DNA from: Rhodospirillales bacterium
Lineage (GTDB): Bacteria > Pseudomonadota > Alphaproteobacteria > Rhodospirillales > JASLQF01
NCBI GenBank assembly: GCA_030744625.1
Contig: JASLQF010000027.1
Location: forward strand, 62,001 to 126,000
Reading direction: 5' to 3'
DNA length: 64,000 nt
Of this stretch, positions 1 through 64,000 are shown in pieces. Numbering within the stretch: the first letter of the stretch is position 1; each line of letters starts with the position of its first letter. The position numbers and the translations under genes are program-made. The notes below the pieces were generated by a model. That model was not told where the DNA came from, searched no databases, and saw nothing but the letters and a program-made list of their open reading frames with translations.

Positions 1-1417
1 GGCGCCGGTGCTCTGCGTCGGCGACGTCATGCTCGATCACTTCCGCTACGGCGAGGTCGAACGCATCTCGCCGGAGGCGCCGGTGCCCGTGCTGCGACTC
101 GAGGGCGAGGACACCATGCTGGGGGGCGCCGGCAACGTGGCGCGCAACCTGGCGGCACTCGGCGCCGATGTCGGTTTCGTGTCGGTGGCCGGCGATGACG
201 AGGATGGGGAACGGGTGCGCGCCCTGCTCGCCGACCAGGAAATCGGCGATTTCGTTCTCGTCGCCGACGCCGCGCGGCGCACGTCGACCAAGACCCGCTA
301 CCTGGCGGGCACCCAGCAGGTGCTGAGGGCGGACAGCGAAACCATCGCGCCGCTGGCTCCCGACATCCGCGCCAAGCTGCTGGCGGCGGCCGGCGAGGCC
401 CTGGAACGGTGCAAGGTGCTGGTACTCTCGGATTACGGCAAGGGGGTGCTGGAGGACGGCGTCGCCGGCGAGCTTATTGCCCGGGCGCGGGCCGCCGGGC
501 GCCCCGTCGTCGTCGATCCCAAGGGCACGGATTTCACGCGCTACCGCGAGGCCAGCGTACTGACCCCGAACCGCCGCGAGCTCGGCGAGGCGGCGCGCCT
601 GCCCACGGACGGCGATGACGACATCGTCGAGGCGGCGCGGCGTCTCGCCAAGTCGTGCGGGGTCGACGCCGTGCTCGTCACCCGCGGCGGCGACGGCATG
701 ACCCTGGTCGAGGCGGACGCCGGCTTCGTTCATCTGCCGGCCGAGGCGCGCGAAGTGTTCGACGTCTCGGGCGCTGGCGACACCGTGGCGGCGACCCTGG
801 CCGCGGCCCTGGCGGCGGGAGCCGACGTGGCACCGGCGGCGGCACTGGCCAACGTGGCCGCCGGTATCGTCGTCGGCAAGGTGGGGACGGCCGCCGCCTA
901 CGCCGACGACGTGATCGGCGCCCTCCACCATCAGGACCTTTCCAGCGCCGAGGCCAAGATCGCGGCGCGGCGGCCGGCCCTCGACCGTGTTCGGTCGTGG
1001 CGGCAACAGGGCCAGAAGATCGGCTTCACCAACGGTTGCTTCGATTTGCTGCACCCGGGACACGTGTCCCTCCTGGCCAAGGCCAAGGAGGCCTGCGACC
1101 GCCTGGTGGTGGGGTTGAACGGCGACGCTTCGGTGACGCGCCTCAAGGGCGCCGATCGCCCCATACAAACGGAAGCGGCGCGCGCCGCCGTCCTCGCCTC
1201 GCTGGCCAGCGTCGACATGGTGGTGATCTTCGCCGAGGACACCCCGATGGAAATCATCGAGGCCTTGCGTCCCGACCTCATGGTGAAGGGGGCGGACTAC
1301 GCGCCTGACGAAGTGGTGGGAGCCGACTACGTCGAATCCTATGGCGGGCGCGTCATGCTGGTCGAGCTCGAGCCCGGCTACTCCACCTCGGCCACCATCG
1401 CCCGCATGGCCAAGTAG
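1..1417 (+). CDS. hldE: Bifunctional D-glycero-beta-D-manno-heptose-7-phosphate kinase / heptose 1-phosphate adenylyltransferase (5' truncated by window edge)
   Basis: ORF 8..1417: PfkB-type GDVMLDHFRYG..GGAGNVARN and DVSGAGDTVAATL, then nucleotidyltransferase motif GFTNGCFDLLHPGHVSLL. Frame is open to the window start. Confidence 0.93.
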   Translation, partial: APVLCVGDVMLDHFRYGEVERISPEAPVPVLRLEGEDTMLGGAGNVARNLAALGADVGFVSVAGDDEDGERVRALLADQEIGDFVLVADAARRTSTKTRYLAGTQQVLRADSETIAPLAPDIRAKLLAAAGEALERCKVLVLSDYGKGVLEDGVAGELIARARAAGRPVVVDPKGTDFTRYREASVLTPNRRELGEAARLPTDGDDDIVEAARRLAKSCGVDAVLVTRGGDGMTLVEADAGFVHLPAEAREVFDVSGAGDTVAATLAAALAAGADVAPAAALANVAAGIVVGKVGTAAAYADDVIGALHHQDLSSAEAKIAARRPALDRVRSWRQQGQKIGFTNGCFDLLHPGHVSLLAKAKEACDRLVVGLNGDASVTRLKGADRPIQTEAARAAVLASLASVDMVVIFAEDTPMEIIEALRPDLMVKGADYAPDEVVGADYVESYGGRVMLVELEPGYSTSATIARMAK

Positions 1418-1442
1418 GCTCCGGACAGACGTCTAGCCATCC

Positions 1443-2639
1443 ATGCCGCGTCCCGATTCCCTGCCCGTCGCGGTGCTGCTGGCGGCGTTGTTCGCCTTAG
1501 GACCCCTTTCCACCGACATGTACCTGCCGGCGTTGCCGGCCATGTCGCGCTCCCTCGGCACCGGGGTCGGGCCGGTGCAACTGACCCTGAGCGTTTTCCT
1601 GGTCGGGTTCGCCGTCTCGCAACTGGTCATGGGGCCGCTTTCCGACCGCTTCGGACGGCGCCCGGTGCTCCTTGTCGGACTCGCCGTTTATCTGGTGGCC
1701 ACCCTGGCCTGCGTCTTCGCGCCGAGCATCGAGGCGCTGATCGCGGCGCGTTTTTTCCAATCCCTCGGCGCCTGTACCGGCGTCGTGCTGGGCCGCGCCG
1801 TGGTGCGCGACGTATACGGACGCGCCCGCACCGCCCGAATGCTCGCCTACATGAGCGCGGCCATGGCCGTGGCGCCCTTGGTGGCGCCCATCATTGGCGG
1901 CTACGTCGTGGTGTGGTTCGACTGGCGCGCCGTGTTCATGGTGCTTGCCGCCTTCGGCTTGACGATGCTTGTCCTGGTGGCGGCATTCCTGCGCGAGACC
2001 AACGAGCACCTGGACGTCCATGCGGCACGGCCGGGGCCGATGATCCGCAACTACGTGGCGCTATTCACGGTGCGCCGCTACGTCGGTTACATGCTCACCA
2101 ACGCCTTCGTCTACAGCGGCCTGTTCGCGTTCATCTCGGGCTCTCCGTTCGTGCTCATCGACTTCCTGGGCCTCGAGCCGCGGCTCTTCGGGCTCTCTTT
2201 CGCCACCATCATCGTCGGATACATGGCCGGCACCCTGACCGCCGGACGGCTGACGCTCGGGCTCGGCGTCGATACCATGGTGCTGTTGGGGAGCGTCGTG
2301 GCGCTGGCCTCGGGCGTGGCGGCCGGCATCCTGGCGTGGGCCGGCGCCGATCACGTCGCCGCCGTGGTGGCGCCCATGTTTTTCTACATGGTGGGCATGG
2401 GCATCGTCATGCCCAATTGCATGGCCGGCGCCATCGCCCCCTTTCCGGCCATGGCGGGCACCGTTTCGGCACTGCTCGGTTTCGTGCAGATGGGGCTGGC
2501 GGCCCTGGTCGGCGTGCTCGTTGGCCAATTCCACGACGGCACCCAGGCCCCCATGACCACGGCCATCGCCGCCATGGGGGTGTGTACCTTCGCCGGCTAT
2601 TTCATGCTGATCCGGCGCCGCCGCGAAGGTGTCGGCTAA
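1443..2639 (+). CDS. Bcr/CflA family MFS multidrug efflux transporter
   Basis: Twelve-TM-like MFS with STDMYLPALPAM..LGTGVGPVQLTLSVFLVGFAVSQLVMGPLSDRFGRRPVLL, typical of Bcr/CflA. Confidence 0.9.
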   Translation: MPRPDSLPVAVLLAALFALGPLSTDMYLPALPAMSRSLGTGVGPVQLTLSVFLVGFAVSQLVMGPLSDRFGRRPVLLVGLAVYLVATLACVFAPSIEALIAARFFQSLGACTGVVLGRAVVRDVYGRARTARMLAYMSAAMAVAPLVAPIIGGYVVVWFDWRAVFMVLAAFGLTMLVLVAAFLRETNEHLDVHAARPGPMIRNYVALFTVRRYVGYMLTNAFVYSGLFAFISGSPFVLIDFLGLEPRLFGLSFATIIVGYMAGTLTAGRLTLGLGVDTMVLLGSVVALASGVAAGILAWAGADHVAAVVAPMFFYMVGMGIVMPNCMAGAIAPFPAMAGTVSALLGFVQMGLAALVGVLVGQFHDGTQAPMTTAIAAMGVCTFAGYFMLIRRRREGVG

Positions 2640-4573
2640 CCCGCGTCGGAGGCGAAACGGGCGAGGACGCTCTCCCAGAAGCCTTGCTGGTCATCGTCGC
2701 CGGCGGCGGCGGACGTCCCGAGACCGGGAAGGGAGCGCGCCGACCAGCCCCGGTGCGCCGCCTTCATGACCCGGCGCCACAAACGGGCCGGCAGCCCGCC
2801 GCCGGTGACCCCCCGCATGGGGTGCCCGTCGTCGTTGCCGATCCACACCCCGCCGACGAGATCGGCGCTGTAGCCGACGAACCACGCGTCGCGGAAGTCT
2901 TGCGAGGTTCCCGTCTTGCCGGCGACGGGCCGGGCCAAGCGGGCGGCGCGCCCGGTGCCCGACGACACCGCCACCGACAGCATGTCGTTCATGGCGGCGA
3001 CCCGGGGGGCGGCGACGACGCGACCCAAGCCCGAACCGGCGCGGCGGTAGAGTACGCGCCCGGCGGCGTCGCTGATCTCTTCGATGGCGTAGGGAAGCAG
3101 ACCGAAGCCGCCATTGGCGAAGGGACCGTAGGCGGCGGTCAGTTCGAGCAGGCCGACCTCGGCGGCGCCAAGCGCCAGGCTCGGCGTCGTCGTCAGGCGG
3201 GCGCCGATGCCGAGGCGGCGCGCCGTCGCCGCGACGCGCTCGATTCCGGCTTTGCGGGCGACCCGCACCGCCGCCGTGTTGACCGAACGGGCCAGGGCCT
3301 GGCGCAGCGTCATGGGGCCCCGGTAACGCTTGTCGAAATTCCGCGGACTCCAGCCGGCCATCGTCACCGGCGCGTCCTCGATTATGGAGTCGGGCGTCAA
3401 ACCGGCCTCCAGGCCGGCCAGATAGACGAAGGGCTTGAACGCCGAGCCGGGCTGGCGGCGCGCCTGGGTGGCCCGGTTGAACTGGCTTGTGGCGTAATCG
3501 CGCCCGCCCACCATGGCGCGCACGGCGCCGTCGGGAGAGAGCACGACGAGGGCCGCCTCCGCAGCCCCGGCCCGCGTTCCCGGTCCTTCCAGCAGGGCGC
3601 CGACGGCGGCCTCGGCGGTGCGCTGCAGAGGCCCGTCCAGGGTCGTCTTCACCACCAGGTCGCGGTCGCCCGCGGAAATGTAGCCGCTCACCTGCTCCAG
3701 CACCCAGTCGACGAAATGGCGCCCCTGGCGCCGTGGGAGGCGGGCCGCCGGAATGGCGCCACCGCCACGCTTGGCGGTTGCCGCCTGGGCCGGCGTCAGC
3801 ACCCCCGCCGCCACCATGACGTCGAGCACGGCGCGGGCCCGGCGCGCCGCCAATCCAGGGTCGCGCGCCGGGCTGTAGCGGGACGGCGCCTTCAAGAGCC
3901 CGGCCAGCAGGGCCGCCTGGTAGGTGGTGACGCGACGCGCCGACTTGCCGAAATAGCGGCGCGCCGCGGCCTCGACCCCGTACGTTCCGGCACCGAGATA
4001 GACCCGGTTCAGGTAAACGGTGAGGATCTGGTCCTTGGTCAGCCGGTGTTCCAGCCAGAGCGCCAGCAACAGCTCCTGGACCTTGCGTTTCAGGGTGCGT
4101 TGGGGGGTCAGGAACAGGTTCTTGGCGACCTGCTGGGTGATGGTGCTGCCCCCCTGCACGATGCGCCCGGCCTTGGCGTTGGCCACGGCGGCGCGCGCCA
4201 AACCGATTAAATCGATTCCGAAATGATTGTAGAAACGCCGGTCCTCCATGCTGAGCACCGCCGCCGGCAACGCGGGCGGCAACTCACCGAGGCGCACCGG
4301 CACCCCATAGAGGTCGCCGACGGCGGCCAGCTCGCGGCCGTCGGCGGCGAGAAGCCGCACCGTCGGAGCGCGGCCGCGGGCCAGGGCGCCCTCGATGTCG
4401 GGCAGATCGAGGGCGTACCAGGCGACGAGGCCACCCAACGCGATGACGCCCCACACCGCCACCACCGCCGCCCCATAGGCGAGGCGCCGCACCCCGCGCC
4501 CCAATTGGGAGCGCCGGTGGAAGATGGGGGCCTCGCGCGGAGGCAGGGATTTGGTCGGCCTGCTTTTCGCCAT
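2636..4573 (-). CDS. PBP1A-family bifunctional peptidoglycan glycosyltransferase/transpeptidase
   Basis: GT51 motifs (EDRRFYNHFGID, GGSTITQQVAKNLFLTPQRTLKRKVQE) and transpeptidase motifs (QPGSAFKPFVY, SVNTAAV, GKTGTSQDFRDAWFVGYS). Confidence 0.92.
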   Translation of the reverse strand: MAKSRPTKSLPPREAPIFHRRSQLGRGVRRLAYGAAVVAVWGVIALGGLVAWYALDLPDIEGALARGRAPTVRLLAADGRELAAVGDLYGVPVRLGELPPALPAAVLSMEDRRFYNHFGIDLIGLARAAVANAKAGRIVQGGSTITQQVAKNLFLTPQRTLKRKVQELLLALWLEHRLTKDQILTVYLNRVYLGAGTYGVEAAARRYFGKSARRVTTYQAALLAGLLKAPSRYSPARDPGLAARRARAVLDVMVAAGVLTPAQAATAKRGGGAIPAARLPRRQGRHFVDWVLEQVSGYISAGDRDLVVKTTLDGPLQRTAEAAVGALLEGPGTRAGAAEAALVVLSPDGAVRAMVGGRDYATSQFNRATQARRQPGSAFKPFVYLAGLEAGLTPDSIIEDAPVTMAGWSPRNFDKRYRGPMTLRQALARSVNTAAVRVARKAGIERVAATARRLGIGARLTTTPSLALGAAEVGLLELTAAYGPFANGGFGLLPYAIEEISDAAGRVLYRRAGSGLGRVVAAPRVAAMNDMLSVAVSSGTGRAARLARPVAGKTGTSQDFRDAWFVGYSADLVGGVWIGNDDGHPMRGVTGGGLPARLWRRVMKAAHRGWSARSLPGLGTSAAAGDDDQQGFWESVLARFASDAG

Positions 4574-4748
4574 GAGAACGGATTCTCAAAGACTTACCGT
4601 TAGGATTGGGTTAACGAGATGAGGAAACCCGTGTATCCGATTTATCGTAGACGACAAAATGCGTGCGGGCAGGAATATGGAGAGAGGATGAATGAACGAT
4701 GGCCGAGGAAGCGATCGGCTGGGCGCTCTCTTCGGCGAATCAGGACTC

Positions 4749-8585
<3,837 letters not shown>

Positions 8586-8589
<4 letters not shown>

Positions 8590-9704
8590 ACGCGCATGGG
8601 CATGAGCACGTAGAGAGCGCTGGCGTCGTCCACCTCGCGCACGATGGTGGGCGAGGTGGCGTCGGCCATGACGAATTGCGCGGTGTCGCCCTCGATCTGC
8701 TGGGTGACATCGAGCAGATAGCGGGAATTGAATCCGATCTCCAAGGACTCTGCGCCATAGGAAGCCTCGAGCTCCTCGGTGGCGCTGCCGGCATCGGGGC
8801 TGCTCGCCGACAAGATCAGCGCCCCGGCGCTGAGCGACAGCTTCACGGCCCGCGATTTCTCGCTGGAAATGGCCGAGACCCGATCCACCGCGTCGGCGAA
8901 TTGCTTGCGGTCCACTTCCATGACCTTGTCGTTGTCGGTCGGGATCACCCGTTGGTAGTCGGGAAAGGTGCCGTCGATCAGCTTGGACGTGAGCACGCCG
9001 TCGTCGAACCCGAAGCGGATCTTGGTGTCGGAAAGGGCGACCGAGATTTCCGCCTCGGTCTCGTCGATGAGCTTGCGCAATTCGCCGACCGCCTTGCGCG
9101 GCACGATGACGCCGGGCATGCCCGAGGCCCCCTCGGGCAAGGGAATCTCGACGCTCGCCAAGCGGTGGCCGTCGGTGGCCACGGCGCGCAACACCTGGAC
9201 ACCGTTGTTTTCGGCGGAGTGCAGGTAGATGCCGTTCAGGTAATAGCGTGTCTCCTCGGTGGAGATCGCGAAGCGGGTGTGATCGATGATGCCGCGGAGC
9301 TCCGCCGCCGGAAGTATGAAGGCGTACGGCAGCTCCCCCTCCGCCATCACCGGAAAATCCTGGGTCGGCAGCGCCGCCAGGGAAAACCGCGAGCGCCCGG
9401 AGCGCAACACGACCTTTCCATCGTCGCCGTCGCTGTCCAGTTCCACCTGCGCGCCCTCGGGCAGCTTGCGCACGATTTCATAGAGCGTGTGCGCCGACGC
9501 CGTCGTCGCCCCCTTCCCGGCGACCTCGGCGGGCGTCGTCTCGACGATGTCAAGATCCATGTCGGTGGCGTTCAGGCTGAGGCCGCCGTCCGAAACCTCG
9601 ATCTTGACGTTGGAGAGTATGGGAATGGTGTTGCGCCGCTCCACCACGCTTTGCACATGCCCCAGGGACTTCAGCAAGGCGGCTCGTTCGATGGTGAATT
9701 TCAT
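8586..9704 (-). CDS. dnaN: DNA polymerase III sliding clamp (beta subunit)
   Basis: MKFTIERAALLKSLGHVQSVVERRNTIPILSNV...VLMPMRV; between dnaA and recF. Confidence 0.97.
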
Positions 9705-9726
9705 GGTTGACTATACGTCCTGATCC

Positions 9727-9762
9727 AGTGCCGCCGGTGGCACTACGCCCGCCCTTTCGGGC
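9727..9762 (-). other. Tandem hairpins in the dnaA-dnaN intergenic leader
   Basis: AGTGCC-GCCGGT-GGCACT (9727-9744) and GCCCG-CCCTTT-CGGGC (9747-9762), about 23 nt upstream of the dnaN start. Confidence 0.5.
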
Positions 9763-9913
9763 CCCCGTTGAGCGGCGGCAAGAGGGAACGAGGACCGGTT
9801 CCGCGAAGCGTCCGGCATTATAGCAAAAGTCCTTGGAATCCGAAGCGATTTCCGCATCGGCGCGCCCCCCCCATTGCGGTCCGCGATGGCATCCCGGCGG
9901 CCCTGGGGGACGG

Positions 9914-11323
9914 TCACCCCTCCAGCATGCGGCGCAGGAGATCCACGTCTTCGGCGAAGTTCGAATCGTGTTCGCGCAGCTCGTCGACCTTGCGCACGGC
10001 GTGCATGACGGTGGTGTGGTCGCGTCCACCGAACTTGCGTCCGATTTCGGGCAGGGAGCGCGCCGTCAGTTGCTTCGACAGGTACATGGCGACCTGTCGC
10101 GGCCGGGCCACGGAGCGGGCGCGCCGCGCCGAATGCATGTCGGAGATGCGGATGTTGAAGTGCTCGGCGACGCGCTTCTGGATTTCCTCGATGGTGACGC
10201 GGCGGTCGTGGGCGCGCAAAAGGTCGTGCAGGACCTCCTGGGTGGTTTCCAGGGAAACTTCCCGGCCCACGAGTTCGGCGTGGGCGACCACCCGGTTGAG
10301 CGCGCCTTCCAGCTCGCGGACGTTCGAGGTGATCTTGTGGGCAAGGAATTCCATGATCTTGCGCGGCACCTCGACGCCCAGCTGCTCGGCCTTGGAATGC
10401 AAAATGCCGAGCCTGAGTTCGTAGGTGGTGGCATGGATGTCGGCGACCAACCCGCAGTTGAGACGCGACTTCAGGCGTTCTTCCATGCCCTCGAGGTCGG
10501 AGGGCGACTTGTCCGCCGAGATCACGATCTGGCGGCCCTGGTCGACCAGGGAGTTGAAGGTGTGGAAGAATTCCTCCTGGGTCGACTCCTTGCCGCTAAT
10601 GAACTGGACGTCGTCGATCATCAGAACCGTGACCGAGCGGAACTGTTCCTTGAAATCCACCGTATTGTGCTCACGCAACGCCCGCACGAACCGGTACATG
10701 AACTTCTCGGCCGTAAGATAGATTACGGTGCGCTTGGGATCGCGCCGGCGAATGTTCCAGGCGATGGCGTGCATGAGGTGGGTCTTGCCGAGCCCGACGC
10801 CGCCATAGAGGAATAGAGGGTTGAAGGGTGGCGTCTCGGCCTCGGCGATGCGCCGCGCCGCGGCATAGGCGAACTCGTTGGGCTTGCCGACGACGAAACG
10901 GTCGAATGTGCAGCGCGGATCGAGCGGCGCGCTGATCCGCTGGGAGTCGGAAAATGCAACGACAACGGGCGCCGCGGCGGCGGCCGGGCTGACTGACGCC
11001 GGCGTTTCGGTTTCGGCGGGGGTCGGGTCGTCCACGTCTTCGGCCGGCGCCGGATAGTCCGACTGGATGAAGATGTCGACGGCGCGCACCGCGGGCTCTT
11101 CGCCGAGCCACAAATCCTTGAGGCGCTCGGCATAATGGGCGACCACCCAGTCCCGCATGAAACGGGTGGGAACCGATATGCGGACGACGCCGTCAAGGAC
11201 CTCGCGAACGGTCATCGGTTTCAGCCAGCTCTGGAATGCGGGCTCGCCGATCTCCGGTCGAATACGATCGCAGATCCGCTCCCATTGCACGTGCATGCGA
11301 CCGTCACCGGTATCGTCTGTCAT
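9914..11323 (-). CDS. dnaA: Chromosomal replication initiator protein DnaA
   Basis: FLYGGVGLGKTHLMHAIAW, VLMIDDVQFISGKESTQEEFFHTFN, signature GGRDHTTVMHAVRKVDEL. Start placed at MTDDTGDG (ORF track extends to 11401). Confidence 0.97.
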   Translation of the reverse strand: MTDDTGDGRMHVQWERICDRIRPEIGEPAFQSWLKPMTVREVLDGVVRISVPTRFMRDWVVAHYAERLKDLWLGEEPAVRAVDIFIQSDYPAPAEDVDDPTPAETETPASVSPAAAAAPVVVAFSDSQRISAPLDPRCTFDRFVVGKPNEFAYAAARRIAEAETPPFNPLFLYGGVGLGKTHLMHAIAWNIRRRDPKRTVIYLTAEKFMYRFVRALREHNTVDFKEQFRSVTVLMIDDVQFISGKESTQEEFFHTFNSLVDQGRQIVISADKSPSDLEGMEERLKSRLNCGLVADIHATTYELRLGILHSKAEQLGVEVPRKIMEFLAHKITSNVRELEGALNRVVAHAELVGREVSLETTQEVLHDLLRAHDRRVTIEEIQKRVAEHFNIRISDMHSARRARSVARPRQVAMYLSKQLTARSLPEIGRKFGGRDHTTVMHAVRKVDELREHDSNFAEDVDLLRRMLEG

Positions 11324-11401
11324 CCCAGTTTGCCCCCACGCTGGTTTTCCGACCCGGCGCGACTTGACAAAAAACCTCTCGCTCGAAGGGCGAAATCCCA
11401 A

Positions 11402-11938
11402 CGCGAGTCGAACACCCCGGCGGGCACGGCATCGAACGCTAGCTGGAGACGCCGAAATCGCCTTTCGAGGCGCTCGGCGCCGACGCCGTTGGTGTCTGTA
11501 CTCGCGAAATTCGGACCATCGGCCGGATCATCGGCATATCGATCTCTCGAAACAAAAGACCCGATCCCCGGCGACGGATATCCCCCTTGAACGAGAACAC
11601 TCCCTTAGTAAATTTTCAAAGACGATTATTCAAAAATATAAAACAATATTCGCCAATACCTTTGCGATAGGACATAGGCACAGTGTTCACACAACGTACA
11701 CAGATCACATTCTTGATTTTACTTAAGTTGCCAGATCGGTGTCACGCCATCGGCCCGCCGCACGCCACGCTTTGGAATCTACAGGGCGGCGTTCGAGCTT
11801 TCAACGTGACCGAATGGAGAACGTCAAAAATAAACAACTTGACAATGAGGGGATTTTGATTCGCCTGCAACCGATGCGGGAACAGTGACGTCCGGCACAC
11901 CTTTGAGCGCCGACCCCCTGGTCGGCACCCCGGATTCC
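11402..11938. other. Candidate oriC-like region between dnaA and rpsT
   Basis: About 0.5 kb non-coding gap next to dnaA with AT-rich stretch 11605-11660 (aaattttcaaagacgattattcaaaaatataaaacaatatt) and weak DnaA-box-like 9-mers: TTATTCAAA 11626-11634 (7/9), GTGTTCACA 11683-11691 (6/9), ACGTACACA 11694-11702 (6/9 to TTATCCACA/TTATACACA). No strong box seen. Confidence 0.3.
11909..11926 (-). terminator. Hairpin downstream of rpsT (GCCGACC-CCCT-GGTCGGC)
   Basis: Perfect 7-4-7 inverted repeat just 3' of the rpsT stop; no clear U-tract, so terminator assignment is tentative. Confidence 0.4.
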
Positions 11939-12205
11939 CTAGGCCGCGAGGGCCTTGATCCGGGCCGACAGGCGCGACAGACGGCGCGCCGCCGTGTTGC
12001 GATGGGTGACGCCCTTGCCGACTCCGCTCATCAGTGCCGGCTCGGCGGCCCGAAAGGCGGCCGTGGCTTTTTCCCGGTCGCCGCTGGCGATGGCCTCTTC
12101 GACCTTCCGCAACAAGGTGCGGATGCGGCCGACTCGCCTACGGTTTACGAGGGTGCGTCGCTTGGTTTGGCGGACGCGCTTTTTTGCCGACTTGATATTG
12201 GCCAT
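11939..12205 (-). CDS. rpsT: 30S ribosomal protein S20
   Basis: [30 protein letters not shown]...[20 protein letters not shown]. Confidence 0.97.
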
Positions 12206-12247
12206 TGGCCTTCCTGAAAAGGTGTGGTTCTTGCCGAAGGAGGCTGG

Positions 12248-12276
12248 CTTATAATGCTGACGCCACGGGCCGTCAA
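12248..12276 (-). promoter_or_regulatory. Predicted sigma70-type promoter of rpsT
   Basis: Minus strand TTGACG-N17-TATAAG, about 45 bp upstream of the rpsT start. Confidence 0.6.
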
Positions 12277-12319
12277 CCCTGACCGGGGGCGCCTCCGATC
12301 ATCGCCGGCACCGGCACCG

Positions 12320-13096
12320 TCATTCATTTTTGAAGTCCGGCCGGCGCTTCTCGACGAAGGCGGCCATGCCCTCTTTCTGGTCCGCGGTGGCGAAGGACGC
12401 GTGGAAAAGGCGGCGCTCGAAACGGATGCCCTCGGTCAAGGGCGTCTCGTAGGCGTAATTGATGGCTTCCTTGACCATGTAGGCGATGGGCAGCGACATC
12501 TTGGCGATGGTGTCGGCCGTCTTGATGGCCTCGTCGAGCAGGTCGGCGGCGGGCACGATTCGGCTGACCAGGCCGACGCGCTCCGCTTCCTCGGCGTCCA
12601 TCATGCGCCCCGTCAGGCACATCTCCATGGCCTTCGACTTGCCGACCTGGCGGATCAGGCGCTGGGTGCCGCCGCTTCCGGGTATGGTGCCGATGGTGAT
12701 CTCGGGCTGGCCGAAGCGGGCGTTTTCGGCGGCCAGAATGACATCGCACATCATGGCGATCTCGCATCCGCCGCCCAACGCGTAGCCGGCGACGGCGGCG
12801 ATGGTCGGCTTGCGGCATTCAGCGGTCCGCCCCCAGTCCTTGGTGATGAAGTCCTCGAGGTAGGCATCCATGAAAGTTTTTTCCCGCATGTCCTTGATGT
12901 CGGCGCCGGCGGCAAAGGCCTTGTCGCTTCCGGCGAGCACGATGGCGCCGACGCCGTCGTCGGCCTCGAACTCGTCCAACGCCCGCGCCAGTTCCGACAT
13001 CAACTCCGGGTTGAGGGCGTTCATGGCCTTCGGACGGTTGAGGGTGATCAGGCCGACGCGGCCACGCTTTTCGGCAATGATGTTCTCGTAAGCCAT
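12320..13096 (-). CDS. Enoyl-CoA hydratase/isomerase family protein
   Basis: [71 protein letters not shown]. Start adjusted from 13270 to ATG at 13096. Confidence 0.93.
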
Positions 13097-13119
13097 CGGG
13101 GTCCTCCTGCGGGAGCGGG

Positions 13120-13551
13120 TTATCGGCGGTTGCCGCCGGTTGGATCGGGAGAAAGCGCGAAACGGACCGTCAGGGCCGCCGCGCCTTTCTGCGACGGTTG
13201 GTTTTCGGTGAACTCCAGCCTCAATATCTCGCCTTCCCGGCTGTAGCGCGCCGCCTCCTCCATCGTCCACCCCAATTGGGGGAGGGTCGCGGCGTAGAAC
13301 GCCAGCACCTGGGCCCGCGTCACGGCACCCGACGCGAACGCCTCGACGATGCGCCCGGCGGGGGTATCGAACACCATGCCGCCGTCGGCGCTTTCATTGA
13401 GACGGGGCATCAGCGGCAGATCCTCCATGCCGCTCAGGAAGCCGCCGCCCTCGCCGGCCGCCGCCGGCGCCCACCACGGCCCGGCGGCAACGGCGAGGAT
13501 GACGGCGAGGGTGACGGCGATGGCGCGGGCGCGGCGTTTCCGGCAACTCAT
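13120..13551 (-). CDS. Small secreted hypothetical protein (signal-peptide-like N-terminus)
   Basis: [36 protein letters not shown] leader; between ech and mutM on the same strand. Confidence 0.6.
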
Positions 13552-13568
13552 GGGACCCCGCTATTACC

Positions 13569-14426
13569 TCAGCGCTGGTGGGTCGCACAATAGAAAGTCG
13601 AGCGCCCCGCCTGGACGATGCGCCGTATGCGTCCGCCGCCGCCGGCGGCGCCGTCAAGGCCGTCTCCGGCGCACCGCGGGCAGGGCTCTCCCTCGCGGCC
13701 ATAGGCCGCGAAGCCGTGCTGGAAGTAACCGAGCTCGCCCGAGGGGCGGCGGTGGTCGCGCAAGCTCGAGCCGCCGGCCGCGATGGCCTCGATGAGCACC
13801 GCCTTGACCGCCTCGGCCAGCCTTTCGGCGCGGCGCGCGCGCACCGTCGACGCCTTGCGGCGCGGCGACAGGCCGGCCCGAAACAGGCTTTCGCAGACGT
13901 AGATGTTGCCGAGGCCCGCCACCACCCCCTGGTCCATGAGCACCGTCTTGATGGGACCCGAGCGCCCCGCCAGGCGCGCCCCGAGAAGGGCGCCGTGGAA
14001 TTCGCCGCCAAGGGGTTCCGGCCCAAGGCGGGCGAGCAAGGGATGATCGGCCAGCCCCTCTTCCTCGGCAAGAACCATGAGACCGAAGCGCCGCGGATCG
14101 CAATAGCGGATGGTGGCGCCGCCTTCGGTCTCGAACACCACGTGATCGTGCGGCTCGGGCGGCGGCGCGGCGCCCGTGAAAACCTTCATGCGTCCCGTCA
14201 TGCCGAGGTGCACGACGAGGACCGCCCCGCCCTCGCTGTGCACCAACAGGTACTTGCCGCGGCGCCCCACGGCGGTAATGCGCCGCCCGCTCAGCCGCTG
14301 AGCGAGATCGACCGGCAGCGGCAACCGCAGATCGGCGCGCGCCGCGGTGACGCGGACGAGCCGCCGCCCCTCGAGGACGGGCGCCAGGCCACGGCGGACG
14401 GTCTCGACCTCGGGAAGCTCGGGCAT
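13569..14426 (-). CDS. mutM: Formamidopyrimidine-DNA glycosylase (Fpg)
   Basis: [16 protein letters not shown] start; C-terminal zinc finger residues [20 protein letters not shown]. Confidence 0.96.
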
Positions 14427-14461
14427 GGGGACAAAAGTAGCGCACCCCCGTGCCTTAGGCT

Positions 14462-15250
14462 ATGGTCCTGGCGATGTCCGATCACCCCCAGGAGGACGTG
14501 GCGGCGGAACCGCGGGAGGACACCGTCCAATTCGGATTCCGCCGCGTCGCCGAGCACGAAAAGGCGCCGCTGGTGCGCGCCGTTTTCGACAGCGTCGCGC
14601 CGCGCTACGACCTCATGAACGATCTCATGAGCCTCGGCGTCCACCGGCTGTGGAAGGCGGCGCTCCTCGATTGGCTGGCGCCGGGACCAGCCATGCGGCT
14701 TCTCGACGTCGGCGGCGGCACCGGCGATATCGCCCGCCGCTTCGCGGAGCGGGGCGGCGGCGAAGCCGTCGTCTGCGACATCAACACCGAAATGGCGGCG
14801 GCGGGCCGCGACCGCGCCCTCGATAGCGGCATCATCGCAGGAATCTCCTGGGTCTGCGGCGACGCCGAGGCCCTGCCGATCGCCGACGCCAGCGTCGACG
14901 CCTACACCACCGGCTTCTGCCTGCGCAACGTCACTCATCTTGAGCGGGCGCTCGGCGAAGCACGGCGTGTCCTGAGGCCGGGCGGACGCTTTCTGTGCCT
15001 GGAGTTCAGCCACCTGACGCTCGGCGTTCTCGAGCCCCTTTACGACGCCTACTCCTTTCGCGTGCTGCCGGCGCTCGGCGAGATCGTCGCCGGCGACCGC
15101 GAGGCCTACCGCTACCTGGCGGAAAGCATCCGTCGTTTTCCCGATCAGGACGCCTTCGCCGCCCTCGTCGCCGAGGCCGGGCTGGCGCAAGTCAAGTACC
15201 GCAACCTTTCGGGCGGCATCGCGGCGATCCATTCGGCGTGGCGGATTTAG
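14462..15250 (+). CDS. ubiE: Demethylmenaquinone/ubiquinone methyltransferase UbiE
   Basis: [71 protein letters not shown]. Confidence 0.96.
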
Positions 15251-16782
15251 TGTTCCGCTCCCTTCGCAACGCCGTGCGGCTTCTCGCCATCGCCCGCACC
15301 CTGGCGCGCCACGACGCCTTGTTCGTTCTCGAGCGCATCGAGGTGGCACCGATGGTGGTGCTGGCGGCGCGCGCCCTTTCGGGACGCCGCGCCGAGGGCC
15401 GGCCCGGCCAGCGGCTGGCCACCGCCCTCAGCGAAGCGGGACCGAGCTTCATCAAGTTGGGGCAGGGTTTATCGACCCGTTCCGATCTTCTCGGCGAGGA
15501 GGTGGCCGCCGACCTTTCGGAATTGCAGGACCGCCTGCCGCCGTTCAGCGGCGACCTGGCCCGCGCCACCATCGAGGACGAGTTCGACGTGCCGCTCGGC
15601 GACATGTTCCGGCAATTCGACGACGTGCCCGTTCCCGCCGCCTCCATCGCCCAGGTCCATTTCGCGGTTACCGACGACGGCCGCGACGTGGCGGTCAAGG
15701 TGCTGCGCCCGGGCATCGAGGAAGCCTTCGCCCGCGACCTCGACCTGTTCCTGTGGGCGGCCGGGCTGATCGAGGCGGCGCGCCCGGAATGGCGCCGCCT
15801 GAAACCCATCGAGATGGTGGGGACCCTGGCCGATTCGGTGGAAATGGAGATGGACCTGCGCTTCGAGGCCGCCGCCGCCGCCGAACTCGGCGAAAATTTC
15901 GAGGACGACCCGGAGTTTCACGTGCCCGAGGTGGATTGGCCGCGCACCGGGCGGCGCGTCCTGACCACGGCACGGGTCAACGGTATCCGCATCGACGACC
16001 GGGAGGCCATTACCGCCGCCGGACACGACCCCGAGGCGGTACTGGAAAAAGCGGCGACCTCTTTCTTCATACAGGTTTTCCGAGACGGCTTCTTCCACGC
16101 CGACCTCCACGCCGGCAACCTTTTCGTGCAGGAAGACGGATCGATCGCCGCCGTCGATTTCGGCATCATGGGGCGCCTCGGCCCCCGCCAGCGCCGCCAT
16201 CTCGCGGAGCTGCTGGCGGCGTTCCTGGAGCGCGATTACCGGCGCGCCGCCGAGGTCCACTTCGAGGCGGGGTGGGTGCCGGCGCACAAGTCGGTGGACG
16301 CCTTCACCCAGGCCTGCCGCTCCATCGCCGAGCCCATCCTGGACAAGCCCCAGAACGAAATTTCCATGGCCCGGCTGCTGGCCCAACTCTTCCAGGTCAC
16401 GGAGACCTTCGACATGGAGGCCCAGCCGGAACTCCTGCTCTTGCAGAAAACCATGCTGGTGGCCGAGGGCACCGGGCGCAAGCTGGCGCCGGAAGCCAAC
16501 ATGTGGTTCCTGGCCCGGGCGCGCATCGAGGCGTGGGTGGCCGACAACCTGGGAGCGGAGGCGCGGATCCGCGAATCGGTGGCCGAGGTGGCCAGCACCC
16601 TCGAACGCCTGCCGCGCCTGCTCGACGAAGTGGAGAAGGGCGCCTCCATGTTCTCCGGTGGCCGCCTCGAACTCCACCCCAAGACCATCCGCGCCCTGCG
16701 CGCGCCCGACCGCCGGATTTACGTGCGCACCCTGTGGATCGTCATCCTACTCGTCGGCATTGGACTCCTGCTGGTCAGATGA
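15238..16782 (+). CDS. ubiB: Ubiquinone biosynthesis kinase-like protein UbiB (ABC1 family)
   Basis: [75 protein letters not shown]. Start placed at GTG 15238 overlapping ubiE. Confidence 0.95.
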
Positions 16783-16841
16783 AGTCGAGGCGCATTTAAA
16801 CATCAAAATGCGATACACTACGCACCAACAGACTATATTTC

Positions 16842-16856
16842 ACATCATGTTGATGT
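16842..16856. promoter_or_regulatory. Inverted repeat ACATCA-TGT-TGATGT upstream of HTH-coaBC
   Basis: Perfect 6-3-6 inverted repeat in the AT-rich 100-bp gap between ubiB and coaBC. Confidence 0.35.
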
Positions 16857-16882
16857 TCGATTATTGAAATTCATACCATAAT

Positions 16883-18322
16883 GTGATTACCTTGGTGGCC
16901 ATGGCGACGGTCAAGGACACCATTCATCGCGTGCGGGCCTACGTCGCGGCCGGCCACGCCTCCAAATCGGGGCTCGCCGTCAGCGCCGGCCTCACGGCCA
17001 ATGCGTTGCGCGGCCTGGAGAGCGCCGAATGGAACCCGACCGCCGAGACCTTGAGCAAGTTGGAGGCGGCGATCTCCGGAAGTACGGTGGTGGACGTGCC
17101 GCAAGACACGGCGCTCGCCGGCAAGCGTATCCTTTTGATCGTCGCCGGCGGCATCGCCGCCTACAAATGCCTGGAACTCATCCGCCGCCTGCGCGAACGC
17201 GGGGCGGCGGTGCGCTGCGTGCTGACCGAGGCGGGAGCGCGTTTCGTCACCCCCCTGTCGCTGGCCGCCATCAGCGGCGACAAGGTCTACCAGGACCTGT
17301 TCTCGCTCACCGACGAGAGCGAGATCGGCCACATCCGCCTGGCGCGCGATGCCGACCTGGTGCTGGTGGCGCCGGCCACCGCCGACATCCTGGCGCGCAT
17401 GGCGGCCGGCATCGCCAACGACCTGGCGACCACCGCGTTGCTGGCCACCGACCAGCCGGTGATGGTGGCGCCCGCCATGAACCCGCGCATGTGGGAACAC
17501 GCCGCGACCCAGTCCAACATCGCCGCCCTCGAGGGGCGCGGCGTCAGCCGCGTCGGGCCGGCAGCGGGCGAGATGGCCGAGGCCGACGCCTGGGGTGTCG
17601 GGCGCATGGCCGAACCCGCCGACATCCTCGCCGCCCTCGAAGCGTTCTTCGGCGCCGGGGGGCGACTCCGGGGACGGCGGGCGCTGGTGACCAGCGGGCC
17701 TACGATTGAGGCCATAGATCCGGTGCGCTACATCGCCAACCGCTCGTCGGGCAAGCAGGGCCACGCCATCGCCGCCGCCCTGGCGCGCCTGGGCGCCGAC
17801 ACGACCCTGGTTTCCGGGCCCACCGAGCAGCCCGATCCGCCCGGCGTCGCCGTGGTGAACATCGAATCCGCGCGTGACATGCTGGCAGCCTGCGAGGCTG
17901 CCGGGCCCTCCGATATCGTGGTGTGCGCCGCCGCCGTTGTCGACTGGAGGGTCGCCGAGGCGGCCCCGCGAAAGCTCAAGAAGAAGGACAGGAAACAATC
18001 CCAAACCCTGGAACTGGTGGAGAATCCAGACATCCTGGCAACCCTGAGCAGAGCCGGACCCGGGCGCCCGCGCCTGGTTGTCGGTTTCGCCGCCGAAACC
18101 GAATCGGTCATCGACAACGCCATCGCCAAGCGCGCCGCCAAGGGTTGCGACTGGATCGTCGCCAACGACGTGTCAGCCGGGACCGGCACTTTCGGAGGCG
18201 ACTCCAACACGGTGCATCTGGTGTCCGCCGAGGAGGTCGAGGACTGGCCTACTCTTGCCAAGGAGGAGGTCGCCGAAAGGCTGGCGCTGTGCATCGCGGA
18301 CGCCCTGGAGGGCGCCCCGTGA
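16883..18322 (+). CDS. coaBC: CoaBC (phosphopantothenoylcysteine decarboxylase / phosphopantothenate-cysteine ligase) with N-terminal XRE-like HTH extension
   Basis: CoaB/C motifs [62 protein letters not shown]. About 70 extra N-terminal residues ([58 protein letters not shown]) resemble a Cro/C1 HTH. ATG alternative at 16901. Confidence 0.93.
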
Positions 18323-18783
18323 GCCGCGTCGAGGTGCCGGTCCGCCGCCTGGCCCACGGCGCCGGCCTGCCCCTGCCGGCCTACGCCACCGAGGGCAGCG
18401 CCGGCCTCGACCTGATGGCGGCGATCACGGCCCCCATCGACCTGCCGCCCTTGGGCCGGGCCGTTGTGCCGACCGGCATCGCCATCGCCCTGCCCTCCGG
18501 CTACGAGGCCCAGGTGCGCCCCCGTTCGGGCCTCGCCGCCAAGCACGGGATCACCGTGCTCAACGCGCCGGGCACCATCGACGCCGATTACCGCGGCGAG
18601 ATCGGCGTCACGCTCGTCAACCTGGGCGATGCGCCCTTCCGCGTCGAGCCCGGCATGCGCGTCGCGCAGATGGTCGTCGCCCCGGTGAGCACCGTGGCCT
18701 GGAACGAGGTCGAAGAGCTCCCCGCCAGCCGGCGTGGCGGCGGCGGCTTCGGTTCCACGGGAAACGGCAACGCGCCGGGTTGA
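18319..18783 (+). CDS. dut: dUTP diphosphatase
   Basis: [57 protein letters not shown] start overlaps the coaBC stop (GTGA). Confidence 0.95.
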
Positions 18784-18848
18784 GCCGGGCCGGAACGGCG
18801 CTCCGGGCCGCCCTGTTCGGCACCCGGCGTCTCGACTACAATGGGCCC

Positions 18849-19643
18849 ATGGAATTCAACGACAGCCAAGTACAGCGCTATGCGCGGCACATCCTGCTCA
18901 AGGAAGTGGGCGGCGCCGGCCAGGCCAAGCTTCTGGACGCGCGGGTCCTGGTCATCGGGGCCGGCGGCCTGGGCTCGCCCGTGCTGCTCTACCTGGCCGC
19001 CGCCGGCGTCGGCACCATCGGCGTCGTCGACGACGACACCGTCGACCTCACCAACCTGCAGCGCCAGGTGGTCCACACCACCAGCGCCGTCGGCCGCCCC
19101 AAGGTGGAGAGCGCCAAGGAGACGCTGGCCGCCATCAATCCCGACGTGCGGCTCGTTCCCCACAAGGCGCGCATCGCCGCCGGCAACGCCCTCGATCTCA
19201 TTGCCGGCTACGACGTGGTGGCCGACGGCAGCGACAACTTCGCCACCCGCTTTCTGGTCAACGACGCCTGCTACTTCGCGGCCAAGCCCCTGGTCTCGGC
19301 GGCCATCCTCCGTTTCGACGGCCAGGTCTCCACCTTCAAGGCCTTCGAAGACGGCGACAATCCCTGTTACCGCTGCCTGTTCGGCGAAGCGCCGCCAGCC
19401 GGCCAGATCCCGTCGTGCGCGGAGGCCGGCGTGCTGGGGGCGCTGTGCGGCATGGTGGGGTCCCTGCAGGCGGGCGAGGTGATCAAGGAAATCCTCGGCA
19501 TCGGCACGAGCCTGTCGGGCTCGTTGCTCCTCTGCGACGCGCTTTCGGCGGAATTCCGCAAGATCGCGTTGAAACGGGATCCCGGGTGTCCGCTGTGCGG
19601 CGCGGAGCCGTCGATCAAGGACCTTTCCGTCCATGCCGACTGA
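18849..19643 (+). CDS. moeB: HesA/MoeB/ThiF family adenylyltransferase
   Basis: RYARHILLKEVGGAGQAKLLDARVLVIGAGGLGSPVLLYLAAAGVG, DGSDNFATRFLVNDAC, CYRCLF..CPLCG; no rhodanese domain. Confidence 0.9.
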   Translation: MEFNDSQVQRYARHILLKEVGGAGQAKLLDARVLVIGAGGLGSPVLLYLAAAGVGTIGVVDDDTVDLTNLQRQVVHTTSAVGRPKVESAKETLAAINPDVRLVPHKARIAAGNALDLIAGYDVVADGSDNFATRFLVNDACYFAAKPLVSAAILRFDGQVSTFKAFEDGDNPCYRCLFGEAPPAGQIPSCAEAGVLGALCGMVGSLQAGEVIKEILGIGTSLSGSLLLCDALSAEFRKIALKRDPGCPLCGAEPSIKDLSVHAD

Positions 19644-20088
19644 CAGCACCACGCGCCCCGGCAAGCTTTCCCTCGTCGTCTATTCGGGCGATTTCGACAA
19701 GGTCCATTATGCCCTCGCCATGGCCGCCGCCGCCGCCGCCATCGGCATGCCGGCGACCCTCTTCTTCACCATGGGGGCGTGCCGGGCGCTGCTGCCGCCC
19801 GGCCCCACGGGCGAGCCCGCCTGGCAGGACATGCCGGTGAGCGAGGGCGAGGGCGAGGGCGAGGGCGGGGCGCGCGACGGCGCCTACAGGGAGCGCGGCG
19901 TCGCCGGTTTCGAGGAGCTGCTGGAATCGTGCGCCGAACTCGGGGTGCGCTTCATCGTCTGCGAGATGGGGCTCAGGGCAATGGACATGGAGCGCCAAGG
20001 CCTGCGCGGCGACGTCCCCATCGAGGCGGCGGGCATCGTCACTTTCCTCAACGACGCCTCGGCGGACGGTTCCGTGGTGTTCGTCTGA
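19633..20088 (+). CDS. DsrE/DsrF-family protein
   Basis: KLSLVVYSGDFDKVHYALAMAAAAAAIGMPATLFFT, FIVCEMGLRAM, IVTFLNDASADGSVVFV; overlaps moeB by 11 bp. Confidence 0.75.
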   Translation: MPTDSTTRPGKLSLVVYSGDFDKVHYALAMAAAAAAIGMPATLFFTMGACRALLPPGPTGEPAWQDMPVSEGEGEGEGGARDGAYRERGVAGFEELLESCAELGVRFIVCEMGLRAMDMERQGLRGDVPIEAAGIVTFLNDASADGSVVFV

Positions 20089-20109
20089 AACCGGGCCTAA
20101 ACGTAAATC

Positions 20110-21096
20110 TCAAAATGCCTCGAACAGCACCCGGTCCGGCGGCTGGTGGCCGTCGACGAAGGTCTTGATGTTGACCACCACCCTCTCGCCCATGGCGACG
20201 CGTCCCTCGAAGGTGGCCGAGCTCATGTGGGGCAGCAGCACCACGTTGTCGAGTTCGAGGAGCTTGGGGGTGACCGCCGGCTCGTGCTCGTACACGTCGA
20301 GACCGGCCCCGGCGATGTCGCCGCTGGCCAGCAGACGGGTCAGCGCCGCCTCGTCGATGACCTCGCCGCGCGAGGTGTTGACGATATAGGCGTGCGGTTG
20401 AATGAGCTTGAGCCGCCGGGCGGAAAGCAGGTGATAGGTGGCCGGCGTGTGCGGGCAGTTGACCGAGACGATGTCGATGCGGGCCAGCATCTGATCCAGG
20501 CTTTCCCAGTAGGTGGCCTCGAGTTCGGCCTCGATTTCCGAATGCACCCGATTGCGGTTGTGGTAGTGGATGGAAAGCCCGAAGCCGCGGGCGCGGCGCG
20601 CCAAGGCCTGGCCGATACGCCCCATGCCGACGATGCCGAGGCGCTTGCCATACACCCGATGGCCGAGCATCCAGGTCGGCGACCATCCCGTCCACGTACC
20701 CGTGCGTATGACCCTCTCGCCCTCGGCCAGGCGCCGTGGCACCGCCAGGATGATCGCCATGGTCATGTCGGCGGTGTCCTCGGTCAGCACGTCCGGCGTG
20801 TTGGTGACGACGATTCCCTTCTTGTGGGCGGCGTCGAGGTCGATGTGGTCGATCCCGGTGCCGTAGTTGGCGATGAGGCGGAGCTTCTTTCCCGCCGCCG
20901 CCAGCACTTCGGCGTCGAGGCGATCGGTCACCGTGGGCACCAGGATTTGCGTCTCCTTTACGGCGGCCGTCAATCCATCCTTGCCGAGAGGCTTGTCGTC
21001 CAGATTGAGCTTGGCGTCGAAGAGCTCCATCATCCGCGTCTCGATGACGTCGGGAAGTTTTCGAGTGACGTGCACGAGTGCTTTCTTCTTGGCCAT
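20110..21096 (-). CDS. D-isomer specific 2-hydroxyacid dehydrogenase (glyoxylate/hydroxypyruvate reductase-like)
   Basis: NYGTGIDHIDLDAAHKKGIVVTNTP, LGIVGMGRIGQALARRARGFG, VNTSRGEVIDEAAL, GAGLDVYEHEP. Start trimmed to MAKKKALVHVTRKLP. Confidence 0.92.
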   Translation of the reverse strand: MAKKKALVHVTRKLPDVIETRMMELFDAKLNLDDKPLGKDGLTAAVKETQILVPTVTDRLDAEVLAAAGKKLRLIANYGTGIDHIDLDAAHKKGIVVTNTPDVLTEDTADMTMAIILAVPRRLAEGERVIRTGTWTGWSPTWMLGHRVYGKRLGIVGMGRIGQALARRARGFGLSIHYHNRNRVHSEIEAELEATYWESLDQMLARIDIVSVNCPHTPATYHLLSARRLKLIQPHAYIVNTSRGEVIDEAALTRLLASGDIAGAGLDVYEHEPAVTPKLLELDNVVLLPHMSSATFEGRVAMGERVVVNIKTFVDGHQPPDRVLFEAF

Positions 21097-21268
21097 GTCA
21101 ATCCCCCGGGAACGCGCCGTCGCCTGGTGGCCATACCAACATGGCGGAGGCTTGTCCAGCGCCGCGTGGGTCGGCGTGCCGTCTTGACCGGGACCGGCGA
21201 CGATCCGGTATAATCGGGTCGCCCCTTTTTCCCGCGCGCGCGCGACCCCGGTGCCCTGGATCAGACAT

Positions 21269-21775
21269 ATGGCATTACGACCCGTTGTCCTGTTGTTCCT
21301 CGGCGCCGTCCTGGCGCTGACAGCGGCGAGAGCGGACGCCGTCGCCGCCGAAACCACGGGCCTGCCCCTGCCACGCTTCGTCAGCCTGCGCGCCGACGAG
21401 GTCAACCTGCGCACCGGCCCCGGGGTCCAGCACCCGATCGACTGGGTCTATCGCCGCCGTCACCTGCCGGTCGAGATCATCGCCGAATACAACACGTGGC
21501 GGAAGATCCGGGATTGGCAGGGCACCGAGGGCTGGGTCCACCAGAGCATGCTGAGCAACAAGCGCACCGTCGTCGTCACCGGCAAGCTGCGCACCCTGCG
21601 GCACAAGTCGGATACCACGGGCCGGCCCGTCGCCCAGGCCGAAGCCGGTGTCATCGCGCGCCTCCTGGAGTGCCCGGACGCCAGCACCTGGTGCCGGGTG
21701 GAGGTCGACGGGTTCGAGGGCTGGTTCCGGCGCGTCGAATTCTGGGGCGCCTATGGCGACGAGGTGGTGAGGTGA
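21269..21775 (+). CDS. Secreted SH3-domain protein
   Basis: Signal-peptide-like N-terminus, then SLRADEVNLRTGPGVQHPIDWVYRRRHLPVEIIAEYNTWRKIRDWQGTEGWVHQSML (bacterial SH3). Confidence 0.85.
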   Translation: MALRPVVLLFLGAVLALTAARADAVAAETTGLPLPRFVSLRADEVNLRTGPGVQHPIDWVYRRRHLPVEIIAEYNTWRKIRDWQGTEGWVHQSMLSNKRTVVVTGKLRTLRHKSDTTGRPVAQAEAGVIARLLECPDASTWCRVEVDGFEGWFRRVEFWGAYGDEVVR

Positions 21776-21776
21776 G

Positions 21777-21836
21777 GAGCGGTTAGCTATCAGCGGTCAG
21801 CCTAGAACGGGCTTGCTGGCTGATAGCTGACCGCTC
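21777..21836. repeat. Large inverted repeat between convergent genes
   Basis: GAGCGGTTAGCTATCAGC (21777-21794) / GCTGATAGCTGACCGCTC (21819-21836): 17/18 complementary arms, 24-nt loop, filling the gap between two convergent stops. Confidence 0.85.
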
Positions 21837-21840
21837 CCTC

Positions 21841-22428
21841 TCAGTCGAAATCCCCGGCCAGCGCCTGGCGCACGGCTTCCGGCAATACGGTCATGTGGGC
21901 GTAATTGGGGTGACCGATGGCGAGCACGACGCGGGTGCCGGAAACGGCTAATTTCCGCGCCTGATCGTCGGCGAAGGGAAAGTGGAGGAAGTGCACCGAA
22001 GATGCCTTGCCGGCAGCGCTGGTGCGCTCGACGTCGGCCTCGGCGATGGCGCGGATGGTCTCGCCGTCGAACTCCAGGCTCACCGTTTCCTCGACGCCGC
22101 CGAGTGCGGCCAGCAGATGGGCGCGACGCGCCGGGTCGTCGACCTCGACCATGAGCGTGGCGACCAGCTCGCGGCCCCCGGGGATGAGCGGATTGTAAGC
22201 CGCCAGCTCGCCCGGAATCTGGTCGTCCCCGCCCTTTTCGATGTAGAGCATCTCGTGGATCTGGTGCCACATGGTCTCGTAGCACTCGAAGTAGAAGGTG
22301 GCGTCGGGGCCGACGGCGACGCGGCGGTTGCGCTTGAGCTCGGTGATGGCGTGCCGGCGCTCCTTGCGCACCTTCGCATAGTCCTCCAGAGGCATGATGT
22401 CGGCGGCGGTGATTTCGTGTTTTCCCAT
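21841..22428 (-). CDS. DUF3501 family protein
   Basis: MGKHEITAADIMPLEDYAKVRKERRHAITELKRNRRVAVGPDATFYFECYETMWHQIHEMLYIEKGG...; adjacent to an Fe-S oxidoreductase and rubrerythrin. Confidence 0.8.
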   Translation of the reverse strand: MGKHEITAADIMPLEDYAKVRKERRHAITELKRNRRVAVGPDATFYFECYETMWHQIHEMLYIEKGGDDQIPGELAAYNPLIPGGRELVATLMVEVDDPARRAHLLAALGGVEETVSLEFDGETIRAIAEADVERTSAAGKASSVHFLHFPFADDQARKLAVSGTRVVLAIGHPNYAHMTVLPEAVRQALAGDFD

Positions 22429-22460
22429 CGTCCTTGGCTCCGTGTTCGTTACACGTTTCG

Positions 22461-23798
22461 TCACAGGCCGTACGCTCTGGCCATCAGCTCGACGGGGTGG
22501 ACGGCGTGGTGCAGGCGCCCGGTGTCCTCGCCGAGACGCTCCAGTCCCTGCACCATGTGCTGGCGCGCCAGCGGGCATTCGGAGACCAGGTAGGCGTTGC
22601 CGGCTTCGGCCGCCGACTTGGCCACCGGGCGCCCCACCTTGAGGGCGACCTCGAAATTGTCCTTCATCACCCCCCACGACCCGCCGTGGCCCGAGCAGCG
22701 CTCGATCACCGTGAGCTTGGTGTCGGGCAGGAGACGCAGCATCTCGGCCGCCTTCCGCCCCATGTTCTGGGCCCGGGCGTGGCAGGCGATGTGGACCGTC
22801 ACGCCGCCGTCGAGGGCCGACATGCCGTCGGCCAGGCCTTCGTTCCTGGCGATGTCGACCACGTATTCGGCGATGTCGCGGGTCGCCCCGCCGAGGCGCC
22901 CGACGTCCGCGTTGTCGGGCACGATGAGCGGCCATTCGAACTTCAGCATGAGGCTGCAAGAAGGGACCAGGGAAACCACGTCGTAGCCCTTGTCGATCCA
23001 TCCCACCAACTCGGCGGCGACCCTGGCGGCGGCGGCGGCGGCGGCGGCGAGATCGCCATTCTCGAACTGCGGCATGGCGCAGCACGCCGGGTGGACCACC
23101 TCGGTCTCAACGCCGTTGTGGGCGAGCACGGCGCGCCCCGCCAAACCGATGTCCGGGCTGTTGTAGTTGGCGAAACAAGTGGCGTAGATCACCGCCTTGC
23201 GCCCGAAGGCGGGGGCCTCGCGGTTGACGGCGGGCGCCCCGGCGGCGGCGCGCGCCACCAGGGTGCGGGAGTGGTAGCACGGTAGCTCGGCGTCCCGGTG
23301 CACTCCGGCCACCCCTTCCAGCACCGGCCGGGTGAGGGCGTTGGAGCGCTTCGATGCCCAGTTCACCGGCCCCGGCACGGCGCACCCGAGGCGGCCGTTG
23401 CGGTCGGTCTTGGTGAGCTGGCGCACGGCGACCCCGATCTTTCCCTGGCGCGCCTCGAGAGCCCGGTAGCGCACCATGAGATGGGGGAAGTCCAGGTCGA
23501 ACTCGTGAGGCGGCACGTAGGGACACTTGGTCATGAAGCACATGTCACACAGGGTGCAGGCGTCGGCGACGGCCTTGAAGGCGGCGCTCGGCACCGAGTC
23601 GAGCTCGCCGGTCTCGGATCCGTCGATGACGTCGAACAGGCGCGGGAAGCTGTCGCACAGGTTGAAGCAACGCCGGCAGCCGTGGCAGATGTCGAACACG
23701 CGGCGCAGCTCGGCATCGAGGTCTTCGGCGTCGTAGTAGGCGGCGTCACGCCAAGGAATGGGGCGGCGCTCGGGGGCCTCCAGGCTACCTTCGCCCAT
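22461..23798 (-). CDS. Fe-S oxidoreductase, HdrD/GlpC-like (two 4Fe-4S plus cysteine-rich domains)
   Basis: [62 protein letters not shown]. Confidence 0.85.
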
Positions 23799-23902
23799 GG
23801 CTTTTCTCCTGGCGTGTCCGGCGCCGGCGGCCCGTCAACCGGACATCAAAGTGCGATCGTTTCGATTCAAGAAGATAAGACCCCAGGGTGGCAAACGGCT
23901 AC

Positions 23903-23926
23903 GGGGGGTCCGGTGCCGGACCCCCC
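23903..23926 (-). other. Strong hairpin between rubrerythrin and Fe-S oxidoreductase genes
   Basis: GGGGGGTCCGG-TG-CCGGACCCCCC, perfect 11-bp arms; no U-tract after it on the minus strand. Confidence 0.8.
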
Positions 23927-23952
23927 GCGGGTTCTTTCGACGGCGGGCCTCG

Positions 23953-24372
23953 TCAGTCGAGGGTGTCGAGGGCCTTCTGGAAACGGCCGGCGTGCGACTT
24001 CTCGGCCTTGGCCAGGGTCTCGAACCAATCGGCGATCTCGTCGAAACCCTCCTCGCGGGCCGACTTGGCCATGCCCGGGTACATGTCGGTGTACTCGTGA
24101 GTCTCGCCGGCGATGGCCGCCTTGAGGTTGTCGGCGGTGCCGCCAATGGGCTCGCCGGTGGCCGGATCGCCGACCTCTTCCAGGTACTCCAAGTGGCCGT
24201 GAGCGTGGCCGGTTTCGCCCTCGGCGGTCGAGCGGAAGACGGTGGAAACGTCGTTGTAGCCCTCGACGTCCGCCTTCTGCGCGAAATACAGGTAGCGGCG
24301 GTTGGCCTGTGATTCGCCGGCGAACGCATCCTTCAGGTTTTGTTCGGTCTTGGTTCCCTTCAACGCGGGCAT
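23953..24372 (-). CDS. Rubrerythrin (ferritin-like diiron domain only, no rubredoxin domain)
   Basis: [61 protein letters not shown]...[21 protein letters not shown]; no CxxC pairs. Start trimmed to MPALKG. Confidence 0.93.
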
Positions 24373-24455
24373 CGCTATCTCTCCCTTTGCAGAATTTCTC
24401 ACGCTCGGCAAACTGGTACCGACCGCGACCTCTCGTGCCACTTGGGCGGTTGATC

Positions 24456-24508
24456 CCTCTAATATACGACCCAGTGGCACCTGAGTCAATAAATTAGAGG
24501 CATTCTAA
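24456..24508 (-). promoter_or_regulatory. Predicted rubrerythrin promoter with Irr/Fur-box-like inverted repeats
   Basis: Minus strand TTGACT-N17-TATATT (24461-24489), bracketed by CCTCTAAT..ATTAGAGG (24456-24463/24493-24500) and preceded by TTAGA-N5-TCTAA (24494-24508). Confidence 0.6.
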
Positions 24509-24543
24509 ACATCCGTGGATCATACTGAAATGACGAGTGCTGG

Positions 24544-24963
24544 TCAAGGTGATTCTGTCACCCTGACGATCACGTCGACGCGCTTGACCGAAGTTCCCTC
24601 GGGCGCCTCGGGGAGTTCCGATACGATGATCTGGTCGCCGGGAATGTCGTCGAGGCGCCCCGTTTCCTCGACGAAGAAATGATGATGCTCGCTGGTGTTG
24701 GTGTCGAAATAGGAGCGCGATGCATCGACGATGATCTCGCGCAACAGGCCGGCCGTCGTGAACTGATGGAGCGTGTTGTAGACCGTGGCCAGGGAAACGC
24801 GAATGTTGGCGCGCAAAGCCTCGGCGTGCAGCACCTCGGCGGTAATGTGCCTGTTTCCCCCCTCGAACAGGAGCTTGGCGAGCGCCAGGCGCTGTCGCGT
24901 GGGACGCAGGCCGACGGCGCGCAATTGGTCCAAAACGTGGCTAAAGGGTCTCACGGCATTCAT
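24544..24963 (-). CDS. irr: Fur-family transcriptional regulator, Irr-like
   Basis: LDQLRAVGLRPTRQRLALAKLLFEGGNRHITAEVLHAEAL..SLATVYNTLHQFTTAGLLREI..SEHHHFFVEETGRLDDIPGDQI. Start trimmed to MNAVRPFSHVL. Confidence 0.85.
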   Translation of the reverse strand: MNAVRPFSHVLDQLRAVGLRPTRQRLALAKLLFEGGNRHITAEVLHAEALRANIRVSLATVYNTLHQFTTAGLLREIIVDASRSYFDTNTSEHHHFFVEETGRLDDIPGDQIIVSELPEAPEGTSVKRVDVIVRVTESP

Positions 24964-25165
24964 ATCCCTGGCAATTGGTCCGGTCTCGCCGAAGGCTCGT
25001 AAGGTGGTACTCACGGCCTTCGATTTAAAATAATTATAATAAGTCCCATGGTAAATCCCATGGCCGCATATAACAATAAATAATTTATGGTTATGTGATC
25101 GCCCACCACGTCCCGCATAACCGGCCTGACGCCGTCGGGAGTTCGGCACGCTCGAGGGGTGTGGG

Positions 25166-25969
25166 TCAGGGCGTTTCCTGGGAGTGCGACGGCACGCCGA
25201 CGATATTGTAGCCGCTGTCGACGTGGAGAATCTCCCCGGTCACACCCTTGGACAAGTCGCTCAGCAGGTAGAGGGCGGCGCCACCCAACTCCTCGAGGCG
25301 CACGCCGCGGCGCAAGGGCGAATGCCGTTCGTTCCATTTAAGGATGGAGCGGGCACTGCCGATGGCGCTGCCGGCCAAGGTCCTCATGGGCCCCGCCGAC
25401 AGCCCGTTGACCCGGATTCCGGCACTGCCCAGGTCTTCCGCCAGGTAGCGCACGCTGGCCTCCAGCGCCGCCTTGGCGACGCCCATGACGTTGTAATTGG
25501 GGACCACCCGTTCCGAACCGGCGTAGGTCAGGGTCAGCAGGCAGCCGCCGCCGCCCATCAAGGGCGCCGCCCGCTTGGCGATATCGGTGAACGAAAAGCA
25601 CGAAATATTCACGGTGCGCAGAAAATTATCCCGTGTCGTGTCCGTGTAGCGGCCCTTGAGCTCCTCCTTGTCGGAATAGGCCATGGCGTGGACGACAAAA
25701 TCGATGGCGCCCCATTCAGCGGCCAGGGCGCCGAAGGTCGCATCCATGCTGGCCGCGTCCTCGACGTCGCAGGGACAGATGATGGCGGCATCGAGCGATT
25801 CGGCCAGGGGACGGACCCGTTTCTCGAAGGCGCCCCCCTGATAGGTTAAAGCCAGCGCCGCGCCATGGTGGTGGAGCGTCTGGGCGATTCCCCAGGCGAT
25901 GGAGCGCTCGTTGGCGACCCCCATCACCAGCCCCTTCTTGCCGGCCATCAAGGATTTGTTGTCACTCAT
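25166..25969 (-). CDS. fabI: Enoyl-[acyl-carrier-protein] reductase FabI
   Basis: GKKGLVMGVANERSIAWGIAQTLHHHGAALALTYQG, NYNVMGVAKAALEASVRYLAEDLG, GYNIVGV. Confidence 0.95.
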   Translation of the reverse strand: MSDNKSLMAGKKGLVMGVANERSIAWGIAQTLHHHGAALALTYQGGAFEKRVRPLAESLDAAIICPCDVEDAASMDATFGALAAEWGAIDFVVHAMAYSDKEELKGRYTDTTRDNFLRTVNISCFSFTDIAKRAAPLMGGGGCLLTLTYAGSERVVPNYNVMGVAKAALEASVRYLAEDLGSAGIRVNGLSAGPMRTLAGSAIGSARSILKWNERHSPLRRGVRLEELGGAALYLLSDLSKGVTGEILHVDSGYNIVGVPSHSQETP

Positions 25970-26059
25970 GCACTTGCCACCGGTGGGCGAGGCCCGACAC
26001 GCGGGCGATCCAATTCGCCACCAGGCCAGTCCGTCGCGGATGCGGAATCAATGGACCGC

Positions 26060-27283
26060 CTAGGCGTCAAACCGCTTGAACGCCAGGGTGGCGTTGGTGC
26101 CGCCGAAGCCAAAGCTGTTGGAAAGGACGCAGTTGAGGGCCAGTCCGTCCTGACGCTCGAGGACAACGGGCATGTCCTCGAGCTCGGGATCGGGATCATC
26201 GACGTTCGCCGAGGCGCTTATGAAGCCGTGCTCCATCATGAGCAGCGAATAAATCGCCTCGTGCACACCGGTGGCGCCCTGGGAATGTCCGGTAAGGGAT
26301 TTGGTGGAACTGAAGGAGGGAATACGGTTGCGATCCTTGAACACCTTGCGAATCGCTTTCAGCTCCTGGGTGTCGCCGACCGGCGTCGAGGTGCCGTGGG
26401 TGTTGATATAATCGACCGGCACATCGACATCGGCCATGGCCATCTTTATGCACCTGACGGCGCCCTCGCCGGACGGCTGCACCATGTCGTGACCGTCCGA
26501 GGTGGCGCCGTAACCGGCAAGTTCGGCATAAATCCTGGCGCCCCGCGCCTTGGCGTGCTCGAGTTCCTCGAGGACGAGGACCCCGGCGCCGCCGGAAATG
26601 ACGAATCCGTCCCGGTTCTTGTCGAAGGGCCGGCTGGCCTTTTCGGGGGTGTCATTGTAATTGGACGAAAGCGCGCCCATGGCGTCGAACAGCACGGCAA
26701 GCGACCAGTGAAGTTCCTCGCCGCCGCCGGCGAAGACGACGTCCTGCTTGCCCCATTGGATCAGCTCGGCGGCGTTGCCGACGCAGTGCGCGCTGGTCGC
26801 GCAGGCGGAGCTGATCGAGTAGCTCAGGCCCTTGATCTTGAAGGGCGTGGCCAGCGTCGCCGAGTTGGTGCTCGACATTGTCCTCGGGACCATGAAGGGC
26901 CCCACCTTCTTGGGACCTCTTTGGCGCGCCACGTCGGCGGCCTGCACAAGGTTGCTGGTGGACGGACCGCCCGACCCCATGATCATGCCCGTACGCTCGT
27001 TCGAGACCTCGGCTTCCGAGAGCCCGGCATCGGCGATGGCCTGCTCCAGCGCCAGGTAGTTGTAGGCGGCGCCGTCCCCCATGAAGCGGCGCCACTTGCG
27101 GTCGACGGCGCCTTCCAAGTCGATCTTGGGCGCGCCCTGCACGTGGCTGCGAAAGCCCATGTCCCGGTACTCTTCGCAGAAAGTGACGCCGGAGCGCCCC
27201 TTTTTCAGGGAGTCCGTCACCTCCTCGGCGTTGTTGCCGATGCTAGAAATAATGCCCAGGCCGGTGACGACAACTTTTCTCAT
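26060..27283 (-). CDS. fabB: Beta-ketoacyl-ACP synthase I
   Basis: [69 protein letters not shown]; next to fabA. Confidence 0.95.
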
Positions 27284-27293
27284 GAGTGCCTCG

Positions 27294-27842
27294 TCAAAAA
27301 TCGTCCATCGAGGTGAACACCCCGACGCGTAAATTCTTGGCCTCGTAAACCGGGCGCCCGTCGACGCTCATGATGCCATCGGCGATTCCCAAGGTAAAGC
27401 CGCGCCGAAACACCCGCCGGAAGTCTATATGATAGGTCAACAATTTGGCCGTCGGCTCCACCTGACCGGAAAACTTGACGCTGCCCACTCCCAGCGCGCG
27501 GCCCCGGCCCGGTGCCCCGGTCCAGCCCAGAAAAAAGCCGACCAGTTGCCACAACGCATCAAGACCCAGGCAACCCGGCATCACCGGATCGGATTCAAAG
27601 TGGCAGGGAAAGAACCACAGGTCCGGCACGATATCCAGTTCCGCGTCTATTTCTCCCTTTCCATGCTCTCCTCCATCCTCGGCGATGCGCACGATGCGGT
27701 CGAACATCAGCATCGGAGGCAGGGGCAGCTGCGCATTGCCCGGGCCGAATAGTCTTCCATGCCCGCATTCCAGGAGTTCCTGGTGCGAAAAGCTGTTTTT
27801 CTTGCTCAAAGCGTTTCCGAGCCTGACGGGATCCCATGCCAT
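27294..27842 (-). CDS. fabA: 3-hydroxydecanoyl-ACP dehydratase/isomerase
   Basis: [46 protein letters not shown]. Confidence 0.95.
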
Positions 27843-27917
27843 GCGGACGGCGCGGCGCGCCCTTCAAGTACCCATGGCCAAACCATTGAAAGCCCCAAGC
27901 CATCCGTTACGGCACCG

Positions 27918-27936
27918 CTATATAAACCATATATAG
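27918..27936. promoter_or_regulatory. AT-rich inverted repeat upstream of fabA (CTATATA-AACCA-TATATAG)
   Basis: Perfect 7-5-7 inverted repeat about 75 bp upstream of the fabA start, extended by CG/GCG with one bulge. Confidence 0.45.
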
Positions 27937-27977
27937 AGCGATTTAGCAAAAGACGACTCCATCTCTCGGCATGCCCC

Positions 27978-28739
27978 TCATGAGGCGCCGGAGCCGGCGC
28001 GCCACGCCGCGAGAACGGGACCGGGGCTGTCCGTGAAGACGGTGTCGATTCCCCAGTCCCAGAGCTCGCGCGCCCGTCCGGGGTCGTCCACGACGAAGGC
28101 GGCCGCGGTATAACCCGCCGCCTTGATGCGGGATATCCGGGCCGCCGTGACCTGGGTTTCCCGGCAGTGAACGGCGACGCACGCGAGCCGTGCCGCGGCG
28201 GCGCGCCAGCCGCCGGCCAGCCGCCCGATGATCAAGGCCCGCGGCAGCCGCGGGACCATGTCCCGGGCCCGTGCCAGGAGCGGCCCGTCGAAACTGGAGA
28301 TCAAGGGCGGAGACAGGCGAGGCGGCCAGCTGCGCGATACGGCACCGGCCACCTCCTCGACCAGGCGCGCCTCCCCTCCACGACAGCGCTTGAGTTCGAT
28401 GTTGACGCCGAGCCCAAGCCCGCCGATGGCGACCAGCGCCGCGTCCAGGGTCGGCACCCGCTGGCCGGCAAAGGCGGAATCGAACCAGAGGCCGGCGTCA
28501 AGCCCCGACAGCACGGATAACGTCACATCGTCGACGCGCGCCGGGAGCCCCGCGACGCGCTCGAGGGTTTCGTCGTGAAAGACCACGCAACGGCCGTCGG
28601 CGGTCAAGCGCGCGTCGATCTCGACCCAGGCGACGCCCAGCCGCGCCGCCGTCGCAAACCCCGCCAAGGTGTTCTCGGGGGCTATGGCGGCGGCGCCCCG
28701 ATGGCCGATTACCGGAGGCAGCCTGAAGTCCCCGGTCAC
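27978..28739 (-). CDS. Glycerophosphodiester phosphodiesterase family protein
   Basis: VIGHRGAAAIAPENTLAGFATAARLGVAWVEIDARLTADGRCVVFHDETLERV. Confidence 0.92.
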   Translation of the reverse strand: MTGDFRLPPVIGHRGAAAIAPENTLAGFATAARLGVAWVEIDARLTADGRCVVFHDETLERVAGLPARVDDVTLSVLSGLDAGLWFDSAFAGQRVPTLDAALVAIGGLGLGVNIELKRCRGGEARLVEEVAGAVSRSWPPRLSPPLISSFDGPLLARARDMVPRLPRALIIGRLAGGWRAAAARLACVAVHCRETQVTAARISRIKAAGYTAAAFVVDDPGRARELWDWGIDTVFTDSPGPVLAAWRAGSGAS

Positions 28740-28779
28740 GATACGCTCCGGCGGCCGTCGGCGCCGCCTCGGGTGCCTG

Positions 28780-30927
28780 TCAGTTCGCGGCTTCCACCTT
28801 GTCCGGTTTGGCGCTCAGGTCCTCGCCGGTTTCCTGATTTACCACCTTCATGGAGAGCTTCATCTTGCCCCGGTCGTCGATGCTGATGAGCTTGACCTTG
28901 ACCATATCGCCGACCTTGACCACATCGGTGACGGCGCCCACCCGGCGCGGTGCCAGTTCGCTGATATGAACGAGACCGTCCGTGCTGCCCATGAAATTGA
29001 CGAAAGCACCGAAATCGAGAGTCTTCACCACCTTGCCGGTGTAGATGACGCCGACCTCGGGTTCGGCGGTGATGCTGCGAATCCATTCGATGGCCGCCTC
29101 GCCGGCGCTCTCGTCGACCGCCGCCACCTTGACGGTGCCGTCGTCCTCGATATCGATCTTGGCGCCGGTGACCTCGCAAATCTCGCGGATCATCTTGCCG
29201 CCCGGACCGATCACCTCGCGGATCTTCTCCTTATTGATCTTTATGATGGTGATGCGCGGCGCATGGGTGCTGATGCCGTCGCGCGACACGGAGAGAGCGT
29301 CCGCCATCTTGTCGAGGATGTGCATGCGGCCATCGCGAGCCTGCTCCAGGGCCACCTTCATGATTTCCTCGGTAATGGAGGTGATCTTGATGTCCATCTG
29401 AAGAGAAGTGATGCCGACCTCGGTGCCGGCGACCTTGAAGTCCATGTCGCCCAGATGGTCCTCGTCGCCAAGGATATCGGAGAGCACCGCGAAGCCGTCA
29501 TCCTCCTTGATCAGGCCCATGGCGATGCCGGCCACCGGCCGTGTCAAGGGGACCCCCGCGTCCATGAGGGCAAGAGAGGAACCGCACACCGTGGCCATCG
29601 AGGAAGAACCGTTGGATTCGGTGATCTCGGAGACCACCCGGATGGTGTAGGGGAAATCTTCCTTGGAGGGCATCAGCGGATGCAGGGCGCGCCACGCGAG
29701 CTTGCCGTGTCCGACCTCGCGGCGGCCTGTAAAACCGAAACGGCCTGCCTCGCCAACGGAGTAGGGCGGGAAGTTGTAATGAAGCAGGAAGTGCTCCCGG
29801 TAATCCCCGGACAGTGCGTCGATAATCTGTTCGTCCTGTCCGGTGCCCAGCGTCGCCACCACCAGCGCCTGGGTTTCGCCGCGGGTGAAAAGGGCGCTGC
29901 CGTGGGTGCGCGGAAGCAGGCCGACCTCGGCGACAATGGTCCGCACCGTGCTCGTGTCGCGTCCGTCGATGCGCTGGCCGGTGTTCAGTATATCGCGGCG
30001 CACGATGTCCTTTTCCAGGTCCTTCAAGGCCCCGGACAACTCCTTGGCAAGCAGTTCCTGGTCGAGAGCGGTATCTTCCTTCAGTTCGGCCGCGACCTTA
30101 TCCTTGACCGCCGACAGTTTTTTCTGGCGCGTCTGTTTGACGGTTTCGCCGTAGGCGTCGCGCAAGCCGGCCTCGGCCGCGGCGCGCACGCGCGCCGCGA
30201 TCTCCTCCTTGCCTTCCGGCGCCGAGGGAAGGTCCCAGGGCTCCTTGGCGCAGGCCTCGGCGAGCTCGACGATGGCATCGATGACCGGCTGAAAGGCGCC
30301 ATGACCAAAGGTGACGGCGCCCAGCATAATCTCCTCCGAAAGCTCGCCCGCCTCCGATTCGACCATCAGCACCCCATCACGGGTGCCGGCGACGATGAGA
30401 TCGAGGGTGCTGTTCGCCATCTCGTCGATCTGCGGATTGAGGACGTACTCGTCGGCGATATAACCGACCCGGCAACCGGCGATCGGCCCCATGAAGGGAA
30501 GGCCGGAAATGGTCAGCGCGGCGGAAGTGCCGACCATGGCCACGATGTCCGGATTGTTTTCCAGGTCGTGGGAAAGCACGGTGCAGATGACCTGCGTCTC
30601 GTTCTGAAAGCCCTTGGCGAAAAGCGGCCGGATGGGGCGGTCGATGAGCCGCGAGGTAAGCGTCTCCTTCTCGGAGGGCCGGCCCTCTCTCTTGAAGAAG
30701 CCTCCGGGAATCTTGCCGGCGGCAAATGTCTTCTCCTGGTAATGTACGCCGAGGGGGAAGAAGTCCAACCCCGGCCGCGGCGACCTTTCGCCGACCACGG
30801 TGCACAGCACCTTGGTTTCGCCGTAGGTCACCATGACGGCGCCGTCGGCCTGGCGGGCGAACTTGCCAGCCTCGAGGGTCAGCGTGCGACCGCCCCACTC
30901 GATTTCCTTTGTGAATTCCTTAAACAT
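28780..30927 (-). CDS. pnp: Polyribonucleotide nucleotidyltransferase (PNPase)
   Basis: [45 protein letters not shown]...[32 protein letters not shown] (KH), S1 domain at the C-terminus. Confidence 0.97.
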
Positions 30928-31035
30928 TCCTACTGTCTTCCTTCCTTGAACTCTTCGCCGGAGCTGGCGCGAACCAGCGGGTTTACGATTTCACCGCCGC
31001 CCATGCGGCCCGGCGTTAATCCGTCGTTCCGTTAC

Positions 31036-31053
31036 CGCGTCGTCGACGACGCG
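31036..31053. other. 18-bp perfect palindrome in the rpsO-pnp intergenic leader
   Basis: CGCGTCGTC|GACGACGCG; flanked by GTTAC (31031-31035) and a GTAAC about 13 nt downstream, suggesting a larger stem. Confidence 0.7.
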
Positions 31054-31137
31054 AAGCATCTCGCGCGTAACCGGCCGCGACGTAGCAAAGACCGGATTGG
31101 CGAAAATGGATGCATGGTGGCACCCTATTGAGCACCG

Positions 31138-31407
31138 TTACCGGCGCAATCCCAGGCGCTGGATCACTTTCTCATAGCGCTCGACTTCCTTGCTTTTCAG
31201 GTAATCGAGCAGACGCCGGCGCTGGCCAACCATTTTCAGGAGGCCGCGGCGCGAATGGAAATCCTTCTTGTGTGTTCTCAAGTGCTCGGTGAGAGTGCCG
31301 ATGCGCTCGCTCAGGATGGCGACTTGGACCTCTGGCGACCCCGTGTCGCTTTCCTTGGCGCCAAATTCATTGACCAGCTCGCGCTTGCGTTGTGCGTTAA
31401 TCGACAT
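31138..31407 (-). CDS. rpsO: 30S ribosomal protein S15
   Basis: [70 protein letters not shown]. Confidence 0.97.
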
Positions 31408-31444
31408 CGTTTATTGCTTTCCTCCAAACCATCCTATTCAAGTC

Positions 31445-32371
31445 TCAAACGTTCAGTACTCGGAGAGGTCGGATTTCGCCGCCTCTGATACGCGCAAGTG
31501 CCACCAGTCTGCCCTCCGCCATGGCGCACACGACGGCGCCTTGGGCGATATCGGTGAGGGGTGACCGGCTTGCTACGGGTAGCACCGGTAAGGGCTGACC
31601 GCGTTGCAGACGGCGCGCCTCCGCTTCCGTCAAAACCAGTGCCGGGATGCCGTCCAGCGCGGTTTCGACAGGCAGCAGATAGTCCGCAAGCGGCGCACTA
31701 TGCCCCAGGGCCGCCAGTTTTTCCAGGGAAATCGCGTCCTCCTCGGCAAAGGGGCCGACCCGGGTGCGCCGCAGCTTTTCGATATGCCCGACGGTGCCCA
31801 CCGCCATCGCCAAATCCCGCGCTAGGCTTCGCATGTACGCGCCCTTGCCGGATTGCGCCTCGAATTCCGCGTGGTCGGCGTCAGGGGCACCGATGAGCTC
31901 CAGACGGTGGATGACCACGGGCCGCGGTGGCAGGTCCGCCGGCTGGTTGTCGCGGGCCAGCGCATAGGCCCGCCTGCCGTCCACCTTGACCGCCGAATAG
32001 GCGGGCGGCACCTGATCGATTTCGCCGATGAAACGCGGCAGGACGGAGGCGATCTCTTCAATGGTCGGGCGCGCGTCGCTGGTCGCCGTCACGGCGCCCT
32101 CGGCGTCGTCGGTGGCGCGCGCTTCACCCCAGCGCACCGTAAAACGGTATTCCTTGGCGCCATCCATCGCCCAGGCAACCGTCTTGGTGGCTTCGCCGAA
32201 GGCCAGCGGAAGGATCCCGGTGGCCAACGGATCCAGGGTACCGCCGTGCCCCACTTTCGCGGCCCCGGTGAGGCGACGCGCCTTGCCCACGACCGCCGCC
32301 GACGTCATGCCCGCCGGCTTGTCGATGACCATCCACCCGTGCACGGCACGGCCCCGGCGCTTACGCCCCAT
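31445..32371 (-). CDS. truB: tRNA pseudouridine(55) synthase
   Basis: GWMVIDKPAGMTSAAVVGKARRL..KVGHGGTLDPLATGILPLAFGEATK. Start trimmed to MGRKRRGR. Confidence 0.95.
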   Translation of the reverse strand: MGRKRRGRAVHGWMVIDKPAGMTSAAVVGKARRLTGAAKVGHGGTLDPLATGILPLAFGEATKTVAWAMDGAKEYRFTVRWGEARATDDAEGAVTATSDARPTIEEIASVLPRFIGEIDQVPPAYSAVKVDGRRAYALARDNQPADLPPRPVVIHRLELIGAPDADHAEFEAQSGKGAYMRSLARDLAMAVGTVGHIEKLRRTRVGPFAEEDAISLEKLAALGHSAPLADYLLPVETALDGIPALVLTEAEARRLQRGQPLPVLPVASRSPLTDIAQGAVVCAMAEGRLVALARIRGGEIRPLRVLNV

Positions 32372-32780
32372 CGTCGCTATCCCGGTGTCGCGGCGTCCCT
32401 TGCAAGTCGTGGGCGACCCGAGGCTCGGAGAGCAAGGTGTCGACGTGGTGCGCCCGGTCGAACGAGCCATCGGCGCGGAAGTCCATGTCGGGAACGCGCT
32501 TGAGCCGCACCGTCCGCGCCACCTGGTGGCGCAGGTAGGGCTTGGCGCGTCGCAGGGCGTCTATCACGGACCCGGTGTCACCGCCGCCGAGCGGCATCAC
32601 GTAAACGGTGGAATTGCGCAAGTCCGGGCTCATGCGGACTTCGGTGACGGTCACCGAAACTCCTTCCAGGCCGGGATCGCGCACCTGGCCGCGCTCGAAT
32701 ATCGAGGCCAGCGCGTGGCGCAGTTCCTCGCCGACGCGCAACTGGCGCTGGCTGGGAGTCCTGTCTCTCCCTCTGGTCAT
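32361..32780 (-). CDS. rbfA: 30S ribosome-binding factor RbfA
   Basis: SQRQLRVGEELRHALASIFERGQVRDPGLEGVSVTVTEVRMSPDLRNSTVYVMPLG; ATG at 32780, frame inside ORF 32361..33725. Confidence 0.93.
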   Translation of the reverse strand: MTRGRDRTPSQRQLRVGEELRHALASIFERGQVRDPGLEGVSVTVTEVRMSPDLRNSTVYVMPLGGGDTGSVIDALRRAKPYLRHQVARTVRLKRVPDMDFRADGSFDRAHHVDTLLSEPRVAHDLQGTPRHRDSDDGA

Positions 32781-32860
32781 GGTGTCCTCGATCGGTAAAG
32801 CGCAAGCCCCGGCCTCTGATCGGAGAAGCCGCGAACGCGGGTGCGCCCGGTCCGGCGTCC

Positions 32861-35470
32861 TTACAGCTCCTGGGCGATTTCCTCCACCTCGAAGCACTCG
32901 ATGATGTCGCCGGTCTTGATGTCCTGGTAGTTGGCGAAGGCCATGCCGCATTCGGTGCCTTCCTTGACCTCCTTGACATCGTCCTTGAAGCGCTTGAGCT
33001 GCGAGAGCGCGCCTTCGTGAACGACCACGTCGTCGCGCAACAGCCGCACCTTGGCGCCACGGCGCACCAAGCCTTCCGTGACCATGCAGCCGGCCACCTT
33101 GCCCACCTTGGAGACGTTGAAGATCTCGCGAACATCGGCGTATCCGATGAAGTTCTCCTTGAAGAGGGGATCCAACATGCCGGTCAGGATCCGCTTCAGG
33201 TCGTCGGCGACGTCGTAAATGACGGAATAGTAGCGGACTTCCACGCCGTCGCGCCGGGTAAAATCGCGGGCCTGGGGATTGGCACGTACGTTGAACCCGA
33301 TAATCAGCGCCTTGGCCGCCTTGGCCAGGGTCACATCGGATTCGTTGATGCCGCCGACCGCCGCGTGCAGGACATTCACCTGGGCCTTGTCGGTGCTGAG
33401 CTTGTCGAGCACCCCCTGGACGGCCTCGACGGACCCCTGCACGTCGCCCTTGATGACCACGGACAGCTCCTTGGCCTCGCCCTCCTGAATCTTCTCGAAC
33501 ATCTCTTCGAGCGTGCCACGCGCGCCGGCCACCACCCGAGCCTCGCGGTCCCTGCGCTGACGGAACTCGACAACTTCGCGGGCGCGGGTTTCGTCGTCCA
33601 CCACCACGAAATCGTCGCCGGCCGACGGCGTTCCGTTGAGGCCAAGCACTTCCACGGGCATCGCCGGACCGGCTTCGTCGATGCCGTCGCCCCGTTGGTC
33701 GCCGAGTGCCCGCACGCGGCCCCACTCGCTGCCGGCGACGAAAATGTCGCCCACCTTCAGCGTGCCCCGCTGCACCAGGAGGGTGGCCACGGACCCACGG
33801 CCGACCTCCATCTTCGCTTCGATGACCACGCCCTCGGCGGCACGGTTGGGGTTGGCCTTGAGGTCGAGCACTTCCGCCTGCAGGAGAATGACCTCCTCGA
33901 GTTTTTCGAGGTTGGTCCGCGCCGTGGCGGAAACCTCGACGGACAGAATTTCGCCGCCCATCTCCTCGACCACGATGTCTTGCTGGAGCAGGTCGGTTCG
34001 CACGCGTTTGGGATCGGCGCCCGACTTGTCGATCTTGTTGACGGCGATGATGACGGGGACTTCCGCGGCCTTGGCATGATCAATGGCCTCGATCGTCTGA
34101 GGCATGACCCCGTCGTCGGCGGCAACCACCAGCACCACGATATCGGTGACCTTGGCGCCGCGCCCCCGCATGGCCGTGAAGGCCTCGTGTCCAGGGGTGT
34201 CGATAAAAGTGATCTTGGCCCCAGACGACATTTCGACCTGGTAGGCACCGATGTGCTGCGTGATACCGCCGGCCTCGCCCGCCGCGACGTCGGTTTCGCG
34301 CAGCGCGTCGAGAAGCGACGTCTTGCCGTGATCGACGTGCCCCATGACGGTAACCACCGGCGGCCGGTTGACCAAGTCGGCTTCGGCGTCGGCTTCCCGC
34401 GTCAGACCGATTTCCACGTCCGACTCGCTGACCCGTTTAACGTTGTGGCCGAATTCGGCGACGACGAGTTCCGCCGTGTCGGCATCGACCACATGGTCCA
34501 TCGACGCCATGACGTCCATCTTCATCAGCGCCCTGATGACATCGGTCCCGCGCTCGGCCATGCGGTTGGCAAGTTCCTGCACCGATAAGTTCTCGGGAAT
34601 GACCACGTCGCGTACGATTTTTTGGCCATCGGCGCGTGCCTGCGCCTGCTGCTTTTGCCTCTCCTTTTCACGGGCGCGTCTTACCGAAGCGAGGCTACGG
34701 GTGCGCCCTTCATCGCCGCTCAGCGCCTCGACGATGGTCAATCGGCCGGAAGCCGAGCGCCGCCGGGGCTCGCCGCGGCGCACACCGGGAACGGTCCGGC
34801 GCGGCTCGCCGCGCGACCCGCGCTTTACGCGGCCGCGATCCTCGCGCGTATCGGGCTCTTCGGCTCCCCCCAGGGCCTCGAGCTTGGCGGCGGCGGCGGC
34901 GGCCGAGGCCTTGGCCTGTTCCTCGCGGCGCCGCGCCTCCTCATCCTCGGCGGCACGCGCCGATTCCTCTTCCGAGCGCCGGCGCTGCTCTTCCTCCTCG
35001 GCGCGCAGCCGCTCCCGCTCCTCGTCCTCGGGGGTCGGCGCCACTTCGGACGACACCGCGCCGCCCTCGGCGGTGGTGTCCTCATCCGCCTTCATGGCGT
35101 CCTGGAGGGCGCGAACCCGGGCCGCCTTTTCCTCGATGGTCAGACTGGGCCCGCCCTGACGCGCCTCCTCGCCAAGGACCTCGTCGGCTTCGACGTCGAG
35201 GTCGACGGCGCCGGCGGGAAGGGGGTTTTCTTCCTCGACGAGTTCCGGGGCGGCCCTGACCTCGGCCATCTGGCCACCGGAATCCAGCGCATAGGTCCGC
35301 TTCTTGCGAACCTCCACGGCCACCACCTTGGAGCGGCCGTGAGAGAAGCTTTGGCGGACTTGGCCGCCGCCGACGGTTTTCTTGAGTTCGAGCTTGCCCG
35401 GCCGCGAAATGCTGAGCGGCTTCTTGCCGGCTTTCCGCGTCGACTCGTCGTGTTCTTCGGTCTCTGTCAT
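32861..35470 (-). CDS. infB: Translation initiation factor IF-2
   Basis: [72 protein letters not shown]; charged low-complexity N-terminus. Confidence 0.97.
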
Positions 35471-35569
35471 TTCAGCCCATGTTCCATGGCGCCCGCGCCT
35501 TCCCGGATCCGGTCCGGGCCGTGTTTATCATATCTCATCCCGTTCCCGGCCAAATTTCCGGACGCCGGC

Positions 35570-37192
35570 CTACTTGTCCGTCTTATCCGTCTTGGCGTTC
35601 GCTTCGGTCTCCTCCGCCGCTTCGGCGGCGGCGCCGGCCTCCGCGGCGTCCGCGTCCGGCGCGGCGTCTGCGTCCGGCGCGCCTTCTTCGTCGTCGAACC
35701 AATGGGCGCGCGCCGCCATGATGACGGCGTTGGCCGAGTCCTGCGTGAGCACCCCGACGGAGACGATTTCCAGGAGTTCGTCGCTGGCCAGATCGCCGAG
35801 GTCGTCCAGCGTCTTGACGCCGGCTTCCCCAAGCTCCACAAGCATGCCCGGCGTCAGTCCCTTGATTTCGGCGACGGCGTCCTCGACGCCCAACTCACGC
35901 CGGCGCTGCGTCGACTTTTCATCTTCCTCGGCGATGAAAGCGCGCGCCCTGTCGCGCAGTTCCCGCACCATGGATTCGTCGAAGCCCTCGATGCTGGTCA
36001 ACTCCTCTTCCGGAACGAAGGCGACCTCTTCGATGCTCGAAAATCCTTCGGTGACCAGCAGATGGGCGATCACGTCATCGACATCGAGGCCGTCGATGAA
36101 CGCCTGAGAGCGTGCGCGGAATTCCTCGTTACGCCGGTCCGATTCCTCGGCCTCGGTCAGGATGTCGATGTCCCATCCGGTGAGCTGCGAGGCGAGGCGC
36201 ACGTTCTGGCCGCGCCGGCCGATGGCGAGGCTGAGCTGGTCGTCGGGCACCACCACCTCGATGCGGTTGGCCTCTTCGTCGAGCACCACCTTGGAGACCT
36301 CGGCGGGGGCCTGGGCGTTGACGATGAACGTGGCGGGGTCGGGGTTCCACTGGATGATGTCGATCTTCTCTCCTTGCAGTTCGCTGACCACCGCCTGGAC
36401 GCGTGATCCGCGCATGCCGACGCAGGCGCCGACGGGATCGATGCTCGAGTCGTTGGAAATCACGGCAATCTTGGCGCGCGAGCCGGGATCCCGGGCCACC
36501 GACTTGATCTCGATGATGCTGTCGTAAATTTCCGGCACCTCTTGGGCAAACAGCTTGGCCATGAAATTGGGGTGGCTGCGGGACAGGAATATCTGGGGGC
36601 CGCGGGGCTCCTCGCGCACGTCCAAAATGTAGGCGCGAATGCGGTCGCCGGTGGAGAAGTGTTCGCGCGGGATGCTCTCGTCGCGGCGCAGGAGGGCCTC
36701 CGCCCGTCCCAAGTCGACGATGATGTTGCCGAACTCTATGCGCTTGACGAGCCCGTTGACGATTTCTCCGATGCGATCCTTGAACTCCTCGTACTGGCGC
36801 TTGCGCTCGGCCTCGCGCACCTTTTGCACGATCACCTGCTTGGCGGTCTGGGCGGCAATGCGACCGAAATCGATGGGCGGCAGCGGTTCGACCAGGAATT
36901 CGCCGATCTCGGCATCCGCCTTGCGCCCGCGCGCTTCCTCCAAGCTGATTTGCGTAATCTCCTCCTCGACCGGGTCGGCCACCTCGATATAGCGGGCCAT
37001 ATCGATGATGCCCGACGTGCGGTCGATGGTGGCGCGGATGTCATGCTCTTGACCGTATTTGGAACGCCCCGCCTTCTGGATGGCTTGTTCCATGGCCTCC
37101 AACACTTCCTCGCGCTCGATACCCTTGTCGCGCGCCACCGTTTCCGCCACCTGCAGCAGTTCGGGGCGCGCGTGAGCCGTATCAGTATCCAT
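35570..37192 (-). CDS. nusA: Transcription termination/antitermination factor NusA
   Basis: S1/KH region ([50 protein letters not shown]) with C-terminal acidic repeats. Confidence 0.96.
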
Positions 37193-37204
37193 TTTCTTTC
37201 CGCC

Positions 37205-37696
37205 CTAGCGTCCTTGCGTGTCCTGCGTCGCGGCGAGGAGCTCGTCGGTGAGGACCAGCTTGGCCCGCCTGATGTCGGAAAACGGCACCTCCACGGGGCT
37301 GCCCTCCACTTCCATTCGTACCGCGTTTCCAGCGACGCCGAGGAGGCGGCCGCGGAAATTCCGGCGCTCCGCGATGGGCCGGCTTGCTTCAAGGTGCGCC
37401 TCGAACCCGGCAAAACGCTCGAAGTCCCGTAGGCGCACCAGCGGACGGTCGATGCCCGGCGAACTCACCTCCAGGGTGTACGCCCCTTCGATCGGGTCGT
37501 CCACCTCGAGCACGGCGGAGATGGCGCGGCTGATATCCGCACAATTATCCACGCTCATCGCCCCGCCGCCACTGGGCTCCGCCATGACCTGCACCCGTGG
37601 CTTTTGCTTGCCGGAGATGCTCACCCGCACGAGGTCGAACCCCAAGGCTTCGACGGTGGGAGCGATCAGCCTCTCGACACGACCAGGCAAGTTCAT
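37205..37696 (-). CDS. rimP: Ribosome maturation factor RimP
   Basis: APTVEALGFDLVRVSISGKQKPRVQVMAE..CADISRAISAVLEVDDPIEGAYTLEVSSPGIDRPLVRLRDFERF. Start trimmed to 37696. Confidence 0.93.
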   Translation of the reverse strand: MNLPGRVERLIAPTVEALGFDLVRVSISGKQKPRVQVMAEPSGGGAMSVDNCADISRAISAVLEVDDPIEGAYTLEVSSPGIDRPLVRLRDFERFAGFEAHLEASRPIAERRNFRGRLLGVAGNAVRMEVEGSPVEVPFSDIRRAKLVLTDELLAATQDTQGR

Positions 37697-37743
37697 CGGC
37701 GCTACCTGCTGTTGACGCGCGCATTCTCCGAAGAGGCGGCCCC

Positions 37744-37771
37744 AAAAACAAAGAGTGGGCCAGTGGCCCAC
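37744..37771 (-). terminator. Intrinsic terminator / attenuator candidate before rimP
   Basis: Minus strand GTGGGCCACTGGCCCAC then TCTTTGTTTTT, ending about 47 nt before the rimP start codon. Confidence 0.7.
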
Positions 37772-37832
37772 CCCATCAAACCCAATCAACCGGTCACGCT
37801 CAACGAAGCCAATCAAAGTAAAAGCGGTACCA

Positions 37833-37860
37833 AATATAACCGCTTGGCGCCTGAACACAA
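37833..37860 (-). promoter_or_regulatory. Predicted promoter of the rimP-nusA-infB operon
   Basis: Minus strand TTGTGT-N16-TATATT; the -10 sits inside inverted repeat AAGCGGT (37822-37828) / ACCGCTT (37839-37845). Confidence 0.45.
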
Positions 37861-37897
37861 GAGGTTTCGTGCGTCCCCGAGAGGCCCGCCGCGCCCT

Positions 37898-38626
37898 CTA
37901 CGCCAAGGCGGTGGCGCGGCGGCGGCGGCGGAAGGCGAGATACACGCAGGTATCTCCCTGGGCCAGGGCCTTGGCCTCGTAGCGGGTCTCGAACCAATCC
38001 TCGGGACGCCGGCGCCACGCCTTGGGCGAGCGCGCCGGCCAGCGAAACTCGGGGTGCCGGGTGAACCTGTCGAGGCTCCAGCGGACGAACTCCATATGAT
38101 CGCTGGCGAACCTGAGTTCGGCGTCGTCCTTCATGACCCGGGCCAGGGTGTCCAGATTTTCCTTGGCCGGGAACCGGCGCTTGTGGTGGCGCTTCTTGGG
38201 CCAGGGATCGGCGAACAACACGAAGACCCGCCCGATGACGGCGTCGGGCAGGCAGGGAAGCAAAAGCCGCGCGTCGTCGTCGAAGACCCGGACATTGGAC
38301 AAGCCATCGCGCTCGACGCGGGCCAGCAGGGCGGCTACCCCGTTGACGTACGGCTCGCACCCGATCATGCCGACCGCGGGATGGAGGCGAGCCTGTTCCG
38401 CCAGGTGCTCGCCGGCACCGAAGCCGACTTCGAGCCAGATGTCCTCAACGGATTCCGCGAAGAGAGCCGCCAGGTCGGCGGGCGCGCCGCCAACCTCGGC
38501 AGGCACGCGCAGACGCGGCAATAGCTCTTCGATCAGTGCATGGCGGCCCTTGCGCAGCGCGTGGCCATGGCGCCGCCCGTGCCAGCGGAGACGGTCGGCG
38601 GAATTGCGCCCCGCGCCGCCCGTCAA
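37898..38626 (-). CDS. trmB: tRNA (guanine-N7-)-methyltransferase
   Basis: [61 protein letters not shown]. Start uncertain; TTG at 38626 overlaps the metK stop and no in-frame ATG was seen near the expected N-terminus. Confidence 0.9.
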
Positions 38627-39798
38627 CTGGCTCCGAACGCGGCGCGCAGGTCGTCGACCAGATCGGTGCGTTCCCAGGAGAATCCTCCGTCGGGCTCCGG
38701 CGGCCTTCCGAAGTGCCCATAGGCCGCGGTGCGCGCGTAAATGGGCCGGCTGAGCTCCAGGTGCTCGCGGATGCCGCGCGGCGACAGATCGACCATGTCC
38801 TGAAGAACCTGCGAAAGCCGTTCCTCGTCCACCCGGTCGGCGCCATGGGTGTCGATATAGACCGACAGCGGCTTGGACACGCCGATGGCATAGGAAACCT
38901 GTAGGGTGCAGGTGTCGGCGAGACCGGCGGCGACGACGTTCTTGGCCACGTACCGCGCCGCGTAGGCGGCCGAGCGGTCGACCTTGGTCGGGTCCTTGCC
39001 GGAAAAGGCGCCGCCGCCGTGGGGCGCCGCGCCGCCGTAGGTATCGACGATTATCTTGCGCCCGGTGAGCCCGGCGTCGCCGTCCGGTCCGCCGATGACG
39101 AAACGGCCGGTCGGATTTACGTAGAACTCGTCCTCGGCGCACATCCAGCCCTCGGGCAGCACGTTGACGACATGGGGGCGGACGATCTCGCGCACTTCTT
39201 CCTGGCTTAGACTTTCCGCGTGATGGGTGGACACGACCACCGACGTGGCGCCTACCGGGCGCCCGTTCACGTAGCGAAGGGTGATCTGGCTCTTGGCATC
39301 GGGGCCGAGCCCCGGCTCGGCGCCGGAATGGCGGGCCTCGGCCAGCGAGTGCAGGATGGCGTGGGAATAATAGATGGGCGCCGGCATGAGCACGTCGGTC
39401 TCGGTGCACGCAAAGCCGAACATGAGCCCCTGGTCGCCGGCGCCCTCGTCCTTGTTGCCGGCGGCGTCCACGCCCTGGGCGATGTCCGCCGATTGGGAAT
39501 GGACATGGATGATGACCTCCGCGTCGCGCCAGTGAAAGCGCTCTTGTTCGTAGCCGATGGCCTTGACGGCGGCGCGGGCAACGTCTTCCAGGGTCGCGTG
39601 GGTGATGGTGTCCGGCCCCCGCACCTCGCCGGCAAGCACGATGAGGTTGGTGGTGCACAGGGTCTCGACGGCGACGCGCGAATGGGGATCGGCGGTAAGG
39701 TAGGTATCGACGACGGCGTCGGAAACGCGGTCGCAAACCTTGTCGGGATGTCCCTCGGAAACGGACTCGCTGGTGAACAGATAATCGGTTTTAGGCAC
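38623..39798 (-). CDS. metK: S-adenosylmethionine synthetase
   Basis: [69 protein letters not shown]. Confidence 0.97.
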
Positions 39799-39864
39799 GG
39801 TCTACCCCGCTGATCTAGTCATGTCGTTCTTGATGGACCAGGGGTCTCAACGCGCGCTTCGCCG

Positions 39865-39893
39865 ATATTAAAGGTCGGAGGACGCCGTCCCAA
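39865..39893 (-). promoter_or_regulatory. Predicted metK promoter
   Basis: Minus strand TTGGGA-N17-TAATAT about 70 bp upstream of metK; spacer contains GGACGGCGTCC palindrome. Confidence 0.45.
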
Positions 39894-39916
39894 GCCCACT
39901 TAGCGCCTTTTTTGCG

Positions 39917-39996
39917 TGGTGGCAAGCGGTGCAAATCCATCCACGGCCGCCCCCGGGAGCGGCGACGGGCGGGGGCTCTTGTGGCAAGCTTTGCAA
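39917..39996 (-). repeat. Two 18-bp direct repeats upstream of metK
   Basis: Minus strand TTGCACCGCTTGCCACCA (39917-39934) and TTGCAAAGCTTGCCACAA (39979-39996): 15/18 identical, 62 bp register. Confidence 0.75.
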
Positions 39997-40070
39997 CCCC
40001 CGTCAAGGGATTTCAGGAAAGCTTCGGGAGGGCATGCCGGGGGACGCGCCGCGGCGCGCTGAATGGCCGG

Positions 40071-40520
40071 CTAGCGCTTCTTGGTTTTATCCGCCAGGGA
40101 CTTGGTCAGTTCGAACAACCGCTTGCGGACCCGGGGGTCGGGTATCTTGTAGTAGGCGCGAACCAGTTCCAGGGTCTCCCGGCGGCTCAACGCGTCCGAC
40201 TCGAATACGGCCTGCGATCGGTCCCTCAGGCCGGAAACCCGACGCGATGGCTTGGCCTTGGTTTCGTCGGGCATGTCGTCGAAGAAAAACGAAACCGGTA
40301 CGTCGAGAATCTGGCTGAGCTCGAAAAGCCGGCTCGAACCGATGCGGTTGGCCCCGCGTTCGTATTTCTGAACCTGCGGGAAGGTGAGACCCAGGGCGTC
40401 GCCGAGCTTGCCTTGGCTCAACCCGAGCAAGGTACGCCGCAGGCGGACGCGGGCGCCGACATGCACGTCGACCGGCCGAGGGCCGGTGCGGCGCCGCTTG
40501 GTTGCTCGCGCCCTTTTCAT
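40071..40520 (-). CDS. XRE-family transcriptional regulator upstream of metK
   Basis: VGARVRLRRTLLGLSQGKLGDALGLTFPQVQKYERGANRIGSSRLFELSQILDVPVSFFFD is a canonical Cro/C1 HTH. Confidence 0.93.
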   Translation of the reverse strand: MKRARATKRRRTGPRPVDVHVGARVRLRRTLLGLSQGKLGDALGLTFPQVQKYERGANRIGSSRLFELSQILDVPVSFFFDDMPDETKAKPSRRVSGLRDRSQAVFESDALSRRETLELVRAYYKIPDPRVRKRLFELTKSLADKTKKR

Positions 40521-40588
40521 GATTGACCGTGGAAAGTACTCATAAAACCAGGAAATCCTTCATAGATTCATCCGCCTACGTCAGCCAA

Positions 40589-40617
40589 ACGATAAGTGAA
40601 ACAGCGTTGCGGGTCAA
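40589..40617 (-). promoter_or_regulatory. Predicted promoter of the XRE regulator gene
   Basis: Minus strand TTGACC-N17-TATCGT about 70 bp upstream of the ATG in the AT-richer lnt/xre gap. Confidence 0.5.
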
Positions 40618-40681
40618 CAAAATTTCCATACCCGCGTATGTATCAAGCTGGAATGCGCCGACCGCGCTTCAAACCTGACCT

Positions 40682-42301
40682 TTACGACCCGCGGGACAGC
40701 AGGAGGCCGCCCGCCGCCGCCGCCAACAGCACCATGACGACGATCCAATCGCCCAAAAGACCGTAGGGCGTGATGCCCTCCAGGGCGGTGGGCAGGGGGC
40801 TGTCGAGCACCCCGGTGACGCCGAGGCCGAGCCTGGCGACGGTGCGTCCATGGGCGTCCACGACCGCCGAGATTCCGGTGTTGGCCACCCGCACCAGGGG
40901 CAGACCCTCCTCGACGGCGCGAAAGCGTGCCGCGGCGAAGTGCTGGTACGGGCCGGATGACATCCCGAACCAGGCGTCGTTGGTGACGTTGAGCAGCCAG
41001 GCGGGACGGTCTTCCCTGTCCAGCACGCTTCCGGGAAAGATGGCTTCGTAGCAGATGAGCGGGCTGAACGGCGGCAGTCCGGGGAGCCTGAGAGTCACCG
41101 GGCCCGGACCCGGCGAGAAGTCCATGCGTCCGGGCACCAGCCTGGATATGTTCAGAAGACCGCGAAACGGCACGTACTCGCCGAAGGGCACCAGGTGGAA
41201 CTTGTCGTATGTGGCAACGATCTCGCCGCGCTCGCCGACGGCGTGGAGGCTGTTCCAAATTCGCGCCGCCGCGCCCTCGCGGCGCGTCACCCGAGGCGCG
41301 CCGGCAATCAACAAGCCGCCGGCGGGCACCGCAGCGCCGAGCGCCTCGAGGAGTCGCGGCTCATTGGCGAGGTCGAACGGCACCGCCGTCTCCGCCCAGA
41401 TGACGTGGGTGGGCTGAGGGGCCTGCACGGGGCTCGGCGGCGCGCCGCTCATGTCGAGTTGCCGCTCGACGTGGGCGCGGCGCAGCTTGGGGCGCCATTT
41501 GAGCTTTTGATCGATGGCCGGCTGCACGAGGCGCAGGCGAACGCCCGCCACCTCTCCTCCGGGGGCCAGAGCCAGCCGTGCCGCGCCGCCGGCCCACGCG
41601 AGCCCGAGCACGGCGGCGGCGGCGGCCACGGCGCCAAGCGCGCGGCGCTCGACGACGGCGCCATCGGCCAGCACCGCCGGCATCGCCGCCACCGTCACGC
41701 TCAACAGGCTAATCCCGTAAACGCCGAAGACGGCGGCCGACTGCATCATGGGCTCGGAGACCACCCACACCGTGCCCACGAGGTTCCATGGGAAGCCCGT
41801 GAATATCCAGCCGCGCAGCCACTCGAGCGCCGTCCACGCCGCCCCGAGGACGAGCACCCGCCCTGCTCCCCGCGTGCCCGAGGCGCCGACAAGCAGCGCC
41901 GCGACGCCCGGAAACACCGCGACCACCGCGGCCAGGCCACCGACGGCGAACGGAACCATCCAGCCGAATTGCGCGGCGTCGGTCAAAAGCGCGTGGGCGA
42001 TCCAGTAAAGGCCGGCCGCGAAGTGCCCAAAGCCGAACCACCACCCGGCCGCGAAGGCGCTCCGCCAGCCGCCGCTGCCGTCGATCAGCCACAAGAGTCC
42101 GATAAACGCCGGCACCAACAGAACGATGGCGTGCACGGGCGGCAACGCCGCCGTCGCCAGGAGCCCTAGGCCGGCCGCCAGGGTAAGACGCCGCCACCCG
42201 GACGCCCCCGTGACGCGAACCTTGGCCCGGGCCCAAATACCGGGGGAGGGCGGCACGCCATCCGGCGGTGGCGAGGATCTCATGCGCCGGGGAGCGTCCA
42301 T
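40682..42301 (-). CDS. lnt: Apolipoprotein N-acyltransferase
   Basis: Hydrophobic N-terminus, WAETAVPFDL, YDKFHLVPFGEYVPFRGLL, ICYEAIFPGSV, NVTNDAWFGMSSGPYQHFAAARFRAVEEGLPLVRVANTGIS. Confidence 0.95.
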   Translation of the reverse strand: MDAPRRMRSSPPPDGVPPSPGIWARAKVRVTGASGWRRLTLAAGLGLLATAALPPVHAIVLLVPAFIGLLWLIDGSGGWRSAFAAGWWFGFGHFAAGLYWIAHALLTDAAQFGWMVPFAVGGLAAVVAVFPGVAALLVGASGTRGAGRVLVLGAAWTALEWLRGWIFTGFPWNLVGTVWVVSEPMMQSAAVFGVYGISLLSVTVAAMPAVLADGAVVERRALGAVAAAAAVLGLAWAGGAARLALAPGGEVAGVRLRLVQPAIDQKLKWRPKLRRAHVERQLDMSGAPPSPVQAPQPTHVIWAETAVPFDLANEPRLLEALGAAVPAGGLLIAGAPRVTRREGAAARIWNSLHAVGERGEIVATYDKFHLVPFGEYVPFRGLLNISRLVPGRMDFSPGPGPVTLRLPGLPPFSPLICYEAIFPGSVLDREDRPAWLLNVTNDAWFGMSSGPYQHFAAARFRAVEEGLPLVRVANTGISAVVDAHGRTVARLGLGVTGVLDSPLPTALEGITPYGLLGDWIVVMVLLAAAAGGLLLSRGS

Positions 42302-42311
42302 GAAGCCGCGA

Positions 42312-43220
42312 TCAGGCCTGTTTGGCGGGTTCGCCGGGCAACCCGCGCACGCGCAATCGCTTGATGCGGCGCGGATCGGCGTCGATGACCTCGAATTCGA
42401 GCCCGCAGGGGTGGCTCACCAGCTCGCCGCGAATGGGAACGTGGCCGGCCAACGAGAACACAAGACCCCCGAGGGTGTCGATGTCGGCCCGCTCCTCTTC
42501 GTTGACGACGGGGCCGGTGATTTCCTCGAGGGCCTCGAGTGTGGCCCGCGCATCGGCGTCGAGCGAGCCATCGCTCCTTTTGACGAGGGTCGGCTCGTCG
42601 CCGCGGTCGTGCTCGTCCTCGATCTCGCCGACGATCTCCTCGACCAGGTCCTCGATCGTCACCAGCCCGTCGACACCGCCGTACTCGTCCACCACCACCG
42701 CCATGTGGGAACGCGTGACGCGCATCTCCAGAAGCAACTCGAGCACCTGCATGGAGGGCGATACGAACAGCACCCGGCGCACGATCTTGGAGAGGGTAAA
42801 TGCCTCGTCCTCGGGCCGGGCCGCGACGTCCTTGATGTGCACCATGCCAATGATATCATCCAGAGTCTCCCCATGGACCGGCAGACGGGAGTGCCCCTCC
42901 CGGGTCATCAGCGCGATCACCTGCGAACGCGGCGCCCCATTTTCGACGGCGATGATGTCGGCACGCGGCACCATCACGTCATGCACGGTGCGGTCGCGCA
43001 AATCGAGGATATTGGAGAGCAACACCCGCTCGTCCTCGGCGATCGAGGCCTCGGCGTCGTCGCGCTCCTCGATCAGCTCCTCGAGCGTGTCACGGACCGA
43101 ACTCTCTCCGTTGCGAAGACGGCGCAGGCCGCGCAGCCAACCGCGCACGGTTTCCGTCAACGAGGGCGCCGGGGGGGCATCACCGTCGCGCGGCGGACTA
43201 CCGTTAGGCTGATCGTTCAT
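42312..43220 (-). CDS. Hemolysin-like CBS-domain protein (CorC/TlyC family)
   Basis: RTVHDVMVPRADIIAVE..GHSRLPVHGETLDDIIGMVHIKD..VVVDEYGGVDGLVTIEDLVEEIVGEIEDEHD. Start at 43220. Confidence 0.93.
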   Translation of the reverse strand: MNDQPNGSPPRDGDAPPAPSLTETVRGWLRGLRRLRNGESSVRDTLEELIEERDDAEASIAEDERVLLSNILDLRDRTVHDVMVPRADIIAVENGAPRSQVIALMTREGHSRLPVHGETLDDIIGMVHIKDVAARPEDEAFTLSKIVRRVLFVSPSMQVLELLLEMRVTRSHMAVVVDEYGGVDGLVTIEDLVEEIVGEIEDEHDRGDEPTLVKRSDGSLDADARATLEALEEITGPVVNEEERADIDTLGGLVFSLAGHVPIRGELVSHPCGLEFEVIDADPRRIKRLRVRGLPGEPAKQA

Positions 43221-43230
43221 GGTGCGACTG

Positions 43231-43773
43231 TCATCGTTCGGCGCGGTCCTCGTAGGGACTGGCGACGCCCAGGCGGAATAGTGCCTGCGATTCCAGTCTC
43301 TCCATGCGATCCGCTTCCGCTGTCGTCTGGTGGCCGTGTCCCAGCAAATGGAGCATACCATGGACCACCAGATGGCATAAATGATCGGCCAGACTCCTGG
43401 CCTCGGCCGCCGCCTCGGCGGCGGCGGTCTCGTAGGCGACGACCACGTCGCCCAGGATGCGTGGCGCGCCCGGGGCGTCATCTCCTCCGTCGTCGCCGGC
43501 GGCGTCGGCATTGGCAAAGGCGAGCACGTTTGTCGCCTCGTCCAGGTTGCGGTAATCCCTGTTGAGGGCGCGCATGAACCGGTCGTCGGCCAGCACCAGG
43601 CTCGCCTCGGCGCCCGCCGGGGTCGACGCCGGGGTCGACGCCGGCGTGGCTCCGTTCGCCGCGCAGGCCGCCCGGGCGGCATCCCGGCAAACGTCCTCCA
43701 CCCCCGGCACCGCCTCTATCCACGCGGGACAGGAAACGGTGACGTCGATTTCCAGCGCGCCGGTCATACCCAT
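43231..43773 (-). CDS. ybeY: Endoribonuclease YbeY
   Basis: RFMRALNRDYRNLDEATNVLAFAN, HLVVHGMLHLLGHGHQTTAEADRMERLE. Confidence 0.94.
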   Translation of the reverse strand: MGMTGALEIDVTVSCPAWIEAVPGVEDVCRDAARAACAANGATPASTPASTPAGAEASLVLADDRFMRALNRDYRNLDEATNVLAFANADAAGDDGGDDAPGAPRILGDVVVAYETAAAEAAAEARSLADHLCHLVVHGMLHLLGHGHQTTAEADRMERLESQALFRLGVASPYEDRAER

Positions 43774-43779
43774 GCCGCG

Positions 43780-44828
<1,049 letters not shown>

Positions 44829-44832
<4 letters not shown>

Positions 44833-46196
44833 GCGACGGCCCCCTCGACAGCGGCGGCGGCCGACACCAAGACGCCGGCGAGGCTATTGGCGTGCGCCGC
44901 CTCGACACGCACCGCGGCGATGGCCCCGAACAAGCTTTCCGGCGCCTCCACGTGCACGGCCTGCATATAAGGGCTGCGGCCCACGAGCTGGCCGGCGTGG
45001 CGGCCGCGGCGCTCCAGGAGCACCGACACGGTTTGGCCCACGGCACCGGTGTTGAAGGTCCGTTGCTGCGCGTCCAAAAGATCCCGCAGCGCCGCCAAGC
45101 GGTCTTCTTTCTCCGCTTCCGCGACCTGTCCCTCCATTTCCGCCGCCGGGGTGCCGGGACGCCGGCTGTACTTGAAGGTGTAGGCCTGGGCGAAGCCGAC
45201 GTCGGCAACCAGCGCCAGGGTGGCGTCGAAGTCGGCCGCCGTTTCGCCGGGGAACCCCACGATGAAGTCCGAGGAAAGGGCGATGTCGGCGCGCGCCGCG
45301 CGCAGCTTGTCGACCAGGCGTCGGTAGTCTTCCGCCGTGTGGCGCCGGTTCATGGCCCTCAGCACCCGGTCGGAGCCCGACTGCGCGGGCAAGTGCAGGA
45401 ACGGCATGAGTTCGGGCACGTCGCGGTGCGCCGAGATCAGCGCCGTGTCCATGTCGGCGGGATAGGACGTGGTGTAGCGGATGCGTTTCACCCCGTCGAT
45501 TTCGGCCACCGCCGCGATCAAGCGGCCCAGGCCATACTCGCCGCCGCCCCGCACTTCGCCATGGTAGGCGTTGACGTTCTGGCCGAGGAGCGTGATCTCG
45601 CGTGCCCCTGTCTCGGCCAACCTGCGGGCCTCCGCCAACACGGCGGCCACGGGCCGCGAATGCTCGGCACCGCGCGTATAGGGCACCACACAAAAGGAGC
45701 AGAACTTGTCGCATCCTTCCTGAACGGTGAGAAAGGCGGCGCCGCCGTTGGCGGCGGCGACCTCGGGCAGGTGGTCGAACTTGGACTCGGCCGGAAAATC
45801 GGTGTCGAGGACGGTGCCCCGGGCGCGCTCGGCGCGCGCCACCAGCTCGGGCAAGCGATGATAGGTCTGGGGGCCGAACACCATGTCCACGTAAGGGACG
45901 CGGCGAACGATCTCGGCGCCTTCCGCCTGGGCGACGCAGCCGGCCACGGCCAGGGTCATTGGCCGGTCCCGGCGCCGGTCCTTGATCCGGCGCAGGCGGC
46001 CCAGCTCCGAGAACACCTTCTCGGCCGCCTTCTCGCGGATATGGCAGGTGTTGAGGATGACCAGATCCGCCACCGCCGCGTCGTCGACGGACACGTAACC
46101 GAGGGGTGCCAGGACGTCGGCCATGCGCGCCGAGTCGTAGACGTTCATCTGGCAGCCGTAAGTCTTGATGTAGAGTTTCTTCGCCAAGTCCGCCAC
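44829..46196 (-). CDS. miaB: tRNA (N6-isopentenyl adenosine(37)-C2)-methylthiotransferase
   Basis: [69 protein letters not shown]. Confidence 0.96.
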
Positions 46197-46356
46197 CCTA
46201 CCGCACGGGGCGATCAGGGCCGTCAGGGCGCCAGGGAAGGCTTGCGGTCATTCTTGCGATCAAATCCTCGGGTACCGCGCTTGTCCAACACAAAAGTTAA
46301 CACCGTGACCCGAACTGTCAAGGTGGCGCCGGGATTTGGCGAGCGCCCCTGTCGCG

Positions 46357-46797
46357 TCAATCCTTTTTATCTTCCTTTTCCTTGTCCTCGAGGGGAACTG
46401 CGTAGAGTTCCAGCCGGTGCCCGACCAGCCTGAATCCGAGATCCTTGGCGATTCGCTTCTGCAGGCCCTCGATCTCCTTGTTCTGGAATTCTGTGACCCG
46501 CCCCGATTGGATGTCGATCAGATGGTCATGGTGCTCGTCCGTGACCTCCTCGTAACGGGCGCGGCCATCTCCGAAGTCGTGTCTTTCCAGGATGTCCGCC
46601 GCCTCGAAAAGACGGACCGTCCGATAAACGGTGGCGATGCTGATGCGCGGGTCCATTCGGGTGGCGCGCCGGTAGACTTCCTCGACATCCGGATGGTCTT
46701 CGGCTTCCGAAAGGACGCGGGCGATGATCCGGCGCTGGCCGGTCATCTTCATGCCCTTGCGGATGCATAACTCTTCGATTCGCGATGGCGACGCCAT
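46357..46797 (-). CDS. fur: Fur-family ferric uptake regulator
   Basis: KMTGQRRIIARVLSEAEDHPDVEEVYRRATRMDPRISIATVYRTVRLFEAADILERHDFGDGRARYEEVTDEHHDHLID. Confidence 0.9.
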   Translation of the reverse strand: MASPSRIEELCIRKGMKMTGQRRIIARVLSEAEDHPDVEEVYRRATRMDPRISIATVYRTVRLFEAADILERHDFGDGRARYEEVTDEHHDHLIDIQSGRVTEFQNKEIEGLQKRIAKDLGFRLVGHRLELYAVPLEDKEKEDKKD

Positions 46798-46872
46798 GGC
46801 CCCTCCGATAGCTACCGCGCGGGTCGTCGCCCGCGATCCTCAGACGCTATTGCCGGTTCCAACGGGGTCCGA

Positions 46873-47295
46873 TCAGCCTGCTTTGCGGCGGCGCTTGCGC
46901 GGCTTGGTCCCAAGACCGATTTTTTTCGCCAGGTTGCTTCGGTGCTTGGCGTAATTGGGCGCCACCATCGGATAATCCGGCGCCAATCCCCAGCGCTCCC
47001 GGTATTCCTCTGGCGTCATGTTGTACGCGGTCTTCAAATGACGCTTGAGCATTTTCAGCTTCTTGCCGTCCTCGAGACAGACGACGTAATCGGGAAAAAC
47101 GGATTTCTTGATGGGGACAGCCGGACGCGGGCGCTCCGGCGTCAGCGGCGTGGTTCCCACCGCCACCAAAGTCTTGTATACGTCCTGGATCAACTGTGGC
47201 AGGTCGGAGACCGCCACCGTATTGTTGGCTACGTGTGCCGCGACTATCTCTGTAGTCAGTTCCAGTAATTCATTTAAACTCGGTTTTTCGGTCAT
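46873..47295 (-). CDS. MucR/Ros-family transcriptional regulator
   Basis: VPIKKSVFPDYVVCLEDGKKLKMLKRHLKTAYNMTPEEYRERWGLAPDYPMVAPNYAKHRSNLAKKIGLG. Confidence 0.95.
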   Translation of the reverse strand: MTEKPSLNELLELTTEIVAAHVANNTVAVSDLPQLIQDVYKTLVAVGTTPLTPERPRPAVPIKKSVFPDYVVCLEDGKKLKMLKRHLKTAYNMTPEEYRERWGLAPDYPMVAPNYAKHRSNLAKKIGLGTKPRKRRRKAG

Positions 47296-47368
47296 CTAGA
47301 ACTGATCCTCTCTTTTTAGTCCAATACCACTATATAGTTTACACGCACGGATGAGGCAAGAACCTCGC

Positions 47369-47644
47369 ATGAATACACCATCAACAAAGGGCACGGATTT
47401 CGATATCTCGTTCTTTCTCGACATAACCGGGGAAGTGTGTCCGCTTACCTTCGTAAAAACCAAACTTCTGTTGGAGCGGATGACGCCGGGTGAAGTCGCG
47501 GAGGTGCGCTTGCGGGGCGCCGAGCCCCTTGAAAACGTCCCCCGCTCGGTCCGCGACCACGGACATGCCGTGCTCAGCCTCGAACCCGAAAAGGCCGACG
47601 GCGGAGCAGACACCGTCTACCGTCTCCTCATCCGCAGGGAATAA
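47369..47644 (+). CDS. TusA/SirA-family sulfur carrier protein
   Basis: LDITGEVCPLTFVKTKLLLERMTPGEVAEVRLRGAEPLENVPRSVRDHGHAV; ATG alternative at 47351. Confidence 0.85.
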   Translation: MNTPSTKGTDFDISFFLDITGEVCPLTFVKTKLLLERMTPGEVAEVRLRGAEPLENVPRSVRDHGHAVLSLEPEKADGGADTVYRLLIRRE

Positions 47645-47664
47645 CCCGGCCATTGCCGGGCCAA

Positions 47665-48354
47665 TTACGAACGCCTTCGGGAATCCTCTTTCGGAATTTT
47701 CGCATCGGGCGGCCGCAGGTAGAGAGGCGCCGGCGCCGGCATCACCTGGCCAGGCGTCCAGCGGCGGGCCGCGACGGCGGCGACCACGGCGGCGGCGGGC
47801 AGGGCGGCGGCGGCGCTTGGCGTCGCGTCGATGCCGTGCGCCTTCAACATCGCCACCATCTCCCCGGCGGCGTCCCCGGCGACCACCACCCGGCCCGCCG
47901 GCACCATCGCCATCAGCTCGCCGGGAAGCAATGCCCGGGGCGGGACCACGGGGGACAACCGCGCATCGAAGGCCTGGGCGTAGACGTCCCGCCTCTTGGT
48001 GGAGAGGGTTACGAGAAGGGTGGCGCCGGCGCGCTCCCCTTCGGAGACGCCGTGGGCGACGGCTTCGAGGGTGGTGACGCCGAGGCACGGCACGGCGGCG
48101 GCGAGCGCCATGCCCCGCGCCGCGGCAAGGCCGATGCGCAGCCCGGTAAAGGCCCCCGGGCCGACGGTGACGGCGATCAGGTCGAGTCGGGGAAAATCGG
48201 TCCCCGCCTCGTCCATCACGTCGGCGATCATGGGCACCAGGGCCTCGGCGTGGCCGCGCGTCATGGTCTCGAAGCGCCGGGCCCCGACGCGACCGTCCTC
48301 CCAAAGGGCGGCCGAGCAGGCCGACGTCGCCGTGTCGAAGGCGAGAATCCTCAC
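47665..48354 (-). CDS. tsaB: tRNA threonylcarbamoyladenosine biosynthesis protein TsaB
   Basis: MRILAFDTATSACSAALWEDG..GPGAFTGLRIGLAAARGMALA. Confidence 0.93.
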   Translation of the reverse strand: MRILAFDTATSACSAALWEDGRVGARRFETMTRGHAEALVPMIADVMDEAGTDFPRLDLIAVTVGPGAFTGLRIGLAAARGMALAAAVPCLGVTTLEAVAHGVSEGERAGATLLVTLSTKRRDVYAQAFDARLSPVVPPRALLPGELMAMVPAGRVVVAGDAAGEMVAMLKAHGIDATPSAAAALPAAAVVAAVAARRWTPGQVMPAPAPLYLRPPDAKIPKEDSRRRS

Positions 48355-48487
48355 CCTTGTGTCCCTTCCTGTATTTTCAACGCGACCAACCTCTTTCGCT
48401 GATTGAGCGGGCGGTTATACTTCGATTTGCCGCCGCCGGGCCAACCGGATCGACGGAGTCCATCGGCAACGCGGGAGACCCCACGCC

Positions 48488-49045
48488 GTGAGCCTGGCCG
48501 CCATCACCCCCCCGTCCCATGGTGTGGTCATCGATCTGGCTTACGCCGGAGCCGACAACTTCACGGGCAAGCCCGTCTACGCCCGGGCGGCGTGCTATCT
48601 GCACGCCGACGCGGAACGGGCACTCAGGCGCGCCGTCACCCTGGCCGCCGTCCATGGCCTGCGCCTCAAGATTTTCGACGCCTTTCGCCCGTCCGAGGCG
48701 CAGTGGGTTCTTTGGAACCACACGCCCGACCCGGAGTTCCTGGCCGATCCGCGCCGCGGCTCGCCCCATTCCCGCGGCGTCGCCATCGACGTAACGCTGA
48801 TCGACGGCGGCGGGCGGGAGTTGGACATGGGGACCTCGTTCGACGCCTTCACACCCCTTTCCCATCACGGAAATTTGGCGCTGTCGGTCGAGGCCCAGCG
48901 CAACCGCGCCCTCCTGCTCGGCCTGATGACGGCGGCCGACTGGGATTTCTATGGAAACGAATGGTGGCACTACCAATTGTTCGGAAGCCGCCGTTATCCG
49001 CTGCTCGGCGACAGCGTGCTGCCCGAAGGCATGATGGCGGCGTGA
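48488..49045 (+). CDS. D-alanyl-D-alanine dipeptidase (VanX/DdpX-like)
   Basis: IDLAYAGADNFTGKPVY, IFDAFRPSEAQ, SPHSRGVAIDVTLID, DMGTSFDAFTPLSHH, YGNEWWHYQL. Confidence 0.92.
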   Translation: MSLAAITPPSHGVVIDLAYAGADNFTGKPVYARAACYLHADAERALRRAVTLAAVHGLRLKIFDAFRPSEAQWVLWNHTPDPEFLADPRRGSPHSRGVAIDVTLIDGGGRELDMGTSFDAFTPLSHHGNLALSVEAQRNRALLLGLMTAADWDFYGNEWWHYQLFGSRRYPLLGDSVLPEGMMAA

Positions 49046-49144
49046 AGCCATCGGTGCCGGCGCGCGCGCCTGCCATGGCTGGCGCCATCGGGCGCACTCG
49101 GCTAATCTGCCCGCCGGCGGCGCGCCACCAGCCGGTTTGGCCTG

Positions 49145-50179
49145 ATGATTAATCCGACGACTAGGAAAGCCTTGGGGTTGGCCCTCGCGGCGGCGGTTGC
49201 CTGGACGGGCACGGCGCTCCCGGCGGACGCCGCGGATTCGGCGGTGGTCATCATGTATCACCGGTTCGGCGAGACCACCTACCCATCCACCAATGTCACC
49301 ATCGAGCAGTTCGAGAGCCATATCAAGGAGCTGAAAAGGGGTCCCTACTCGGTGCTGCCGCTGCCCGAAATCGTGGCGCGCCTGCGCGACGACAGGCCCC
49401 TTCCCGATCGCACGGTCGGGCTCAGCGTCGACGACGCCTATTCCTCCTTCCATGGCGAAGCGTGGCCGCGGCTCAAGGCGGCGGGGCTTCCGGTGACGCT
49501 CTTCGTCGCCACCCGGGCGGTCGACCGCAAGCTGTCCGGAATCATGAGCTGGCGGCAGATCCGCGAGCTGGCCGCGGACGGGGTGAGCATCGGCAGCCAG
49601 ACCGAGACCCATCTGCACATGCCCGACGCCGGCGCGGCGCGCAACCGCGGCGAGATCGAGCGCTCCAACGGACGCTTCATCACCGAGCTGGGCCGGGCCC
49701 CCGAGCTTTTCGCCTACCCCTATGGCGAGGCCAGCTTGGCGGCGCAGGAAATCGTCCGCGGCGCCGGGTTCATCACCGCCTTCGGCCAGCATTCGGGCGT
49801 CATCGGCCGCACCGCGAATTTCTTCTACCTGCCACGCTTCTCCATGAACGAAAAATATGGCGACCTCCGGCGCTTCCGTCTCGCCATCAACGCCCTGCCC
49901 CTGCCGGTTTCCGATGTGACGCCGTCCGATCCAATGATCACGGCGGTCAACCCACCTCCCATCGGCTTCACGGTGGGCGGCGGGATCACGGGCGTCGGAC
50001 GCCTCACATGCTTCGCCTCGCACGAGGGCCGCGCCCGGCTGGAACGGCTCGGAGAGAGGCGCTTCGAGGTGCGCGTGAACACGCCATTCCCCCGCGGCCG
50101 CACCCGTCTCAACTGTACGCTGCCCACCCGGGAAGGCCGCTGGCGTTGGCTGGGCCGCCAGTTTTACGTACCCGGATAG
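49145..50179 (+). CDS. Polysaccharide deacetylase family protein, secreted
   Basis: Signal-like N-terminus, VVIMYHRFGE, VGLSVDDAYSSFHGEAWPRLKAAGLPVTLFVAT, IGSQTETHLHM. Confidence 0.85.
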   Translation: MINPTTRKALGLALAAAVAWTGTALPADAADSAVVIMYHRFGETTYPSTNVTIEQFESHIKELKRGPYSVLPLPEIVARLRDDRPLPDRTVGLSVDDAYSSFHGEAWPRLKAAGLPVTLFVATRAVDRKLSGIMSWRQIRELAADGVSIGSQTETHLHMPDAGAARNRGEIERSNGRFITELGRAPELFAYPYGEASLAAQEIVRGAGFITAFGQHSGVIGRTANFFYLPRFSMNEKYGDLRRFRLAINALPLPVSDVTPSDPMITAVNPPPIGFTVGGGITGVGRLTCFASHEGRARLERLGERRFEVRVNTPFPRGRTRLNCTLPTREGRWRWLGRQFYVPG

Positions 50180-50194
50180 GACGGCGCGCCGTCC

Positions 50195-51181
50195 CTAAAT
50201 GAGTGGCTGGAAATCTCTTCCCTGAGCGCGCAGGCGGGCATCGTCGAGGGTGCTCAGGCCGTTGGCCGCGATGATCGACAGGATGGTCTCGACGTAGGCC
50301 GACCGGCGCTCGGAGTAGCTCAACAGGGTGCGTGCCAGGACCGCGCCCTCGACTGGCTGGCCAGCCTTCCTCATGCCGGCCCGCAGTTCGCGGAACCCGC
50401 CGTAGGCATGGTGGGTATTGAGGTTTCTGGCGTACGCCTTGGCGCCGTCGAGCAGTGTCTCGAAGGCCCGGACGCTATGGATCTTGCCGGCGTCGCGGCG
50501 TAGGGGCACCAGATTGCCGTCACGGGCGAACGTCCACTGCCCGAAGATGGCATTGCCCTCCCGGGCGAAGCGGGACGTGCCCCACCCGCTTTCCTCCGCC
50601 GCCTGGGCCAGGGCAAGCGAGGTCGGAATGATATCGACCCGGCGCAGCAAGGCATCAATATCGCCTTCGCCGACGCCATAGCGCTCCGACATGACGATCA
50701 GCCACAGCCGGTCGGCGGCCTCCAATCGCAGCCCCGTGCCCATGCGATAGTGCAGTTCCCAAAGGCGCCGGCGATCTGCCAGGAGTCCCTCGTTGACCTG
50801 CAGAATCAAGGGCAGCACCGTACGGAAGAAGAGGGCCTTGCGCACCGTCACCTCGCGTATTTTCCCGAAGTCTTCGGGAAGGCTGGCGAGGAAAAGACGG
50901 GGCACTCCGTCGTCCCCGGAGAGAACCGATTTCAGGTCGTACCCCAGGCTGCTGAAGGTGTCCGACAGCTTACGGACGGTGAAGCCCGACATGGCGCGGG
51001 CCAGGTTGCTCAACCCGCCCGGCAATAGTTTCTTGGCCGCCGGCGGCGCCGACGGCGTGACCGGAAGTTCGGCCCGGGGCGCCGCCGTCGCCTTGGCCGG
51101 CGGATCGTAGAGGGTGACTCCCATGAGCATGGCCACGAGCACGGCGACGACGCCCAAGGAAGCACGTTCGAAGTATCTCAT
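50195..51181 (-). CDS. Bax-type glucosaminidase-family protein
   Basis: DIIPTSLALAQAAEESGWGTSRFAREGNAIFGQWTF...IHSVRAFETLLDGAKAYARNLNTHHAYGGFRELR; N-terminal TM. Confidence 0.87.
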   Translation of the reverse strand: MRYFERASLGVVAVLVAMLMGVTLYDPPAKATAAPRAELPVTPSAPPAAKKLLPGGLSNLARAMSGFTVRKLSDTFSSLGYDLKSVLSGDDGVPRLFLASLPEDFGKIREVTVRKALFFRTVLPLILQVNEGLLADRRRLWELHYRMGTGLRLEAADRLWLIVMSERYGVGEGDIDALLRRVDIIPTSLALAQAAEESGWGTSRFAREGNAIFGQWTFARDGNLVPLRRDAGKIHSVRAFETLLDGAKAYARNLNTHHAYGGFRELRAGMRKAGQPVEGAVLARTLLSYSERRSAYVETILSIIAANGLSTLDDARLRAQGRDFQPLI

Positions 51182-51420
51182 CGTGGAATTTACTCTTCAA
51201 AGAGCCCGGCGGCTTGTCGGCCTTCGGGCCTCCTTGTGCCTAGCCCTGATTGCCCCACAATCGCTTTCGGAAGCGACCTCTTCTCCCGTCACATAAGCGT
51301 CGTCAATGCGGAAACCTTGGCCGGCTGAGCGGTGTGATTTTAATCGAAGCCGGGAGTCCGAGGCCAGCCCTAATTTCGCAAACCGGAGGACAAAATCCGG
51401 GTTGCGCGGCGCCTCCGCCG

Positions 51421-52419
51421 TCAGGGCCGCAGGTAGCCGACGATTTCCTCGATTTCGGCGAGGATCGGCGCCGCCAGGTCGCGCGCCCGGCCGGCGCCCT
51501 GGCGCAGCACGGCGTCGACGTGGCCGGGGTCGGCCGAAAGCCGACGCATCTCGTCCTGGATGGGACCGAGCACCGAGACCGATAGCTCGGCGAACTCGTT
51601 CTTGAAATCGGAGAAAGAGGCGCCGGCGAAGCGCTGGCACGTTTCCTCCAGGCTGGTTTCCGAAAGCGCCCCGTAAAGGCCGAGAAGGTTCGCCGCCTCC
51701 GGCCTGTCCTCGAGCCCGTCCGGCTCGGCGGGCAGTGGCGCGGGGTCTGTTTTCGCCTTGCGGATCTTGACGACGATGGTATCCGCATCGTCGGTCATGT
51801 TGATGCGGGAATAATCCGAAGGGTCCGACTTGCTCATTTTATTGGTGCCGTCGCGCAGCGACATGACGCGGGTGGCGGCGCCGAAAATCAAGGGTTCCAC
51901 CAGGGGGAAGAATTCGACACCGAAATCGTTGTTGAACTTCTGGGCGATGTCGCGGGTCAGTTCCAGGTGCTGCTTCTGGTCCTCGCCGACGGGCACGTGG
52001 GTCGCCTTGTAGAGCAGGATGTCGGCGGCCATCAGGGTGGGATAGGCGAACAGGCCGACCGAGGCGTTCTCCCGGTGCTTGCCGGCCTTTTCCTTGAACT
52101 GGGTCATGCGGTTGAGCCACCCCATGCGCGCCACGCAGCTGAATATCCAGGCGAGTTGCGCGTGGCCCCGCACCTGGCTTTGGTTGAAAATGATGTTGCG
52201 TTCGGGGTCGAGCCCGGCGGCCAGCAGCCCCGCCGTCACCTCGCGGGTGTTGGCGACGAGTTCCCGGGGTTCCTGCCACGCCGTGAGGGCGTGCATGTCG
52301 ACCACGCAGAACAGGCATTCGTACTCGTCCTGCAGGCGCACCCAGTTGCGGATGGCGCCGAGATAGTTGCCGAGGTGGAGGTTGCCCGTGGGCTGTATTC
52401 CCGAAAAGATTCGCTGCAT
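51421..52419 (-). CDS. trpS: Tryptophan-tRNA ligase
   Basis: [75 protein letters not shown]. Start trimmed to 52419. Confidence 0.96.
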
Positions 52420-52505
52420 GGTCCGATCCGTCACCCGTGGCCGCTTCCCGTGGTGGCGTTTTGTGGTCGCGGCGGCGGAGTTATGGCGCAGCGGCGCGCC
52501 GGCGG

Positions 52506-54056
52506 TCAAGCCGCGTCCTTGCGGGTGAGGGTCTTGAGGTCCTCGACCCTGGCGGCGCCGAACAGCACGGCAAGGACTGCGAAAACGGCGAGCCCGCCCG
52601 CCACCAAACCCGCCAGGGCGGCGACGCGCGCCGCCAGCCCGCCGGCCAGCGCCCCTTCCAGGCCCCCTTGGGCGACGGCCAAAAACATGGCCATGCCGGC
52701 GGCGGCGAGGACGGCGCGGGGCAGGCGACGGCGCAGCCGCCGGTCCGGCTCGAGCTGCCCACGCCGCCTCAGAACCAGGGCCAGCAACCCGGCGTTGATC
52801 CACGCCGACACCGACGTCGCCATGGCGATGCCGACATGCTGGAAAGGTCCCATGAGAACGAGGTTCAACACCAGATTGACGGCCATGGCTGCGACCGCGA
52901 TCTTGACCGGCGTCGCCGTGTCGCCGCGCGCGAAATAGCCGGGCGCCAGCGTCTTGACCAGCACGTAGGCGGGAAGGCCGGTGGCATAGACGCCAAGCGC
53001 CGCCGCGGTGGCCCCCGCTTCGGCGGCGCCGAAGGCGCCGCGCTCGAAGAGGACGGAAATGACCGGCCCGGCGATGACCACGAGGGCGGCGGCGGCGGGC
53101 AACGTCAGCAGGAACGAGAATTCCAGGGCCCGGTTCTGGCTATGCCGGGCGGCGTCCTCGTCGCCGGCCCTGATCTGGCGGGACATCAGCGGCAGCAGGG
53201 CGGTGCCCACGGCGACCCCGACCACGCCGAGCGGCAACTGGTTCACCCGATCGGCGAAAAACAGATAGGAAATCGATCCGTCCGGCAGCAAGGATGCGAT
53301 GATGGTGTCGATAAGCAGGTTGATCTGGTAGATGCCGGCACCGACGGCCACGGGCAGCGCCCGCTTGATGAGCAGGCGCACGTTTTGGGTCAAGCGCGGC
53401 CTCGGCAGGCGCAACCACACGCCGTGGCGCCCGCAATGGCCGTAAAGCCAGACGAACTGTACGATTCCGGCCGCGAACACGCCCCAGGCCAGGGCATGGC
53501 CGGGCGTTTCGGTAATCGGCGACAGGCCCAACACGAACCCGATCAGGCACAGGTTCAAAAGGATCGGCGTCACCGCGGCGGCGGCGAAGCGGCCCAGCGA
53601 ATTGAGGACACCGGCCATCAGCGAGACCAGCGATATGAAGAGCAAGTACGGGAAGGTGATGCGAGTCAGTTCGACAGCCAGCTGGAACTTGTGCGGGTTT
53701 GCCAGAAAGCCAGGGGCGAACGCCATCATCGCCCACGGCATGGCAATCTCGAGCACCACCACGAAAACCAGAAGCGCCCACAGAAGCACCGCCAATGCCT
53801 GATCGGCGAATTCCTTGGCGACGTCCCTGCCTTCTTCTTCCAGTAGCCCGGCAAAAAGGGGTACGAAAGCCAGGTTGAAGGCGCCTTCCGCGAACAGGCG
53901 GCGGAACAAGTTGGGGAACTTGAAGGCGACGAAGAAGGCATCCGCCGCCAACCCCGCCCCGAGGATGGCGGCGATCAGGATGTCGCGCACGAAACCCAGG
54001 ACACGGCTCAACATGGTGAAGCCGCCGACGGTGGCGATAGAGCGCGCGAGATTCAT
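52506..54056 (-). CDS. murJ: Lipid II flippase MurJ
   Basis: [66 protein letters not shown]. Confidence 0.96.
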
Positions 54057-54121
54057 GGCGGAGTTTTAATTGATCGGCGCCAGGGGCGCCAGGGAACCTA
54101 TTATACCAACGGTCCTTGGTA

Positions 54122-56890
54122 TTATTCGGCGGCGGCGGCGTCCGCCGGCGTATCCGCCTCGATTGCCGCCAGAAGCTTGGCGCGGATGGCCTCGACCCTG
54201 TCCTCGTGCTCCACTTTCAGGCCGTGGGCGTCCTTCACGTAGAAGACGTCGACGGCCCTCTCCCCGTAGGTCGTTACATGGGCGCTGGCGATCTGCAGGC
54301 CGAGCGCCGTCAAGGCGGCCGTGATGTCGTGCAGAAAACCGAGCCGGTCACGGCCGTTGACCTCGATGACCGTGTGGCCGACGCTGGCCTTGTTGTCAAT
54401 GAGGGCGCGCGGCGGCACCCGGAACACGCCGGTGCGGCTGGGCGGTGCCTGGCGCCGCGCCCGGGCCAGCTCCCGGGCTGGGTTCAGTTTCCCGGCGAGG
54501 GCGTCCTCGATGCGCCTCGACAGCTTGGCGAGCCGGTCGCGCCCGCCGAAGGCGGCGCCCGCCGAGTCCTGGATCGAAAAGGTGTCCAGCGCCATGCCGT
54601 TGGCCAGGGTCACGATCTTGGCATCGACGATGGAGGCGCCGCCCAGCGCCATGGCCCCGGCGATCTCCGCGAAGAGCCCGGGATGGTCGGCCGAATAAAC
54701 TACTATCTCGGTGACGTCGTGATAGGTGTCCACCTTTGTTTCGATATGGGTACGAAGGCCGCGGCGTTCGGCCTCGCCGATCATGTGGGCGTGGGAGGCG
54801 AGGGTCTCGGCGTCGAAGGAAAGCCAATAGTCCGGATACCCGCGCACCACGTGGGCCTCGATGTCCGCCGCGTCCCAGTCGGCAAGCCGCTCGCGCAACG
54901 CCGCCTTGGCGCCCTCCACCCGGGCATCGCGGCGCTCGCCCGGCAGGTCCCCGGTCATCTCCTCGAGAGCACGGTAATAGATCTCGCGCAGGAGGCCCGC
55001 CTTCCAGCCGTTCCACACCCCTGGCCCGACCGCCCGGATGTCGGCGACCGTGAGGCACAGCAACAGGCGCAGCCGTTCCGGGGACTGCACGGCGGCGACG
55101 AAATCGCTGACCGTCTTGGGGTCGTCGATGTCGCGCTTGAAGGCGGTGCGGCTCATCAGCAGGTGGTGCAGCACCAGCCACGAGACGGTTTCCGTCTCCC
55201 AGTCGCTGAGGCCGAGGCGCGGCCCCAGCTTGCCGGCGATGCGGGCGCCGATCTCCGAGTGGTCGCCGTCCCGGCCCTTGGCGATGTCGTGCAGAAGCAC
55301 GGCGAGATAGAGGGCCTGGCGCGACTGCACCTCGCCGATCACCGACGTCGCCACCGGATGGTCGTCCTTGAGGGCACCGGTCTCGATGCCGTGCAGGATG
55401 CCGATGGCGCGGATGGTGTGCTCGTCAACCGTGTAGACGTGGTACATGTCGTACTGCATCTGGGCGACGACGCGGCCGAAGTCGGGGATGAAGCGTCCCA
55501 GGACGCCCGCTTCGTTAAGCCGCCGCAGCGCCGTCTCCGGGTCCTTGCGCCCGGTCATGATCTCCATGAACAGGCGGTTCGCAGGCGCGGCGCCGCGCAT
55601 CTTCGAATCGATCAGATTGAGGCTCTGGGTGACCAGGCGCAGCGCCTCCGGGTGGATGTCGAGACCATGACGCTCCGCTTCGGCGAACAGGCGAAGCAGC
55701 TTGAGCGGGTCCTTGGCGAAGGCGTCGGTGCCCTCGACGCCCAAGCGGCCGCCGTCGACGCTGAAACCCTCGACGGCGGACTTGAACCGCGGAAACGCCG
55801 GAAGCCGGAAGCGTGAGCGGCGCTTCTTCTGCTGCTCTTCCAGCACCGCGCAAAGAATGCGGGTCAAATCGCCGACGTCCTTGGCGATCAGGAAGTAGTG
55901 TTTCATGAAGCGCTCGACGCCGCGCAATCCGGGATGGTCGGCATAGCCCATGCGTCTGCCGATTTCACCCTGGACGTCGTAAGTGAGGCGGTCCTCCGGC
56001 CGTCCCGTCAGGTAGTGCAGGTGGCAGCGCACGGTCCACAGGAAGTTCTGGGCCTTGGCGAAGCGCCGCGCATCGTCCGGGGTCAGCACGCCCTTGGCGA
56101 CCAGCTCGCGCACGTCGTCGACCCGGTACAGGTACTTGGCGATCCACAAGAGGGTTTGCAGGTCGCGAAGCCCCCCCTTGCCTTCCTTGATGTTGGGCTC
56201 CAGCACATAGCGGGCATCGCCCATGCGCTCGTGGCGACGGTCGCGCTCGCCAAGCTTGGCATCGACGAAGTCGGGGCCGGAGCCAGCCACCACTTCTTCG
56301 TCGAAGCGGGTCTTGAAGCGGCGGAATACCTCTTCGTCCCCCCACACGAAGCGCGCTTCGAGGAGGGCGGTGCGAATGGTGTGGTCCTCGCCGGCCAGGC
56401 GAATGCTTTCCTCCAACGAGCGCGTGGCGTGGCCGACCTTGAGCCCCAGGTCCCACAGCGCGTAGAGCATGTATTCCACCAGCTGCTCGCCGTGGGCCGT
56501 CTGTTTGTAGGGCAGCAGAAACATCAGGTCGATGTCGGAATGGGGCGCCATCTCCCGGCGGCCGTAGCCGCCGGTGGCGGCCACCGCCACCTGCTCGCCC
56601 TTGGTCGGATTGGCCGCCGGATACACGTAGCGCAGGGCGAAGTCGTGAATGGCGCGAATCAGCTGGTCGACCAGATGGGTGCCGGCGCCGACGTTGTGGG
56701 CGCCGGTGACGCCTTCGTCCTCGAAGCGGCGGCGGATCTCGGCCCGGCCGCCGGCCAGGGCGTCCTTGAGAAGCTCGAGGACCCGTTTCTGGGTCTTCGG
56801 CGAATAGCCGGACCACGCGGCGAGGTCTTCAAGGGCCCCGGCCAGCGCCTTGCGGTCGATGATGTCGCGTGGTTTGTGGACGCGGGCCAT
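54122..56890 (-). CDS. glnD: [Protein-PII] uridylyltransferase/uridylyl-removing enzyme
   Basis: AATGGYGRREMAPHSDIDLMFLLPYKQT (NT), LLHDIAKGRDGDHSEIGARIA (HD), two ACT-like C-terminal repeats. Start trimmed to MARVHKPRD. Confidence 0.96.
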   Translation of the reverse strand: MARVHKPRDIIDRKALAGALEDLAAWSGYSPKTQKRVLELLKDALAGGRAEIRRRFEDEGVTGAHNVGAGTHLVDQLIRAIHDFALRYVYPAANPTKGEQVAVAATGGYGRREMAPHSDIDLMFLLPYKQTAHGEQLVEYMLYALWDLGLKVGHATRSLEESIRLAGEDHTIRTALLEARFVWGDEEVFRRFKTRFDEEVVAGSGPDFVDAKLGERDRRHERMGDARYVLEPNIKEGKGGLRDLQTLLWIAKYLYRVDDVRELVAKGVLTPDDARRFAKAQNFLWTVRCHLHYLTGRPEDRLTYDVQGEIGRRMGYADHPGLRGVERFMKHYFLIAKDVGDLTRILCAVLEEQQKKRRSRFRLPAFPRFKSAVEGFSVDGGRLGVEGTDAFAKDPLKLLRLFAEAERHGLDIHPEALRLVTQSLNLIDSKMRGAAPANRLFMEIMTGRKDPETALRRLNEAGVLGRFIPDFGRVVAQMQYDMYHVYTVDEHTIRAIGILHGIETGALKDDHPVATSVIGEVQSRQALYLAVLLHDIAKGRDGDHSEIGARIAGKLGPRLGLSDWETETVSWLVLHHLLMSRTAFKRDIDDPKTVSDFVAAVQSPERLRLLLCLTVADIRAVGPGVWNGWKAGLLREIYYRALEEMTGDLPGERRDARVEGAKAALRERLADWDAADIEAHVVRGYPDYWLSFDAETLASHAHMIGEAERRGLRTHIETKVDTYHDVTEIVVYSADHPGLFAEIAGAMALGGASIVDAKIVTLANGMALDTFSIQDSAGAAFGGRDRLAKLSRRIEDALAGKLNPARELARARRQAPPSRTGVFRVPPRALIDNKASVGHTVIEVNGRDRLGFLHDITAALTALGLQIASAHVTTYGERAVDVFYVKDAHGLKVEHEDRVEAIRAKLLAAIEADTPADAAAAE

Positions 56891-57082
56891 GGCCTGCCCT
56901 GAATCTCCTGTGCCGCGCCACAGGATAAAGGCGGGGAGGTGCCCTGCACACCATCTTTTGCCCAGTGGCCCGCCGCGGGCGTTTCGGGTGTTGCCGACGG
57001 GCCGCCGACGGGGGAGAATTCGAACCGGCGCGCCAAGGCGTTCCCAAGACCCAGGCCCAAGGCCAAGCAAGGAGGAGCTCCC

Positions 57083-58090
57083 ATGAGCACGGCCGAGCCC
57101 ATGCGCGCCATGGTGCTGGATGCCGCCGGCGAGCCGTTGCGGCTGCGTTCAATGGCGCCGCCCGTGCCCGGCGAAGGCCAGGTCCTGGTACGCGTCCACG
57201 CCTGCGGGGTGTGCCGCACCGACCTCCACGTGGTCGACGGCGAGCTCAAGGAGCCCAAGCTTCCCATCGTTCCCGGCCACGAGGTGGTGGGCACGGTGGC
57301 CGAGGTGGGAAAGGGGGTCGAGCGCTTCGCGCCCGGCCAGCGCGTCGGCATCCCGTGGCTCGGCTACACCTGCGGCAAATGCCGGTACTGCCGGGCGGAC
57401 CAGGAGAACCTGTGCCCACGGGCCCGCTTCACCGGCTATCAGATCGACGGCGGCTACGCCGACTACGCGCTCGCCGACCAACGCTACTGCTTCCTGTTTT
57501 GCGGCGATTACGGCGCCGTGCAGGCGGCCCCGCTGTTGTGCGCCGGGCTCATCGGGTATCGCTCCTTGCGGCGCGCCGGCGACCCGGCGCGGCTCGGCAT
57601 CTACGGCTTCGGCGCCGCCGCCCACATCGTCGCCCAGCTGGCCCGCTTCGAGGGGCGCCAGGTGTTCGCCTTCACCCGGCCCGGCGACGAAAAGGCCGAG
57701 GATTTCGCCCGCGCCCTGGGCGCCGCGTGGGCCGGCCCCTCCGACGCGTTGCCGCCGGAGCCCCTCGACGCGGCGATTATCTTCGCCCCGGTCGGCGCCC
57801 TGGTGCCGGCCGCCTTGCGGGCGGTGGCGCCGGGCGGACGGGTGGTGTGCGCCGGCATCCACATGAGCGACATCCCGAGCTTCCCCTATGACATTCTGTG
57901 GGGCGAACGGGAGGTTGTTTCGGTAGCGAATCTAACCCGCCGCGACGGCGAGGAATTCCTCGCCCTGGCGCCCCGGGTGCCGGTGGTAACGACGGTGGTG
58001 CCCTATGCCCTGGAGGACGCCAACCAAGCGCTTTCCGACCTGCGCGAGGGGCGCATCAGCGGCGCCGCGGTGCTGGAAACCGGCGCTTGA
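57083..58090 (+). CDS. Zinc-dependent alcohol dehydrogenase family protein
   Basis: VHACGVCRTDLHVVDGEL, VPGHEVVGTVAEVG, PWLGYTCGKCRYCRADQENLCPRARFTGYQIDGGYADYAL; RBS aaggaggag 7 nt upstream. Confidence 0.93.
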   Translation: MSTAEPMRAMVLDAAGEPLRLRSMAPPVPGEGQVLVRVHACGVCRTDLHVVDGELKEPKLPIVPGHEVVGTVAEVGKGVERFAPGQRVGIPWLGYTCGKCRYCRADQENLCPRARFTGYQIDGGYADYALADQRYCFLFCGDYGAVQAAPLLCAGLIGYRSLRRAGDPARLGIYGFGAAAHIVAQLARFEGRQVFAFTRPGDEKAEDFARALGAAWAGPSDALPPEPLDAAIIFAPVGALVPAALRAVAPGGRVVCAGIHMSDIPSFPYDILWGEREVVSVANLTRRDGEEFLALAPRVPVVTTVVPYALEDANQALSDLREGRISGAAVLETGA

Positions 58091-58164
58091 TGCCGTCTCC
58101 GGGCACGCCGGCGCCGATTATCGTAACGCAAGCGGAACAAAAATATAACGATACCGAATCATAA

Positions 58165-60795
58165 TCAGTCGTCGAGCATGCCTTTCAGCCTGTAAATCAG
58201 CTCCAGGGCCTCTTTCGGCGTCAGTCCGTCGGCGTCGATCTCCCTCAACGCCTCGGCGAGCGGCGAGGGTTCGGCCGCCGGGTCGGCGCCGTCTTGGCCG
58301 GCGGCGGCCGAGAACAACGGCAGATCGTCGGCAAGGCGGGTGAGGGCCGAGGATTGGCTGCCCTTCTCGAGGCTGGCCAGCACCTCCTCGGCGCGCCCGA
58401 TGGCGGCGGCCGGCAGGCCGGCCAGCCGGGCCACGTGGATGCCGTAGGAGCGCTCGGCGGCGCCCGGCCCCACCTCGTGCAGAAAAACCACGTCACCCTG
58501 CCATTCCTTGACGCGCATGGTGTAGCACTCGAGACCCGCGAGCTTGGCGGCCAGGGCCGTCAGCTCGTGGTAGTGGGTGGCGAACAGGGTGCGGCAGCGC
58601 CCCACCTCGTGCAGGTGCTCGACCACCGCCCAGGCGATCGACAGGCCGTCGAAAGTGGCCGTGCCGCGCCCGATCTCGTCGAGGATGACCAACGCCCTCG
58701 GCCCCGCTTGATGGAGGATGGTGGCGGTTTCCACCATCTCCACCATGAAGGTGGAGCGCCCGCGCGCCAGGTCGTCGGCGGCGCCGACCCGCGAGAAGAG
58801 CCGGTCGACGACGCCGAGGCGCGCCGCCGAGGCGGGGACGTAGGCGCCCATTTGGGCGAGCACCGCGATGAGCGCGTTCTGGCGCAGGAAGGTGCTCTTT
58901 CCCGCCATGTTGGGGCCGGTCAGCAGCCATACGCGGCATCCCTCGGCGGCGCCGCCGAGAGCGCAGTCGTTGGCGACGAACGGCCCTTCCCCGCTTTCTT
59001 CCAGCGCCGCCTCGACGACCGCGTGACGTCCCCCTTCGACGTGCAATTCCAAGCTGTCGTCGACGACGGGCCGGCAATAGCGGCGCTCCCGCGCCAGCTC
59101 GGCCAGGGCCGCCGCCACGTCGAGAGCGGCCAGCGCCGCCGCCGCCTCGGCGATGGCTTCGACGCGGCCCGCCACCTCGCCGACCAGGTCCTCGAAAAGC
59201 TCGAGTTCGAGGGCCAACGCCTGGTCGGCGGCGCGCCCGATGCGCCCCTCCAGCTCGCCGAGCTCGACGGTGGTGTAGCGCACGGCGCTGGCCATGGTCT
59301 GGCGGTGGACAAAGGGGGTGTCGGCGTCGGTGGGCATACGTGGCGCCTGCTTGGCCGGCACCTCGACGAAGTAGCCAAGCACTTTATTGTGGCGGATTTT
59401 GAGGTTCTGGATTTTCGTCTCGGAAGCGTAACGGCTTTGCAGCCCGGCGATCAAGCGCCTGCTTTCGTCGCGCAGGGTGCGAAGCTCGTCGAGCTGGGGC
59501 GTGTAGCCGGGCGCGATGAAGCCGCCGTCGCGGGCATAAAGAGGCAGCTCGGCGCCGAGGGCGCGGCCCAGGCGATCGACGATGTCGCCGTGATGGCCGA
59601 GGCCGGCCGTGGTCGCCGCGATGCCGTCCGGCGGCGGCGGCTCGGCGCCGGCCAGCGCCTGGCGCACCTCGGCGCCGAGGGCGAGACCGTCACGCACGGC
59701 GGCCAGGTCGCGCGGGCCGCCACGGCCCAAGGTGAGACGCGACAGCGCCCGTTCGATGTCCGGGCAACGCGACAGCAGCGCCCGCACGGCATGGCGCGGT
59801 GCCTCGCCGTCGTTGAAGTACTGGACTTCGTCGAGGCGCCCGTCGATGGCCGCGCAATCGGTCAGCGGCGCCGACAGGCGAGATGCCAGCAGGCGCGCCC
59901 CGGCGCCGCTCACGGTACGGTCGATGACACCGAGCAGGCTCCCCTTGCGCCCCCCCGCCAGGGTCTCGGCGAGTTCCAGGTTGCGCCGCGTCGCGGCGTC
60001 GATCTCCATGACGGCGCCGGCGGCGATGCGCCTGGGCCGGCCGATGCGCGGCAGCCGCCCCTTCTGGGTGAGCGCCACGTAATCGACGAGCGCCCCGCCG
60101 GCCGCCAGCTCGGCCCGTCCGAAGGCGCCGAAGGCCTCCAGGGTCTTGACCTCGAACAGACCCTCCAGGCGGCGCTGGCCGTTGCGGCTGTCGAAGCGGC
60201 TGGCCGGCAGCGGCGTCAGGCGGTCCTTCCAGTCGCGAAACGTCTCGAATTGCTCGGGCCGCCCGATCAGGCGGTCCGAAACCACCACTTCGCCGGGGTC
60301 GAGCCGCGCCAGCGCCGCGCCCAAGTCCTTGCCGTCCAATGGTTGCAGGTGGAAGGCGCCGGTGGAAACGTCGAGCCAGGCGAGCCCGAGCTCCCCTTGC
60401 GCCTCGCCGAGGGCGGCGAGGTAGTTGTTGCGGCGCGCCTCGAGGAGCGTGTCCTCGGTCAGGGTGCCCGGCGTGATGACGCGGACGACGTCGCGGGCGA
60501 CCACCGATTTTGTTCCGCGCTTGCGGGCCACCGCCGGATCCTCGGTCTGTTCGCAGACGGCCACCTTGAAGCCTTGCGAAATGAGGCGCGCCAGATAGTT
60601 TTCATGGCTGTGCACGGGCACCCCGCACATGGGGATGTCCCGGCCCAGGTGCTTGCCCCGTTTGGTCAGGGTAATGGAAAGGGCGCCCGCCGCCGCCACC
60701 GCGTCGTCGAAGAACATCTCGTAGAAGTCGCCCATGCGGTAGAACAGGAGGACGTCCGGGTGCTGGCGCTTGATGGCCAGGTACTGCGCCATCAT
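58165..60795 (-). CDS. mutS: DNA mismatch repair protein MutS
   Basis: [95 protein letters not shown] start at 60927 also possible. Confidence 0.96.
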
Positions 60796-61008
60796 CGGCG
60801 TGACGCCCGTTTCCTCCTTGGCGGGGCCTGCGGAGGGGGCGGTTTGGCGGGAGTCCTCGGGGCGGGGCTGGGCCAATGCGGAACGGGCGGTCTGAGTTGC
60901 GCGGACGTGGGCGCACCATAGCACAAGCGCGGCGCTTGGGGCTATGAATCGCCTTGCCGCTTGGGCAAGATGGTGTGAAATGCAGCCGGCGCAGGGAAAT
61001 AGGCGAAA

Positions 61009-61518
61009 ATGATCAAGGCAAACGTTAAAGCCGTCCGCGAAGTGGTTGGCCTGTTCGCCGACCGCGAAAGCTTCGAGGCCGCCGTCGCCGAACTCACCGA
61101 GGCCGGCTTCGCGCGCACCGACCTCAGCGTGCTGGGCTCCCACGAATCCCTAGACGCCGCCGGCGAGCCCGGAAAGCAATGGAAGGACGCGCTCATCGCC
61201 CTGGTCGGCGAACTCAAGTTCGAGGTGCCCCTGGTGGCATCGGGGGCCATCGTCCTTGCCGGCGGGCCGACGGCGGCGCTCATCGGCGGGCTCATCGGTG
61301 CCGCCGTCGGCGGCATCGCCATCAAGGACGTCATCGGAGAGGTGACCGCGACCCCGCACACCGAAGACTTCGCGCGGGCCGTGGAGGCGGGAAGCGTGAT
61401 TCTGTGGGTGCGCGCCGACGCCGCCGCCGGCGAGGACGCTGCCGGCGTCATCCTTCGCGCCAACGGCGGCACCAACGTCCACGTCCACGAATACTCGTCC
61501 GCCGCCGAACGCACTTGA
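61009..61518 (+). CDS. Hypothetical protein with glycine-rich membrane-inserting segment
   Basis: [32 protein letters not shown]...[29 protein letters not shown]; divergent from mutS, upstream of maeB. Confidence 0.75.
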
Positions 61519-61528
61519 GGAACACACC

Positions 61529-63796
<2,268 letters not shown>

Positions 63797-63807
63797 GGTG
63801 GGCGCGG

Positions 63808-63999
63808 CTAGGCAGATTCGCGGCGTTCCTCTTCGGTCGCCGGCCTGATGTGTCTGTAGGCGCTGAACCCGAACCAGTCGTTCATGCTTCGGATCAAGTG
63901 GCGAGCGCCGACGGCGGTAACCCGATCCTCATTTTTGGCCGCGGACAGGTCGCGGTCACCTTCCCAGATTTCCGTCATGATACGAAGAGTAGTCGTCAC
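63808..63999 (-). CDS. Short hypothetical ORF at window edge
   Basis: MTEIWEGDRDLSAAKNEDRVTAVGARHLIRSMNDWFGFSAYRHIRPATEEERRESA; start may lie outside or at 63978. Confidence 0.35.
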   Translation of the reverse strand: MTTTLRIMTEIWEGDRDLSAAKNEDRVTAVGARHLIRSMNDWFGFSAYRHIRPATEEERRESA

Positions 64000-64000
64000 A

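Follow-up and report, generated by a model that had tools for sequence, protein, structure and literature searches.

The locus described here places a rubrerythrin gene next to a gene resembling irr, and it raises the question of whether Irr controls the rubrerythrin promoter directly and, if so, from which site and with what effect. In the window (the whole stretch of 64,000 nucleotides that was analysed), the genes fabA-fabB-fabI-irr-rbr-RFO-DUF3501 follow one another on a single strand. The last three of these, all read from the minus strand, are rbr (23953 to 24372), which encodes a 139-aa 'aerobic-type' rubrerythrin without a rubredoxin domain (Pfam PF02915), RFO (22461 to 23798), whose product was recognized by domain search as an Fe-S oxidoreductase with CCG domains, and a gene for a DUF3501 protein (21841 to 22443; PF12007). 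A single-domain rubrerythrin together with RFO and DUF3501 makes up the published aerobic-type rubrerythrin cluster, RBR-RFO-DUF3501, which resembles the present genes both in its three members and in the absence of a rubredoxin domain (PMC5114695), and the three genes are presumably co-transcribed. The text of that report contained no match for Irr, regulation, promoter or binding site, and in the literature that we searched, which left most subscription papers and RegPrecise outside, a link between Irr or its operator (the Irr box, or ICE) and the rubrerythrin cluster is undescribed. Irr, ICEs and the aerobic-type cluster are each already known.

On the minus strand, the region upstream of rbr reads TTTAGAATGCCTCTAAT-tta-TTGACT-N17-TATATTAGAGGG. 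The promoter proposed in the first-pass annotation, TTGACT-N17-TATATT, was found with all of its elements in place: a predicted -35 TTGACT at 24484 to 24489 and, after a 17-bp spacer, a predicted -10 TATATT at 24461 to 24466. Close to this promoter, and ending 3 bp before the -35, lies a dyad of the TTTAGAA..TTCTAAA type at 24493 to 24509 (minus strand), TTTAGAA-TGC-CTCTAAT, which we take as the predicted Irr box; it agrees with TTTAGAANNNTTCTAAA at 12/14 positions, its right half-site being imperfect (CTCTAAT vs TTCTAAA). Within it, TTAGAATGCCTCTAA is a perfect copy of the dyad TTAGA-N5-TCTAA, as had been claimed, and pattern searches of the 3.2 Mb assembly, from which all of our genome-wide site counts derive, returned this copy only; the same site was also the sole genome match to TTAGAA-N3-TTCTAA with at most 1 mismatch. 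When the 171-bp intergenic region was dinucleotide-shuffled, 0.04% of the shuffles gave a match of at least 12/14 to the ICE consensus, and a dyad of that quality with the present -35 geometry arose in 0 of 5000 shuffles.

The gene at 24544 to 24963 (minus strand) ends 34 bp from the dyad, in agreement with the irr-like gene that had been placed about 35 bp away, and by its profile scores it is a true irr (iron response regulator, IrrA type). Its product scored 216.7 bits against NF045678 (IrrA; cut-off 150) and 198.2 bits against NF045677 (cut-off 170), far above the Fur and PerR models, the next model after those for Irr being PerRB at 68.7. Residues 93-95 read HHH, an instance of the HXH heme-binding motif of Irr (PMC7762939). 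A search of the whole protein for CP showed the Cys-Pro heme regulatory motif to be absent. That motif is a mark of the Bradyrhizobium subtype, membership in Irr does not depend on it, and the protein, since it lacks the motif, stands nearer to the R. leguminosarum type. An AT-rich, ICE-like sequence, ATTATAATTATTTTAAA, occupies 25024 to 25040 (minus strand), upstream of irr by about 77 bp; the match is weak, and autoregulation of irr through it is possible. We looked for an irr autoregulatory site consistent across the relatives and found none. Some relatives (L089, L053, L064 and L038) have a clear ICE at the corresponding place, which suggests irr autoregulation in some lineages.

We compared the rbr promoter with those of the best 80 rubrerythrin relatives and of 29 same-order loci, which together gave 74 non-redundant irr-linked intergenic regions; irr adjoined rbr in 29/29 of the same-order loci. 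Of the 74 relatives, 73 had a TTGAC with space for an ICE before it, and the start of TTAGA preceded TTGAC by 19-22 bp in 51 of 76 pairs from these loci, spacings of 19, 20, 21 and 22 bp accounting for 24, 15, 8 and 4 pairs, respectively. A -35-anchored site matching at least 11/14 positions, 2-6 bp before TTGAC, occurred in 57/73 irr-linked loci. At a threshold of at least 9/14 the count was 69/73, a figure that is lenient on its own because each relative's site was chosen as the best match beside TTGAC; the weight rests on the spacing peak and on the 11/14 count. By these measures the site is conserved at orthologous promoters. The -10 of the relatives was mostly CATATT or CATAGT at 17-bp spacing, and the nearest relative (L003/L085, with rbr 96% identical) has kept the TTAGAA half alone. 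A PWM built from the relatives' sites, in place of the RegPrecise Irr PWM, gave the ICE of the window a score of 22.3, at the 22nd percentile, with 78% of the relatives' sites scoring higher. This PWM, which assumes a GC-rich background, overrates AT-rich DNA and puts the sequence at 25024 to 25040 over the ICE at 24493 to 24509, so we relied on consensus counts and conservation.

The association of the site with Irr was examined in 241 alphaproteobacterial genomes, drawn evenly across the class. Rubrerythrin of this type was present in 123 of them, and in 103 of the 123 its gene was immediately preceded, in the same orientation, by irr; 27 of the 40 linked promoters that were fetched had a site of at least 11/14. 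Five of these linked loci, those with divergent rubrerythrins (L188-L192; 58-69% identical), had promoters without an ICE (0/5). Where rbr lay away from irr, 19 promoters were readable, and the site was found in 9/9 when Irr was encoded elsewhere in the genome vs 2/10 when it was not (Fisher p = 0.0007), a grouping that is post hoc, having been redrawn once the outcome of a first grouping was known, with the genomes G258, G161 and G189 (Irr-like matches, E 1e-31 to 1e-32) moved. Under the first grouping, among the matches listed, linked and no-Irr promoters were compared with Fisher p = 0.10 and a rank test p = 0.03. One rubrerythrin gene (L156, genome G251) has a 14/14 ICE upstream, yet no Irr was found in that genome, possibly through an assembly gap. 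Because the site is conserved, irr and rbr are linked, and the site follows the presence of Irr, direct control of the rbr promoter by Irr is well supported, and the central proposal of the first-pass annotation is upheld in this respect, with Irr most probably the regulator.

Other readings of the same DNA have to be set against these observations. AT-rich stretches are often found upstream of -35 elements, and the dyad might be incidental to such a promoter upstream element, with no regulator involved; but the TTAGAA/TTCTAA columns are near-invariant (T3, A6 and T12 in 69/69 selected sites) and the site is associated with Irr, and we find this reading hardly credible. Control by a Fur, Mur or PerR-like repressor is extremely unlikely, even though a Fur/Mur paralogue is encoded at 46357 to 46797 and the dyad agrees with the PerR box at 10/14 positions (shuffle P 0.03), a match that the ICE match exceeds. 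A Fur-type box, the GATAATGATAATCATTATC-like 19-mer, reached 10/19 at the promoter (shuffle P 0.81) and a Mur-type box 8/13, neither exceeding what shuffled sequence gives, and Fur, which had been offered as an alternative to Irr, is disfavored on that account. Moreover, presence of the site follows Irr, whereas a Fur-like match persists in about half of the genomes without Irr.

The first-pass annotation had also described inverted arms at both ends of the promoter and had suggested looping or double-site occlusion between them. The 8-bp arms are present, CCTCTAAT at 24493-24500 and ATTAGAGG at 24456-24463 (minus strand), exactly complementary and with 29 bp between, and the rubrerythrin promoter of a small-genome relative (L183) carries two complete ICEs, the first before the -35 and the second within the spacer. 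As a signal, however, the arms are weak. Inverted repeats of 8 bp whose loop did not exceed 45 bp turned up in 5% of shuffled intergenic regions (0.75% when shuffling was limited to the 53-bp site); the left arm coincides with the dyad's own right half, and the right arm, a half-site over the -10, is unconserved and probably due to chance. ATTAGAG stood at the -10 in 0/73 relatives, and any TTAGA or TCTAA near the -10 in 4/73. A span of 29 bp is also insufficient for DNA to form a loop. With one full dyad and a lineage-specific half-site, a two-site arrangement is very unlikely, and this part of the earlier proposal is set aside.

We think it likely that a single Irr operator, flush with the -35 of rbr-RFO-DUF3501, allows the product of the upstream irr to repress the operon when iron or heme is scarce. 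Under such conditions apo-Irr would occupy the dyad, whose centre is near -48, and would hinder RNA polymerase at the near-consensus promoter, so that the di-iron peroxidase and its Fe-S partner would not be made; heme, or peroxide that disables Irr, would cause binding to be lost and the operon to be expressed. Alternatively, Irr bound at the same site might activate by touching sigma region 4 or the alpha subunit, with rbr going up in low iron. The site does lie upstream of the -35, at a nearly fixed distance, in most alphaproteobacterial relatives. Against activation, the -35 is near consensus throughout the relatives, and near-consensus -35 sequences are seldom found at activator-dependent promoters; induction of an iron enzyme by iron scarcity is also less expected. 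Repression appears likelier because in some relatives, such as L151 and L182, the ICE lies over the -10 or inside the spacer, which is a blocking position; L183, with its two sites, and the precedents ccpA, mbfA and bfr point the same way. According to a review, the location of an ICE decides whether Irr activates or represses (PMC7762939), and rbr of Pelagibacter was up 1.57-fold under iron limitation (PMC2864753), both of which speak for activation. On balance, we regard activation as rather unlikely and repression, in our judgement, as distinctly the likelier sign.

The remaining ICE-like sites of the genome were also considered. Five of the other weak matches (L115-L122) were read for flanking ORFs, and no clear iron gene was seen beside them. 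One of these weak, ICE-like matches, CTATAACTATTCTAA (L121, near position 1407), has an hflK-like gene on one side and a divergent Mrp/ApbC-like gene on the other and was left out of the count. In the relatives, ICE-like sites showed no excess over a reversed control, so whole-genome counts of weak sites are uninformative on the regulon.

A comparable palindrome, TTTAGA-N5-TCTAAA, was found upstream of the rubrerythrin operon in 13 gamma-type loci (L016, L023, L028, L030, L034, L039, L045, L046, L048, L061, L065, L071 and L077). It has the form TTTAGA(C/A)NNN(G/T)TCTAAA and is mostly centred near +10: in 11 of the 12 loci with TTGAC in the stretch, a copy was centred 44-49 bp past the start of TTGAC, and in L045 it was at 34. 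L048 and L071 have a further copy in the spacer, and the palindrome also occurs near the Irr-like gene (L124, L126 and L130). Of 14 gamma genomes, 9 encode an Irr-like Fur protein, scoring 105-131 bits, under the Irr cut-off. We tentatively suggest, as a reading with less than an even chance of being correct, that one regulator family acts on the rubrerythrin operon in both Alpha- and Gammaproteobacteria from an operator at two fixed places, directly against the upstream side of the -35 in most alphas and at about +10 in gammas, which have an unassigned Irr-like protein and TTTAGAC-N3-GTCTAAA, and that Irr in the present genome is dedicated to a single operon and is not global. If so, Irr may act locally here, on one peroxide-defence operon, and the alpha and gamma operator positions would allow the effect of position on the sign of Irr to be tested. 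For the widespread rubrerythrin operon itself, the present analysis supplies a likely regulator and an exact candidate operator.

Among described Irr systems, ccpA of Rhodobacter sphaeroides is similar in that a peroxidase gene is preceded by an Irr box, which lies some 40 nt before the start site, and differs in that the gene encodes a cytochrome c peroxidase instead of belonging to a rubrerythrin operon; Irr binds the ccpA box in vitro with a low measured affinity, and ccpA is up when irr is mutated and iron is limiting (PMC3413700). The mbfA (blr7895) and bfr genes of Bradyrhizobium japonicum also resemble rbr, having ICE dyads that control iron and peroxide proteins, and MbfA is rubrerythrin-like (PMC4902296, PMC3413700). 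Unlike rbr, mbfA encodes a membrane iron exporter, and in mbfA and bfr the position of the box agrees with repression at the start site (PMC4902296, PMC3413700), the start of R. sphaeroides mbfA being inside the Irr box (PMC3413700). Both mbfA and bfr are repressed by Irr in Bradyrhizobium (PMC4902296), the same sign of control that we favor for rbr.
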